Shown piece after piece: positions 1 through 64,000 of a stretch of DNA of 64,000 nucleotides. The stretch's first letter is position 1. Every line of letters starts with the position of its first letter. The notes below the pieces were generated by a model. That model made no database searches, was not told the origin of the DNA, and worked only from the letters and a program-made list of their open reading frames with translations. A program made the translations under genes and the position numbers. Source of the stretch: an uncultured Acetatifactor sp. (lineage in GTDB: Bacteria; Bacillota; Clostridia; Lachnospirales; Lachnospiraceae); NCBI GenBank assembly GCA_947625675.1, contig CANQPH010000008.1:1-64000 (forward strand), read 5' to 3'.

Positions 1-43
1 GCATTTGAATTTAGGGGACTTTGTGCGGCAGCACAAATCCCGA

Positions 44-75
44 GATTGGAAATAGCCGTTCGGCTATTTCCAATC
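44..75 (-). terminator. Perfect 15-bp hairpin directly after the mutY stop codon; possible terminator
   Basis: GATTGGAAATAGCCG (44-58) / CGGCTATTTCCAATC (61-75), perfect inverted repeat abutting the stop codon at 76-78. No strong U-tract on the minus strand. Confidence 0.5.
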
Positions 76-1905
76 TTATTCCCTCTGAACCGCATCCGCG
101 GTCATTTCTTTCAAAAGCTCATTCTCCCTGCCCAGCCGGATGTTCAAATATCCGGTGTAGGCGGCAAAGGCGGATGGAATGGGATATTTTGCCTGGGTTT
201 CCAGGGCTTCCGCAAAAATCCATTCCTTCGTCTCCTCCGTAGGCTCCCTGGGCGAAAGCTCGTCCACCCGGATCATGTAGGCCTTCATGTGCCACTCCTT
301 GTGGGTGAAAATATGCTTGGCCTCCGGAAGCGGCTGGATCCGCAGCACCCGGATCCCGTTTTTCTCCAGATATTCCGTCACCTCTTCCGCAGTGCGGAAG
401 CCCTCCAGGGAAGGGAACTCATACATTCCGGCCAGCAGTCCCCTGCCGCTGCGCTTGTGCAGAGCCGCCTTGTTCTCATCCCGGATGAGCAGAACGGTCT
501 TTTCCTCCACCTTGCGCCGTTTTTTCTCCGTCTTTACCGGAAAATCCGTTTCCCGGCCCGCCCCATGGGCCAGGCAGATCTCCGAGAGAGGGCAGACGCC
601 GCAGCGGGGAGCGCCGTTCGGCAGGCAGACACAGGCACCGATCTCCATCATGGCCTGATTGAAATCCCCCGGCCTGTCCCGGGGAATGATTTTCCCCAGA
701 TCCGCCTCCACGGAAGACCGAACCTTTCCGTCCTCCACGGACCTTTCCTCCATGCGGATGCGGGAAACCACCCGCAGGACGTTGCCGTCCACGGCGGGAA
801 CCGGCCTGCCGAAGGCGATGGAGGCGATGGCCCCCGCCGTATAGCTTCCGATCCCCTGCAGGGTCAGCAGCTTCTCATATTCATCGGGCATGACGCCCTG
901 ATGCTCCTCCAGGATCTGCCGGGCCGCTTTCTGCAGATTTCGGACCCGATTGTAATATCCCAGACCTTCCCACAGCTTCAGCAATTCCTCTTCCGGTGCC
1001 AGAGCCAGACTCCGAATGTCCGGCAGCCTCTTCATAAACCGTTCAAAATAGGGTTTCACCGCCTCCACCCTGGTCTGCTGAAGCATGATCTCCGACACCC
1101 AGACCCGATAGGGCGAAGGCTCCTCCCTCCAGGGGAGGATGCGGCGGCTGCGGTCATACCATTCCAGCAAAGGGCCTGGAACATCTTCCAGGCAGCCGGG
1201 CCTTCCCTCCGGATGGAGCCGCACCGGCACGGGCCGATGAAGCTCCAGGGAATCCGGCTCCACCAGACAATCGTAGGCCAGGATCCGCACGCCCCTCTCC
1301 ACCGCCGCACACAGGGCCCTGGCAAAAGCCTCATGATGCTCCCTGTTGGGCATGAAATACCGGGGCCCTTCCATCTGTATCACGAAAAGGACGTAACCCT
1401 GGTACCCTTCCCCTTGAGCCTCCACCAGTTCTTCCATGTGCTTGACCGCCCGCTCCGAGGGTGCATCAGGAAAACTGACCGCTCCGTCCTCTTCCAGGGT
1501 GACGCCCTTTACCTCCAGAAAAATTTTTTCCCTGGAGGTCTCGATATAAAAATCAAACCGGGACTTTCCATAAACCGTTTCCGGCCGCAGGAGCTTCAGA
1601 TCCGGGAAAAGTTCCTTTTTCAAAAGCCACTCCGCCGCAGCCCTGTTGGGCGCCTGGGAATCCATGTTGACCAGAAAGCTCCCGGACTCGCCCCGCTTTT
1701 CCACGGCGATCAGGTCGTAAGGAGTCTTCCGATCCGGATTCCCGCTCCGCTCCAGGTACACCTTCGCCCCCGGCCGAAGCAGTTCCCGGCATCTGCCTGT
1801 ATTTTTAACGTGGACCGTTTCCAGTCGTCCTTCCAGCTTCACATGGGCGATGAAGCGATTCGGACGATCCAGGAACTCCGCTTCCACTACCTCTCCGTAT
1901 TTCAT
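76..1905 (-). CDS. mutY: SfsA (sugar fermentation stimulation / DNA-binding nuclease family) fused to MutY A/G-specific adenine glycosylase
   Basis: N-terminal SfsA-like sequence (FIAHVKLEGRLETVHVKNTGRCRELL...KSRFDFYIE...FLEVKGVTLEEDG...FPDAPSERAVKHMEEL), then MutY (ILPWREEPSPYRVWVSEIMLQQTRVEAV...LQGIGSYTAGAIASIAFG...VDGNVLRV, 4Fe-4S Cys cluster CxxxxxxCxxCPLSEIC) and a NUDIX-like C-terminus. GAGGTAGG RBS upstream of the ATG at 1905. Confidence 0.9.
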   Translation of the reverse strand: MKYGEVVEAEFLDRPNRFIAHVKLEGRLETVHVKNTGRCRELLRPGAKVYLERSGNPDRKTPYDLIAVEKRGESGSFLVNMDSQAPNRAAAEWLLKKELFPDLKLLRPETVYGKSRFDFYIETSREKIFLEVKGVTLEEDGAVSFPDAPSERAVKHMEELVEAQGEGYQGYVLFVIQMEGPRYFMPNREHHEAFARALCAAVERGVRILAYDCLVEPDSLELHRPVPVRLHPEGRPGCLEDVPGPLLEWYDRSRRILPWREEPSPYRVWVSEIMLQQTRVEAVKPYFERFMKRLPDIRSLALAPEEELLKLWEGLGYYNRVRNLQKAARQILEEHQGVMPDEYEKLLTLQGIGSYTAGAIASIAFGRPVPAVDGNVLRVVSRIRMEERSVEDGKVRSSVEADLGKIIPRDRPGDFNQAMMEIGACVCLPNGAPRCGVCPLSEICLAHGAGRETDFPVKTEKKRRKVEEKTVLLIRDENKAALHKRSGRGLLAGMYEFPSLEGFRTAEEVTEYLEKNGIRVLRIQPLPEAKHIFTHKEWHMKAYMIRVDELSPREPTEETKEWIFAEALETQAKYPIPSAFAAYTGYLNIRLGRENELLKEMTADAVQRE

Positions 1906-1910
1906 GGAAC

Positions 1911-2642
1911 CTACCTCAAACGATTGCATTCATAGCGTTCCAGGGTCACGAGACAGGTTTTCAGAGCCTCGTAACGCTCCTCCAGATCTCCCTCGTTCAC
2001 CTCCACGTCACAGGCGATGGCCATGGTCGTGATCATCTCCTGGGTAATGCGATGGTGCAGACCGGCCAGGATGTTCAGCCGTTCCTCATAAGTATCCGCA
2101 TCCAGGAATTCCAACAGCATCGGATCCAGCTGGGGCTCCGGGCCGGACTCCGCTCCGGTTGCTCCGAACGCCTGCGGCGATTCCTGACGGGATCCCACAC
2201 CGGACTTCCCTCCGGACGCTTCGGTTGGCCCGAGCACCTGCGGCGGTTCCTGAAGGGACGCCAGGCCGGACTTCGCTTCGGTTGCTCCGAACGCCTGTGG
2301 CGGCTCCTGTCGAGATCCCACACCGGACTTCCCTCCGGACGCTTCGGCTGCCTGCGGTCGCTCCTGCCAGGCGGCTTCCCTCTCCCGGCGCTGCTTCTCC
2401 CCTTCCGGCCCCTGCAGTTCAAACCGGAATTCCTGCCCCGCATCCGGGTACTTCTCCCGATCCACCCGGTCCAGGAACATGTCCAGGGGGCGGGCGTATA
2501 TTTTGAAATCACCGTACAAGGCCTGGTAAACCACCAGTTTTTCCCCCGTCTCCGTATGTTCCGCAATCCCCACGATCTGGTAAAGGTTTCCCTTGAAATG
2601 CTTATAAATCTCCTGCGCTCTCGGCATAAACGACATGGCCAA
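1911..2642 (-). CDS. DUF1653-like domain protein with internal tandem-repeat linker
   Basis: ORF 243 aa; N-terminus YKHFKGNLYQIVGIAEHTETGEKLVVYQALYGDFKIYARPLDMFLDRVD matches the DUF1653 pattern; middle has repeated ASGGKSGVGSRQE(P/S)PQAFGAT. Confidence 0.8.
   Translation of the reverse strand: MAMSFMPRAQEIYKHFKGNLYQIVGIAEHTETGEKLVVYQALYGDFKIYARPLDMFLDRVDREKYPDAGQEFRFELQGPEGEKQRREREAAWQERPQAAEASGGKSGVGSRQEPPQAFGATEAKSGLASLQEPPQVLGPTEASGGKSGVGSRQESPQAFGATGAESGPEPQLDPMLLEFLDADTYEERLNILAGLHHRITQEMITTMAIACDVEVNEGDLEERYEALKTCLVTLERYECNRLR
2158..2347. repeat. In-frame tandem repeats inside the DUF1653-like gene
   Basis: Near-identical ~67-nt copies at about 2158-2224 and 2281-2347 (123 bp apart) with a degenerate copy between. 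Confidence 0.8.
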
Positions 2643-2726
2643 ACCCTCCTTAAGACATTATACCCATTCTCTTTTAAAATGTCATGAACTTTAGAAAGAA
2701 TTCATGAAATCTTAAGTGATTCCTTT

Positions 2727-5700
2727 TCAATCCGTCACGATCCTCACCTCGCTGGCAAGGCCGCCCCGGCCTTTTTTCTTGGTCACAAGGATCTTTTTGT
2801 CGATGCGTTCCTTCAGCTCGCTCACATGGGAAATGATCCCCACCATGCGGTTCCCCTCGGACAGCCCGTTCAAGGCCTTCATGGCCTGGTTCAAGGCCTC
2901 TTCGTCCAGGGAGCCGAAGCCCTCGTCCACGAACATGGTGTCCAGCCGGATGCCCCCGGCATAAGACTGTATCTCATCGGAAAGGCCCAAGGCCAGACTT
3001 AAGGAAGCCAAAAAAGACTCCCCGCCGGAAAGGGTGCGGATGCTGCGCTCCGAAATATCGCTGGCATGGTCTATCACGTTCAGCTCCAGACCGGCCTTGC
3101 CCCTTTTGTCCTCCCCTTCCTCCTGACGTTTCAGTTCATATTGACCCTGGCTCATCTCCATCAGCCTGACGTTGGCCCGGCGCAGGATTGCGTCAAAATA
3201 AAACATCTGCACGTAGGTCTCCAGATCGATCCGGCGTTTGCCGGTCAGCGTGCCGTTGGCCGTATCGGACAGGGTGCGGATCTTTTGATATTCCGCCTCC
3301 TCCCGAACCAGGCCCTCCTGGCGGTTCTGCACCCTTTGCCGGATCTCCCGGTTTCTCCTGTTATCCGCAAACAGCACCCGGAGACGCTGTTCCTGGACAC
3401 CTTTTTGCTGCTCCAAAAGCTCCAGGGCCGAAGTCGCTTCTTCGATGGAGCCTTCCTCGTCTTCCGCAATCTGGGACCGCAGGAGGGCTATGCCGGACTC
3501 CAATTCCTTTTTCTGATCTTCTATCCGGCAGCAGTTCTCCCGGGCCTCTTCCTCTTCTTGCTCCAACCTCAGGATCCGCCCTTCTTTTTCCGCCATCAGG
3601 GCTGCGTTCTCTTCTCTCCCCCGGTCCCCCAGGCTTTCCTGAAGCTGGGCGGCCTGCCTGCCGCACCCGGCAAGCTCCGTCTGGTTCCGGGTCAGTTCCT
3701 GCTCCAAACCGCTCTGTTCCTGGACCAGGGTTTCCAGTTCCTTCTCCTGCCGGGGGATTTGCTCCTCCAGTCTTTTCTTCTCTGCGAGCTCCGCCTCCTT
3801 CAACCCAAGGGCCTCCTGGATTTCCTTTTGCTTTTGCCGAAGCGTAGAAAGTTCCCGATCCAGCATCTTTCGCTGCTCCTGCTCCGAACAAAGGGAAAAG
3901 GACTCTCCCAGGATCTCTTCCATCCTCCTGCAGATCTTCCGAAAGCCCCCTTCCGCAAGGGCATGACCTTCCCTTTTCTCCTGCAGCAGCTTCTCAACGC
4001 TTTTTTGCCGCTCTCCTTCTTTTTCCAGGAATTTCTCCAGCTGTCCCAACCGTTCCCTGTCCTGTTTGGCCCGATCTTGCCGGGCCTTGAGCTCCCTGGC
4101 CCTGTCCTCCAGTCCCCTCTGCCCATCCTGCACCTCTTCCGGGGAATAAGTGATTTCCTTTTCCATCTCTTCCAGCTGCCGCTTCCATTCTCCGGCCCGG
4201 GCGCTGTGGCCGGCGGCCGTCTCCTGACATTTGGCCGCCTTCTCCCGCTGTCTGTCCACTTCCTCCTTCTCCGGCACCTCTTCCGGCAGACCGGCCAGCT
4301 TCGGATGATGGGAGGAACCGCAGACCGGGCAGGCCTGTCCTTCCGAAAGCCCCCTGGCCAGGAGACCTGCCTGGGCGTCCATAAAACACCTCTCCAGGCC
4401 GTCGCAGATTTCCTTTTCCCTCTGATAAGCCTGAAAAGCTTTCAAATAGGCCTTTTGCTCCCGTTGGTATTCCACTTTGGCGGCCGCCAGCTTCTGCAGC
4501 CGTTCCTGCTGCTTTGCCAGTTCCTTCTTTTCCTGTTCCAGCTGCAGCTCCTGAATTCCCAGCTTCTCCAGGAGCCCGTCCCTCTCCCGCAAAGACTTCG
4601 CTTCCTCTTCATATCGTCCCAAAGCGTCCTGCCCGGCCTCTCTCTGCTCCTGAAGGCGAAACACTTCTGCGGAAAGCCTCCCGCAGTCTTTCAGTCCCGC
4701 CTCCCATTCCTCCCGCTGTCCGGAAAGAAGCTTCTCCCTCTCCTCTTCCCGGTTCCGTTCCAGACACAGGATTTCATAATCTCCAGGTGCGCTTTGCAGT
4801 TCCTCCAGACGGAGCTTGTTCCGGGCGATTTCTCCTTTCCTGGTCTCTCTGTCCGACAGAAGCGCTTCCCTTCGTATTCCCAGGCGACTGATCTCCAGCC
4901 GCTTTTCCCCCGCCTCTTTCAAAAGGCCGTCCAGTTCGGCATATTTCTTTTCTTTTTCCCGAAGCTCCGAAACCTCCTCCTGCAGGGCGCTCCGGCCGGA
5001 CAGGGCCTCTTTTTTCTCCTGCCAGAGCCGCTGGGCCTCTTCCAAAACCGGCTTGACCTCCTCCAGCCGATCCCGGCGGGCGGACAAGGCCTCCCTGCGT
5101 TTCCGGTTCTCCTGCATCTGCAGCAGCCGGGCATTCTGCGCCCCGATCCGCTCGGCCTGCTCATCCAGCTCCCGCTTCGCCCGGGCCTCCTCCGCTTCCC
5201 CTTTTTCCAGCAAGTCCTCCAAGATTTCCAGAGCCCTGACCACCCCGCCTTCAAAGCGGTTCTTTTTCAAGTCCTCCAGTTCCCGGGTCAAAAGAGGATT
5301 CTGGCAGACGATTCCCTGGAGCTCCTGGGCGATGCCGTCTTTCTTCCGCTCATATTCCCGATACCTGGAGTTGGCCTCGTCCTTCAGCCGGTTTTGAAGC
5401 TGCTGATAGATCTCCGTGTGAAAAAGCTGACGCAGGATCTTGCTGCGTTCCTCCGTCTCCGTCAATAAAAGCTTCTGAAAATTGCCCTGGGCGATCATGG
5501 CGATCTGCATGAACTGCTTGTGGTCCAATCCCAGGAGTTCCGTGACGGCCCGGGTCACCTCCGTGGATCTGGTGACGGGACTGCGGCCATCCGGAAAAGA
5601 AAGGGTCGCCTCCCCCTTCTGCAGGGTGCTGCCCGTCCCCCGTTCCTTCTTCCTCTCGTACTCCGGATTCCTGGCCACCACGTAGCTTTTTCCCCCGTGG

Positions 5701-5951
5701 GAGAAGGTCAGTTCCACATAAGTGCGGGTTTCCGGGTCGGCATACTTGCTCCGCAGCATCCCCGGCCTCCGCTCCCCGCCGCTGGTCTCCCCGTACAAGG
5801 CGAAGGTGATGGCGTCAAAAATCGTAGTCTTGCCGGAACCGGTGTCCCCGGTCACCAAGTACAATCCGCTGTCCCCCAGCAGGCGGAAATCGATTTCCGT
5901 CCTCTCCGCATAGGGGCCAAAAGCGCTGATCACCAGCTTCTCCGGTCTCAT
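2727..5951 (-). CDS. sbcC: SbcC exonuclease subunit (Rad50-like SMC ATPase)
   Basis: Walker A GDTGSGKTTIFDAITFALYGE, zinc hook CPVCGSSHHP, C-terminal LSGGESFLASLSLALGLSDEIQ and LDTMFVDEGFGSLDEEAL. Start MRPEKLVISAFGPYAE overlaps the sbcD stop. Confidence 0.95.
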   Translation of the reverse strand: MRPEKLVISAFGPYAERTEIDFRLLGDSGLYLVTGDTGSGKTTIFDAITFALYGETSGGERRPGMLRSKYADPETRTYVELTFSHGGKSYVVARNPEYERKKERGTGSTLQKGEATLSFPDGRSPVTRSTEVTRAVTELLGLDHKQFMQIAMIAQGNFQKLLLTETEERSKILRQLFHTEIYQQLQNRLKDEANSRYREYERKKDGIAQELQGIVCQNPLLTRELEDLKKNRFEGGVVRALEILEDLLEKGEAEEARAKRELDEQAERIGAQNARLLQMQENRKRREALSARRDRLEEVKPVLEEAQRLWQEKKEALSGRSALQEEVSELREKEKKYAELDGLLKEAGEKRLEISRLGIRREALLSDRETRKGEIARNKLRLEELQSAPGDYEILCLERNREEEREKLLSGQREEWEAGLKDCGRLSAEVFRLQEQREAGQDALGRYEEEAKSLRERDGLLEKLGIQELQLEQEKKELAKQQERLQKLAAAKVEYQREQKAYLKAFQAYQREKEICDGLERCFMDAQAGLLARGLSEGQACPVCGSSHHPKLAGLPEEVPEKEEVDRQREKAAKCQETAAGHSARAGEWKRQLEEMEKEITYSPEEVQDGQRGLEDRARELKARQDRAKQDRERLGQLEKFLEKEGERQKSVEKLLQEKREGHALAEGGFRKICRRMEEILGESFSLCSEQEQRKMLDRELSTLRQKQKEIQEALGLKEAELAEKKRLEEQIPRQEKELETLVQEQSGLEQELTRNQTELAGCGRQAAQLQESLGDRGREENAALMAEKEGRILRLEQEEEEARENCCRIEDQKKELESGIALLRSQIAEDEEGSIEEATSALELLEQQKGVQEQRLRVLFADNRRNREIRQRVQNRQEGLVREEAEYQKIRTLSDTANGTLTGKRRIDLETYVQMFYFDAILRRANVRLMEMSQGQYELKRQEEGEDKRGKAGLELNVIDHASDISERSIRTLSGGESFLASLSLALGLSDEIQSYAGGIRLDTMFVDEGFGSLDEEALNQAMKALNGLSEGNRMVGIISHVSELKERIDKKILVTKKKGRGGLASEVRIVTD

Positions 5952-7081
5952 ACCTTCTCCCCCTCCTTCAGCTCTTTCAGCAGACCCCTCAGGAAAGAGG
6001 CCTGCCATTCCTCCATGGGAGAATTGTTCTGGGTTTCAAAAAACTTCTCGAACAATTCTTCCTCCGTTTTCTCTTCCGGCCTCTCCCCCTGCTCCGTCAG
6101 ACGGTCCTCCCTGGTCCTGGAATTGTCATACTCCAGATGCATCAGGTTGGGATAATTGTTCCGAAGCTTTCTGGCGGCGTCCGGCACCTCCTCTTCGTCC
6201 GTCAGGATCACCTGCACGTAATCCTCTGTCCTGCTTCCCGGCCGGATCCTGGCCGCCTCCAGGTAGCTTCCCCGGATCCTGCGCATCTCCCGCAGGGGAC
6301 GCAGAGGAAGGAATTCCAGCCGGACGTCCCCTTTCTCCCGAAGCTCCACCAGGGTCACGGACTTCTCCTGCTCCGCCTCTGAAAAAGAATATTTCAGCGG
6401 GGAGCCGCAATACCGCAGGGTGCTGCGGCCGATGCTCTGGGGCTTGTGGATATGTCCCAGGGCCACGTAATCAAAAGCATCAAAAAGAGAAGCGTCCACG
6501 TTGTCCATCCCCCCGACGTGGATCTCCTCCGATTCGCTGCGCTGGGCCCCCGTCACCAGCTGGTGGGCCACCAGGACGTTGCGGCAGGAAGGATCCGGCG
6601 CCAGGTGCCCAATGGCGATGCGAACCGCATCCTGATAGCTCTCGATCTCCTCTTCCCCGAAAGCGGCCCGGACAATGGAGGGCTTGAGAAAAGGAAGAAG
6701 ATAAATGCAGACCTCGCCGTAGGCGTCCCGGCAGACGATCTTTTTCACCTTCCCGTCATAAACCGGGGACAAATGGACACCGGCCTTCCCCAGAAGACCG
6801 GCGCCAAAAGCCATGCGTTCCGCAGAGTCATGGTTCCCGCTGACGGCGAACACCTTCACTCCTCTGTCCGCCAGTCCGGTCAGGAAGGCGTCCAGCAGGG
6901 TCACCGCCTCCGCAGAGGGAATGGATTTGTCATAAAGATCCCCCGCCAGGAGGACGCCGTCCGCCCGGCGCTCCTCCGCCAGGGATGAGATCTGATCCAG
7001 GATGAATTTCTGGTCCTCCAGCATGGAAAACTCATATATTTTTTTCCCGATATGCAGATCCGACACATGAAGCAGTTTCAT
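5948..7081 (-). CDS. sbcD: SbcD exonuclease subunit (Mre11-like)
   Basis: MKLLHVSDLHIGKKIYEFSMLEDQ...GVLLAGDLYDKSIPSAEAV...FAVSGNHDSAERM...VALGHIHKPQ. Confidence 0.95.
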   Translation of the reverse strand: MKLLHVSDLHIGKKIYEFSMLEDQKFILDQISSLAEERRADGVLLAGDLYDKSIPSAEAVTLLDAFLTGLADRGVKVFAVSGNHDSAERMAFGAGLLGKAGVHLSPVYDGKVKKIVCRDAYGEVCIYLLPFLKPSIVRAAFGEEEIESYQDAVRIAIGHLAPDPSCRNVLVAHQLVTGAQRSESEEIHVGGMDNVDASLFDAFDYVALGHIHKPQSIGRSTLRYCGSPLKYSFSEAEQEKSVTLVELREKGDVRLEFLPLRPLREMRRIRGSYLEAARIRPGSRTEDYVQVILTDEEEVPDAARKLRNNYPNLMHLEYDNSRTREDRLTEQGERPEEKTEEELFEKFFETQNNSPMEEWQASFLRGLLKELKEGEKV

Positions 7082-7237
7082 GGAATTTCCTCCCTCATTC
7101 CTCAATTTCACAGGACTCCCGCTCCCATTCTTCAGAATGTACAGGATATAATATGTCTCTTTTTATCTAACAGTTGTATCTTTTCATCTAGTTTATCTGA
7201 CTGACGAAATTAGGTAATATAAAATAAAAGAAAAGAG

Positions 7238-7510
7238 GTGCCACATAACATGCCCCCTACAAAAGAGAAAACTTCTGCGACTTTCAACAATCGCCGCAAA
7301 TTCATTGAATTGGGCTACAACATCGCTTACTACCGCAAACACGCAGGACTGACCCAGGAGCAGCTGGCGGAAGAACTGGGCATCAGCCGCCAGCACATCG
7401 GAGCCATCGAAGCTCCCAACATCATCCGCCCCATCTCTCTGGAACTGCTGTTCAACATTTCCACCGTCCTGGACGTGGAACCGGCCAAACTTCTGACCTT
7501 CCGGGACTGA
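7238..7510 (+). CDS. XRE/HTH_3 family transcriptional regulator
   Basis: AYYRKHAGLTQEQLAEELGISRQHIGAIEAP helix-turn-helix. ATG at 7250 is an alternative start. Confidence 0.85.
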   Translation: MPHNMPPTKEKTSATFNNRRKFIELGYNIAYYRKHAGLTQEQLAEELGISRQHIGAIEAPNIIRPISLELLFNISTVLDVEPAKLLTFRD

Positions 7511-7529
7511 AGCCCCTCGGGGGCTTTTT
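7511..7529 (+). terminator. Rho-independent terminator of the XRE gene
   Basis: AGCCCC TCG GGGGCT TTTT immediately after the stop codon. Confidence 0.85.
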
Positions 7530-7566
7530 CCCGGGCGGAAGCCTCTCCTGGATCTTCCTCGGACGG

Positions 7567-7585
7567 AAGCCCCTTGGGGCTTTTT
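7567..7585 (+). terminator. Second, duplicated terminator
   Basis: AAGCCCC TT GGGGCTT TTT, similar to the first copy. Confidence 0.7.
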
Positions 7586-7754
7586 CTCGGCTTTCCCAGA
7601 GGGGATTTCTCCTGGTTTTCCCAGGACGAAATTTCTTCTGGTTTTCCTCGGATGAAACCCCCGGTCTTTCTCCTGGAAAGAAGCTTCCGCCTGAAATTTC
7701 TGCCCCGCAAGGTCTGATCTGCTCCGAAATACAAAGGGAACACTCTGCCCTTTC

Positions 7755-8735
7755 TCACCCTTCCAAAAGCGACATGATCAGCACCTCGATGCTCATCCCG
7801 TCCTCCATCCGTCCGGTTTTCACCGCTTCCTCCGCTTCCACGCACTTCGTAACGGCTTTTCTCAGATCCGCATTTCGGAACCTTTCCGCCTGGGCCACGT
7901 ATTTTCCCGCGATGTAAGGGGACAGTCCCACCTTCTGACCTATGGCCCTGTTGTCAAAACCGCCCGCCCGAAGCTCCTTGACCTGCAGCAAAAGATTGTA
8001 TTGCCTGGCCAGGAGAAAGAGGATCCGCATGGGCGGCTCCCGCAGAGCCAGGAGATCATAGTACAGGGACAGGGCGGCCTGGGTCTTCCCTTCCGCAATG
8101 GCGTTGATCATGTCGAAAATGTGATTGCCCACCCGAGCGGTACAGATGGCCTCCACGTCCTCTTTCTCCACCACATCCTTGTCCATACAGTAGCTGATCA
8201 GCTTTTCCAGCTCCATATGGATGTTATCCATGTCCGTCCCCGTTCCGCTCAGGAAAAAACGGGCGGTGTCCGCCGTGATCTTTTTGCCTTCCCGTTTCAG
8301 GATCCCGGCGATCCAGCGCAGGAGGGTGTTCTCGTCCTGGGGTGCGAATTCCGCCGCATATCCGCCGGACTGCACCGTCTTGTAAAGCTTGCTGCGCTTG
8401 TCCACCTCGCTCTCCGTAAACACGAAGAAGGTCGTGGCATTGGGGGAAGCCAGGTATTCCGCCATTTTCTCTCCTCCCGCCTTGAAAAGACCGCTGTTTT
8501 CCACGAAGATCACCCGGCGCTCCGCCAAAAAGGGCAGAGTTTCCGCCAGGTCGATGATCTGCGGGACGGAAATATTTTTTCCCTCAAAAAAATGAGTGTT
8601 CATATCATCCCCGTCTTGGCACAGGGCCGCCCTCAGGCGATCCCGGTACTGTCTGCGCAGATATCGCTCTTCCCCATATAACAAATACATCTGTTTGAAA
8701 CTGCCGTTTTTGATATCTTCGTTGATTCGCTGCAA
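7755..8735 (-). CDS. holA: DNA polymerase III subunit delta
   Basis: 326 aa; YLLYGEERYLRRQYRDRLR...ETLPFLAERRVIFVENSGLF...YKTVQSGGYAAEF; TTG-type start with GGAGGG RBS; position next to comEC. Confidence 0.88.
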   Translation of the reverse strand: MQRINEDIKNGSFKQMYLLYGEERYLRRQYRDRLRAALCQDGDDMNTHFFEGKNISVPQIIDLAETLPFLAERRVIFVENSGLFKAGGEKMAEYLASPNATTFFVFTESEVDKRSKLYKTVQSGGYAAEFAPQDENTLLRWIAGILKREGKKITADTARFFLSGTGTDMDNIHMELEKLISYCMDKDVVEKEDVEAICTARVGNHIFDMINAIAEGKTQAALSLYYDLLALREPPMRILFLLARQYNLLLQVKELRAGGFDNRAIGQKVGLSPYIAGKYVAQAERFRNADLRKAVTKCVEAEEAVKTGRMEDGMSIEVLIMSLLEG

Positions 8736-11143
8736 AAGAAGGGCCCTCCCTCCCCCGGACCGGCAATGCGCCTCCGGATCTCTTCTATTTTAACCGATTT
8801 AGGGGGGCTTGTCCAGAACGAACCGCCGAAAAGCTTCTGAATTCTCCGGGGAGAAATCCGAAGGATCAAGCCGCCGCTTTCAGCTGTAACATAGATGGAG
8901 CAATGCGCCTTCTCAAGCCTCTCCAAAAGTTCCTCGTGAGGATGGCCGTAGGAATTATCCTCCCCGCAGGATATCACCGCATATTTCGGGGAAAGTAAGT
9001 CCAAAAGCTTGTCCGGCGTGGAGTTGCGGGAGCCGTGATGGGCCACCTTCAACAGGGTGAGGGGCTCCGGTTCCCTTTCCGCCAGCGCCCGGTACAGTTC
9101 CTCTTCCCCCTCCCCTTCCACATCCCCGGTGAGAAGCATGGTGAACTCCCCGTATTCCACCAGGAAACATTGGGAATAAGCGTTCGCATCCTCCAGGGCG
9201 CTATTCTCCTCTGGATGCAGACAGGTGAAGGTAACGTCTCCGCTCTTCCATGCATCTCCCCTGGACAGATAACCCACCTGGATAGGTTCCGGCTGAGAGC
9301 TTCTCCGGACGGCTTCCAGCACTGCGCCAAAGTCCTCTCCCCTTTTTTCCAAGTCGATGGCCGGCAAAAACAGCCTTTCCACGGTAAAGCCCTCTTCATG
9401 GCCCTGCTCCAGCAGTTCCAGGAGTCCGCTGCAGTGATCCCCGTCCGGGTGGGACAGGAAAATTCCGTCCACCCGGGTGAAGCCCTGGGATTTCAGATAA
9501 GGCATAAGGGTATAGGTTCCCACCTTCTGTTCGGAGCTGCTACCTCCGTCAAAGAGATAGACTTCCCCCGCTCCCGTCCGAACACAGATGCAGTCTCCCT
9601 GTCCCACGTCCAGGAAAGCGACCTCCAGCCTTCCATGGAACCGAAGGCTCAAAATCAAAAAGGCTGCGGGCAGGAGCAGGATGTGGAAGGCCCTTCTTCC
9701 GCATCTTCCTCCAGAAATCTCCGGGAAACGTTGGCGGTCCCCCTTCTCACAGTTTTTCCTTCCTTCTCCCAGCCGTCCCGAACAAAGCAGGAAGCCCCCC
9801 AGCAAAACGTAATAGAGAATCACTTGCCAGAGCTTCGGCGCCCCGGGAGTCCAGGTATGGCCCGGCAGGCCCTCAAACCCTCTGCATAGCTTTTCGTAGC
9901 ATCCCAGGATCAGGATGTCCGCCCCGGCCAACAATTTTATCAGGAGCCCGGGCCCCGGCAGGAGCATCGCCGCCAATCCCGCCGCCATGACAATTCCCAT
10001 GGCCGGGAGCACCAAGAGATTTAAAATCTGGGAATACATGGGAATTTCATAGAAAAACATCAGCTGGACGGGAAGGGTGAAAAGTGCGATGGAAAGTCCG
10101 GGCAAAAACGCCTGCAGAAACTTTTCCCACAGCTTTTGCCGGAAGTTTTTCCTGACCGCTTCCGAGGAAGGGGTCAGGACCCGCAGCATGGCGGGCAGCA
10201 AAAGGCCGATCCCGCAGATGGAACCGAAGGACAACAGGAAACCGCTGTGCCACAAAAGCTGGGGCCGACGCAGCAGCATCACCATTCCCACGGCTCCCAG
10301 GGCGGTGAGCATATCATAGGTTCTCCCCAGGATTTCCCCCAGCATCCGTAGCAGATACATGCCGATGGCCCGACAGGCAGAAATGCCCAGGCCAGTCAAA
10401 AGCCCATACCCCGTCAAAGTCAGACCGCCCAGAAGAGCCGCCAGCCACACGGGACAGCCCGCCCGGCGCAGCAACCGATACAGGCCCATGCCGATCAGAG
10501 TGATATGAAGTCCGGAAATGCTCAGAATATGAACGATCCCATTGCGCTGATACAAGTCTTTGATCTCGGGATCCAGACCCGTTTTGTCCCCCAGCAGCAT
10601 GGTGGTCAGAATAGAAGCTTCTTTTTCCGGAAAACACCGGTAAAGCTTCTCTTTCCAGAAAACCCGCAGCAGATACATTCCCTCTCCCAGCCGGGAATAC
10701 TTCTCTCCCCGGGCCAAAATGACAGCTTTCTCCAGGCTCCCGCCGATTCCCAGGGCGGCATAATACCTGGCCGCATCGAATTCTCCCGGATTCCTCGCCC
10801 GGGAAAAAGAAGAAAACCGTCCCCGCACCTTCAGCAGACTGTCGATGGGCGGCCGCTCCTCCCCCTCCAGCTTGCACAGCAGATCCCCGGAAAAAACTTC
10901 CAAGCCCGAAGTTCGGAAGAATACAACGGAGCCCAGCGTGATCCACACCTGGCTGCGGCCTCCCAAAGTGCGCAGTTCCACTTCCTTCACCTTTCCTGCG
11001 GCAATACAGACTTCTCCCTCTTCTGGCCGGAAGCCTTCTTTTTCCCCCGCCCCGAAACCATCCCCGGAAGAAGTCAGGACTCCCAGCCCCACCGCCAGCA
11101 GCAGGGCCAGGAGCAAAGCTACCGTTCCCAACGGTCTTTTCAT
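8633..11143 (-). CDS. comEC: DNA internalization-related competence protein ComEC/Rec2
   Basis: GLDPEIKDLYQRNGIVHILSISGLHITLIGMGLYRLLRR; metallo-beta-lactamase domain FLDVGQGDCICVRTGAG...LSHPDGDHCSGL...LLKVAHHGSRNSTPD. Confidence 0.93.
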   Translation of the reverse strand: MKRPLGTVALLLALLLAVGLGVLTSSGDGFGAGEKEGFRPEEGEVCIAAGKVKEVELRTLGGRSQVWITLGSVVFFRTSGLEVFSGDLLCKLEGEERPPIDSLLKVRGRFSSFSRARNPGEFDAARYYAALGIGGSLEKAVILARGEKYSRLGEGMYLLRVFWKEKLYRCFPEKEASILTTMLLGDKTGLDPEIKDLYQRNGIVHILSISGLHITLIGMGLYRLLRRAGCPVWLAALLGGLTLTGYGLLTGLGISACRAIGMYLLRMLGEILGRTYDMLTALGAVGMVMLLRRPQLLWHSGFLLSFGSICGIGLLLPAMLRVLTPSSEAVRKNFRQKLWEKFLQAFLPGLSIALFTLPVQLMFFYEIPMYSQILNLLVLPAMGIVMAAGLAAMLLPGPGLLIKLLAGADILILGCYEKLCRGFEGLPGHTWTPGAPKLWQVILYYVLLGGFLLCSGRLGEGRKNCEKGDRQRFPEISGGRCGRRAFHILLLPAAFLILSLRFHGRLEVAFLDVGQGDCICVRTGAGEVYLFDGGSSSEQKVGTYTLMPYLKSQGFTRVDGIFLSHPDGDHCSGLLELLEQGHEEGFTVERLFLPAIDLEKRGEDFGAVLEAVRRSSQPEPIQVGYLSRGDAWKSGDVTFTCLHPEENSALEDANAYSQCFLVEYGEFTMLLTGDVEGEGEEELYRALAEREPEPLTLLKVAHHGSRNSTPDKLLDLLSPKYAVISCGEDNSYGHPHEELLERLEKAHCSIYVTAESGGLILRISPRRIQKLFGGSFWTSPPKSVKIEEIRRRIAGPGEGGPFFCSESTKISKTAVSNRCICYMGKSDICADSTGIA

Positions 11144-11174
11144 AAATTCATCCTCTCCAAAGCGTCCGCAAGAC

Positions 11175-12104
11175 CTACTTCAGAGTGGTGACGATGTCAA
11201 GATTTCTTTCAAATACCGTGCTGAAACTATATTTTTCCCGATAAGTGCCGGAGGTATCCCCGTTGATGGAGATCTGCACCTTGTTCACCGTGTTCAGCTC
11301 CGCCAAAGAATCGACGATAGAATAAATCGTGGCCTCCGCAGATACATTGTAAATCTGAGTCAAAAAGCTTTCTCCCAGGTTCACATAGCAGATTCCGTCC
11401 CGGGTCCGCACGGAGACGATCTGGGTGTCCGGGTTGATGGTGGGGAACACCTGTCCCTCCACGTCCGCCCCGGGCCCGGCGATCAACTGCTCCACCACCA
11501 GCCTGTCCAAAGGGATGTTGGTGTTGTAAGCTTTTTTGCGGTTCACGGCGATCAAGGCGTCTCCCGCCTCGTTGGCAAAATACAAGGTCAAATCCGCCAT
11601 CTCATAGGCGCTGATCTGGCTGCCCAGATTGTTGATGAATTGATCCGCATTCATCAGTCCCACCAAATTGTTCAGATTGTCATACAGGGGGCTTCCCTCC
11701 ACCGTGATCTCCACGAAGCTGACACCGTTCACCTGGGTCAGGGTGCACACCAGGGCGGCCCGCACCAGAACCTCCGCCGAAGGCGACAATTCCTTATATT
11801 TCTCATTCACGTCCAACGTCAGGATCTCGTTCTCCAAGCGATAATTCAGCAAATCAAAACCCATGGCCATGGGCGCCTTGTAATCCCGTATGCCCTGCAC
11901 CTCCGTCAGACACTTTAACAATTCCTCCACCTGTTCCTGGGTCACGTCCGACTGCATCTCATAAGGATGCACTTCCACCTTGGTCCCCGTATTGCTGATG
12001 TAATAGACGTCATACCGTCTGCCGGGATCGATTTCCTCTTCTCCGCAGGCGGACAGAAGGAGGGAAAAAAGGATCAGAACCAGCCAACCAGCCCATTTTT
12101 TCAT
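11175..12104 (-). CDS. GerMN-domain lipoprotein
   Basis: Lipobox LLLSAC; two GerMN-like repeats (VEQLIAGP...INPDTQIVSVRTRDGICYVNLGESFL; LVRAALVCTLTQVNGVSFVEITVEG). Confidence 0.82.
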   Translation of the reverse strand: MKKWAGWLVLILFSLLLSACGEEEIDPGRRYDVYYISNTGTKVEVHPYEMQSDVTQEQVEELLKCLTEVQGIRDYKAPMAMGFDLLNYRLENEILTLDVNEKYKELSPSAEVLVRAALVCTLTQVNGVSFVEITVEGSPLYDNLNNLVGLMNADQFINNLGSQISAYEMADLTLYFANEAGDALIAVNRKKAYNTNIPLDRLVVEQLIAGPGADVEGQVFPTINPDTQIVSVRTRDGICYVNLGESFLTQIYNVSAEATIYSIVDSLAELNTVNKVQISINGDTSGTYREKYSFSTVFERNLDIVTTLK

Positions 12105-12110
12105 AGTCCA

Positions 12111-13670
12111 TCATGCCTTTCTCATAAACTTGCCCCTGCCGTTCCGGGATTTGTCCGTCTCCTTGCTTTCCGGGGTCTTGGGAGGATTATAGGTAATGGG
12201 AATCTTCACCTGGAAGGTAGTCCCTATTCCCAGAGTGCTGGTCACCGTGATGGAACCTCGATGCATCAGCACCGCATTCTTGGTGATGGCCAGGCCCAGG
12301 CCCGTGCCGCCGATCTCCCTGGAATGGGACTTGTCCACCCTGTAAAAACGCTCGTAGATCTGGGCCAGGGATTCCTCCGGGATCCCGATGCCGGAATCCC
12401 CCACGGCCAGCGTAAAATACTGATGATCCGCATCCAACACCACCTTGACCCAGCCGTGGTCGTTGTTGTACTTTATGGCATTCTCCACCAGGTTGGAAAT
12501 GATCAGGCTCATTTTCACCTCATCCACCTCAGCCACCACGTTCCGATTGCTCTCAAAGGTGATCTCCACGTCTTTTTTCCTGGCGATGGGACGGAGGCGC
12601 TTCAGGATCAGCTCCGTCAGGTCGTTGATACTGACGGAGGAAATATTCATATCCTGCACCTTCTTATCCATCTTTACCAGGGACAGCAGATCGGTGATGA
12701 TCTGGTTCTCCCGGTCGATCTCCGATACAATATCCTCCATGAATTCCCGGTAAAACTCCACGGGAGCATCCGGCTGAGTGAGCAGAGAATCCGCCAGAAC
12801 TTTCATGGAAGTCATGGGGGTCTTGAGCTCATGGGACACGTTGGCCACGAATTCCTGCCGGGAATCGTCCATGGCCCTTTTTTCCCGAAGCAGTTCGTTG
12901 AAAGCATCGATGATCTGCACCGTCTCCACATAATCCGGAACGGAAATGGCTTCATCGCTGTAGCCTTCCTTCACTTCCTTGATGGCTGCGGTAACTTTGT
13001 TGAAAGGTCTCGTCAGAGCGTAAGACAGCACAAAGGCCAGGGACACGATGAACACGATCACCAGCATCTCTATGGTCAGAGACTGCTGATACAAGATCCG
13101 CATGGTTTCCGTGATGCTGTCGCTGGAGATGCTGGTCAGCATCACCCCCCGCACCACGCTGTCACTTTCTCCGTCTTCCCGCGGGACCGTATAGACGATG
13201 GGGGTGGTCAATTCGATAAAGCCGTTCTGATCGTCATAATTGAACAGACGCTCCCCTTGGAAACATTTGATGACTTCCTCCGAAATGACCGTCTTGCCCT
13301 CGCTGAGCCCGTAAGTATCCCGGATGATGTTGAAATTGGAATTGATGATCAGGATCCTGCCGTCATACATGCCGGAAAGCATTTCCAGCTCCGCATTGAT
13401 CACGTTCTTGTTGGCCAACGTCTGCTGATCCGTCAAAAGGTAGTTCTCCAGATAATTGTTGGTCACCAGATGGCTGGCTATGGTGGAAAGCAGATCCTGC
13501 ATGGATTCCTGCCGCAAGCGCACGGCCCTCTCCTCGTAGTTCTCCACGATGGCATACCGCATCAGGATGCTGGGCACGATCCCCACCAGCAGAACGATCA
13601 CAAAAATACGGCTCCGCAGACTGTGCAGCTTGATCATTTGGTAGATATAATCCTTGATCGCCTTCAGCAT
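12111..13670 (-). CDS. Sensor histidine kinase (HAMP, HisKA, HATPase)
   Basis: FVANVSHELKTPMTSMKVLADSLL; NLVENAIKYNND; DSGIGIPEESLAQIYERFYRVDKSHSREIGGTGLGLAI; two TM segments. Confidence 0.95.
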   Translation of the reverse strand: MLKAIKDYIYQMIKLHSLRSRIFVIVLLVGIVPSILMRYAIVENYEERAVRLRQESMQDLLSTIASHLVTNNYLENYLLTDQQTLANKNVINAELEMLSGMYDGRILIINSNFNIIRDTYGLSEGKTVISEEVIKCFQGERLFNYDDQNGFIELTTPIVYTVPREDGESDSVVRGVMLTSISSDSITETMRILYQQSLTIEMLVIVFIVSLAFVLSYALTRPFNKVTAAIKEVKEGYSDEAISVPDYVETVQIIDAFNELLREKRAMDDSRQEFVANVSHELKTPMTSMKVLADSLLTQPDAPVEFYREFMEDIVSEIDRENQIITDLLSLVKMDKKVQDMNISSVSINDLTELILKRLRPIARKKDVEITFESNRNVVAEVDEVKMSLIISNLVENAIKYNNDHGWVKVVLDADHQYFTLAVGDSGIGIPEESLAQIYERFYRVDKSHSREIGGTGLGLAITKNAVLMHRGSITVTSTLGIGTTFQVKIPITYNPPKTPESKETDKSRNGRGKFMRKA

Positions 13671-13719
13671 GGTCTACTCCGTCACATGCTCCACATGCAA
13701 AAACATGCGGAGCATGGTC

Positions 13720-14415
13720 TCATACGTTATAAAAATAATAGCCGACTCCCCACTTGGTGTGCACAAACCTGGGCTCACTGGGATTTTCCTCGATCTTCTC
13801 CCGCAGACGTCTGATATGCACGTCCACGGTGCGCACGTCCCCGGGGTAATCCACGCCCCAGACCAGCTTCAACAGGCTCTCCCTGCTGTACACCTTGTTG
13901 GGATTCATCATCAGGAGCTCCAGCACCTCGAATTCCTTGGCGGTCAGACCGATCTCCCGGTTCTCGATATAAGCCCTGCGGCCTTCGCAGTCCAGCTTCA
14001 GGGCCCCGCTCTCGATGATCCTGGGAGCGTCCCCTCCTCCTTTTTTGGGATCCAGGCGTCTCCAGATCGCCTTGATGCGGGCCTTTACTTCCAGTATGTT
14101 GAAGGGCTTGGTAATATAGTCGTCCGCTCCGTATTCCAGCCCCAAAATCTTGTCCATGTCATCCCCTTTTGCGGTCAACATGATCACAGGGACGTTGGAA
14201 AACTCCCGAATCTGCTGACAGACCTCGAAGCCCGTCAGCTTGGGCAGCATCACATCCAACAGAATAATGTCGTACTGATTATTCTGGGCCATATCCAGCG
14301 CCTCTTCTCCGTCATAAGCGCAGTCCACCTGCATGTCGTCCTGTTCCAGGCTGAATTTCAGTCCTTTTACGATCAATTTCTCATCGTCCACGATCAATAC
14401 TCTTTTGGATGCCAT
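13720..14415 (-). CDS. OmpR/PhoB-family response regulator
   Basis: VLIVDDEKLIVKGLKF...DIILLDVMLPKLTGFEVC...VIMLTAKGDDMDKILGLEYGADDYITKPF; winged-helix C-terminus. Confidence 0.95.
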   Translation of the reverse strand: MASKRVLIVDDEKLIVKGLKFSLEQDDMQVDCAYDGEEALDMAQNNQYDIILLDVMLPKLTGFEVCQQIREFSNVPVIMLTAKGDDMDKILGLEYGADDYITKPFNILEVKARIKAIWRRLDPKKGGGDAPRIIESGALKLDCEGRRAYIENREIGLTAKEFEVLELLMMNPNKVYSRESLLKLVWGVDYPGDVRTVDVHIRRLREKIEENPSEPRFVHTKWGVGYYFYNV

Positions 14416-14490
14416 TCCCTTTTCCTCCCTGCTCTCGGTTCCCTAGAACCCCGGCCTCAGGAAACTCTCGCTCCCCGGAACCGAAGTCCT

Positions 14491-15204
14491 TTAAATCGTA
14501 ATCAGATTTTTCAATTTTTCATAAGTGCTTTCCTTGATGCCCGGCACCTTCATGAGATCCTCCAAAGAAATAAAAGCGCCGTTTTCTTCCCGATAAGCGA
14601 TGATGTCCGCCGCCCTGCTCTCCCCAATTCCCGGCAGGGTGCACAATGCTCCGGAATCTGCGGTGTTGATGTTCACCAGTCCGCTCTCCCGGGCTTCCTC
14701 CTGCTGCCGCAGGGCTTCCCCTTCCTCCAGGGTAGGAATGTAAAGCCTTTCCCCGTCCGCCAGAAGGGCCGCCAGGTTCACGCTGTCCCAGTCCGCATCC
14801 TCCCGCATTCCTCCGGCCGCCTGCACACCGTCCCAGCCCCGGCTCCCTTCCGGGAGCTCCACCATCCCGGGCCGCTCCACGGCGCCGCAGACATAGACAT
14901 ACAGCGAGGAGGGCGCTTCTTCTCCTTCCGAGGCCTCTTCCCGAGTTCCTACCCCGGCAGAAGAATCTTCCCTGGCATCTTCCCCGGTAAAATCTCTCTC
15001 CGCAATGCGATCCAGGGAATAAAGCTCTTCCTCCGAAGAAGCAGCTCTGCAGCCCCCGAATGCCGCTGTCATCGCCAACAAAATAACACAAACCACCAAA
15101 ACCGTCTTTCCCTTCCGGTCCCTTCGGCCTGGGAAGACGATTCCCGTGTTCCTGTAGTTCTCTCTTAAATCATTCCACATAGTTCCGCTCTCCTTTCGGC
15201 GCAA
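14491..15204 (-). CDS. comEA: ComEA-type helix-hairpin-helix DNA-binding protein
   Basis: SLBB-like VYVCGAVERPGMVELPEGSRGWDGVQAAGGM...; HhH VNINTADSGALCTLPGIGESRAADIIAYREENGAF. Confidence 0.9.
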   Translation of the reverse strand: MRRKESGTMWNDLRENYRNTGIVFPGRRDRKGKTVLVVCVILLAMTAAFGGCRAASSEEELYSLDRIAERDFTGEDAREDSSAGVGTREEASEGEEAPSSLYVYVCGAVERPGMVELPEGSRGWDGVQAAGGMREDADWDSVNLAALLADGERLYIPTLEEGEALRQQEEARESGLVNINTADSGALCTLPGIGESRAADIIAYREENGAFISLEDLMKVPGIKESTYEKLKNLITI

Positions 15205-15302
15205 TCGCCCTTTTCAGGAAAGCAGGAATGCCTCTCTATGCTGATATCTTTATTGTATATGAAACCTCCCCGATTTACAAGGGAGATTTCCTTAAAATTT
15301 AT

Positions 15303-15511
15303 TAATTTTGCTTACCATTCACGGCCACATAAAAGAACAGCAAGGCATGGCAAGCTCGCTTGCCAATGCCTTGTCGGCTTTTTATGTGGCTGTAATTGGT
15401 CACTTCACCCAAATAAGCAAAACACAAAGTGGCTTAAGCCACGGCAGACGGCGTAAGCCGGCTGGTTTTGCGCATGCGGGGTGAAGGGGCCGTGAATGGT
15501 AACTAATTTTG
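15303..15511. mobile_element. MITE-like non-autonomous element with TIRs and flanking 8-bp direct repeat
   Basis: 15-bp terminal inverted repeat TTACCATTCACGGCC (15312-15326) / GGCCGTGAATGGTAA (15488-15502), flanked by direct repeats TAATTTTG (15303-15310 and 15504-15511). No internal ORF of note; strong internal hairpins. Confidence 0.7.
15400..15456. repeat. 57-bp direct repeat, copy 1 (inside MITE-like element)
   Basis: TCACTTCACCCAAATAAGCAAAACACAAAGTGGCTTAAGCCACGGCAGACGGCGTAAG; copy 2 differs at 2 positions. Confidence 0.9.
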
Positions 15512-15607
15512 TTTGGCGGCTGAGGGAACACCATTTTATGAGCAAAGGGAGTCGCAAAGCGACGGAAAGCGCGTAGCGCGGCTTTGCGAATGGTGTGGGC
15601 TGAACTG

Positions 15608-15664
15608 TCACTTCACCCAAATAAGCAAAACACAAAGTGGCTTAAGCCACGACAGACGGCGGAA
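15608..15664. repeat. 57-bp direct repeat, copy 2 (overlaps the threonine aldolase 3' end)
   Basis: TCACTTCACCCAAATAAGCAAAACACAAAGTGGCTTAAGCCACGACAGACGGCGGAAG, 208 bp from copy 1. Confidence 0.9.
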
Positions 15665-16694
15665 GCGCCCCAATTTCCCTGCAAAGCTCTTCCACCGCCT
15701 CCGGCTCCGTGGCCCAGCTGGTGCAGAACCGGACGGCGCTGTGGCTCGAATCCATACGTTCCTGATAGGAATAGACGTACTTTTTTCCCAACTGTTCCAA
15801 CGCCGCATCCGGCAGGATCGGGAAGACCTGGTTGGTATGGCTTTCCACCAGGAAGGGGAAGCCCTTCTGACGGAAAGCCTCCCGGAGCCGCTCCGCCAGT
15901 TCGTCCGCATGCCTGGAAATCTCCAGATACAGATCTCCTTCCAAAAGGGCCAGGAACTGCACGCCCAGGAGCCGACCTTTGGCCAGCATTCCTCCCTTTT
16001 GCTTCAGGATATAGCGGAAATCCTTTTTCAAAAGGGGATTCGTGATCACCAGGGCCTCGCCGAACAGGGCCCCTTCCTTGGTCCCGCCGATATAAAAGGC
16101 ATCACAGAGCCTGGCCAGATCCGACATGGACACATCGTTGCCAGCCGCCGCCAGGCCATAGCCCAAGCGGGCTCCGTCTATGTAGAGGAACAGTCCGCAG
16201 CTGCGGCAGACCTTGGCCATCTCCTCCAATTCCTCCAGCGTGTACAGGGTGCCCAGCTCCGTGGGATGGGATAGATAGACCATCCCGGGCTGCACCATAT
16301 GCTCAAAGGCCTCGTCGGACACATGGGCCTTATAGTATTCCTCCACCTGGGAGGCCGCAAGCTTTCCGGCTTTCCCGGGCAGCGCCAGCACCTTGTGTCC
16401 CACCGCTTCCACCGCTCCCGTCTCATGCACGTTGATGTGGGCGGTGCGGGCCGCCAGCACTCCCTGGTGGGGGCGCAGGGCCGCACCGATCACGGTCAGG
16501 TTGGCCTGGGTCCCTCCCACCAGGAAGTGCACGTCCGCCGAGGGGGCGCCGCATTTTTGCCGGATCACCTCCCGGGCTCTTTCACAATAGGGATCCGTCC
16601 CGTACCCTTCCGTCTGCTCCAGATTGGTCCTCGCCAGGGCCTCCAGGACCCTGAGATGGGCCCCTTCATTGTAATCGCAGTTAAAATAAATCAT
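15642..16694 (-). CDS. Low-specificity L-threonine aldolase (PLP-dependent beta-eliminating lyase family)
   Basis: FNCDYNEGAHLRVLEALARTNLEQTEGYG...FLVGGTQANLTVI...HINVHETGAVEAVGHKV...YIDGARLGYGL...DAFYIGGTKEGALFGEALV. Confidence 0.9.
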   Translation of the reverse strand: MIYFNCDYNEGAHLRVLEALARTNLEQTEGYGTDPYCERAREVIRQKCGAPSADVHFLVGGTQANLTVIGAALRPHQGVLAARTAHINVHETGAVEAVGHKVLALPGKAGKLAASQVEEYYKAHVSDEAFEHMVQPGMVYLSHPTELGTLYTLEELEEMAKVCRSCGLFLYIDGARLGYGLAAAGNDVSMSDLARLCDAFYIGGTKEGALFGEALVITNPLLKKDFRYILKQKGGMLAKGRLLGVQFLALLEGDLYLEISRHADELAERLREAFRQKGFPFLVESHTNQVFPILPDAALEQLGKKYVYSYQERMDSSHSAVRFCTSWATEPEAVEELCREIGALPPSVVA

Positions 16695-16709
16695 GTCCTT
16701 CCTCCACTT

Positions 16710-17141
16710 CTATTTCCATTTGAAAATGATGATTCCCGCAATGGCCGTCGCCATCCCCAGGGCCTTCCGCCACTCCCAGGGCTGCTTTTCCACGCCCCAG
16801 ATTCCCAAAAGCTCGATCAGGTAGGCCACGACCAGCTGGGAAATCACGATGAGCATCACCGCCCGGGCCGGTCCCAGGGAATCCATGCTTTTGATCACCG
16901 TATAGGTGATAAAGGCGCCGATGGCCCCTCCCAGCAGCATATACCTGGGTTCCACCCGAAGAACCGCCGTCAGAGAACTCCTGTCCGTGAAAAGCCAGGC
17001 TCCCAGGCATACCAGAAGGGCCGTGGCCTGTACAAAGACGTTGGCCGCCCAAATGCTGGAGGACTTGGTCACCTCCGTGTTGAAAACGCCCTGGACACTC
17101 ATCAGGGCCCCTGAAATCAATGCAATCAAAAAACCAATCAT
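16710..17141 (-). CDS. DMT-superfamily transporter (YdcZ/DUF606-like, EamA-type)
   Basis: 143 aa, about five TM helices: MIGFLIALISGALMSVQGVFNTEVTKSSSIWAANVFVQATALLVCLGAW. Confidence 0.75.
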   Translation of the reverse strand: MIGFLIALISGALMSVQGVFNTEVTKSSSIWAANVFVQATALLVCLGAWLFTDRSSLTAVLRVEPRYMLLGGAIGAFITYTVIKSMDSLGPARAVMLIVISQLVVAYLIELLGIWGVEKQPWEWRKALGMATAIAGIIIFKWK

Positions 17142-17212
17142 ATGGATTTTCCGCCTTTCCGAGAGACCGCTGGGGCAGCCCCTCTATAAGGTTAGAATAT
17201 CCATATGATTGG
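17134..17212 (-). ncRNA. Nested-hairpin leader RNA; candidate cis-regulatory element containing the transporter start codon
   Basis: Perfect 14-bp inverted repeat CCAATCATATGGAT / ATCCATATGATTGG closing a nested hairpin (CCUU/AAGG, AGAG/CUCU, GCUG/CAGC). The ATG at 17141-17139 lies inside the 3' arm. Confidence 0.6.
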
Positions 17213-17216
17213 CATT

Positions 17217-18722
17217 TTATCCAAGACCTCCGTCCGGACTCATCTGCATCTGTATCTGGTTGGACAGCTCCTCCAACAATTCCGGGACGTCTCCCCCGTT
17301 CCACACCTTGGAAAACAGCACCTCCAGCTGAATCCAGAGGTTGCTGGTCTCGATCATCTTGGGCAGGGGAATACTGTTCCCATATTCCTCTTTGAACACG
17401 GCAAGATCTTCATCCGATGCATCCGCCGAAAGGGCGGCCGCAGGATGACCCGTCCAGGAATATAATGCGCCGCTGTATTCCTCCGCCAGGAAAGCTGCGA
17501 ACTCGTTGGCCAGCTCCTTGTGCTCGCTATAGCCGTTCACCGCCACTGCCGTGGTCACGGACATGGAACGGCTGCCCAGCCTATCGCTCATGGCCGGCAT
17601 GATGGTCAAATCATACAAATAAGGGAAAGCTCCCTCTTCCCGGGCTTCCATCAGGCGGCCCAGCACGTCCACGGTAGCGATGGTAAACACGATCTTGCCG
17701 TCCAGGAAATCCTGTATCACGGAATCATAGCTCACATTGTCCGATTCTATGGAGAAAAACTGGTTCAGAGCCTTGTAGGTTTCCAGATTTTCCAGGGTTT
17801 CTTCATTGTAAATATTCACGTTTTCCTTGTCGTCCCCGGCATCGCCGCCGACGATCATGGAATCCCCCACGATCCAATAATTATAGAAGATGTTGTTCAC
17901 ATCCCATTTCATGATGCCGTCCACGCCCTCGGAAACGTCGAAGGTATCGCCGATGTAGAGAATGTCATCCACCGTCTGGGGAATCCCGGAGACCAGGAGT
18001 TTGCCGATCCTCGCCTGTTCCAAAGCCAGGGCCTCCGGATCCGTCTCCTCTTCCGTTCCCTCCAGGCTATCCCCTTCCCTGTCTCCAGACATGTCTCCGG
18101 TACCGTCTCCGGCCGTCCCGTCAGAACCTTCGCCATCCGTTCCGCCGTCTTCGGCCTCTCCCTCCATCAGATCCTCGTCCTCCTGGCCCACCTTGTTCCC
18201 CTGCTGCTGAAGCCACTGATCCATGTAGGTGCGGTTGTAGAGCAGCACGGTGGTGTCATAATAAAAAGGATAGGCCACCAGTTTATCATGATAGGTCACT
18301 GCGGACAAAGCCGCCTGGGGAAAATGGGAAAGGTTGCAGATCCCTCCCTGATCCGTGATTTCCGAAGCCAATCCCGCCAGATACGCCTTCCCCAGGGAAT
18401 CGTTGCCCACAAGGTATGCGTCCGGCCCTTCCTCCGTATGGAGCGTGGCCTGGTTGATGGCCTCCAGATATTCGCTTTCGTCCACCAGCTTCGGAATCAC
18501 ACGAACGTCCCGGCCCTCTGCGAAGGCCACCGCCGCACTGCCGATGAAATCCGACAGTTCCTCTTCTGAATACCAAAAATAGATGGTTTCCTTCCTGTCA
18601 AACAGGGAAAGGCCCGTGAGTTCCTCGCTGGCCCCGGTCATCTCGAACCGACTGCCCAAGACGGCCCCCGCAACCATGCAGAGCACGATGAATACCGCCA
18701 AAATCCTATGTCTGAAATGCAT
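17217..18722 (-). CDS. Extracellular solute-binding protein (family 1-like), orphan
   Basis: N-terminal hydrophobic signal/anchor; YLVGNDSLGKAYLAGLASEIT...LVAYPFYYDTTVLLYNRTYM...; acidic Gly/Asp/Glu insertion (about aa 190-235). Confidence 0.75.
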   Translation of the reverse strand: MHFRHRILAVFIVLCMVAGAVLGSRFEMTGASEELTGLSLFDRKETIYFWYSEEELSDFIGSAAVAFAEGRDVRVIPKLVDESEYLEAINQATLHTEEGPDAYLVGNDSLGKAYLAGLASEITDQGGICNLSHFPQAALSAVTYHDKLVAYPFYYDTTVLLYNRTYMDQWLQQQGNKVGQEDEDLMEGEAEDGGTDGEGSDGTAGDGTGDMSGDREGDSLEGTEEETDPEALALEQARIGKLLVSGIPQTVDDILYIGDTFDVSEGVDGIMKWDVNNIFYNYWIVGDSMIVGGDAGDDKENVNIYNEETLENLETYKALNQFFSIESDNVSYDSVIQDFLDGKIVFTIATVDVLGRLMEAREEGAFPYLYDLTIMPAMSDRLGSRSMSVTTAVAVNGYSEHKELANEFAAFLAEEYSGALYSWTGHPAAALSADASDEDLAVFKEEYGNSIPLPKMIETSNLWIQLEVLFSKVWNGGDVPELLEELSNQIQMQMSPDGGLG

Positions 18723-18797
18723 TTATCCTCTCAATCCGCCGCCTCAGCGGCCCCGGTCAGCCACAGACATAACTCCCTATATCCGTCGGCATTTTCA

Positions 18798-19997
18798 CTA
18801 TAGCTGCAGGCCGTCCAGAGAAGCGGTCAAAATCTCCGCCATCTCGTCCACGTTTTCCTTGGAAATAATGAGCGGGGGCACGAAACGAATGATGTTGGGG
18901 CCCGCATTGATGAGCAGCATCCCCCGCTTCACCGCCTCGTTTATAATGGGCGCCACGGGGCAGGAGAAAACCAGGCCCTGCATCAGGCCTGCGCCCCGGC
19001 GGGTTTCAATACAGTCATATTTCGCCGCCAGCTCGTCCAGCTTCCCTTCCAGGTAAGGGGTAATTTCCCTCACATGTTCTATTATATGATTCCGCTCAAA
19101 TAAATCAAGCACTTTTTCCACCGCTGCGCAGGCCAGAGGATTCCCTCCGTAAGTGGTGCCGTGATCTCCCGCCGTCAGGGAATGGACCGCCACATGCTCC
19201 GTCATGAGAAAAGCTCCTACCGGCACCCCGCAGCCCAGGGCCTTGGCCGTGGTCATGATGTCCGGCTTCACCCCATAACGCTGCCAGGCGTACATATAAC
19301 CGGTCCGCCCCATGCCGCACTGGATCTCGTCCAGGATGAGCAGAATGTCCCGCTCATCGCAGAGCTTGCGCAGACCCCTCAGGAATTCCTCCGCAGCGGG
19401 ATGCACCCCGCCCTCTCCCTGTATCGTTTCCAGAAGGATGGCGCAGGTCTTATCGGATACCTGTTCCAGAACGCTTTCCAGATCATTCAGACGGGCGAAG
19501 CGGATGTTCCCGATGAGGGGCTCAAAAGCTTCCCGATAATGAGGATTGCCTGTCACCGCCAGGGCCCCCATGGTCCTGCCGTGGAAGGAATGCTCCATGG
19601 CGATGATCTCGTGGTCCGTGCTGCCGTCCTTCAGATAAGCGTATTTCCGGGCCGCCTTAAGGGCCCCCTCTATGGCCTCCGCCCCGGAATTGGTGAAAAA
19701 CACCCGATCCATGCCGGAAACGGCCTTCAGCTTCCGGGCCGCTTCCACCGCCGGCACGTTATAATAGTAATTGGAGGTATGGATCAGCTTGTCGATCTGC
19801 CCCTTCAAAGCGTCGTTGTACTCCTGATTATGATACCCCAGGGCGAACACTGCGATACCGGCACAGAAATCCAGGTATTTTTTTCCTTCGATATCATAGA
19901 GATAGACTCCTTCCCCCCGGTCCAGCACGATCTGGTACCGGTTGTAAGTATGCAGCAGATCGGCTTCCGCCTGATCAATGTATTCCTTCATATTCAT
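18798..19997 (-). CDS. argD: Acetylornithine aminotransferase
   Basis: MNMKEYIDQAEADLLHTYNRYQIVLDRGEGVYLYDIEGKKYLDFCAGIAV...FTNSGAEAIEGALK...LLILDEIQCGMGRTG...GTTYGGNPLACAA; next to argB. Confidence 0.95.
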   Translation of the reverse strand: MNMKEYIDQAEADLLHTYNRYQIVLDRGEGVYLYDIEGKKYLDFCAGIAVFALGYHNQEYNDALKGQIDKLIHTSNYYYNVPAVEAARKLKAVSGMDRVFFTNSGAEAIEGALKAARKYAYLKDGSTDHEIIAMEHSFHGRTMGALAVTGNPHYREAFEPLIGNIRFARLNDLESVLEQVSDKTCAILLETIQGEGGVHPAAEEFLRGLRKLCDERDILLILDEIQCGMGRTGYMYAWQRYGVKPDIMTTAKALGCGVPVGAFLMTEHVAVHSLTAGDHGTTYGGNPLACAAVEKVLDLFERNHIIEHVREITPYLEGKLDELAAKYDCIETRRGAGLMQGLVFSCPVAPIINEAVKRGMLLINAGPNIIRFVPPLIISKENVDEMAEILTASLDGLQL

Positions 19998-20047
19998 GTT
20001 CCTGTGATTTCCTTTCTTTTCCAGGTCCGGGCCGATTACCGGACGGT

Positions 20048-20953
20048 TCACGCCGTCTCCTGGCCGTCCTCGTCGGCGATGATGGCGGTTCCGATTCCTT
20101 TGTTGGTGAAGATCTCCAGCAGGAGACAGTGGGGAATCCTGCCGTCCAGGATGTGCACCCGATTCACCCCGTTGCGAATGGCGGAAGTGCAGTTGTTCAG
20201 CTTCGGCAGCATGCCTCCCCCGATCAGGCCGCCCCCGATCAGGTTCTCCGCCTGGGTGGCCGTGAGTTTGGAAACGATGGAGGACTTGTCGTTGAAATCC
20301 AGATACAGCCCTTCCACGTCCGTCAAAAAGGCCAGCTTTTCCGCATGCACCGCCTTGGCGATGGCGCAGGCGGCATCGTCCGCATTGATATTATAGGTCC
20401 GGAACTCATCGTCCAGCCCGATGGGAGCCACGATGGGAAGAAAATCCTTTTCCAGCAGATCATAGAGCACCTTGGGGTTCACCTGGGTGATCTCCCCCAC
20501 GAAACCGATGTCCTGGCCGTCCGCATATTTTTTCTCCACCTGGAGCAGGCCCCCGTCCTTGCCGCTGATACCCACGGCTTTGACGCCCAGCTCCTGCACC
20601 ATGGTCACCAGGTTCTTGTTCACCTTGCCCAACACCATCTCGGCGATTTCCATGGTTTCCTCGTCGGTGACCCGCAGGCCGTTCACGAAGCGGGCCTCCT
20701 TGCCCACTTTGCCCACCCAGCGGCTGATCTCCTTGCCGCCCCCGTGGACCAGGATGGGCTTGAAGCCCACCAGCTTCAACAGCGTCACGTCCTTGATCAC
20801 GTTTTTCTGCAGTTCCTCGTTGCTCATGGCGCTTCCGCCGTATTTGATCACGATGATCTTGCGATTGAATTTCTGAATATAGGGAAGGGCCTCCACCAGC
20901 ACCTCCGCCTTCCGCAGCACCTGCTGCATATCCTGTTCCATATCAGATATCAT
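20048..20953 (-). CDS. argB: Acetylglutamate kinase
   Basis: [10 protein letters not shown]...[16 protein letters not shown]...VGEITQVNP...[18 protein letters not shown]. Confidence 0.95.
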
Positions 20954-20978
20954 CCTTTCCGGCTGCGGCAAAACCGCA

Positions 20979-21048
20979 GCAAACCTTCCAATAATTTCCA
21001 ATTAGCCTTTTCGGTTTTCAGCTGCGGTAATTCCGCAAACCTTCCAAT
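20979..21048. repeat. Imperfect tandem repeats in the argJ-argB spacer
   Basis: GCAAACCTTCCAAT at 20979-20992 and 21035-21048 (56 bp apart), each preceded by a CTGCGG...CCGC stem-like motif. Confidence 0.65.
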
Positions 21049-21080
21049 TATCCCTTCTGGTTTTCAGCCTTCCTGGCTTT

Positions 21081-22304
21081 CTAGCTACGGTAATCCGCAT
21101 TGATCTTCACGTATTCATAGCTCAAGTCGCAGCCCCAGGCCGTGGCGCAGGCCTCGCCCATGTGCATCTCCACCAGGATGGTCACCTCAGGCTCGGACAA
21201 AATCTCAGTGGCCTCTTCCTCGCTGTAATCGCAGGCCGCCCCGTCCCCGAAAATATGAATCCGACCCTTCGTTCCCTGGAAATAGAGGTCCACCTTCTCC
21301 GGGTCGAATTGGACGCCGGAATACCCCAGGGCACAGAGGATCCTGCCGAAATTGGCGTCATGGCCGAAAACCGCCGCCTTGGTCAGGGAGGAACAGATCA
21401 CGGACTTCGCCAGGATTTTCGCCTCCCGAACCGTGGCCGCCCCCTCCACCTTCACTTCGATGAGGGCCGTGGCCCCTTCCCCGTCCCCGGCCATTTTCCG
21501 GGCCAGATAAGTGTTGACCGCCAGAAGGGCCTCATAAAAGGTTTGATAGGCCTCTCCTTCCTCTATGATCTCCTCGTTGCCTGCCAGTCCGTTGGCCAGC
21601 ACCAGAAGGGTGTCATTGGTGGAAGTGTCCCCGTCCACGGAGATCATGTTGAAGGTATCCTCCACGCTCTCCCGCACCGCCTTCTGCAGAAGCTCTTTGG
21701 AAATGTTCGCATCCGTGGTCACGAAGCCCAGCATGGTACACATGTTGGGATGAATCATGCCGGAGCCCTTGCACATACCTCCCAGGGTCACGGTCTTGCC
21801 GCCCACTTCAAACTGCACTGCGATCTGCTTCGGCACCGTGTCCGTGGTCATGATGGCCCGGGCCGCCGCCAGTCCCGCTTCCTGGGAAGCGGCCTTGTCC
21901 CCCGCCAGCGCCCGGATCCCGGCCACCGCCTTGTCTATGGGCATCTGCATGCCGATCACCCCGGTGGAGGCCACCAGCACGGAGGAAGCCGGAACGCCCA
22001 GGGCCTGGGCCGCCGCCGCCGCTTCGGCCTGACAGCAGTCCATCCCCTGCCTGCCGGTACAGGCGTTGGCGATGCCGGAATTGACCACCACCGCCTGGGC
22101 GTAGGGCGAATTCTTGACAACGTCCTGATCCCACAGGACCGGGGCCGCCTTGACCACATTGCTGGTAAAGGTGCCCGCCACCCTACAGGGCTGCGCGCTG
22201 TAAACCAGGGCCATGTCGGTCCTGCCTTGATATTTAATTCCTGCGGCACAGGCCGCCGCCTCAAATCCTTTTGCGGCGGTGACGCCGCCTTCCAACCATT
22301 TCAT
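21081..22304 (-). CDS. argJ: Bifunctional ornithine acetyltransferase / N-acetylglutamate synthase
   Basis: MKWLEGGVTAAKGFEAAACAAGIKYQGRTDMALVYS...VNSGIANACTGRQGM...ASTGVIGMQMPI...GGMCKGSGMIHPNMCTMLGFVTTDA...DGDTSTNDTLLVLANG. Confidence 0.96.
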   Translation of the reverse strand: MKWLEGGVTAAKGFEAAACAAGIKYQGRTDMALVYSAQPCRVAGTFTSNVVKAAPVLWDQDVVKNSPYAQAVVVNSGIANACTGRQGMDCCQAEAAAAAQALGVPASSVLVASTGVIGMQMPIDKAVAGIRALAGDKAASQEAGLAAARAIMTTDTVPKQIAVQFEVGGKTVTLGGMCKGSGMIHPNMCTMLGFVTTDANISKELLQKAVRESVEDTFNMISVDGDTSTNDTLLVLANGLAGNEEIIEEGEAYQTFYEALLAVNTYLARKMAGDGEGATALIEVKVEGAATVREAKILAKSVICSSLTKAAVFGHDANFGRILCALGYSGVQFDPEKVDLYFQGTKGRIHIFGDGAACDYSEEEATEILSEPEVTILVEMHMGEACATAWGCDLSYEYVKINADYRS

Positions 22305-22380
22305 CTCACACCTCCTGCCCATCCAAAATGCGGGCGTTTTCCCCGGCTTCCTCTCGCCGCAATCTCCCTGTGCGTATTTA

Positions 22381-22444
22381 GAGCATCTTCCCCTGCGCAT
22401 TTCACAAGAGCTTTCTCTTGCGCATCCCGAGAGCATCTTCCCCT
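22381..22444. repeat. Short imperfect direct repeats upstream of argJ
   Basis: GAGCATCTTCCCCT at 22381-22394 and 22431-22444, with intervening TGCGCAT motifs. Confidence 0.6.
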
Positions 22445-22455
22445 TACAGGACTTT

Positions 22456-22917
22456 CTACCGATTAAATGCCGTGATATTGGCCTCGTTCAAAGTGAAATC
22501 ATAATAATTCAGATCTTCCCGCTTCGTCCAGCCGATACAGTTCCAGAATGCGTTTCCAATGTCATTTGCGGTGAAGGCGATGAGGCTGACCTTGTTGATC
22601 TGCTCCTCCTTCAGGGCCTTCATGCAATGAACCACCATGGCCTTCCCGATGCCCAGACGCCTGTAGTCCTCCCGAACGCAGACATGGTACAGACAGCCCC
22701 GCCTGCCGTCATGGCCGCAGAGGATGCCGCCGATCACCTCTCCTTTGTCGGACAGGGCCACCACGCTGGTGGAAGGATTGCGCCGAAGGAACCGCTCCAC
22801 CCCCTCCCTGGAATCATCGATGCTCCGCATGCCGAAGCCCTTGATGGTTTTCCACAGGGCGTAGAGACCGTCATAATCCTCAATTGTCAGAGAACGAATC
22901 GTATATGCTTTTTCCAT
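22456..22917 (-). CDS. GNAT-family N-acetyltransferase
   Basis: VGGILCGHDGRRGCLYHVCVREDYRRLGIGKAMVVHCMKALKEEQINKVSLIAFTAN acetyl-CoA-binding motif. Confidence 0.85.
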   Translation of the reverse strand: MEKAYTIRSLTIEDYDGLYALWKTIKGFGMRSIDDSREGVERFLRRNPSTSVVALSDKGEVIGGILCGHDGRRGCLYHVCVREDYRRLGIGKAMVVHCMKALKEEQINKVSLIAFTANDIGNAFWNCIGWTKREDLNYYDFTLNEANITAFNR

Positions 22918-22960
22918 CTTAAATAAGGGAACCTCTTTCCTTTTTTCTCATCGAATGTAT

Positions 22961-22988
22961 ATTATACACTTTTTTGCATAAATGTCCA
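22961..22988 (-). promoter_or_regulatory. Sigma-70-like promoter for GNAT-argJBD
   Basis: On the minus strand TGGACA - 16 nt - TATAAT upstream of the GNAT ORF. Confidence 0.6.
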
Positions 22989-23252
22989 CTGTTTTTTTAT
23001 TTTTTTAATACCATTTTTTCATTGATTTTAATCATAAAACACACAGCTAAACATCAGAACTCATTGCAGTTCATCCCGGAAGAAAACGCTCCCGCCACCC
23101 TGTGACGAGAGCCTTTCCGTTTCAAATAATATTCACAAATTTATGTATAAAATAAAATTTTATGCATAAAGACTTTGTACGGATACGGAACGAGGCGATA
23201 TCCAAAAAATGTCCCCGGCATCCTTAGTCTTTGCCGCAGCGGCAGCTTCGAC

Positions 23253-24311
23253 TTACGGGAAGCAGGGCACCAGATCCAGCCCCTCGCTCTCCTCCAGACC
23301 GAAGAGCAGGTTCATATTCTGCACCGCCTGTCCGGCGGCCCCCTTCACCAGGTTGTCCAGGGCTCCCATCATGATGATGCGGCCCGTGCGCTCATCGATG
23401 ACGAAATTGACGTCCACGTAATTGCTGCCCTCCACCCATCTGGTTTCGGGGCAGGCGCCTTTTTCCAACACCCGGACGAATTTTTCCTTCCCATAATATT
23501 TGTCATAAACGGCCTTGATCTCTTCGTAGGAAGGCAGGCTTCCATCCTCTTTTCTCCGAAGGGAAGCGTATTCCGTCACCAGGATCCCCCGGTTCATGGG
23601 CACCAGGTGGGGAGTGAAGCTCAGGGCGACCTGGCCGCCTCCGGCATAGCCCAGCTGCTCCTCGATCTCCGGAGTGTGCCTGTGAGAGGCCACCCCGTAG
23701 GCCTTGATATTTTCATTCACTTCGCAGAACAGGTTGGGAACCTTGGCTCCCCGCCCCGCCCCGGAGGTGCCGGACTTGGCGTCGATGATCAAAGTGCTTA
23801 AATCGATGAGCCCTTCCTTTACCAGGGGATATGCGGTCAAAATAGAGCAGGTGGTGTAACACCCGGGATTGGCCACTAATCTGGTGGAAGACGTGATTTT
23901 ATCCCGATTTATCTCGCACAGGCCATAGACCGCCTCCGGAAGGAACTGAGGAGATTTATGCTCAATACCATACCATTTCTCATAGACCGCCACATCCTTG
24001 ATCCGAAAATCCGCCGACAGATCCACGATCTTGACCTTGGACAAAATCTCTTCCGTCAAAAGTCCCGCCAAGAATCCCTGGGGAGTGGCGGTGAAAATCA
24101 CGTCCACCTGATCGGCCAGTTCCGCCAGGTCATCGTCCCGGCAGACATCCTCCACGATCTGAAACATGTTTTGATAGACCTGGTAATATTTTTTGTCAAT
24201 GTAGCTTCTGGAACCGTACCAGACCACCTCGGCCTGCCTGTGACCCGTCAGGATCCGCACCAGCTCCTCCCCGGCATAGCCGGTGGAACCTATGATTCCC
24301 ACTTTGATCAT
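23253..24311 (-). CDS. argC: N-acetyl-gamma-glutamyl-phosphate reductase
   Basis: MIKVGIIGSTGYAGEELVRIL...VANPGCYTTCSILTAYPLV...DAKSGTSGAGRGAK...SHRHTPEIEEQLG. Confidence 0.96.
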   Translation of the reverse strand: MIKVGIIGSTGYAGEELVRILTGHRQAEVVWYGSRSYIDKKYYQVYQNMFQIVEDVCRDDDLAELADQVDVIFTATPQGFLAGLLTEEILSKVKIVDLSADFRIKDVAVYEKWYGIEHKSPQFLPEAVYGLCEINRDKITSSTRLVANPGCYTTCSILTAYPLVKEGLIDLSTLIIDAKSGTSGAGRGAKVPNLFCEVNENIKAYGVASHRHTPEIEEQLGYAGGGQVALSFTPHLVPMNRGILVTEYASLRRKEDGSLPSYEEIKAVYDKYYGKEKFVRVLEKGACPETRWVEGSNYVDVNFVIDERTGRIIMMGALDNLVKGAAGQAVQNMNLLFGLEESEGLDLVPCFP

Positions 24312-24356
24312 GCTGCTTCCTCTTTTCCTTGCTGCGCTGATTCGCACTGATTCCAT

Positions 24357-24385
24357 ATCATAGCGCACTTTTGGGGAAAATACAA
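24357..24385 (-). promoter_or_regulatory. Sigma-70-like promoter of argC
   Basis: Minus strand TTGTAT - 17 nt - TATGAT, about 45 nt upstream of the argC ATG. Confidence 0.65.
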
Positions 24386-24430
24386 GCCCTAAATTCTTGT
24401 AAAATAAGGAGATTCCATAGAAGATATAAC

Positions 24431-24512
24431 GCAAATCCCCATTCATGCAAACTCATTTTTAGCGCAAATCCCCATTCATTTTCATATATTTTCTGCACAA
24501 ATCCCCATTCAT
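24431..24512. repeat. Three direct repeats with exact 33-bp period upstream of argC; candidate operator array
   Basis: GCAAATCCCCATTCAT at 24431-24446 and 24464-24479, and ACAAATCCCCATTCAT at 24497-24512. Confidence 0.85.
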
Positions 24513-24657
24513 CTATTATTTGCAAATTTTTCAAACATATACAAAAATGTCTGCTTCCGCAAAAATAGCTGATATGTTACAGTTGCCGATTTTTGCTTTC
24601 TTTCCGTCTTTTATCGATGGGCTTCTCTGCGTTTCGGGGTATAGACTCCCAATAAAG

Positions 24658-24688
24658 AAGAAAGCAGGTTTGAACGGCCTGCTTTCTT
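24658..24688 (-). terminator. Terminator hairpin downstream of the esterase gene
   Basis: Perfect 11-bp stem AAGAAAGCAGG (24658-24668) / CCTGCTTTCTT (24678-24688). Confidence 0.7.
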
Positions 24689-24729
24689 TAACTTATTGTA
24701 AAATATGAAAACTCAAGCTAAATTCCTTA

Positions 24730-26283
24730 TCAGTGCTGGATTTCCACTTCCTCTTCGGACATGGATTTCCCGAAAATCGGGCCCACGTATTGCGCCACCA
24801 GGGGAATCAGTTCCTTGTCATGGTTGGTCACCACTTTGGTGTCCGGCCCGAACAGGATGGTGTGCTCCTCCCCCGGTGCGCTGGGTTTCCACTCCGGGAT
24901 CTCCTCATTATTGGGATCCCCGGTGCGGGCAAAGGCCATGACGCTTTCAAAGATCTGGGCCTCCAGCTTCTCCACCCCGGGCATCTGGGGATAGGCCACC
25001 AAATCCGTATTGTGGAAGAAATAGGGGATATCGCTGCAGTGCCAGGCCACCCGGCCTCCGTCCACGGTGAAGTCCTGCACGAACAGATAAGACCAGGTGC
25101 ATCGGTTGAGACCGCTCCGCAGCTGAATATAACCCTGTTCCGGCAGGCGGAAAATAAAATCCAGCAGGAGCAGATCCACGGGATTGCGCCCGGGATAAGC
25201 CTTTTCAAACAAGGGCAGAAGCTTCTCCGTCCCTTCCTTACCCAGAGCTTTCTCCAGGATCCGGGTCCCTTCCTCTCTGGTCAGCTTGCTGCGGTCATAT
25301 TTGCTGGGCATGAAAGCCCCGAACTCTCCGAAGACGGACCCCACTATCAGAGGGATGTGGGCCGTCTCCTTCCGGAAACCGTTGGCCTGGGGCTCTCCCA
25401 CATAAAAAGCGTTGGGATGGGGAGCGCCGCCTACGTATTTTCCCTGGGGCCGCAGGATGTCACGGACCTTCTTATAGCTTTCCGCCAACAAAGCATAGGG
25501 CACCTCTTCCAATTCTCTCACGGAGTCGAGCTTCAGATCCTGAAGCATCCCTTCCACCAGCTCCCTGCCGCTTCCCTGGGCATCCGCCAGCACCGGGCCG
25601 ATGACGCCGCTCATGTTGATCCCCTTGGCATAAAGGCCGTCCGCCGCCGGGGTCTGGATGAGGGTGGTGACCTTGGCCCCACCGCCGGACTGGCCGAAGA
25701 CGGTGACATTCTCCGGATCTCCGCCGAAGGCCGCCACGTTGTCATGAATCCACTGCAGGGCCGCAATGATATCATCGGTGCCCGCATTGCCGGAATTGGC
25801 GTACTCCTCCCCGAAATCCGACAGGTCGCAATAGCCAAGAACGTTGAGCCTGTGGTTGATGGAGATCGTGACCACCTGGCCCAGGCGGCTCATGTTTTCC
25901 CCTTCATAGGCGATGTGCTCGATGGCGGAGCCCGCCTCGAAGCCGCCGCCGTGGAGCCAGACCAGGACGGGACGCTTCTTGTCATCGCAGCCCGGCGTCC
26001 AAAGGTTCAGGTTCTGACAATCCTCGTCCATGACCCAGTAGCGATGGGGCACCATCAATTCACCGCCGGGCTTGCCCAGTTCCAGAAGAGGACAGACACA
26101 GCCGTAACTGGTGGCGTCCAGCACGCCCTCCCAGGGCTCCATGGGCTCGGGGGCATGGAAGCGCTTCGCCTTCGCATAAGGAATTCCCTTGAAAATCATC
26201 AATCCATTGTAAGCGTAGCCCTTCACCCTTCCCTTGTCCGTAGCGACAATCGTGTTCTCACCATATTCAAACTGTAAAGCCAT
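24730..26283 (-). CDS. Type-B carboxylesterase / para-nitrobenzyl esterase family
   Basis: RPVLVWLHGGGFEAGS...NVTVFGQSGGGAKVTTLIQTP (GxSxG nucleophile). Confidence 0.9.
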   Translation of the reverse strand: MALQFEYGENTIVATDKGRVKGYAYNGLMIFKGIPYAKAKRFHAPEPMEPWEGVLDATSYGCVCPLLELGKPGGELMVPHRYWVMDEDCQNLNLWTPGCDDKKRPVLVWLHGGGFEAGSAIEHIAYEGENMSRLGQVVTISINHRLNVLGYCDLSDFGEEYANSGNAGTDDIIAALQWIHDNVAAFGGDPENVTVFGQSGGGAKVTTLIQTPAADGLYAKGINMSGVIGPVLADAQGSGRELVEGMLQDLKLDSVRELEEVPYALLAESYKKVRDILRPQGKYVGGAPHPNAFYVGEPQANGFRKETAHIPLIVGSVFGEFGAFMPSKYDRSKLTREEGTRILEKALGKEGTEKLLPLFEKAYPGRNPVDLLLLDFIFRLPEQGYIQLRSGLNRCTWSYLFVQDFTVDGGRVAWHCSDIPYFFHNTDLVAYPQMPGVEKLEAQIFESVMAFARTGDPNNEEIPEWKPSAPGEEHTILFGPDTKVVTNHDKELIPLVAQYVGPIFGKSMSEEEVEIQH

Positions 26284-26419
26284 GTTCCGCTGCCGGGCGA
26301 AATTCCTCCCGGCCTCCTCCTTTCCGGTTTTTATCTCTTATTCTCAATTCCGTTTTCCGTTTTTCCCCAATTTTTCAATCCTTCCGTTTTTTACTTCCAG
26401 TTTTTCCCTGCTTTCCTCG

Positions 26420-29224
26420 TCACATCTTCGCCATGGCGGCCCGGATCTGTTCCTCCAGGGACTGCGCCAGCACGATCCGTCCATTTTTCAGTTCCATGCC
26501 GCCCTGGCCGAAGTAAAATTTCAAATACACAGTGTTCTGGAACAGGGGATTCAAATCAATCACAACCTTCCTCCATTCCGTATCCTCTCCCGTCAGGGAA
26601 ACCGTCTTCAGCAGCTGCTTGTCCTGGAACAGGGTCATAGGCACCTGGGCCAGGCTGCTCTGTCCCTGCACCCGGCAATCCAGCTCCAATTTATAGATGC
26701 CCCGTTCCCTCACGGTCAGCTCCGCCATGACGCTGCTTCCGATCTCGGTGTTCATCTCTTCCACCGGCAGGGGACCGCCCTCCGATCCCAATTCCACCCG
26801 CAGAAGCTGTCCGAAAGCGTCAGGATCCTTGGAAACCTCCCGGGCCAGCCTGCGGTCCAGTTCCGTTTCCTCTCCCTTCAAGCGCAGCCAGGCGGGGGTG
26901 GTGAACAGATAGCGGCAGAGATTGGCCCCGCTTCTCTGATATTCGCCCCGGGTTACCGTGCCCGCCGCCAGTCCAGGAAGGCTAGTGAGATTTTTCTGAT
27001 TGGCTTCCACGTCCGGCGCCACCATGTACAGATCATTCTGGGCCCGAATCATGGCGGCCACGTTGCCGGACTCCCCTTTCTTGCCCTCGTCATTGCCCTT
27101 GGCCCACCAATCCGTCATGACGATGCCCGTATAGCCCCATTCTCCCCGCAGGATCCGGGTCAGCATGTCATAATTGCTGGAAGACCAAAAACCGTTGATG
27201 GGATTGTAGGAGGTCATGATGGAATAGGCTCCCCCTTCCTTCACGGCGATCTCGTAGCCCTTCAGATAAATCTCCCGCAGGGCCCGCTCGGAAACCAGGG
27301 CCTCCACCGCATTCCTCTTGTATTCCTGACTGTTGCAGGCGAAATGCTTCATGGTTCCCGTCACGCCATAACGTCCCATCCCCCTTTCCTGGGCCGCTGC
27401 CATCTTGCCGGTGAGCAGGGGATCCTCGCTGAAATATTCAAAATTCCTGCCGTTCAGCGGGTTCCTGTGGATATTGATGCCGGGCCCCAGCAGGGTGTCC
27501 ACCTTGTTTTTCCGAAGCTCCATGCCTTCCCAGCCATACAATTCCTCCACCAGAGCCTCGTTGAAAGTGCAGGCCATGCAGGTTCCGTTGGGCATGGCAA
27601 AAGCGACGCTGCCGCAATCCATCCGGATGCCGCTGGGTCCGTCCGCACAGCAGGCCACAGGAATGCCGAATTTCTGCAGCCTCTCCGTCACTCCGCCGAA
27701 GGCTCCCGCCGTCCCCGGCGTCACCTTGGAGGAACACATGCCTTCGCCGCACACCAGACAGGCCAGATCCTCATCGGACAGCTGGGCCAGAAATTCGCCC
27801 ATGGACACCCTTCCGGCCTCCACGTCCGCCAGCCGATAACCCAGATCCCCGGTATAAGCCCATTCCTGGGGCAGATTTTCCAGTCTTTTCTCCGAGGGCT
27901 CCAAGGTCCTCAAAGGCACCGCTTCCCTTTCCAGGGCATATCTATCCCCCGTTTTCTTCCCCGGCCGCATCCTCTCAAAGGCTATCTTGGGGGCGCAGGC
28001 CTCTTCCAGCCGCTCCACCACCTTCGTCTCCGACAGGCAATAATCTCCCGCCGGGGCTGCGCTGCGCACGTCCGTTCCCACGTAGATCTTCCAGTCCCCC
28101 GCTTCCATCACGTAGCAGGACTTGTGTCCGGTTTTGCCGCCGTCATCATAGGAAGCCAGTCTGGGCCAAGGGATTTCCAGACAAATTTCTTCCCTCTGAC
28201 CGGGTTCCAGCTCTCCTGTTTTGGCAAAGCCGCAGAGGCTTCTGGCGGGCTGTCCCAGCACGCCCTGAGGAGCGCCGCAATAGACCTGCACCACTTCTTT
28301 GCCCTTGACCCCGCCGCAGTTTTCCACCGTCACGGAGACCTTGAGCCCCTGCTCTTTTGCTGTCACGGCGGCCCCCTTCAATGCGAAGGAGGTGTAGGAC
28401 AGGCCGAAGCCAAAGGGATAGAGCACCTTTTCCCTGGCAAAGGTCTCAAAATAGCGATATCCCACGTAGATGTCCTCTTCATAAACGTTGCGGCTGTCGC
28501 TGCCGTGGTTCCTGGTGGAGGGATAATCTTCAATGTCATAAGCGATGGTGTCCGCCAACTTGCCGGATGGAGACACGGCCCCGCTCAAGACGTCCAGGAC
28601 GCCGTTTCCCCCTTCCTGGCCGCCTTGCCACACGTACAGGACTGCGGAAGGCCCATATTCCTCCACCCATTTCATATCGATGATGTTGCCCACGTTCAAA
28701 AGCACCACCGTCCGGTCGAAAACGCCGCACACTGTCCGGAGCATCTCCCGCTCCCCTTCCGTCAGGAGGTAACTGCCTTCCTCCGCCGAATTGTCCTTGT
28801 CCTCCCCGGCGGTCCGTCCGATGACGATGAGAGCGGTCCGGGACTGGGTGCGGGCCTTCCGCACCAGTTCCTCCGTAAGGGGCATCTCCTTCTGGAACCA
28901 GGGCTCTCCCGCCCAGCCCACGCCCTTGTCGAAAGGATTTTCCGCAAGCCACGCCTCATAAGCGGATTTCAGCTCCTCGTTCAGCTCAAATCCGCTCCCT
29001 TCCAGGGCCTCCCGGATCCCGGTGACATACCGGGTGTTCACCAGGCCGCCGGAACCGGTTCCGCTTTTATAATAATTGAACTGGCTTCTGCCGAACAGTG
29101 CGATTTTTTCCCCGGGGGGAAGGGGCAGCACGCCTCCCTCGTTTCGCAACAGGACGACGCCCTCCGCCGCAGTCTGCCTGGCCAGGGCCGTATAGGCCGC
29201 CAGATTAAAAACAGGGTCTCCCAT
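26420..29224 (-). CDS. Glycoside hydrolase family 3 (beta-glucosidase-like), reversed domain order
   Basis: GH3 C-terminal domain first (TAAEGVVLLRNEGGVLPLPPGEKIALFG), fibronectin III-like middle, then TIM-barrel (GIPVACCADGPSGIRMD...LGPGINIHRNPLNGRNFEYFSEDPLLTGKMA...GVTGTMKHFACNSQEYKRN...GIVMTDWWAKGND). Confidence 0.92.
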   Translation of the reverse strand: MGDPVFNLAAYTALARQTAAEGVVLLRNEGGVLPLPPGEKIALFGRSQFNYYKSGTGSGGLVNTRYVTGIREALEGSGFELNEELKSAYEAWLAENPFDKGVGWAGEPWFQKEMPLTEELVRKARTQSRTALIVIGRTAGEDKDNSAEEGSYLLTEGEREMLRTVCGVFDRTVVLLNVGNIIDMKWVEEYGPSAVLYVWQGGQEGGNGVLDVLSGAVSPSGKLADTIAYDIEDYPSTRNHGSDSRNVYEEDIYVGYRYFETFAREKVLYPFGFGLSYTSFALKGAAVTAKEQGLKVSVTVENCGGVKGKEVVQVYCGAPQGVLGQPARSLCGFAKTGELEPGQREEICLEIPWPRLASYDDGGKTGHKSCYVMEAGDWKIYVGTDVRSAAPAGDYCLSETKVVERLEEACAPKIAFERMRPGKKTGDRYALEREAVPLRTLEPSEKRLENLPQEWAYTGDLGYRLADVEAGRVSMGEFLAQLSDEDLACLVCGEGMCSSKVTPGTAGAFGGVTERLQKFGIPVACCADGPSGIRMDCGSVAFAMPNGTCMACTFNEALVEELYGWEGMELRKNKVDTLLGPGINIHRNPLNGRNFEYFSEDPLLTGKMAAAQERGMGRYGVTGTMKHFACNSQEYKRNAVEALVSERALREIYLKGYEIAVKEGGAYSIMTSYNPINGFWSSSNYDMLTRILRGEWGYTGIVMTDWWAKGNDEGKKGESGNVAAMIRAQNDLYMVAPDVEANQKNLTSLPGLAAGTVTRGEYQRSGANLCRYLFTTPAWLRLKGEETELDRRLAREVSKDPDAFGQLLRVELGSEGGPLPVEEMNTEIGSSVMAELTVRERGIYKLELDCRVQGQSSLAQVPMTLFQDKQLLKTVSLTGEDTEWRKVVIDLNPLFQNTVYLKFYFGQGGMELKNGRIVLAQSLEEQIRAAMAKM

Positions 29225-29429
29225 ATGGATCCTCCTTCTGCATTATATTGCCCGCTTTCAAGCGATCATTTACATACATCTTACCATATTTCTCCATGTC
29301 TGGCAACCAAAATACCGAGCGCAGGCATGAATAAAATCCGCTCCTGCTCCCGGCATTTTCCTCAAATTCTCTTCTTCAAATCCTTTGTATTCCCCCATCC
29401 CGCTCCTACTTGCGGATTTTCCTGGGCTT

Positions 29430-30383
29430 CTACTGCGGATTCTCCTGGACTTCTCCTTCCCCGTTCAGGACCTGGGAAATCCGATTGATCATCTCGTCCT
29501 CCTTCAGGCGGAACTTGATCTCCACCCGCCTGGAAGCGGCCATATCCACTTCCGAGGTGCCCGCCATATAAACCGGGCTGCTGTAGGAGCGCCCGTTCAC
29601 GGTCAAAAGCGACTGAAGCTGTCCGATCTTATCCTCCGTCAAGCCGTTTTGGGGATTCAGACAGAATTTGGCCACCGCATTGGCCCGATTAAAGGACAAG
29701 TTCATGTTGCTCTCATAGCCACCGTCCGTGTCCGTATGTCCCTCGATGATGATCTCCGCAATGTACGGCCGGTAATTGTCCTGCAAAAGCACGTCCAGGT
29801 ACAGCGGGATGATCTCCCGCAGGCTGGTCTGGCTCTCTTCCGTCAGCACGGCGCTGTTGTACCGGAACAGCACGTCCGAAGAAAAAGTGATGGATCCGGT
29901 CTGGGCGTCCACCTCCATGGAAGAGTTGGAAAATCTCTCCTGCAGTTCCCCGATGATGTCCGTCCGTATGCCCACGATGTCCTGAAGCTGGCTCTTGGTG
30001 TCCGCCAATTCCTTCTGGGCATTCACCAAGTTCAACTGGGCATCCGCAATCTGCTGGTAGGCCGTGTCCAGCTCCTCCTTGGTCAGGGCCGCCTGGTCAT
30101 AGGCAAGCTGCAGTTCCGACAGGGATGCTTCCAATTCTTTATTATAGGCCTCGATCTCCAGCCTGGACTGTTCCAGGTTCTCTCGGGCCGTTTCCAGATC
30201 CGCCTGGGCCGCATTCAGTTCCACCTGGGTCCGTTCCAGATCCGTGGTCTTCTGCCGATAGATGGCCAATGTGATGGCAATGATCAAAATGAAGATCAGC
30301 AGAAGGGCTGACATCATATCCGAAAAAGACTGCCAGTAGCTGGGCTCTTCAAAGGCCGCTCTTTTCCTGCGATTATTTTTCAT
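29430..30383 (-). CDS. MotB/OmpA-like (ZorB-like) protein with N-terminal TM and coiled coil
   Basis: SYWQSFSDMMSALLLIFILIIAITLAIY; coiled coil; OmpA_C-like IIIEGHTDTDGGYESNMNLSFNRANAVAKFCL...ASRRVEIKF. Confidence 0.8.
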   Translation of the reverse strand: MKNNRRKRAAFEEPSYWQSFSDMMSALLLIFILIIAITLAIYRQKTTDLERTQVELNAAQADLETARENLEQSRLEIEAYNKELEASLSELQLAYDQAALTKEELDTAYQQIADAQLNLVNAQKELADTKSQLQDIVGIRTDIIGELQERFSNSSMEVDAQTGSITFSSDVLFRYNSAVLTEESQTSLREIIPLYLDVLLQDNYRPYIAEIIIEGHTDTDGGYESNMNLSFNRANAVAKFCLNPQNGLTEDKIGQLQSLLTVNGRSYSSPVYMAGTSEVDMAASRRVEIKFRLKEDEMINRISQVLNGEGEVQENPQ

Positions 30384-30460
30384 ACTTCCTCACATTCTGC
30401 CGCCGCTCGGGCGGCATTCATAATATGAAAATTTACTTTCACACTTATGAAAGTCTACTT

Positions 30461-31612
30461 TCACTCCTCCCTCATCCGATTAAAGGTGTAAAGCTGGTTG
30501 GCGATCTCATCGTTCAGGAAATCGCTGGTGGCCTCCAGGGTCTTCTCCTGTTCCTCCAGTCTCTGGGCCAGCTCCTCCTGCCGGGCCAGGAAATGCTCCA
30601 TGCTGCGGAGCAGGTTGGCGTTGGCCTCCTGCATCTGCCGGACGGACTGCTCCATATCCTGGTAGTTCCTGGCGCTCTGCTCCTGGGTCTTGCTGGCGTA
30701 ATTGAGCACCCTGCCCAGCTTTTCAAAATCAGAACCCATCACCTGGGTCATCTGAGAGACGAACTGATTCACGATACGCTCCACGCCCTTGGTCTGCTCT
30801 GCGGAAGTGCCCTTCATCAGCTCCAGCATGGTTTTCAGGGAATTAGCGGTATTGGCCTGGTAGATCAGCATGGCCCGGGCGTTCTCGTCGGCCCCGCTCA
30901 CCTCCGGCGCCACCTGCTCCTTGTAGATCTCCAGGAACTCCGCCAGCTTCTCATAAGCGTCCGCCATGGTGCTCCGATAGATGAAATTGAAAACCAGAGA
31001 GAAGAAAATACCGTAAACGGAGGTGTGGAACGCCACCTTCATGCCGTCCAGCAGGGGCCCTACGTTGTCGGATATGGTATAAATGTCATTGCCCTGGAAG
31101 GAAGCCAAACCCATGGACAGGCCCAGGAAGGTTCCCAGGATGCCCAATCCGGTCAGAGTGCCGGAAATGGCGGAATTGAAATGCACCATGGCCACCCTGT
31201 CCAGAAGATCTTCGTTGATATATTCCTCCAGGTCACAGGTGTTGGACAACCCCTTCCTGGTGCGGTAAGAAGCCATTTTTTTCTGATATTTCAAAAAAGC
31301 CTCGTCCAGCACCGGGTTGTGGAACACGTCCTTCCGGTTCCAATAAACATCCCACAGGGGACCTTCTTTTTTCTGCTTCTCCTTCCAGATCTGATCCGTC
31401 GCCGCCGCCAGGGCCTCCGTGCAGTTATTCAGCCGCACGAAACTGGAAGCGGAGACCAGGAACAGGATGCCGATCACCACCAGGAAACCCACGTTGATGC
31501 ACAGATTGCTCAGGGACGTGATATTGCCGGTGAACACCCCGTTAATATACAGGATAAACCCCAGCACCAGCATATATAAGGGGAACAAAAACAAAAACAG
31601 CTTATTTCTCAT
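30461..31612 (-). CDS. MotA/TolQ/ExbB proton-channel family protein (ZorA-like) with C-terminal helical tail
   Basis: SGTLTGLGILGTFLGLSMGLASF...GPLLDGMKVAFHTSVYGIFFSLVFNFIYR; long heptad-like tail NLLRSMEHFLARQEELAQRLEEQEKTLEATSDFL. Confidence 0.82.
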   Translation of the reverse strand: MRNKLFLFLFPLYMLVLGFILYINGVFTGNITSLSNLCINVGFLVVIGILFLVSASSFVRLNNCTEALAAATDQIWKEKQKKEGPLWDVYWNRKDVFHNPVLDEAFLKYQKKMASYRTRKGLSNTCDLEEYINEDLLDRVAMVHFNSAISGTLTGLGILGTFLGLSMGLASFQGNDIYTISDNVGPLLDGMKVAFHTSVYGIFFSLVFNFIYRSTMADAYEKLAEFLEIYKEQVAPEVSGADENARAMLIYQANTANSLKTMLELMKGTSAEQTKGVERIVNQFVSQMTQVMGSDFEKLGRVLNYASKTQEQSARNYQDMEQSVRQMQEANANLLRSMEHFLARQEELAQRLEEQEKTLEATSDFLNDEIANQLYTFNRMREE

Positions 31613-31729
31613 AAATAACCCTCCTTCAGGCGAAAACGAATTTCGACAAAATCTCACCTACTTTTACTTTACCATAGAACGGGAGCCCTCTCAAGAACCT
31701 TAAACAAATCTTAATCAAAAATTAATCGC

Positions 31730-31758
31730 TTGCATTCTGCCTGTATTTGTTGTATAGT
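31730..31758 (+). promoter_or_regulatory. Sigma-70-like promoter of argG
   Basis: TTGCAT - 17 nt - TATAGT upstream of argG. Confidence 0.7.
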
Positions 31759-31795
31759 GTTTAATCAATAGAAAAAAAGAAACGGAGGAATCATA

Positions 31796-33019
<1,224 letters not shown>

Positions 33020-33052
33020 AAACTAAAAATTCTCCCAAGAAAGGGGTCTTTT

Positions 33053-33352
33053 ATGAAAGCGTTCTTCACAGGGGAACCGATCCTCGCCATTTTTCTTCTC
33101 TACCTGGGAATCGTGAACCTGACCGCTTTCCTCTTGATGGGCATTGACAAAAAAAGGGCCGTCCGAGGTGCCTGGCGCATCTCGGAGGCCGCTCTTTTTT
33201 TATCCGCCCTGCTGGGAGGAAGCATCGGTTCCATCCTGGGCATGCGTATCTTTCATCATAAAACAAAGCACTGGTATTTCGTCTGGGGCATGCCCGCCAT
33301 ACTGCTCCTGCAGCTGGCGCTGCTGGGGCTGGCGCTCTATCTGGCCGGATAG
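33053..33352 (+). CDS. DUF1294 family membrane protein
   Basis: NLTAFLLMGIDKKRAVRGAWRISEAALFLSALLGGSIGSILGMRIFHHKTKHWYF. Confidence 0.85.
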   Translation: MKAFFTGEPILAIFLLYLGIVNLTAFLLMGIDKKRAVRGAWRISEAALFLSALLGGSIGSILGMRIFHHKTKHWYFVWGMPAILLLQLALLGLALYLAG

Positions 33353-33443
33353 TTTCTATAGAATTCCAGGATTCGCCCTCGAAAGCCAAGGATAAATTCG
33401 TCTGCGGATTCGTTCCCCACCTTCTGGAGGTTGAGCCCCTTCC

Positions 33444-33914
33444 CTAGAGGATGGTCTCCATACCCACCTTGTAGGGCTTCAGGCCGCAGCTTTCGTAAAA
33501 GGCCATGGCCGGAGGATTGCAGTTCCAGACGTTCAAAGTCACGTTGTAACAGCCGATGCTCCTGGCATAATCCAGCACGTACTCATAGATCCGTTTGCCG
33601 ATATGCTGTCCCCGAAGGGCCTCCTCCACGCACAGATCGTCTATGTACAAGGTCTTGATGTCCGTCAGGATATTGTCATCGGGATGCTGCTGCAGGATGC
33701 AGAAAGCGTAGCCCAGCACCCTCTCTTCCTCATCCACTCCCACGAAGATGGGCCTGTCGTCATCCAAAATGATTTCCGTCAGCTGCGCATCCGTGTATTT
33801 CTTGACATTCGGCTTAAACAGATCCGGCCTGCCGTTGTGATGCACCATCAGCACCTGCAGCAGCAGATGATTGATCCCGTCCATGTCGGTTAATTTCGCT
33901 CTTCTGATTTCCAT
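33444..33914 (-). CDS. GNAT-family N-acetyltransferase
   Basis: TLYIDDLCVEEALRGQHIGKRIYEYVLDYARSIGCYNVTLNVWNCNPPAMAFYESCGLK. Confidence 0.88.
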   Translation of the reverse strand: MEIRRAKLTDMDGINHLLLQVLMVHHNGRPDLFKPNVKKYTDAQLTEIILDDDRPIFVGVDEEERVLGYAFCILQQHPDDNILTDIKTLYIDDLCVEEALRGQHIGKRIYEYVLDYARSIGCYNVTLNVWNCNPPAMAFYESCGLKPYKVGMETIL

Positions 33915-34027
33915 ACCGTTCTTGTCTCCTTTTCAATCCATTCTCTAAATTTATCCTGCAATAACTTTTTATCCGACAAATACAATTCATACCCCTTCGT
34001 TAAAAATCCGAACCGCCGATTCAGAAA

Positions 34028-34747
34028 CTAGCCTTTCAGCCTTCGGTTGCATTTGGCATAAATTCGTTCCAGCATCCAGGGTTCCGTCACCTTTTCGGGC
34101 AGTTCCTCCAGGGGAATCCATGCCACGCCGCTGTTTTCATCCGCCTTGATGTGAAGTCCCTCTTCCTCATCCCCCTCCAGCAGATAGGTCACGTTCATAT
34201 GTAAATGAGATGGCACGTAGCGGCCCCGCTTTTCATGGCCGTCCACGGTGATGATCTCCAGGGAAAAAATCTCTTCGGAAACAGGATGAAGATGCGGATG
34301 CCCGGTTTCTTCCCTACCCTCCCTGAGCGCCACGGCCAATAGATCACGCTCCCCGTCCGCATGGCCGCCGATCCAGGACCAGGAATGATAGATGTTGTGG
34401 TAGACCATCAGCACCTTGGTCCGCTCCCTGTTGACAATCCAGCCGGAGGCGGTAAAATGGGCCATTTCATTTTCACGGGTAAAAGGACTGCTGCCATTTT
34501 CCAAGAAATCCATCATGATGCGCCGGTCCCGCTCTTCCTGCTCGTTGAAAGGCTTGTACTCCGCCATCTGTCGGAGCAGCCTCTGCTCCAACAACTTTTG
34601 TTCCGGCTGCCTCTGCTCCAATGGCCTCTGTTCCTGCGGTGTCTGCCCCGGCAACTTTTGTTCCGGCAAACTCTGTTCCTTCGCAAGAATCTCCTGCCGA
34701 TCCCTTGCCGTCATTCGCTCCCGCCTCCTCTCTATCTGCGTCTGCAT
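34028..34747 (-). CDS. NUDIX hydrolase with N-terminal Gln-rich pentapeptide repeats
   Basis: Nudix box GGHADGERDLLAVALREGREETGH; N-terminal LPEQK LPGQT PQEQR PLEQR QPEQK LLEQR. Confidence 0.85.
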   Translation of the reverse strand: MQTQIERRRERMTARDRQEILAKEQSLPEQKLPGQTPQEQRPLEQRQPEQKLLEQRLLRQMAEYKPFNEQEERDRRIMMDFLENGSSPFTRENEMAHFTASGWIVNRERTKVLMVYHNIYHSWSWIGGHADGERDLLAVALREGREETGHPHLHPVSEEIFSLEIITVDGHEKRGRYVPSHLHMNVTYLLEGDEEEGLHIKADENSGVAWIPLEELPEKVTEPWMLERIYAKCNRRLKG

Positions 34748-34927
34748 CCATATCCACGTCCAACATTATAACAAGTTTCATCCCCAAAAATCAATTCTAT
34801 TTTTCGTGCGAAACCTTGACAGAAGGAGAGGACATGCTAAAATAATGTAAAATTCATCTTTTTCAGCATAAAAGATTCATCATCTTGGCCTGAAAGGTGT
34901 GTCGCCCTGCTTTGAAAGGAGATCGAA

Positions 34928-35431
34928 ATGCTCGCCCTACAGATCAACTCCATGAAGCAATTCATGAGCCAGCTGCTGACTGCGGAGACCTTTGACATTT
35001 TCCTGCTGTCGGAAGCCGCCATCACCACTTCCCATACCGTGACCATAGACGGACACCTGAACCGGGAATTTTTTTCGGAAGAAGAGCTTTCCTCCGGGCA
35101 GGTGCCAAATTATGACTATATGCCCTGGAGCAATCTAAAAGGGCTGTGCTTCCAACTGATCAAAGGCCGGCGCACACCCCTTTCTTTTAAATTCGTGCTG
35201 TACTTGAAACCGGATCTGGCCGAAAAGCTTCTGCTGCGGGAAAATTGCAGCGTCCCTTCCGACCAGATAAGCGCCCTGGTGCTGAACATCCGCTTCGACG
35301 GGACCAAAGCCGTCCTCACCACCGGAACCGCCCAGCGCTCCTTTACCCTGTCCAGGGAACCGGACGAAATCTGGGATCGCACCTTGAGCCGATACCTGAC
35401 GCAAAAAGGCATCGATACCCTGCAGCTGTGA
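34928..35431 (+). CDS. Conserved hypothetical (DUF5721-like)
   Basis: ORF 167 aa with AAAGGAG RBS; family assignment is from memory of the sequence pattern and tentative. Confidence 0.6.
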   Translation: MLALQINSMKQFMSQLLTAETFDIFLLSEAAITTSHTVTIDGHLNREFFSEEELSSGQVPNYDYMPWSNLKGLCFQLIKGRRTPLSFKFVLYLKPDLAEKLLLRENCSVPSDQISALVLNIRFDGTKAVLTTGTAQRSFTLSREPDEIWDRTLSRYLTQKGIDTLQL

Positions 35432-35550
35432 CGATTTTTACCTTCCGAATCTTCGGCAATCCTCTGCCCTTGGGAGCATGACTGGGCTCCTCTTTCGTGA
35501 CCGTCCTCTCCTGCAAACAGAGCATCTTCTGTACCCCCGCTTTCCGGTTT

Positions 35551-38124
35551 TCACCCCACCACCGCAGGCAAGGTGCCCTCGGCAGCTCCGCTTTCCGACT
35601 CGCCGCCCGAACCGCCTTCATTCAGAGAAGGGGAGCCGCCTTCCACAGGCGTACCGCTTCCGCCGGGTTCCGTTCCGTTCGGGGACGTTCCTTCCAAAGG
35701 CGTTCCTTCCGATGAGGGCACTTCCGGCTCCGCAGGAGCAGGCTCCCAATCCTCCGCCGGATTGATGCCGGTATTGTGATACTCCTCCGGCAGGGCCTCC
35801 ATCAAGTCATGATAATAATCGTTCCGCAGGAGATAAGCGCTGAGGTTGTACCGGTCGTTCACCTCGTTCCTCATGTCGGAAATATACTGATCTTTTTCTT
35901 CCTCCGTAGTCAGATCGACCCGAGCTCCCGGAATATGAAGGATATCCGTCCTCACCCCGCCCTTTGCTTCATAATCCGCATAAATTCCTTCAATTCCCCG
36001 TTCCGTGACATATCCCGCAATATCGTTGGTCAGAGTCCCGGAGGCCTCCAAATCCGCCCTCCAATAGGCTTCCTTTTTCTTGCGGTCATAGACCACCGTG
36101 TCGGTGATGAAGCTCTTGTCATTGAAGATGACCATGCCCTCGTCCTCCGAGAAAATGTCCTTTCCTGGGAACATCCGGGAATCATAATCGATTCCCAGCA
36201 GGTTCAGAATGGTGGGGATCAGATCCATGGCTCCGCAGACCTTGTCCACGATCACAGGCTGGTCCTCCATGGAGGCGGTCCAAAGAATCAGGTTGTTGCG
36301 GAACATATCCTTGTAATCCGCCACGCTTTTTCCCGACAATTCATCCAGCTGCTCCTGCTCCATGGCATAGGGATAATGATCCGCACTCAGACAGATCAGG
36401 GTACGGTCCAGCTGCCCGGCCTCCTCCAGTTTCTGCAGCATATATTCCAGAGCCTTATCCAGCTCCACATGACAGGCGATATAAGCCTTGCCGTTTTCAG
36501 ACATATCCACGTTCTCCACCGCAGCCTTGTTCTTGGAGGACATGGCGTTGCCGGCGAAATTATAATTCATGTGCCCGGATACCGTCATATAATAAATGTT
36601 GAAACGATCCTGGTACACGTATTCCGGCATGGTAACCTGCATCATTTCCAGGTCGGAGGCCGGCCAGGGATTATGAGGCAGGGTGAAAAGATGGTCTCCC
36701 CATTCCGATTCCTCCAAATTGCCCAGGGTGGCCGCCTTGAAGAAATAGCCCAGGTTGTTGTGGCTGATATGCCGGTCATAGTAGCTCAAACTGTTGTTGT
36801 GGTAGGCCATGCTCCCCACCCCCATTTTGGAAAACAGATGGGGCAGAGAAAAAGCCCAGTCATTGGCATTGCCCTTCCGCATGCTGTGCTGCCCGTCCGG
36901 GATCAGGCCGGTCATGTTGATGTACTCTCCGTCACTGGTGCTGGTCTGCCAGATGGGCACGTAATAATTGGTGAACACGAAGCCGGAATGGGTCATATGA
37001 TACAGGGTGGGCGTGATTTCCTCCCGCACCGCACCGTACCAGAAACCCTCCGCCGTCAGGAAGATCAGGTTGTAGCCCTCGAAGATGCCGGTATATTCAT
37101 TCCTCTTGGTGGGTTCCGCCGAGGACATGTAATCCGCCAGCCAGCTCTCTTCATCGGAACCGGCCTCCGCCTTCAGCTTCTCCCAATCGATGGGCAGCTC
37201 CTGGGGCGAAGTGTCCAAGGGTTCTTCCACTTCCGGAGTCTCCGTGGGCATCATTTCCCCGGAGGCTTCCGTCCCTGCAGAGGTTTCTTGCGGCGAAGTC
37301 TCACTCAGATTTTCCCCTTCTATTCCCTCCGGCTCTCCTTCCGTTCCTGTGCCGGAAGAAGCCAGTTCCTGAGAATCTCCGGAAGGAAGTTCCCCGTTCT
37401 CCCCCCTGTGGGTCAGACCGTCAAACAACCCTCCGAACAGGCCGGAGACCTGCACCGTCACATCTCTCTGGCACAGGGTGGTGACTCCCATGGACTCCGC
37501 CACGGACAAGGGATCATAAAACTCCGTGTATTCCTCATAGTAATCTGTCTCCAGGAATTTTCCCACCAGAATGAAAGCGATGGCGGCGACCAATCCTGCG
37601 CAGGCCGTCACCGTGCACCACAACACATGAAAGGGAAAAAACCTAGGGAACCGCAGGATCCTGCGATGCATCAATATTCCGATGGCTGCCAGGGGCAGGG
37701 CCATGAGCACCAGGAAAGGCAGGGCCGCCAGGATTCCCGCCAGGGCCTCCCGCCAATAGGTGGTGAGGGCGTCCCCGCCGCTGACGAAGATCATCTCCAA
37801 AAGCATCGGCTGCTTAAAAATGCTCATATACACGAACTGGGCCGCATACCACAGATATTGGATCCCGGAAAAGCTCCAGAATACGATCTTTTTCCACTTT
37901 TTCTTCCGGATCACCCCGATCAGCAGAAATTCCAGTGCTGCCGTCATGACGATCAGCGCAACAGTAAAGACGGGATTTGCCGCCGTAAACCCAAAGCATC
38001 CCAAATGATACACGACTTCCAGGAAAAACATGAAGCCTGCGATAATTCCTATCCAATACATATCTTTATCCTTGTCTTCCGTATCTTTTGCCAATCCAAA
38101 AAGATTGTATGCCACCGGCATCAA
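35551..38124 (-). CDS. LTA synthase family (alkaline-phosphatase-superfamily sulfatase) membrane protein
   Basis: N-terminal multi-TM region; YEGYNLIFLTAEGFWYGAVREEITPTLYHMTHSGFVFTNYYVPIWQTSTSDGEYINMTGLIPDGQHSMR...LICLSADHYPY; two Ser/Glu/Pro-rich low-complexity regions. Confidence 0.85.
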   Translation of the reverse strand: MMPVAYNLFGLAKDTEDKDKDMYWIGIIAGFMFFLEVVYHLGCFGFTAANPVFTVALIVMTAALEFLLIGVIRKKKWKKIVFWSFSGIQYLWYAAQFVYMSIFKQPMLLEMIFVSGGDALTTYWREALAGILAALPFLVLMALPLAAIGILMHRRILRFPRFFPFHVLWCTVTACAGLVAAIAFILVGKFLETDYYEEYTEFYDPLSVAESMGVTTLCQRDVTVQVSGLFGGLFDGLTHRGENGELPSGDSQELASSGTGTEGEPEGIEGENLSETSPQETSAGTEASGEMMPTETPEVEEPLDTSPQELPIDWEKLKAEAGSDEESWLADYMSSAEPTKRNEYTGIFEGYNLIFLTAEGFWYGAVREEITPTLYHMTHSGFVFTNYYVPIWQTSTSDGEYINMTGLIPDGQHSMRKGNANDWAFSLPHLFSKMGVGSMAYHNNSLSYYDRHISHNNLGYFFKAATLGNLEESEWGDHLFTLPHNPWPASDLEMMQVTMPEYVYQDRFNIYYMTVSGHMNYNFAGNAMSSKNKAAVENVDMSENGKAYIACHVELDKALEYMLQKLEEAGQLDRTLICLSADHYPYAMEQEQLDELSGKSVADYKDMFRNNLILWTASMEDQPVIVDKVCGAMDLIPTILNLLGIDYDSRMFPGKDIFSEDEGMVIFNDKSFITDTVVYDRKKKEAYWRADLEASGTLTNDIAGYVTERGIEGIYADYEAKGGVRTDILHIPGARVDLTTEEEKDQYISDMRNEVNDRYNLSAYLLRNDYYHDLMEALPEEYHNTGINPAEDWEPAPAEPEVPSSEGTPLEGTSPNGTEPGGSGTPVEGGSPSLNEGGSGGESESGAAEGTLPAVVG

Positions 38125-38199
38125 ACATATTTAAAGCCTTGTTTGCATCATTTTTGTATCTCTCGACAAAAAAAGCGCTTTTTTTCATGGCCGCCCCCT

Positions 38200-38556
38200 T
38201 TATTTTTTCATTTTGGGATTAAAAATGAGGCTGGCCAGATAACCGAATACCAGGGCGGCGCAGGTGCCCACCGCTCCGGCCTGGAACCCTCCGGCAAAAA
38301 GGCCCAGCAGACCCTTCTCATCGACGGCTTCCTTCACGCCCTTCATCAAGACATTGCCAAATCCCAAAAGGGGCACGCTGGCTCCGGCCCCTGCGAATTC
38401 CGCAAAAGGCTCATAAAAACCCAAGGCGCTGACGGCCGCTCCCGTCACCACCAGGAGCACCATGATCCTACCCGGCATCATCTTCGTTTTTTCCATCAAA
38501 ATCTGCACCAGGGCGCAGATCAATCCTCCCACCCAAAACGCATTGAAATAATCCAT
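38200..38556 (-). CDS. spoVAE: Stage V sporulation protein AE
   Basis: MDYFNAFWVGGLICALVQILMEKTKMMPGRIMVLLVVTGAAVSALGFYEPFAEFAGAGASVPLLGFG. Confidence 0.9.
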   Translation of the reverse strand: MDYFNAFWVGGLICALVQILMEKTKMMPGRIMVLLVVTGAAVSALGFYEPFAEFAGAGASVPLLGFGNVLMKGVKEAVDEKGLLGLFAGGFQAGAVGTCAALVFGYLASLIFNPKMKK

Positions 38557-38690
38557 CTCAAGTCTCCTTTCCCTCTTTTGATGGATAGTGTCTGCATTTC
38601 GGGCGGGAAATATACGCAGAGGCAGAGGTGCCTGAACGAAGCAGCCGAGGCCGCTCCCCGGCGATCTGATTCAAGCGGTTCCGTCCAGTC

Positions 38691-39068
38691 TTACCCCAGG
38701 TAAGCCATGACCTCCACTTCGCACAGCACGTTCTTGGGCAGGGTCTTCACCGCCACGCAGCTCCTGGCCGGTTTCTCCGTGAAGTACCCGGCATACACCT
38801 CGTTAAAGGCGGCGAAATCTCCCATATCCGCCAGGAAGCAGGTGGTCTTCACCACGTTCTCGTAGCCGCAGCCCGCTTCCGCCAGCAGAGCGCCGATATT
38901 TTTGCAGACCTGTTCCGCCTGGGTGCGGATGTCCTCTCCCTTGATCTCTCCCGTGGCCGGGTCAATGGGGATCTGGCCGGACGCATAGAGCATCCCGTTC
39001 ACGATAATTCCCTGAGAATAAGGGCCGATGGCCGCCGGGGCCTTGTCCGTTGAAATCTTCTTCATCAT
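38691..39068 (-). CDS. ridA: RidA family reactive intermediate/imine deaminase
   Basis: [40 protein letters not shown]...[20 protein letters not shown]...[24 protein letters not shown]. Confidence 0.95.
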
Positions 39069-39173
39069 TTTTATCCTCTCCTTTTCCTTCTGATACGCAA
39101 CCGTCAAAATGAGCCATGCGCAAAATGCGGATGAAAACAGGGCAAACTGTTACTTGCCCATGTCCATCTCCGA

Positions 39174-39425
39174 TCATTTGCTCATGTCCACCTCCGGCTC
39201 GTCGAAGCACACCGTCACGTAGAATCCCCTGGCATTCTCCACGATATCCTCCACCACGCCCTCCCGGGATTTCAGACGATACCGGAACGGAATGTTGGCG
39301 GACATGGCCAGGGACGGGTCAATGGTATAATAATAATTGCTGGGCAAAAGACCTTCCGTCACCGTGACCTGCTGCCCCACGGTCAAAAGCCCCTGCCGCT
39401 CCATCTTGAACTCCATTCTGCGCAT
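39174..39425 (-). CDS. Small hypothetical protein (83 aa)
   Basis: MRRMEFKMERQGLLTVGQQVTVTEGLLPSNYYYTIDPSLAMSANIPFRYRLKSREGVVEDIVENARGFYVTVCFDEPEVDMSK; GGAGG-type RBS. Confidence 0.6.
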   Translation of the reverse strand: MRRMEFKMERQGLLTVGQQVTVTEGLLPSNYYYTIDPSLAMSANIPFRYRLKSREGVVEDIVENARGFYVTVCFDEPEVDMSK

Positions 39426-39514
39426 AGACGTGCCTCCTTCTTTTTCCTGCTCTAGTTTAGCAGTATCCGAAAAGGAATGCAAGCAAATTAAGGATTTCTT
39501 AGGATTATTTTTGG

Positions 39515-39582
39515 ATTCGCGCGGCTTTGCGAATGGCGCACGTGAACTGGGGCACAATCGGGGCGCAGATTGGTGCGCCCGC
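39515..39582. repeat. Degenerate copy of the 15.5-kb repeat family plus hairpins at the spoVAD 3' end
   Basis: GCGCGGCTTTGCGAATGG identical to the 15.58-kb region; also ATTCGC...GCGAAT and GGCGCAC...GGTGCGCC inverted repeats. Confidence 0.6.
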
Positions 39583-40602
39583 TTATACCGCTTCTATCAC
39601 CAAGCCGTGGACGATGCCGGGCACGCTCCGCCCCTCGTTGAAACTGGTCTTGCTGAGCAGGGCCCCCGTAGGCAGGAACAAGACCTTGCGCCAGACCCCT
39701 TCCTCCAGCTGTTTCAGGATATAGGCGGACAAAGTGACCGCACTGCAGCCGCAGCCGCTGCCCCCGGCATGGGTATCCTGTTTTTCCCTGTCGAAGATCT
39801 CAATGCCGCAATCCATGTGCTTATGGGCAATGTCATACCCTTTTTCCCGCAAAAGTTCAAACAGCACGGTCTGCCCCACGGTACCCAGGTCCCCGGTAAT
39901 GATCCTGTCATACTCCTCAGGCCCGACGCCGAAATCCTGAAAGTGCCTCTCGATGGCGGAAGCCGCCGCCGGGGCCATGCAGGCTCCCATGTTCATGGAA
40001 TCCTTCAGGCCGTAATCCACCACGCTGCCCACGGTGAAGCCCGTGATCTTCGCCCGGGATTTCTCATGCTTCTTTTTTTCCAGCACGAAAGCCCCGCTGC
40101 CCGTCACGGTCCAGGTGGCGGAAAGAGGCCGCTGGCTGCCGTACCCCAGGGGAAAGCGGAACTCCTTCTCCGCACTGGCGAAATGGCTGGAAGTGACGCA
40201 GACCATCCTTTCCCCGAAGCCCCCCGCAAGGGCCATGGAAGCCAGGGCCAGACTCTCCCCGCAGGTGGAGCAGGCCCCGTAAAGGCCGAACAAGGGAATC
40301 CCATAACAGGAAACGCCGAAAGAGGTGGCGATGGACTGCCCCAGCAAATCCCCGGCGAACAGGAAGTCCACTTCCTCCGGCCCCACTCCCGCCTTGCCCA
40401 GGGCCAGGTGCACCGCATCCTTTTGAAGAGTGCTCTCCGCTTCCTCCCAGGTCTTGCAGCCGAAGAGATCGTCCTCCCCCACCAGGTCGAACAGGGCGCC
40501 GAAGGGGCCCTGGCCCTCCTTCTGCCCCGCCACGCTGGCGCTGCTTCTGATATATACCGGTTCCGCCAGCTTCTCGCTGGCCCTTCCCAATTTCTGACTC
40601 AT
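39583..40602 (-). CDS. spoVAD: Stage V sporulation protein AD
   Basis: Thiolase-like fold; AGDLLGQSIATSFGVSCYGIPLFGLYGACSTCGESLALASMALAGGFGERMVCVTSSHFASAEKEFRFPLGYGSQRPLSATWTVTGSGAFVL. Confidence 0.95.
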   Translation of the reverse strand: MSQKLGRASEKLAEPVYIRSSASVAGQKEGQGPFGALFDLVGEDDLFGCKTWEEAESTLQKDAVHLALGKAGVGPEEVDFLFAGDLLGQSIATSFGVSCYGIPLFGLYGACSTCGESLALASMALAGGFGERMVCVTSSHFASAEKEFRFPLGYGSQRPLSATWTVTGSGAFVLEKKKHEKSRAKITGFTVGSVVDYGLKDSMNMGACMAPAAASAIERHFQDFGVGPEEYDRIITGDLGTVGQTVLFELLREKGYDIAHKHMDCGIEIFDREKQDTHAGGSGCGCSAVTLSAYILKQLEEGVWRKVLFLPTGALLSKTSFNEGRSVPGIVHGLVIEAV

Positions 40603-40687
40603 ACAAAAACTCCCTCCTGGAAATGATTTTTATTTATCTATCATTTCCAGAAAGGAGCGATAAATTCTCCGCTTTCAAGATTTTTTA

Positions 40688-41731
40688 TTATTCCTCTGTA
40701 CCCGTCTCCGGCTCCACCACGATGATGTAACTGGTCACCACATAAAGCACTTCTCCGTTGTATTCCACCCTGGACCAGCCGCTGGCCTCGTCTATACCCG
40801 TGCGATGGGCGGTTTCCCCGTATTTCAGTCGATAATGCACGGAAGCGTTCCCCTGATCCGTGGCAGGCTCCCCGCGCAAATTGACTTCTATCTTGGGAGA
40901 AATAACGTCGTCGCAGGGCGTGAACGTGATCTTGCGCCCGCCTGCGGTAACCACGGTGTTGTCATCTGCGCTTCCGGCACTGTCATTCTGGGGCGGCTTC
41001 GCCGTCAGATCCGTGGTCAACAGCCTGCTGCTGGCATAGAGCACCTGGCCCTCATATTCCAGCCTGGACCATCCGGTGTCCTCGTTGATCCCCGTCCTGC
41101 GGGCGGTCTGACCGTTGGAAAGCTGGGTGACCACGGTGTCGGAAGAGGCAGTGCTGGGGACGCTGCGCAGATTCGTGATCTCCTTGGCTGTCACGGTCTC
41201 ATCCACGTCCTGAAAGGACATTTCCGCCGAGGGGGTCTCCGTATTTGAAGCTTCTCCGGCATTTCCGCCCTCCGGAGAGTTTCCATTCCCTCCGTCCTCC
41301 GGAAGGTTTGCGTTTCCTCCGTTAGTTCCGCCTTCCGGAAGGTTTGAATCCCCTCCGGCTTCTCCCGCTCCGGAAGCATCCTGCATCCCTTCCGAGTCTC
41401 CCAAATTCCCGGATCCTTCCCCGGAACCTTCCGAACCTTCCAAATTTTCGGAGTCCTCGTTTCCCGCTTCGGAGCCCTCTGATCCCACAGAATCCCCCGG
41501 TTCCTCCCCGGATCCCCCCGGTCCGATCATCTCCGGATCCGCCAGGGATTCCGAGCCCTCCGCATACTGCTGGTCCAAGCCGTTCCCGCCGCCGGAATCC
41601 TCATGATACAATCTCCAGATCATCACGCAGAGCACCAGAATGATCAAGAGCAGCACAGCTCCGCCAGCCATCATCCAAATCGTGCTGCGCCTGCCCTCCA
41701 GATAATTCAAATCTTCCTCGTCTTCAAACAT
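40688..41731 (-). CDS. Membrane-anchored protein with two SH3b domains and Gly/Ser/Glu repeat linker
   Basis: Single TM (STIWMMAGGAVLLLIILVLCVMIW), low-complexity linker, two copies of LRSVPS/LRGEP...G..A.RTGI(N/D)E..GWSR(L/V)EY.G.VLY. Confidence 0.82.
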   Translation of the reverse strand: MFEDEEDLNYLEGRRSTIWMMAGGAVLLLIILVLCVMIWRLYHEDSGGGNGLDQQYAEGSESLADPEMIGPGGSGEEPGDSVGSEGSEAGNEDSENLEGSEGSGEGSGNLGDSEGMQDASGAGEAGGDSNLPEGGTNGGNANLPEDGGNGNSPEGGNAGEASNTETPSAEMSFQDVDETVTAKEITNLRSVPSTASSDTVVTQLSNGQTARRTGINEDTGWSRLEYEGQVLYASSRLLTTDLTAKPPQNDSAGSADDNTVVTAGGRKITFTPCDDVISPKIEVNLRGEPATDQGNASVHYRLKYGETAHRTGIDEASGWSRVEYNGEVLYVVTSYIIVVEPETGTEE

Positions 41732-41838
41732 TCCGGTTTTTCCTCCTGCGCCCTTTTTTCACCCTGGGGACTTCTGCTTTCAAATTCCCCGCTTCGGCCC
41801 GCTCTGCAACTCTACCCCTCCGCTTCGGCCCGGCCATC

Positions 41839-42972
<1,134 letters not shown>

Positions 42973-43036
42973 TTATCATACCACCTTTGCGGCTTTTGGG
43001 AAATACTTTATTTGGAAACTTTTTCACAAAATCTTT

Positions 43037-44125
43037 TCACAAAACCTTTTCGCACTCCGCACACATCAGCAGGAAGGCGCCCACTCCGTGAAGGTCATTG
43101 ACGGACACGGGACGTGCGCAGTAATGCTTGTAATCCCCTACGCCGGTGCCGATGCAGACGCTGCCGAGCTGGAGATCTTCTCCTTCCCAGGTCAGGCTGC
43201 GGATCACGGCCTCGTACCCTCTCCGGGCGTTCTCCAGGTAAGCCTCCGGCAGGATCCCTTTTTTCACAGCCTTGCAAAGAGCGGCCACATACAGACAGCT
43301 GCAGGAATTCTCCAGCCAGTTGCCGGGCTGGTCCCCCTTGTCCACCACCTGGTACCATCTGCCCTCCTCGGACTGGAAACGGCAAAGAGAAGTGAGCAGA
43401 TCCGCCACCAGATCGCAGAGATCCTGATAATGAGGGTGCTCCTTCGGCACGAAATCCAGCTCGTCCAGCACGGCCACGGGCACCCAGCCCATGGAGCGGC
43501 CCCAGAATTCCGGCGACAGCCCCGTCTCCGGGTCCGCCCAATCCGCCTTGCGGCTGCTGTCCCAGGCATGATACCACAGTCCGGTGCGGGGATCCCTGGT
43601 GTATTTCCGCATGAGCAGGGCCTGCTCAATGGGGATTTCCAGATATTCCGGCTTTCCGAACCGGGCCCCGTATTCTGCGCTGATGGGCCCGCCCATATAT
43701 AAGCCGTCCAGCCACATCTGGTTGGGACAATAGCTCTTGTGCCAGAACCCGCCCACTTCATTGCGGGGGAAATCCCTGATCAGAGGAAGCAGGGTGTCCA
43801 GGGCCTTGCGGTACCTGGGATCCTGGGTGCGGTCCCACAGGGGATACAAAAGGATTCCCGGCTGAATGTCATCCAGCTGGCCCGGATCGTATTTCAGGAT
43901 GTTGCCTTCCCCGTCCATGACGGAATCCACCCAATCCTGAACGTATTGAATATATTTTTCTTCCCCGCACAGCTGCCAGACATGATGCACGCCGGACAAA
44001 AACACTCCCTGATGATAATGAAAGTGCCCCTTGGGAGGCAGATCGGCAGCGGCGAATTTCCGCATCATGGTATCGCAGGCAGCCTTGGCAAAAGTAAGCG
44101 GACGTTGGTTCATGGTTTTGCACAT
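43037..44125 (-). CDS. Glycoside hydrolase family 88/105 (unsaturated rhamnogalacturonyl hydrolase-like)
   Basis: FHYHQGVFLSGVHHVWQLCGEEKYIQYVQDWVD...DDIQPGILLYPLWDRTQDPRYRKALDTL...WLDGLYMGGPISAEYG...DPETGLSPEFWGRSMGWVPVAVLDELDFVP. Confidence 0.9.
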   Translation of the reverse strand: MCKTMNQRPLTFAKAACDTMMRKFAAADLPPKGHFHYHQGVFLSGVHHVWQLCGEEKYIQYVQDWVDSVMDGEGNILKYDPGQLDDIQPGILLYPLWDRTQDPRYRKALDTLLPLIRDFPRNEVGGFWHKSYCPNQMWLDGLYMGGPISAEYGARFGKPEYLEIPIEQALLMRKYTRDPRTGLWYHAWDSSRKADWADPETGLSPEFWGRSMGWVPVAVLDELDFVPKEHPHYQDLCDLVADLLTSLCRFQSEEGRWYQVVDKGDQPGNWLENSCSCLYVAALCKAVKKGILPEAYLENARRGYEAVIRSLTWEGEDLQLGSVCIGTGVGDYKHYCARPVSVNDLHGVGAFLLMCAECEKVL

Positions 44126-44145
44126 TCCTTTCTTTCTCTTTTTCT

Positions 44146-47100
44146 CTATTTTAATACGGTTTCCGCAGAATGGCAAGACAGCGAAGAAAGATTTCTCAAG
44201 GCATGCAGCATGACCAGGATTTCATGGGCCAAAAGAGGGAAGGCGGCCAGAAGGAGGAGCAGGAGCCACTCCTTCAAGGTCAGGTGGGAGGTGCCGAAGG
44301 GCCCGATGAGAAAAGGCAGCTCCGTCACCGCAAACTGCAGGGCGAAGCCGAGAGCCCCCGCCAGCAGCATGAGCCGATTCTCCAAAATCCCCCGGCGAAA
44401 CACGGAGCGGTGCACGTCCCGCATCCCCACCGCATGGAACAGCTGGGACATGCCCAGGACCGTAAAGGCATAGGTCTGGGCCCGGTTCAGGATCCCTTCC
44501 CGTCCCAGCACCGAGGAAATTTCCCGAAGCAGGGCGGACAGGATGCCGGGCAGCCGGAAAATCCCCAGATTTGCGAGCCATCCGCTTCCCATCCCCGCCC
44601 CGACGGGAAGGGGCGGGCACCATCCTTCCAGCTTCAGAACCGTGAAGGGAACCAGAAGGAACGCCGTCAGGCTGATCATGGCGATCAGCAGTCCGTAAAA
44701 GCAGGTGCAGGCCAGACCTCCCCTTGCAAAAAGACTTTCCCCGGGCCTGCGGGGCGAATGCTCCATCAGGCTCTTTCCGTCATTGGGATCCGCCCCCAGG
44801 GCCAGGGCCGGCAGGGAATCGGTGATCAGGTTGATCCACAGGATGTGGCTGGATTTCAGGGGAGAAGCGATGCCGGCGAGCACCGCCGCAAACATGGTCA
44901 GGATCTCCCCCAGATTGGAGGAAAGCAGGAAGATCACCGTTTTGCGGATATTTTCATATACGCCCCGCCCTTCCTCGATGGCTTTTTCAATGGTGGCGAA
45001 ATTATCATCGGTCAAAATCATGTCGGAAGCCTGTCTGGCCACGTCCGTCCCCGCCTGTCCCATGGCGATGCCGATGTCCGCCGCTTTCAGGGACGGAGCA
45101 TCGTTCACCCCGTCCCCGGTCATGGCCACGATCTCCCCCTTCTTTTGAAACCCTTTTACGATCCTCACCTTCTGGGCCGGAGACACCCTCGCAAAGACCC
45201 GCACCCGATCCAGACGTTCCAGAAACTCTTCCTCGCCGCAGGCATCCAGTTCCGGCCCCGTCATGCACTGGGAAGGGTCCTCCAGGATATGCAGGCTCCG
45301 GCCGATGGCACAGGCGGTATCCCCGTGATCCCCCGTGATCATCACCGTCTTCACCCCCGCCTTTTGAAAGGTATGTACCGCTTCTTTCGCTTCCGGACGA
45401 AGAGGATCCCGCATCCCCGCCAGCCCCAGGAAGATGAGATTTTTTTCAAGCTGCGGGGTGGGCGTTCCGCCTTGAAAATCCCCTGAAATTTCTCCCGTTG
45501 GAAAGCTTCCATCAGGAAAACGCTCCCCGCCTCCTCTTGTGCCAGAGTTCTCCAAAGGTTTCATGGCGAAGGCCAGGGTGCGGAGGGCCTCCGTAGACAG
45601 GGCTTTCACTTCCTCCAGGATCTGCCTGCGCTGATAAGAGGTCAATTCCTGCACCCGGCCATGGAGCAGGATGCGGTCGCAGCGTTCAAGGACCCGCTCC
45701 GGGGCTCCCTTGGTATAAGCGATATCGGCTGAATTCCCTCCGGCAAACTGCCTGTGACAGGTAGTCATCATTTTTCGGTCGGAATCAAAGGAAAGCTCCG
45801 CAAACCGGGGAAAACGCTTTTCCAGTTCAGACCGGGAAAACCCGAATTCCGCAGCAAGGTCCAGCAGAGCCAGCTCCGTGGGATCCCCGACCCGGCTCCC
45901 GGCCTCTTCCGCCCCGTCATTGCACAGGGTCATGGCCCGGAGAAAATGTTCCTGCGAGGCAGGAAATTTCTGCGGGACAGAATGCTCTCGTGAAGCAAGA
46001 TGTCCCTGCGAGGCAGAATGCTCTCGTGAAGCAAGATGTCCCTGTGAGGCAGGGGAAGCCGATGCTGCGGAGAAAAAAGGCCAGGAATTTCCTCCCTTCT
46101 CATATTCCCGCAAATCCAGGAAACAGCGTTCCACCGTCATTTTGTTCCGGGTCAGGGTGCCGGTCTTGTCCGAGCAGACCACACTCACGGCCCCCAAAGT
46201 CTCCACGGAGGGCAGGCGGCGGATGATGGTGTTCACCCGCACCATCCTGGTGACGCTCAAAGCCAGACAGATGGTCACCACCGCAGGCAGCCCCTCCGGC
46301 ACCGCCGCCACCGCCAGGGAAATGGCCGTGACCAGCATGTCCGGGATGTTTCTGTGCTGCAGCACGGCGATTCCGAACAGGAAAGCGCACAGCGCCAGGG
46401 ACAAGATGCTCAGCACCTTGCCCAAATCCCCCAGACGTTTCTGCAGGGGAGTCAGTTCCTCCCCGCTCTCCGAGATCAGGGCGGCGATCCGGCCGAGCTC
46501 CGTGTCCATTCCCGCAGCCGTGACCAATCCTTCTCCCCGGCCGCTGGTGACGATGGTGGACATATAGACCATGTTGCGGCGGTCTCCCAGGGGGATGGCC
46601 TCCTCCCCTTCTCCCGGCAGACCCACGCTGGAATACCTGCCGTTCCTGGCCAGGAACCTGGCATCCTTTTCCATGGGCAGAGATTCCCCGGTGAGGGCGG
46701 ATTCCTCCACCTTCAGATTGCTGCTCTTTACCAGACGCAGATCCGCCGGAACCTGGCATCCAGCCTCCAGGCAGACCAGATCCCCCACCACCAACTCTGC
46801 GGCGGGAATCTCCCGCTTCATCCCTTCCCGGACCACCAGGGCGTGGGGCGCAGTCAGCTTTTTCAGGGAATCCAGCGCCTTCTTCGCCTTGCCCTCCTGT
46901 GCCAGTCCCACTGCGGCGTTGAGCAGGATCACCGCCCCGATGATCACCGCATCGCTTATTTCCCGCAAAAAAACAGAGACCCCGGCAGCCCCGATCAGCA
47001 CATAGATCAGGGGATCCCGCAGCTGCTCCAGAAACGCTTCCAAAAGGCTCTTCCTGCGGGCGGAACGCAGTTCGTTCCTGCCGTTTCGCAAAAGCCTTTC

Positions 47101-47184
47101 CCGGGCCTCCTGTTCCGTCAGCCCTCCGTGAATGTCCCCGGACACCGCCTGCCTGGTCTCTTCAATGGTTCTGCCTGTATACAT
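44146..47184 (-). CDS. Cation-translocating P-type ATPase (P2A, Ca2+-ATPase-like)
   Basis: [89 protein letters not shown]. Confidence 0.95.
   Translation of the reverse strand: [1012 protein letters not shown]
45978..46049. repeat. 36-bp tandem duplication inside the P-type ATPase N-domain
   Basis: Two 36-bp copies (45978-46013, 46014-46049) differing at 1 base; encode [12 protein letters not shown] repeated. Confidence 0.9.
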
Positions 47185-47356
47185 GGACTCCCCGCCTCCC
47201 ACTCCTCCCTCCGGGGTGCGGACCGCCTGCAGTGCAAAACGGGGGATGCGGACATGTCTCCGCACCGTCGGAGGGATATTTTGTGGTACATCCTATGCGG
47301 GAGAAAGGGAAAATATGTCCAGGCCCCTCCCCTTCTTAAGCTGCTTCCTCTCCTTC

Positions 47357-47812
47357 CTAAGCCATCCCCAGCATCTTCTCCGCCCAATAGATCAGGCCGA
47401 AGATCCAGCTTGAGAAAATCCCGAAAAGGATCACCGGGCCCGCAATGGTGAAAATCTTGCAGCCCACGCCGAAGACCTGGCCTTCCTTTTTGAACTCGAT
47501 GGCGGGAGCCGCCACGGAATTGGCGAAGCCGGTGATGGGCACCAGGGCCCCGGCGCCGCCCCACTTCACGATGCTGGGATAGAGGTTGAGCCCCGTCAGA
47601 ATCACGGAACACAGCACCAGAATCAGGGAGCACCAGCCTCCCGCATCCTGCTTATCCAGCCCCAGAGAGGCGGCAAAGTTCAAGATTCCCTGTCCTATGA
47701 CGCAGATCAACCCGCCCACCAGGAAGGCCCGCAGCATCTGCAGTCCCAAGTTGTGGGTCGGGGTGACCTGTTTCACATATTCTTCATATTCCTGTTTTTC
47801 TTTCTCGTCCAT
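47357..47812 (-). CDS. spoVAC: Stage V sporulation protein AC
   Basis: HNLGLQMLRAFLVGGLICVIGQGILNFAASLGL...GLNLYPSIVKWGGAGALVPITGFANSVAAPAIEFKKEGQVFGVG. Confidence 0.92.
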   Translation of the reverse strand: MDEKEKQEYEEYVKQVTPTHNLGLQMLRAFLVGGLICVIGQGILNFAASLGLDKQDAGGWCSLILVLCSVILTGLNLYPSIVKWGGAGALVPITGFANSVAAPAIEFKKEGQVFGVGCKIFTIAGPVILFGIFSSWIFGLIYWAEKMLGMA

Positions 47813-47889
47813 AACTGCCTCCTTTTGGGAGATAGTATCTGTCCTTTTTTTCAAAATATGCGGCACGGACAAGAAAGCGGGCGAAAACC

Positions 47890-50514
47890 TCAGGCCTGCG
47901 CCCTTTCACACACGATTTCATAGACCCCTGAACCGACATTTGCTTCCACGTTTTTCCCGTTTTGCCTTATATCCGCCCAAAAAGAGGGTTCCGCGCAGTG
48001 CACCTTCTCCAGGGCAACATCCGGAAGCACGATCTGCGCCTGCGCCCGGAGGGGCACCGCAAAACCATAAAAAATCTTGTTTCCTTCTATCTTCCAGCCG
48101 CTTTCATAGATTCCCATGGGAGAATCATATCTGCATTTCACCCATCCCAGACGCTCATGGGGCCTGGGAGCCAGAAGCGCTTTTCGGAAGCCGGGAACTC
48201 CTTCCAGGGGTTTCAGCCCTGCTGCGTACTGATAAATCCATTCCACGATGGAACCGTAGGAATAATGGTTCAAAGAATTCATACCGGCAGGATTGATATG
48301 TCCGTCCGGCAGCACGGAATCCCACCTTTCCCAGATGGTGGTGGCCCCCATAAGCACCGGATACAGCCAGCCGGGACAATCCTCGTTCAACAAAAGCGTG
48401 TAGGCCATTTCATCGTTCCCCGTTTCCGACAATACCTTGCACAAAAGAGGCGTCCCCACAAAACCCGTTTTCAAGTGTTTGTGATCCTTTTCCAGACGGG
48501 CGATCAGGGCGGAGGCCAGACCGTCCCTGTACTGCGGCGGACAGATGCCGAAGGCCAGGGCCAGGAGATATCCCGTCTGCGTGTCCAGTTTCAAATGCCC
48601 TTCTTCCGTAAAATAAGCCCCGACAATGGCCTTTTTGATCCGTTCCGCATGGGAAGCGTAACGTGCGGCCTCCTCTTTGCCCAAAACCTTTCCGGCCTTG
48701 GCCGTCAACAGCGTGGACAGATAATAATAACAGGAAGCGACGTAATGCGTATCCGTGGCGCCGAAAGGAAGGTTGGGATCCGGCCCGTCCAGGGCCAGCC
48801 AGTCCCCATAATGGAACCCCGTGGTCCACAATCCCGTGTTGCCGCTCTTCTCATCCTCTCTTCTCACGTAATCCGCCCACATTTTCATGGAAGGGTACTG
48901 CTGCTCAAGGATGGATTTGTCGCCGGAATACAGATACACCGTCCAGGGAATGATCGTCGCCGCATCCGCCCAGGCCGAGGAATGATAACCTTCCTCGATA
49001 TGCATGAAGAAGGAAGGCACCGTCATTGTCACCCGGCCCCCGTATTTTTCCTGCTCCCGCATCATGTCGTATCCATATTTTGCAAAAAACGGATACACCT
49101 CCATCTGACAGGCCGCCGTGCCGCAGAAGACCTCCGCATCCCCAGTCCATCCCATCCGTTCGCAGCGCTGGGGACAATCCGTGGGAACCTCGATAAAATT
49201 ACCCTTCTGACTCCAAAGCGTGTTGCTGATCAGGCGGTTCACCAGCGGGCTGCCCGTCTTCAGGGAGCCTATGATCTCCATGTCAGAATAGATCACTTCT
49301 CCCAGCAGATCCTCCAGATTCCACTCTCCGGTGCAGCCTTCCACCTTCACGTATCGAAAACCATAATAGGTGAAGTGAGGGCGCACCCAGCGCTCCTTCC
49401 CATCGGACACATAATAAAATTCCGCCTTGGCCAGGCTCAAATTCTCCCGGTAAAAATTGCCATCCTGGAGGATTTCTCCGTATTGAAAATGCAGCTTCGT
49501 TCCCGCAGGCTCCCTGCAATAAAAGGCCAGCCATCCCGCCATGTTCTGCCCCAGGTCCACCACCGTCTCCCCGGCCGGAGTGTGCAGGATCTCCCTGGGG
49601 CGGATCCTCTCCTGTACCAAAATGGGCAGACTTTTTCTGGGTAAAAATTTCTTTCCTTCCGCAGACATGTCCATGGGCACGACCCGGACCTTTCCCTCGC
49701 ATTCCACCGTCCGGGAGGGATCCTGCCATTCCCCGTGATAGATCTCCGCATATCGGATGGGCCCGGAACCGGCCTTCCAGCTGGTATCCGTGGACAGACG
49801 GATTCTTTCGCCGTCCTGACAGCAAATCTCCAGGTCGCAAAAAGCGGCCTTTTCCTTGCCGTAAATCTGCCGCTTCCCCTCGTATCCGAAGTAGCCGCTG
49901 TACCATCCCGGAGCGACGATCATGGTCAGGACATTTTCCCCTTCTCTGAGCAGCTCCGTGACATCCAGGGTCTGATAGGACAGCCAGCAGTCATAGGCGG
50001 TGCTTCCCGGAGCCAGGTACTCTTCTCCCGCCTTCCGACCGTTCACCCACAGCTCGTAGACGCCCAGGGCGCTGGCGCAGACTCTGGCCCGCTCCGCCGC
50101 CTTTTCCAGGCGAAATTCCTTCTGAAAATAGTCCACGTCGCCGCTTTCTTCCGCCTCGATAAACTCTCCCTTCAGGGCCCCGGGCTTCCTGGCGGTTTCA
50201 AAAAAGGCGGTTTCGCTCTCCCCGGTTTCCTCCGCCTTCGTTTGCCTGTCTCTGACTTTCACCCATACCTTCCAGTAATACCTGGTGCCCGGAAGGGTTT
50301 CCAGAGGAAGCTCCCAGGCCACATTGTCAATATCGGTGCGAAATCCCGTGTCATACAGGACTTCCTGGAGATTTTCCTCCGCCGCCACGAGAATGCGTGC
50401 GCTTTCCCATTCCTTTCCGCCGCATTCTTCCACTGCGAAAGAAAAAACAGGCCGCTCCAGATCAAAGCCCACGGGATTTGTCATATGATTCGTTCTCAGT
50501 CTGCCTATTTTCAT
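47890..50514 (-). CDS. Alpha-L-rhamnosidase (GH78-like)
   Basis: MTNPVGFDLERPVFSFAVE...; GVYELWVNGRKAGEEYLAPGSTAYDCWLSYQTLDVTELL; NTLWSQKGNFIEVPTDCPQRCERMGWTGDAEVFCGTAA; WERWDSVLPDGHINPAGMNSLNHYSYGS. Confidence 0.95.
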   Translation of the reverse strand: MKIGRLRTNHMTNPVGFDLERPVFSFAVEECGGKEWESARILVAAEENLQEVLYDTGFRTDIDNVAWELPLETLPGTRYYWKVWVKVRDRQTKAEETGESETAFFETARKPGALKGEFIEAEESGDVDYFQKEFRLEKAAERARVCASALGVYELWVNGRKAGEEYLAPGSTAYDCWLSYQTLDVTELLREGENVLTMIVAPGWYSGYFGYEGKRQIYGKEKAAFCDLEICCQDGERIRLSTDTSWKAGSGPIRYAEIYHGEWQDPSRTVECEGKVRVVPMDMSAEGKKFLPRKSLPILVQERIRPREILHTPAGETVVDLGQNMAGWLAFYCREPAGTKLHFQYGEILQDGNFYRENLSLAKAEFYYVSDGKERWVRPHFTYYGFRYVKVEGCTGEWNLEDLLGEVIYSDMEIIGSLKTGSPLVNRLISNTLWSQKGNFIEVPTDCPQRCERMGWTGDAEVFCGTAACQMEVYPFFAKYGYDMMREQEKYGGRVTMTVPSFFMHIEEGYHSSAWADAATIIPWTVYLYSGDKSILEQQYPSMKMWADYVRREDEKSGNTGLWTTGFHYGDWLALDGPDPNLPFGATDTHYVASCYYYLSTLLTAKAGKVLGKEEAARYASHAERIKKAIVGAYFTEEGHLKLDTQTGYLLALAFGICPPQYRDGLASALIARLEKDHKHLKTGFVGTPLLCKVLSETGNDEMAYTLLLNEDCPGWLYPVLMGATTIWERWDSVLPDGHINPAGMNSLNHYSYGSIVEWIYQYAAGLKPLEGVPGFRKALLAPRPHERLGWVKCRYDSPMGIYESGWKIEGNKIFYGFAVPLRAQAQIVLPDVALEKVHCAEPSFWADIRQNGKNVEANVGSGVYEIVCERAQA

Positions 50515-50636
50515 ATTCTTCCATTTTCCTCCATTTTCCTGATTTCCGCACTTGATAAGTTTGTGCCCGGCGAGGTACGGACACAGATCCTGCCCAAAAG
50601 AGCATGCTCCGCAAGTTTTTATTGCCATATACGCAC

Positions 50637-50668
50637 AAGGAGCACCGCATTGATATGCGGCGCTCCTT
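50637..50668 (-). terminator. Hairpin downstream of the solute-binding-protein gene; possible terminator
   Basis: AAGGAGC-A-CCGCAT / ATGCGG-C-GCTCCTT stem; weak U-tract. Confidence 0.55.
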
Positions 50669-50682
50669 ATCAATGAACAAAA

Positions 50683-52491
50683 TTACTTCATCGCCTGATA
50701 ATAATCATCATAATACTTCAAGAGCTCCGTGGCACCCAGCCTGTCCATCTCATCGAAGTAGTCATCCAGTTCCTCGAGAGGTCTGGCCCCGGTGATGAAC
50801 TTGGCCGTCTCGGCCTTGGAATAATCGCTCAAGAGCACTCCGAGATTGGTCACGGTAGTCGCCGTCTCGGCATCGAAATAGACCTGGCCCGGGAATCCCT
50901 CGGTAGCGAGATGATAGCAAAGCGTATACTTCTGGGACATCATGTAATGGAACTGGCCGCTCTGGCAATAGGTCTCGTCATGGCGGAGCACGGAGGTATC
51001 CTCCAGGGTCGCCGCATATTCATCCGGCATCCAGCTGGTAAGCGGGTTCTTGTCGTACTCTTCCAGACTTCCATCGTAAATGTCGATTCCAAGCGTGCTG
51101 TAACCCCACAGCTGAATCACCTGAGGAATGTATTCCGCCACGCTGTTGTAGCCCTTCAGATCCGCATGTACCTGATTCATCTGATCATCGAAGCTCCATC
51201 CTGCCACGTCGTACAGATACTCCGTATCCCATTCATTGTTGGGGCCAACGGTAGACAGCAGCAGGTTGTGGAAGGTATAGAACCAATCCAGGAAGGTCGC
51301 CGCCAGTTCCGGCTCCTCGCAGGCGGTGGTCACAACTCCGGAACCGCAGGAAAGGGCTCCCAGGTTGATGGGCCACTGCGCCGTGTCATTGTATTCGCTG
51401 GTCAGCGGCATCACGCCCCACCACGCTTCATAATCGTCCGTATAGAGGAAAGGCGCCTGGGCGATGAAACCGTTGCGGCCTTCCACCATGAAGGTATCCG
51501 TGGTGCTCTGATCCATGGTAAAGAAATCGGGATGGATCAGCTCTTCCTCATAAAGGGTATGCATGAAGGTTAAAAAGGCGCCGTAGGCTTCCCTGTCCGC
51601 CGCAGGCAGCACCACCTTGCCGTCCCGCAGGGCAATGGACAGGCCAGAAGCGTCCATGGTCAGATAACCGAACGCATTCATGATATAGATCATGGGATTG
51701 TTGGTCATGTAGCTTCCTCCCAGAGGATAGCAATCCGGATTCATCTTTTTAAAGGCCCGCAGCACATCCAAAAGCTCGTCCAGGGTCTGGGGAACCTCCT
51801 TGCCGCACTGCTCCAGCCAGTCGTAATTCATGAAGGCCCTGCTGACAACCTGACACTCACCGGGATCGGTAATGTAGCCCGTTGACCAGATATGTCCTTC
51901 GCCGTCCCGAATTGCGGACAAATACTCCGGATGCTCCGTATAGATCTTCGTCAGGTGCGGCATATAGGTCTCGTTGAGATAAGGGGCCAGATCGATCAGC
52001 TGTCCTTCCGTGGCGCCGTAGTTGACCAGTTCTTCCGCCGAGAAGCCTGCGCCGATGATCAAATCCGGCAGCTCGTTGCCGTCGGTAAAGAGCAGAGGGA
52101 TCATCTCGTTCCTGTTTTGCCAGGTGAACTTGGTCACTTCGATATCGATGTTCATGGCGTCCTCAATGAACTTATAAAGCCAAAGCTTTTCGGGATCCGG
52201 AGACTCCGGACTCATCTGGATGTAAAGGCTCAGCTTCTTTTCCGTCCCTTCCTTTACCAGAGGCAGAGTATCGGAAGAATTCAGCCAGGAAAGATCCTTC
52301 CCCTGAGACTGCCCTTCCCCTTCGCCGGCGGAGCCGCTTTCCTGGGCGGGAGCGCTCTGGTTTCCTCCGGAACCGCTTCCTCCCGAACCGCTTCCTTCTC
52401 CTCCCGTTCCTCCGCCGCAAGCGGTCAGGAAAAGCATCGTGCCCGTCAGGACAAGCGCCAACAGACGTTTACAGTGTTTCCATTTTTTCAT
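50683..52491 (-). CDS. Extracellular solute-binding lipoprotein (LplA-type sugar ABC transporter)
   Basis: Lipobox MLFLTACGGG; large family-1 SBP with Gly/Ser-rich linker; next to two permeases. Confidence 0.92.
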   Translation of the reverse strand: MKKWKHCKRLLALVLTGTMLFLTACGGGTGGEGSGSGGSGSGGNQSAPAQESGSAGEGEGQSQGKDLSWLNSSDTLPLVKEGTEKKLSLYIQMSPESPDPEKLWLYKFIEDAMNIDIEVTKFTWQNRNEMIPLLFTDGNELPDLIIGAGFSAEELVNYGATEGQLIDLAPYLNETYMPHLTKIYTEHPEYLSAIRDGEGHIWSTGYITDPGECQVVSRAFMNYDWLEQCGKEVPQTLDELLDVLRAFKKMNPDCYPLGGSYMTNNPMIYIMNAFGYLTMDASGLSIALRDGKVVLPAADREAYGAFLTFMHTLYEEELIHPDFFTMDQSTTDTFMVEGRNGFIAQAPFLYTDDYEAWWGVMPLTSEYNDTAQWPINLGALSCGSGVVTTACEEPELAATFLDWFYTFHNLLLSTVGPNNEWDTEYLYDVAGWSFDDQMNQVHADLKGYNSVAEYIPQVIQLWGYSTLGIDIYDGSLEEYDKNPLTSWMPDEYAATLEDTSVLRHDETYCQSGQFHYMMSQKYTLCYHLATEGFPGQVYFDAETATTVTNLGVLLSDYSKAETAKFITGARPLEELDDYFDEMDRLGATELLKYYDDYYQAMK

Positions 52492-52578
52492 AAAAACCTC
52501 CTTCCGATGCGTCGCATCTTTGAAATAAATTGATTGGTTATCTTAAAGCACTATCGCTTCAAAATCCGGGAAATGGCA

Positions 52579-53505
52579 TCAACCTTTTACAGAACCGATC
52601 ATCACGCCCTGGGCGAAATATTTCTGCACGAAGGGATAGGCCACGAGCAGGGGCAGACTGGCGATAAATATAATGGAATATTTCATGCCCTGGGCGGCAT
52701 GGGCCTTGTTCAGCAGATATTCCATGGTCGCCACATCCTTGCCGGAGGTGCCGTCCAAAATCATCGTCTGGTTGGTGATCAGGATGTTCCGAAGCACCAG
52801 CTGCAGGGGATAATATTTTTCTTTATGGAGATAGATCAGCGCCGTATAATAATCGTTCCAATGTCCCACCCCATAGTAGAGGGTCATCACCGCCAGGATG
52901 GGCTTGGCCAGCGGCAGGGCGATCCTGCTTAGGCACTGCCATTCACCGGCACCGTCGATATAGGCCGCATCATAGATATCGGGATGGATGCTGGTGGAAA
53001 AGTATTGCCTGGTCACGATCAGGTTATAACAGCTCACCCCCGTACCGAGGATCATGGAAAGCGGACTGTTCACCAGATGAAGGCTGCTCATCAGCAGATA
53101 AGAGGGCACCAGGCCGCCGCCGATGAACATGGTGAGGAAGAAAAACCAGGAAATGATCCCCCGGAAAGGCAGATATTTCTTCGTCAGCACGTAGGCCGCC
53201 GGTATGGTCAGCACCAGGTTGTACATGGTTCCCAGAACCGTATATATGATAGTGTTGCGATACCCCATCCACAGCTTGCTTTCCTTCAATATGTTTCTGT
53301 AGGCATCCGTCGTGAAGTCCCGGATCCAGACCAGGGTACGGCCCGCCGCCACCTGGGTGGGATCGGAAAAAGAAGCGATCACGCAGAAGTACAGAGGATA
53401 TATAATCAGAAGCGTGAGCAGCACAACCAGGGAGGTATTGACAACGTCAAACAACGTTATGCGCTTTAATTTGGAATGCGATTTCAGACTGGATTGCTTT
53501 TTCAA
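52579..53505 (-). CDS. Carbohydrate ABC transporter permease (LplC/YtcP-like)
   Basis: TM protein with EAA-like loop YDAAYIDGAGEWQCLSRIALPLAKPILAV; TTG start with AAAGGAGGG RBS. Confidence 0.92.
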   Translation of the reverse strand: MKKQSSLKSHSKLKRITLFDVVNTSLVVLLTLLIIYPLYFCVIASFSDPTQVAAGRTLVWIRDFTTDAYRNILKESKLWMGYRNTIIYTVLGTMYNLVLTIPAAYVLTKKYLPFRGIISWFFFLTMFIGGGLVPSYLLMSSLHLVNSPLSMILGTGVSCYNLIVTRQYFSTSIHPDIYDAAYIDGAGEWQCLSRIALPLAKPILAVMTLYYGVGHWNDYYTALIYLHKEKYYPLQLVLRNILITNQTMILDGTSGKDVATMEYLLNKAHAAQGMKYSIIFIASLPLLVAYPFVQKYFAQGVMIGSVKG

Positions 53506-53518
53506 ATCATACCCTCCT

Positions 53519-54439
53519 TTACCACAAACTGGTCTCGCTGACCTTCTTGGAAATCGTGTTGGCAATGACGATCAGAGTGATGCTGATAATGCTGTTGAAC
53601 AAGCCCACGGCGGTGGAATAACTGTACTGCTGATTTTTAAGGCCCACATTGTACACGTAGATTGAGATGACGTTGGAGGCCTCCATGTTCAGCGGATTCT
53701 GCAGCAAAAAGGTTTTCTCAAAGCCCACGGAGAGCAGGGAACCCATCTGCAGGATCAGCAGCGTCACGATCGTCGGTCTCAAATGGGGAAGATTCACGTG
53801 CCAGATGACCTGCAGGCGGCTCGCCCCGTCTATTTTGGCGGCCTCGATCAGCTCCAGGGACACTCCGGCCAAAGTCGCCAGGTAAATGATGGTTCCCCAG
53901 CCAAGGCCCTGCCACAAACCCGTGAGAACGTAAATCGGTGCGAAGGCGGAAGGAATGGAAAGGAAATCCTTCGCTTCCCCTCCCAGAAAACCGATGATAT
54001 TGTTGATCAGCCCTTCCCGGTTCAGGAACAGGATCGTCATGGAACACACCACCACGGTGGATACAAAATAGGGCGCATAGGTGATCATTTGGCAGACCTT
54101 TTTCAGCTTCAGATTCCGCATCTCATTGAGCATAATGGCGAATATGATGGGAGCTGGAAATGTCCAAAGGGACACGAAGCTGATCCAGAAGGTATTCCAT
54201 ATGATCTTTCCAAAATATGGGTACTCAATAAAGTTCTTAAAATGCTTCAGACCCACCCAATGGCTGCCCCAGATCCCCAAGCTGGTACGGAAGTCCTTGA
54301 AGGCGATCTGGATTCCATAAATAGGAATATAATGAAAGATAAACACCGCCGCCAAGGACGGCAGAAGCAACGCATACAGCAATCTGCAGCGATAAATTCG
54401 TTTCCACAGTTTTCGGAAATATGACTTGTCCGCCTTCAT
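53519..54439 (-). CDS. Carbohydrate ABC transporter permease (LplB-like)
   Basis: TM protein with EAA-like loop LELIEAAKIDGASRLQVIWHVNLPHLRPTIVTLLIL. Confidence 0.92.
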   Translation of the reverse strand: MKADKSYFRKLWKRIYRCRLLYALLLPSLAAVFIFHYIPIYGIQIAFKDFRTSLGIWGSHWVGLKHFKNFIEYPYFGKIIWNTFWISFVSLWTFPAPIIFAIMLNEMRNLKLKKVCQMITYAPYFVSTVVVCSMTILFLNREGLINNIIGFLGGEAKDFLSIPSAFAPIYVLTGLWQGLGWGTIIYLATLAGVSLELIEAAKIDGASRLQVIWHVNLPHLRPTIVTLLILQMGSLLSVGFEKTFLLQNPLNMEASNVISIYVYNVGLKNQQYSYSTAVGLFNSIISITLIVIANTISKKVSETSLW

Positions 54440-54579
54440 TCCAAACCTCCTTTTTCGTATCCTGTGATGCCAGCATAGCATGGTTTTTCGACAAAAAGCA
54501 ATCACGGAAACCTTGTTCCGAATGTGCTTTTCCTTTTTCATGTTTTTCTTGGAAAATGCGCTTTTTCTTGTCAATACCG

Positions 54580-56691
54580 TTATGATTTTTTCCTGATGTT
54601 TTCTTTGTATTTTGCCGGAGTGACGCCGTTCATTTCCTTAAATAATTTGATAAAATAAGAGATGTTCCCATACCCTACCTTCTGACAGGTATCCGCCACC
54701 GTCATGTCCTCTTTCAAGAGCAATTCCTTGGCATATTCGATCCGCAGATAAATCAGGTAATCCTTATACATCCGTCCCGTGTGCTTGATGATGGCCTGGC
54801 GCACCGCCGCCGTGCTCATGTTCAGATCCGCCGCTGTTTTCTCAATGGACAGATCGTATTCGGCGAAATGAGCATTGATATATTCATAGACCTGATAGGA
54901 CTTGTCATTTTCCGCCTGATTTTTCAAATAGAGCAGACGTTCACAGAAATTATGGATCAGCTTCAGAGCCGCATCCTTGAAGCTGTTCACGTTGTTGGCC
55001 GCCAGAATCAAACTGATATCCTGATTGGACAGTTCCACATGGCTCCTTCTCGCCTGCCTGGTGATCTCGCTCAAGAGATCGGAAAAGATGTATTGCTGCA
55101 TCAGCATGGAGATCTGATCCTTTTCCAGGGGCTTGATATAATGTTCAAATTCCTCCACGGCTCCCTGCTCGTCTCCCTTGGCCAGGGCGGCGCAAAGCTT
55201 TCTCAAATCCTGGGGATCGAAAGCGTATTCCTGGGGATCCCCGGTTTTTCCGCCTTGATTCAGCTTCTGATGAAGGTTGTCCATGCTTTCCAGCCAGGAG
55301 GCGTGGATCCGGGACATCATTTTGTACACGTTGCCCACGCCGATGACGGCATGATGACCGAAGCTCTCGGCCACCTCGATGATGTACTCCGTCAGTTCTT
55401 CCTTCTGCTCCTGGGAGGCAATGCTGCAGAGAACGCTGAACCGCCTCTTCTTATGATCACAGATTGCATAAACATATTCCCCGTCATCCGAGCTGGACAA
55501 CTGCTCCGTTTCCTGAGAGAGCTTGTTCAGGAATTTTTCCGTCACTTCCTTTTCATCCCGGAAAGACACGCTGATCACGTAGAAGAAGGGACCCGGCAGG
55601 TTGATCTGGAGTTTGCCGAGATAGGGCTCCACATTGAAGGAATAATTCCCATCGAGCAGAAGCTGCAGGAACTGTCTTTTCAGCATTTCCTGTTTCTGTT
55701 CAATCTGAAGATTCGCCTTGACGTTGCTCCGCAGCATGCTGTCCAGGATCTGGTCTATTTCCTCCACCGCATTTCTATATTCCGCTTCCTCCGAAAGAGT
55801 CACTTTTTTACGCCATTTTGAAGACATTTCCAAAAGCGGCTCATAGGACTTGTTGGCGAAGACGTTGGCAATGAACAATATTCCCGCCACGTCGATCAGG
55901 ATCAGCAGAAACTGTACGGGAAGCAGCCGATTCATCCAGATTCCCTGGTTATCCGGCTGGTAGCAGATTCGGAAATGATCGCCCTTCGAGCCGGAGGACA
56001 CGACATTTTTCATTCCGTCCGTGACCAATAGATCCCGATTGTTGTAAAGAGATTCTTCTCCGCAGTACAACGTGATGGCGCCGTCGATGCCTCCCCCGAC
56101 CATTCGGAAACGTTCCTCCAAATCTCCCTTGGTGACCACAAAACACAGGAACGCATTTTGGCGGATCGAATTGCCGTCCATCACCACCCGGAAAGGGATG
56201 CATATATAAATTTTCTCATCCAAAGCCAGGACTTTCTCCTCTTCTCCCGCCTCCGTCAAAGCTTCCAGGAGCCGCCCCCGCTCTTCCTTGTTTATTCCTT
56301 TCAGGTAAATGTTGAGATCGATGATGTTGCCCTCGGAATGGAAGATATACCAATCCCCGTAATACAGGAAGCATTCCTCCGTCAGGGCGGAATAATGGAT
56401 ATACTGTCGGAAATCGTCCAACAGCTTCCTCTCGTTATATTTGTTTCTTCTAAAATAATATGGCTGGTATTCATTATCGATGGCGATCTTCATCGCCGCT
56501 TCCTGGAACAATTCCATTTGATTTTCCAGATCCTCGACGATCCGTTCCGCCTTTTTCTGATCGTATTGGCGCTGCACCCTCCTGATACTGGCATAGTTGA
56601 TCGTCAAAAGCACTGCGCCGAGGGCCAGACAGCAGATGATCGCCAGACCCACGTAATAGAACTTGTAAGGATTCTTCATTTTCGTGTTCAT
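54580..56691 (-). CDS. AraC-family transcriptional regulator with N-terminal transmembrane sensor (YesN-type)
   Basis: N-terminal TM and extracytoplasmic segment, second TM at about aa 270; C-terminal AraC HTH SIEKTAADLNMSTAAVRQAIIKHTGRMYKDYLIYLRIEYAKELLLKEDMTVADTCQKVGYGNISYFIKLFKEMNGVTPAKYKENIR. Confidence 0.92.
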   Translation of the reverse strand: MNTKMKNPYKFYYVGLAIICCLALGAVLLTINYASIRRVQRQYDQKKAERIVEDLENQMELFQEAAMKIAIDNEYQPYYFRRNKYNERKLLDDFRQYIHYSALTEECFLYYGDWYIFHSEGNIIDLNIYLKGINKEERGRLLEALTEAGEEEKVLALDEKIYICIPFRVVMDGNSIRQNAFLCFVVTKGDLEERFRMVGGGIDGAITLYCGEESLYNNRDLLVTDGMKNVVSSGSKGDHFRICYQPDNQGIWMNRLLPVQFLLILIDVAGILFIANVFANKSYEPLLEMSSKWRKKVTLSEEAEYRNAVEEIDQILDSMLRSNVKANLQIEQKQEMLKRQFLQLLLDGNYSFNVEPYLGKLQINLPGPFFYVISVSFRDEKEVTEKFLNKLSQETEQLSSSDDGEYVYAICDHKKRRFSVLCSIASQEQKEELTEYIIEVAESFGHHAVIGVGNVYKMMSRIHASWLESMDNLHQKLNQGGKTGDPQEYAFDPQDLRKLCAALAKGDEQGAVEEFEHYIKPLEKDQISMLMQQYIFSDLLSEITRQARRSHVELSNQDISLILAANNVNSFKDAALKLIHNFCERLLYLKNQAENDKSYQVYEYINAHFAEYDLSIEKTAADLNMSTAAVRQAIIKHTGRMYKDYLIYLRIEYAKELLLKEDMTVADTCQKVGYGNISYFIKLFKEMNGVTPAKYKENIRKKS

Positions 56692-56720
56692 AATCTTCCC
56701 CTCCCTTGAAACCAAAAACC

Positions 56721-57782
56721 TCAGCCGGGCAGCAGCATTCCCGCCAGGAACTGAGCATAACAGCGATGGAAAAAGTCATTTGGATGATTCACATTGTTGC
56801 CGCTGGTATCCAGGAATCGTTTCCGGCTGTGCAGAAACGCCTGCATTCCCGTGATATCCGCCACGGCTATTCCTTCCCGCCTAGGCAGGGAGGCGCAGAG
56901 TTCCTCCAAAGCCTCCTTAAAATACATCTGATTCCCCCAAAATCTGGCCCTCGGATCCGTCAGGACGGGATTGGGCGTGCTGGTGGCGACCAACAGGATC
57001 TCCGCCTGGGGATGCTTGGCCCAGGTGCCCGTCACGATTTGCCGGATATATCCTGCGAATTCCTCCGGACTCCTGCCGCCGTCATTCATGCCGAAGGCCA
57101 GGATCAGCAAATCGAAGCTGCGGCAGGTCACAAGTTCTTCCAGCATTTCGGCTCCCCAGGCGGAGTCCCGCCCTCCCAGGGCCACGTTTTCCAAAGTGAC
57201 CTCCGCCCCGGTCCTCCGGATCAATTCCCGCTGCAGCAGTTCGTCATAGGGCGGCTGGTAAGGCGGCGCTCCCGTGGCGGCGCTGGCATTGGCTCCCTCG
57301 GAAATGCTGTCGCCATAGACCAGGAGGCTCAGCGGATCGCAGCTTTGAAGCTTCGCCGCCGTGCGGGGAAGACGATCTCCGGCGAACCGGGGTTTCACCC
57401 CCGTCCACCCTCCTTTCTCACAGCTATAGGTGACTGCGATCTGTCTGTCATGGAAAAAATGCCCCTCCCGAAACAACAGATGTCCTCCCGGCATGGGAAA
57501 GCTTCCCTCCGGATCCTCTTTCTCAAGCCGCAGCTCCCAGGGCCGGAATGCGAAGATCCTGCTTTCCATCGGGAGCACCAGCTTCTCCCCTTCCTGGATC
57601 CAGTCCCTTCCTTCCTCATAAAGAACGGTTTCCGAAGCATTCTGCACTGACAGAATCCGCTTGGGCGGATACAGAAGCGACGCTTCCGCCCTTCCGTCCG
57701 CTTCCCGGATCATGGCCAGGCTTTCTCCCCAGACCACGTCGGTATCCCAGATCGGGATCATTCTCTGTTCCATTGTCATCAT
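56721..57782 (-). CDS. SGNH/GDSL-family hydrolase
   Basis: SLLVYGDSISEGANASAATG...ENVALGGRDSAWGAEML...LILAFGMNDGG...NHPNDFFHRCYAQFLAGML. Confidence 0.88.
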   Translation of the reverse strand: MMTMEQRMIPIWDTDVVWGESLAMIREADGRAEASLLYPPKRILSVQNASETVLYEEGRDWIQEGEKLVLPMESRIFAFRPWELRLEKEDPEGSFPMPGGHLLFREGHFFHDRQIAVTYSCEKGGWTGVKPRFAGDRLPRTAAKLQSCDPLSLLVYGDSISEGANASAATGAPPYQPPYDELLQRELIRRTGAEVTLENVALGGRDSAWGAEMLEELVTCRSFDLLILAFGMNDGGRSPEEFAGYIRQIVTGTWAKHPQAEILLVATSTPNPVLTDPRARFWGNQMYFKEALEELCASLPRREGIAVADITGMQAFLHSRKRFLDTSGNNVNHPNDFFHRCYAQFLAGMLLPG

Positions 57783-57909
57783 GTGTTTTCCTCCTCATTT
57801 TGCCCATGATTACCGTTTTCCTATATCCCCTGCTTTCAACGTTTCCGTCATTGTTTCTTTTCCCCGGAAAGGTTATAGTATAAATATCAAAAGGAAAGGA
57901 GAACCTGCT

Positions 57910-58467
57910 ATGTCTGCAGCAAATATCACGAAACAGCAACTGAACACCGCCCGGGCGGCCGCCCTGGAGCTTCTCCAAAAGGCTCGCATCGCCGTCACTC
58001 CAGAGGAAGCTTCTCGTCTGGAGTACTGCGATTACGGACTGGGCGATTTTAGCACGATCGGCACTGAAATTTTGATCTATGTCAACACGGACAGAGTCTG
58101 TGCCAAAGAAATGATGCTGACCCCCTGGCAGATCTGCCCTCAACATATTCATCCGCAGCTCGGGGATTATCCGGGAAAAGAAGAAACCTTCCGCTGTCGG
58201 TACGGAGAAGTATTTCTATACGTCCCGGGAGAACCGACGCCCTCTCCCGGAGCCCGCATTCCTGACGAACGCCGGGAGTATTTTACCGTCTGGCACGAGA
58301 TTCACCTTCTTCCCGGTCAGCAATACACCCTCAAAGAGCGCACCCTGCACTGGTTCCAGGCGGGCCCGGAAGGGGCGGTCATTTCCGAATTTTCCACCCC
58401 AAGCTTCGATGACGCCGACATTTTCACCGATCCGGAAATTCAAAGGATCCCGCATTTTCAGCAATAG
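57910..58467 (+). CDS. D-lyxose ketol-isomerase-like cupin protein
   Basis: ICPQHIHPQLGDYPGKEETFRCRYGEVFLYVPGEPT...HEIHLLPGQQYTLKERTLHWFQAGPEGAVISEFSTPSFDDADIFTDPEIQR. Confidence 0.8.
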   Translation: MSAANITKQQLNTARAAALELLQKARIAVTPEEASRLEYCDYGLGDFSTIGTEILIYVNTDRVCAKEMMLTPWQICPQHIHPQLGDYPGKEETFRCRYGEVFLYVPGEPTPSPGARIPDERREYFTVWHEIHLLPGQQYTLKERTLHWFQAGPEGAVISEFSTPSFDDADIFTDPEIQRIPHFQQ

Positions 58468-58499
58468 ATAGAGACATTCGTTCCTGCTGCGGCGGCTTT

Positions 58500-60551
58500 T
58501 TAGGAAAAACTCATCTCAAACCCCAGAGAAACCTCGTCTTCACACCAGGTTTTATAGTTCGTCCCCCAGCGGTTATTGTACAGGCAGAAATAGAAACCGT
58601 TTCCAGGATCATCGGTTACGTTGTCATATACGTAGAGATTGCGGGCGCCCACGGAACACAATCCCGCATGCAGGCTCCGAAGATGAATGGCGCCGTCCGC
58701 CCCCTCGTACTTCCATTCCGTCACCACGTGCTGTTTGCGGTTGCCGTGACACACCACTTCCAGCGGGGAGATCCAGGAATCGATCTTTTTCATCCTCCAG
58801 AGAGCCGGTGTCGCGGCTTTGAACCGGAATCCCAGCCAGATCGCCTCCGGGATCCTGCTGGCATCCTTGCCGAACCAGTTCAGGGTGAGCCGTATGTCTG
58901 TTCCAAACTCATAGATCAGCTCCGCATATCTGGGACACCCATAGCGTTCACAGGCATCCTCGTCTCCGTTCAGGCAGATGACCAGCCGGTTCCCCTTCCG
59001 GTACATGCCGGTCAGGGCGAAATCAAAAATTTGATCCTTCAAATCCGGAACCCGGCACAGTCCCGGCTTATGGAAATCCGCTTCCGACCAGGCCAGATTA
59101 TTTTCCAGGTGAACGTTATAATCATACTGCAGTCCGAGCACCGTTTTGGCAGAAAATACCTGATAGGACAACCTTCCGACCCCGATATCCTCCGCCAGGA
59201 TGCGGTTCCCTTTTTTCAAACCGTTTATCCCGCCGTTCCCGTCAACCTTCAGGCGATATTCCCCGAATTCCAGCCATTGTCCCGGCTGCACCGTTTCTCC
59301 CTTGTCGGTCTGTCTGCGGGGTTGCGTCTCCTTCAGGGCCTCCAGCGCCTCCTCCTTCAAATCCGGCGGAAGGGCTTCCACGGCGGCGTCAATATAGGCC
59401 GGCTGTTCCGCCTGGGATGCCTCATACAGACTATACGACCCTTCCGTACAACCGCCCCGGAAGACGCCCACCTCCCGCCTGATCGTATCTTCCAGGGACC
59501 GATACTGGTTCGGTACCAGGGAAATATCGGTTTTATCGGTTTTGCGGGCGGTTCTAAACGCTTCCTTCTCCCAATTCGTGAAGTCAAACAGATACTTTTT
59601 GATATCTGCGCTCCAGGTATGCTCCGCCACCAGCATCAGGTTGGTCATGAAATCGTGCCAGACCTTCCCTCCCCGCTCCAATCTTCCCTCCTGCAGCCAT
59701 TTCTCCTTCAGGCGGAGCAATTCATAATAATTCCTCACCTTGCAGGGATCCGTTCCCACGCCATGGATCCAGGTGTCCCCGATCTCCTCCGTGACCACGG
59801 GCAGGGTGTCCCGAACGGATAAAAGGGTCCGGGCCACGTCGCTGATGGTGGCGGCCTCGATCTTGGCGCCGGGATAGCGTTTCCCTAAATCATCCAGAAT
59901 GCTTTCCACCCTTTCCGCACTCTGAGGCCCGGTGTTGTCCCCCGTATAGGCGTATTCAATCACGGTGTCCAGGCCCTCCAGCTGAAGCGGCGCCCCATAG
60001 CTGGAAGAATAATGGACGATCACCTCGTCCTCCCCCTGTCTCCATCGGAATACCGGCGGGACGTCGGGAACCGGGGAAGCCAGATTGGTACCTATGTGCA
60101 GATATTGAATCCCATGGGCCGCCAGCGCCGGAACCATCGCCCTGGTATGCCCCGGCACGTCCGTCATCTTGGCCCCGATGGTCTTCTTCCCGAATCTGCG
60201 GTCCAACTCCTCCGAAAGCGAAAGAGAGAAGTCCAGCAGCGTGCGGTCCATCAGCTCCGTATGGGTGGTCAGGGCGCACCCGTGCCAGCTGATCATGCCC
60301 TCGCAGATGGCTTTTTCCAGGCGGAGGCATTGTTCCTTGGAAGCATGATGGAAAAAATAGTCGATCAAAAAAGAACCCACCGTCCAGATAAATTTCTTCT
60401 CACCGTTCTGATTCAAAGTTTCCGCCACCCCGATAGCGTGCGGAATATACTCTTCCACGTATTTCCGCAGGATCACGGAAGAAAGATCCGTATATCCCAC
60501 GTCCAGATGAGTTTTGAATACGACCTGTACCTTTTGAATCTTTGTACCCAT
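58500..60551 (-). CDS. GH38-like / DUF5054 glycoside-hydrolase-related protein
   Basis: MGTKIQKVQVVFKTHLDVGYTDLSSVILRKYVEEYIPHAIGVAETLN...TVGSFLIDYFFHHAS...GAKMTDVPGHTRAMVPALAAHGIQYLHIG. Confidence 0.75.
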   Translation of the reverse strand: MGTKIQKVQVVFKTHLDVGYTDLSSVILRKYVEEYIPHAIGVAETLNQNGEKKFIWTVGSFLIDYFFHHASKEQCLRLEKAICEGMISWHGCALTTHTELMDRTLLDFSLSLSEELDRRFGKKTIGAKMTDVPGHTRAMVPALAAHGIQYLHIGTNLASPVPDVPPVFRWRQGEDEVIVHYSSSYGAPLQLEGLDTVIEYAYTGDNTGPQSAERVESILDDLGKRYPGAKIEAATISDVARTLLSVRDTLPVVTEEIGDTWIHGVGTDPCKVRNYYELLRLKEKWLQEGRLERGGKVWHDFMTNLMLVAEHTWSADIKKYLFDFTNWEKEAFRTARKTDKTDISLVPNQYRSLEDTIRREVGVFRGGCTEGSYSLYEASQAEQPAYIDAAVEALPPDLKEEALEALKETQPRRQTDKGETVQPGQWLEFGEYRLKVDGNGGINGLKKGNRILAEDIGVGRLSYQVFSAKTVLGLQYDYNVHLENNLAWSEADFHKPGLCRVPDLKDQIFDFALTGMYRKGNRLVICLNGDEDACERYGCPRYAELIYEFGTDIRLTLNWFGKDASRIPEAIWLGFRFKAATPALWRMKKIDSWISPLEVVCHGNRKQHVVTEWKYEGADGAIHLRSLHAGLCSVGARNLYVYDNVTDDPGNGFYFCLYNNRWGTNYKTWCEDEVSLGFEMSFS

Positions 60552-60563
60552 TCTCTTCCTCCT

Positions 60564-61286
60564 TTATTCTTGTTCCGCAGCTTGTCTTTTCTGCAGTTCC
60601 TCCACGATGGCGACACCGGCGCTGGTTCCGATGCGCTCGGCCCCGGCTTCGATCATGTCCAGGGCCTGATCCAGGGTGCGTATGCCTCCGGCGGCTTTCA
60701 CCCTGATCTGATCTCCCACCAAAGACTTCATCAGCCGCACGTCCTCCGGCACGGCTCCGGACGCCCTGCCGGGTTCAGGGGTGCCGAACCCGGTGCTGGT
60801 CTTGACGAAATCCGGGCCGACTTCCCGGGCGATCCGGCACAAAATCTCTATTTCCTCTTTCCGCAGATAGCAATTTTCAAAGATCACCTTGGAAATCACA
60901 TTCCGGGACTTACAGATTTCCACAATCCGTCTCATTTCTTCTTCCACGTAAAGAAGATCCCCGCTTTTCAATTTCACCAGGTTCACCACGTAATCAATTT
61001 CATCCGCCCCTTCCGCAATCGCCCGTTCCGTTTCAAACGCTTTGACTTCCATCGTCGTCTGCCCCAGGGGGAACCCGATGGCCGCCCCCACATGTACCCC
61101 GCTCCCTTCCAAAAGAGAGTGGCAAAGCGCCGTCTGAGCGGAATTGATCGCCGCCATGGCGAAACCATATTTTCTGCATTCCTCACAAAATTGTCTGATC
61201 TGATCCTCTGTCACATAAGGCTTCAGCAGCGTCTGGTCCATGTATTTGGCAAGCTGCCTGGGAGATAAAGAGATGTTCATTCGCAT
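60564..61286 (-). CDS. deoC: Deoxyribose-phosphate aldolase
   Basis: LAKYMDQTLLKPYVTEDQIRQFCEECRKYGFAMAAIN...GAAIGFPLGQTTMEVKAFET...GPDFVKTSTGFGT...RVKAAGGIRTLDQALDMIEAGAERIGTSAG. Confidence 0.94.
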   Translation of the reverse strand: MRMNISLSPRQLAKYMDQTLLKPYVTEDQIRQFCEECRKYGFAMAAINSAQTALCHSLLEGSGVHVGAAIGFPLGQTTMEVKAFETERAIAEGADEIDYVVNLVKLKSGDLLYVEEEMRRIVEICKSRNVISKVIFENCYLRKEEIEILCRIAREVGPDFVKTSTGFGTPEPGRASGAVPEDVRLMKSLVGDQIRVKAAGGIRTLDQALDMIEAGAERIGTSAGVAIVEELQKRQAAEQE

Positions 61287-61325
61287 AAGCTCCTTCCGAT
61301 TGGATTCTGATTTTTTTGTAAAATA

Positions 61326-62819
61326 CTAATTCGTCGCATAGGCTCCGTACCCTTCCAAGAACCGGACGTATCTTTCATATTGAACCTCGTAATGATCACG
61401 GAGGCCTTCCTTCGGCCAATAGACCCGCTCATCGGCGCCGTCCGTCCGGAAGAGCTCCGTAAGGCTTTCCCTTCGTTCCCCCAAGGCATGGGCCGCAAGC
61501 AGCGCCATGGCAGTCGGAGCGGAGTCCACCTTCCCGGGAACCCTGTAGCACAATCCCAGCACATCGGATTTGATTTGGGAAAAGACCGGGCTTTTGGCGC
61601 CGCCGCCGACTCCCTTCACGCTTATCGTTCCCCGCAGGCAGTCATTGCTTCTCAGGATTTCCAGATAACTGCGGTATTCAAAGGAAATGGACTCCAGGAT
61701 GCTCCGATACAATTCCATCCTGCCCATCTTCTGCTCCAGCTGCAGGAATGCGCCGGACACCCGATTGTCCAGGGGACAGGTTCTTCCGGTAAAGTGCGGG
61801 AGAAACACGGGTGTATCCGCTTTTTCCTCCGGCCGAATCAATTCATCCAACTTCTTCAGGGAGCAGCCGGTCAGGGCGGCATACCATTCCAGGCAAAGAC
61901 CTCCGCCGCTGATATAAGCCAGCGGCAGATACAAACCTTCGCAGACGCTGCGGGCAAAAAGGATTGTCTTATGGGAGGTGTCCGGTGCAAAACGATCTGT
62001 GCAGCAGGAGAACACGGAAGCGGTTCCCGCCACGTCCAGGGCCTGACCCGGTTCGGTAATCCCCGCCCCCAGACTGGACGCCGCCGTGTCCCCGCAGCCT
62101 GCGATCACCTCCACTCCCGCAGGAAGACCGCACTGCCGGGCATATTCCGGAGCAATCGTCCCCACCACCTTTTCCGGGCTTACGATGGCGGGCATCTTGT
62201 CCTCCGCCACTTGAAAGTGCCGCAGCATGTCTTCATTGTAGCCACAGGTTTCATTTTCCGTAAAGTTATTGAAGTGCAGAAACGTATAGTCCATAAACGC
62301 TTCTTCCGCCTTCAAACCACAGAGGCGGCCGGCGACATAGCCGTTGGGCTGCACGAATTTCCGAATCTGACGGTAGGCATCCTGCCGCTCTCCCTTCCAC
62401 CAGAGAATTTTGGAGGCGTGGGCGTGGATGATCTGACCGCCGCTCTTTTGAATCGCCAAATCCCCCGCTTCTTTCCGCAAGAGCTCCGTATAGGGAGCGC
62501 ATCTGGTATCCAGCCAGGAATCCAAAGGCGTCGCCGCCGCAAAATCCTCCTTGATCCCCATGATTCCCGCCATCTGGGAGTCCATGCCCAGGCCCCGGAT
62601 CCGCAGACTCTGCTCCCCCGCCCAGGAAGTAAGCCTGCGCAATACCTGGCAGACGGAAGAGAAAATATCCTCCGGATCTTCGTACACCGTCAAGGAATCA
62701 GGCCTGTACAATTTGGACGGGCAAAAAGCTTCTTGCAGCACATGTCCAAAAGAATCGCAAAGCACTCCCTTCGTGCCCTGCGTCCCGATATCGATTCCTA
62801 CAAAAAGCGCATCCTGCAT
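61326..62819 (-). CDS. FGGY-family carbohydrate kinase
   Basis: ALFVGIDIGTQGTKGVLCDSFGHVL...RGLGMDSQMAGIMGIKED...VIAGCGDTAASSLGAGITEPGQALDVAGTASVFS...GVGGGAKSPVFSQIKSDVLGL. Confidence 0.92.
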   Translation of the reverse strand: MQDALFVGIDIGTQGTKGVLCDSFGHVLQEAFCPSKLYRPDSLTVYEDPEDIFSSVCQVLRRLTSWAGEQSLRIRGLGMDSQMAGIMGIKEDFAAATPLDSWLDTRCAPYTELLRKEAGDLAIQKSGGQIIHAHASKILWWKGERQDAYRQIRKFVQPNGYVAGRLCGLKAEEAFMDYTFLHFNNFTENETCGYNEDMLRHFQVAEDKMPAIVSPEKVVGTIAPEYARQCGLPAGVEVIAGCGDTAASSLGAGITEPGQALDVAGTASVFSCCTDRFAPDTSHKTILFARSVCEGLYLPLAYISGGGLCLEWYAALTGCSLKKLDELIRPEEKADTPVFLPHFTGRTCPLDNRVSGAFLQLEQKMGRMELYRSILESISFEYRSYLEILRSNDCLRGTISVKGVGGGAKSPVFSQIKSDVLGLCYRVPGKVDSAPTAMALLAAHALGERRESLTELFRTDGADERVYWPKEGLRDHYEVQYERYVRFLEGYGAYATN

Positions 62820-62828
62820 TCAAACACC

Positions 62829-63884
62829 TCACTCAAACACAATCACATTCTTCAGTCCCTCGCCCTTGTGCGCCTTTTCCAGCGCAATGGGAAACTGCTC
62901 CAGCGGAAAATGCGCAGTAATCATGGATTTGACATCCAGCACGCCTTCCGAAATGAAAGCGAGCGTCCTGCGATACTGGATGAGGCTGGCCCTGGTGGTT
63001 CCAGATACCAACAACTGTTTATAATGAATCAGATTGGTATTGATGGGCACGGGCTCTTTTTCCGCCGCAATCCCTCCAAAGAAAATAATCCGCCCTCCCA
63101 AGGCCGCCAGCTCCAACGCCTGAGACTGCACCGCAGGAACCGGACAGGCCGTGATCACCACGTCCGCCCCTTTGCCCCGGGTTCCGCTCATCAGGCCTTC
63201 TTTCAAATCCCCCGCAATCAGCCGGATGGCCGGATAAAGTTTCTTTGCCTCCGCCAACCGCTCCATGGAAAGGTCATTGAGAAACACCACGGCCCCCGCC
63301 ATGAGCGCCAGCGCACAATGCATGAGTCCGATGGGCCCCGCTCCCACGACCAGCACCAGATCCCCGGGATGGATTCTGGCCTGCTCAAACCCATTGTATA
63401 CACAGGACAGCGGCTCATTGACCGCAGCCTCGTCAAAGGACACGCCATCCTCCAGAAGACAAACATTTCCGCCCCGTACCGCTTCCCGGGGAATCAGACA
63501 ATATTGGGCGAACCCACCGTCCAGGTTGATTCCCAGCGCTTTGTAATCGGGGCACAGATGTCCGTTACCTTTGACACAGGTATCGCAGATTCCGCATCCC
63601 ATATTGGGGGCCACCGCCACCCTCTGGCCCGTCCGGTATCCTTTTACCCCGGGGCCGATCTCCGCAATCGTTCCCGCCAGCTCATGTCCCAGAATCCTTG
63701 GATGGCTTTCATCAATTCCCGCACTGCCGTAGGTGATCATGCGCACATCCGTGCCGCAGATGGCCGCCGACGCCACCTTGACCAGAATTTCTCCCTCTCC
63801 CGGCACCGGTATCGGCACCCGTTCTATGCGAATTTCGTTTCTGCCGTACATTCTGGCCGCCGCCATGGTTCTTTCTTCCATCAT
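62829..63884 (-). CDS. Zinc-dependent alcohol dehydrogenase (sorbitol/threonine dehydrogenase-like MDR)
   Basis: VASAAICGTDVRMITYGSAGIDESHPRILGHELAGTIAEIGPGVKGYRTGQRVAVAPNMGCGICDTCVKGNGHLC...VLVVGAGPIGLMHCALAL. Confidence 0.92.
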   Translation of the reverse strand: MMEERTMAAARMYGRNEIRIERVPIPVPGEGEILVKVASAAICGTDVRMITYGSAGIDESHPRILGHELAGTIAEIGPGVKGYRTGQRVAVAPNMGCGICDTCVKGNGHLCPDYKALGINLDGGFAQYCLIPREAVRGGNVCLLEDGVSFDEAAVNEPLSCVYNGFEQARIHPGDLVLVVGAGPIGLMHCALALMAGAVVFLNDLSMERLAEAKKLYPAIRLIAGDLKEGLMSGTRGKGADVVITACPVPAVQSQALELAALGGRIIFFGGIAAEKEPVPINTNLIHYKQLLVSGTTRASLIQYRRTLAFISEGVLDVKSMITAHFPLEQFPIALEKAHKGEGLKNVIVFE

Positions 63885-63885
63885 A

Positions 63886-64000
63886 TCAGTTGCTCTCCTT
63901 CTATTCTCACGATGCGTTTTTCCCGGATGGAAAGATTTCCGGCATTCACTACCAACACCGCCATTTTTCCGTCATGGGCCGTTACCTTGGGTGGTTTTTG
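63886..64000 (-). CDS. C-terminal fragment of a truncated CDS, possibly an oxidoreductase
   Basis: Minus-strand open frame to the window edge ending ...KPPKVTAHDGKMAVLVVNAGNLSIREKRIVRIEGEQLI*; overlaps the RBS region of the downstream ADH. Confidence 0.55.

Follow-up and report, generated by a model that had tools for sequence, protein, structure and literature searches.

Comparative analysis strongly supports a cis-acting hairpin that would sequester the start codon of ydcZ, a transporter gene located behind arginine biosynthesis genes in the window (the whole stretch of 64,000 nucleotides analysed here). We propose, with a probability of about 0.68, that this hairpin insulates ydcZ from read-through and has a forespore-type promoter nested in it: it would terminate the RNA reading through from the arg operon and lock its ribosome binding site (RBS), and the gene's own transcript would be made without the 5′ arm. 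The evidence for this proposal, all of it drawn from sequence, consists of the hairpin, its covariation, selection on an adjoining U-tract, the operon context, a promoter-like motif and the co-occurrence of ydcZ with sigG. Coordinates of the features can be found in Table 1.

Table 1. Features of the ydcZ element and of the upstream operon in the window.
Feature	Position	Strand	Basis
Outer stem, 5′ arm (CCAATCATATGGAT)	17199..17212	-	sequence, fold, covariation
Outer stem, 3′ arm (ATCCATATGATTGG), holds ydcZ AUG and codons 2-3	17134..17147	-	sequence, fold, covariation
U-tract TTTTTT, codons 4-5, adjoins stem, terminator-like	17128..17133	-	sequence, codon-choice test
Shine-Dalgarno (SD) region GGAAAGGCGG, predicted to be largely paired in read-through RNA	17151..17160	-	sequence, fold
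-35-like GGATA (conserved form GNATA), overlaps upstream stop codon	17218..17222	-	sequence, motif in other genera
-10-like TATTCTA, 18 nt past -35-like box	17193..17199	-	sequence, 87 homologues, SASP promoters
Putative transcription start, downstream of 5′ arm	17187	-	position of -10-like box
ydcZ, DMT_YdcZ (PF04657), 143 aa	16710..17141	-	profile match
Solute-binding-protein (SBP) gene (SBP_bac_8), next upstream in operon	17217..18722	-	profile match
argD (TIGR00707)	18798..20051	-	profile match
argB (TIGR00761)	20048..21001	-	profile match
argJ	21081..22436	-	called by sequence
argC	23253..24446	-	called by sequence; putative site of the genome's single strong TIGR01850 match

The minus-strand RNA from 17125 to 17220 folds with a minimum free energy of -48.2 kcal/mol, compared with -21.8 ± 3.4 kcal/mol for shuffled sequences (z -7.7, 0/200 as good). 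The initial annotation had described a nested hairpin whose 14-bp outer stem carries the ydcZ AUG in its 3′ arm. The computed fold matches these coordinates exactly, with 17212-17199 paired to 17147-17134, the AUG at 17141-17139 and the three inner stems as given; an additional G.U pair (17213/17133) extends the outer stem. The TAA at 17219-17217 (minus strand) is the stop codon upstream of the hairpin, which fills the gap to ydcZ. The same annotation had noted the absence of a U-tract. This does not hold, as UUUUUU abuts the 3′ arm directly, and the element therefore combines the stable stem and directly adjoining U-tract of an intrinsic terminator.

The ydcZ product was matched to DMT_YdcZ (PF04657) with 103.2 bits, for a gathering score of 24, which corrects the YdcZ/EamA-like label first suggested for this gene. 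ydcZ is the last gene of the operon (argC-argJ-argB-argD-SBP-[hairpin]-ydcZ), and a close co-directional upstream gene is present, as an RBS hairpin blocking read-through requires. The SBP gene is located directly upstream in most of 88 loci of the genus, and in 117/125 by profile; in genera that lack it, argD stands upstream of ydcZ. The 5′ arm comes after the upstream stop codon, at a distance of usually 3-30 nt, often 15-75 nt and, in the window, 4 nt (four negative distances correspond to misassigned arms). In other genera, curated by eye, the hairpin was found in 27 of 50 arg/SBP contexts versus none of 17 other contexts. Many arg-context loci of these genera are without a start hairpin, and separate terminators were present in 8/23 hairpin-less versus 0/27 hairpin-bearing arg-context gaps. 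Six of the loci counted as hairpin-less have a form here called type II, in which the SD is the 3′ arm and is followed by a U-tract and then by the AUG. Six YdcZ loci of other Clostridia families likewise have a terminator-like hairpin immediately ahead of the start codon, with the RBS in its 3′ arm. Downstream of ydcZ, no conservation is seen among loci. In the window this side is occupied by a PLP lyase gene (threonine-aldolase-like, 15642-16694), shared by only a couple of other loci, with two 60-nt direct repeats at its end (15399-15458 and 15607-15666, 97% identical, 208 nt apart).

Some 100 genomes of the genus, named contigs (Acetatifactor and relatives) and further genera of Lachnospiraceae supplied the orthologues. 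Upstream of DMT_YdcZ orthologues, the hairpin is present in at least 27 other genera and, within the genus, in about 120 of 125 distinct loci; 123 of the 125 upstream regions pass the detection rule, a few of them by chance assignment, hence the approximate count. RNAalifold found the outer stem unprompted, and 97.1% of cells are paired in it versus at most 47% for slid structures. Changes in codons 2 and 3, synonymous and non-synonymous alike, are answered by matching changes in the 5′ arm. In the genus, the third base of codon 2 and its partner are A:T in 86 loci, G:C in 29, G:T in 8 and A:C in none; at codon 3, the corresponding pairs are A:T (72), T:A (28), G:C (4) and G:T (13). Non-synonymous compensation at codon 2 is found in other genera, for example ATGATGGGA/TCCCATCAT, ATGACCGGT/GCCGGTCGT and ATGGCTGGT/GCCGGCTGT. 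When arms are swapped between loci, variable positions retain 315 ± 7 Watson-Crick pairs instead of 424, and 50 double-change cells were observed versus 12.4 ± 2.7 after shuffling. Independent contrasts, on a tree for which only the adjacent SBP gene was used, all run in one direction (about 8.1:0, 3.8:0 and 2.7:0). A lack of conservation or covariation had been named at the outset as a sign against the element; the outer stem is both conserved and covarying.

A model built from the genus gave one strong match per genome, always at ydcZ, and five other genera behaved likewise. The remaining matches had E-values of 0.001 or worse, several being antisense to the ydcZ site itself. The element is thus single-copy in the genome and ydcZ-specific, so that a repeat family was rejected, and the scattering in non-leader contexts against which the initial annotation had cautioned was not seen. 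An Rfam search of the element returned no family match, only sub-threshold noise, in line with the earlier remark that no riboswitch class was recognisable; assignment to a riboswitch or known Rfam family was discarded for want of a covariance-model match. The loop varies freely in sequence, and its length varies between about 4 and about 280 nt across loci. Insertions of about 100-280 nt are present in the loops of five loci, some with strong hairpins of their own, and both arms are intact.

Phenylalanine codons 4 and 5 are TTT in 177 cases and TTC in 4, compared with 71 and 53 at codons 6-20 (p 5e-20). The U-tract is retained in 46 of 49 loci whose flanking bases cannot pair, and helix extension is therefore no explanation for it. 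On this evidence of codon choice, the U-tract downstream of the stem is under selection. U-rich codons near the start may have other causes, including the AU bias of start regions, and the U-tract is weak in a few hairpin loci.

A motif resembling (C/T)ATACT, preceded by GNATA at a distance of 16-18 nt, is found where the 5′ arm borders the loop, whether or not the motif is paired. The strict pattern GNATA-N16-18-[CT]ATACT was present in 22 of 106 upstream regions from other genera, for a shuffle mean of 0.14 (maximum 2) and no occurrence in 172 kb of background; it also appears in loci without a start hairpin, four of which serve as examples. It is rare in the window's genus (6/125), so that the promoter claim is weaker for the window than for other genera. 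The window reads GGATA-N18-TATTCTA, its -35-like box being GGATA and not GHATA. Across 87 homologues of the genus, the -10 has an invariant A, and the GG and T are almost as constant. A looser form, GG..A...T, is present in 111/125 genus loci and overlaps the stem, and part of its conservation could come from stem pairing. SASP genes are textbook targets of SigG, for which the consensus is GHATR-N18-CATWHTA. In the same genomes, they carry GTGTA-N17-TATACTA (other genera) or [GT]CATA-N17-CATACTA (Acetatifactor). SigG-type boxes at conserved spacing are thus found at ydcZ in other genera and partly in the window's genus. In C. difficile, SigF/SigG promoters have G before and A after the -10 (PMC3789822). 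No clear sigG-like motif was seen at the class-level YdcZ loci of other families, which confines the promoter claim to Lachnospiraceae. A SigA-type promoter was rejected, no TTGACA being seen by eye at the right distance. A shared palindrome, GATAAGTG...CACTTATC, also separates the promoter from the start codon in SASP genes of the window's genus (six loci).

The distribution of ydcZ follows that of sigG. In 299 genomes, nearly all from different genera and counted with kinship ignored, both genes were present in 171, ydcZ alone in none, sigG alone in 29 and neither in 99; ydcZ thus occurs in 171/200 sigG-bearing and 0/99 sigG-less genomes, where sigG presence was split by E-value at a gap between 1e-41 and 1e-55, with matches lying below the family's curated cut-off. 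When only argC-bearing genomes are considered, the counts become 132/0/21/53 in the same order. Of the 99 sigG-less genomes, all without ydcZ, 53 retain the control gene argC. The window's genome carries sigG and a SASP gene. A literature search for YdcZ with arginine or sporulation, or for DUF606 with sporulation, found nothing relevant.

In the proposed mechanism, read-through RNA from the arg operon (argC-J-B-D-SBP) would hold both arms, so that the hairpin would fold and transcription would terminate at the U-tract. In RNA escaping termination, the SD and AUG of ydcZ would be hidden by the hairpin, as both prediction and covariation indicate. The -35-like box stands just before the 5′ arm, the arm is in the spacer and the -10-like box begins at the arm's end; with such a layout, RNA from the gene's own promoter would start in the loop and lack the 5′ arm. 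The promoter-like motif is thus placed where a mechanism of the spoIIIG kind would need it. The start region would be more open in this transcript: the predicted openness of positions -14 to +2 increases moderately, from a mean of 0.26 to 0.44, with a rise in 100 of 110 loci. Start-region openness shows a weak trend with arg upstream context (p 0.08) and a stronger one with any co-directional upstream ORF (p 0.004). Since the promoter resembles the SigF/SigG forespore type, ydcZ would be expressed in sporulating cells and remain silent on the arg operon transcript of growing ones. From sequence features we infer the activity of the promoter, the choice of sigma factor and termination at the U-tract. 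Transcript starts inside the element, which the initial annotation had listed as evidence against its own reading, are close to what we propose.

The hairpin could instead belong to the working mRNA and be opened by a ligand, a protein or a small RNA. Locking of the SD and AUG in a very stable, covarying stem would suit such a regulated switch, and a position behind a biosynthetic operon would suit a product-controlled exporter. We nevertheless consider it unlikely: no aptamer is conserved in a loop of such variable length, Rfam offers no match, a promoter-like motif lies within the element, and the usual 3-30 nt between upstream stop and 5′ arm leave no room for an upstream sensor. A ligand aptamer in the loop was rejected as neither loop sequence nor loop structure is conserved. 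The variable, aptamer-less loop, the selected U-tract and the internal promoter-like motif argue for an insulator rather than a ligand sensor. The translational switch of the initial annotation thus survives as sequestration of the start codon, backed by conservation and covariation, and is not supported as a switch of the riboswitch kind. Alternatively, a plain intrinsic terminator of the arg operon could overlap the next gene by chance, without any design joining insulation and promoter. This would account for the selected U-tract, for type II loci, which are canonical terminators immediately before the AUG, and for the separate terminators used instead at other loci. It is improbable because changes in codons 2-3 are tracked in many genera although the position of a terminator is free, because the SD is paired too in many loci, because two SD-locking hairpins have no U-tract, and because long loops are unusual for terminators.

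The hairpin might also be opened by ribosomes ending SBP or argD translation, which would then initiate on ydcZ. In many loci, including the window, the upstream stop codon is near, but the 5′ arm is never within the upstream gene, its distance from the stop is variable, and the element persists behind either SBP or argD, making this coupling very improbable. Coupling to SBP translation in particular was rejected, the stop-to-arm distance being too variable and SBP being absent in other genera. Control by a leader peptide encoded in the 5′ arm can hardly be credited. The short ORF MDILTL* pointed out by the initial annotation does exist in the window, but no more than 63 of 115 homologous arms contain an AUG, neither the peptides nor their lengths are conserved, and the AUG in the arm is a consequence of the CATG/CATATG palindrome at the start codon. 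In four loci the 5′ arm AUG is, by eye, in frame with ydcZ through the loop, and an N-terminally extended YdcZ is possible there.

Beyond the read-through insulator of the window, a wider claim, for which we see an even chance, is that Lachnospiraceae-wide dual insulators (terminator plus start-codon/SD lock) around a forespore promoter silence ydcZ in growth and reserve it for the spore. If so, YdcZ would join the sporulation genes as a new member with a physical link to arginine synthesis in gut Lachnospiraceae, and an undescribed RNA/DNA element would explain the stage-specific expression of a gene within a vegetative biosynthetic operon. The orphan transporter family DMT_YdcZ would gain a testable sporulation role in abundant gut bacteria, and the single anecdotal case of B. 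subtilis spoIIIG would become a conserved, countable strategy.

The ydcZ element shares features with several known systems. As in Rfam riboswitches, a structure in the 5′ leader would hide the SD and AUG; unlike them, it has no match and no conserved ligand-binding part. As in intrinsic (Rho-independent) terminators, the stem ends in G-C pairs, the U-tract abuts it and an A-tract often precedes, whereas loops can be as long as about 280 nt and the 3′ arm doubles as the start region of the following gene. Its promoter-like motif resembles SigF/SigG promoters (SASP genes of the same genomes; C. difficile, PMC3789822) in its -35-like GNATA, a spacer of 17-18 and a -10-like (C/T)ATACTA, many ydcZ loci having GG before and A after the -10, but the candidate motif is degenerate in the window's genus. 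The closest analogue would be the read-through hairpin of B. subtilis spoIIIG. This large hairpin (20+ bp) is proposed to keep spoIIGA-sigE (spoIIG) read-through RNA from being translated (PMC5942855, Fig. 1D), and it cannot form in RNA from the forespore promoter PsigG (PMC5942855). In both cases the hairpin is proposed to block read-through translation and to be absent from own-promoter RNA. As opposed to spoIIIG, ydcZ encodes a transporter and follows arginine genes, the start codon and codons 2-3 fall within the arm, a U-tract adjoins the stem, and covariation extends over many genera of another family.
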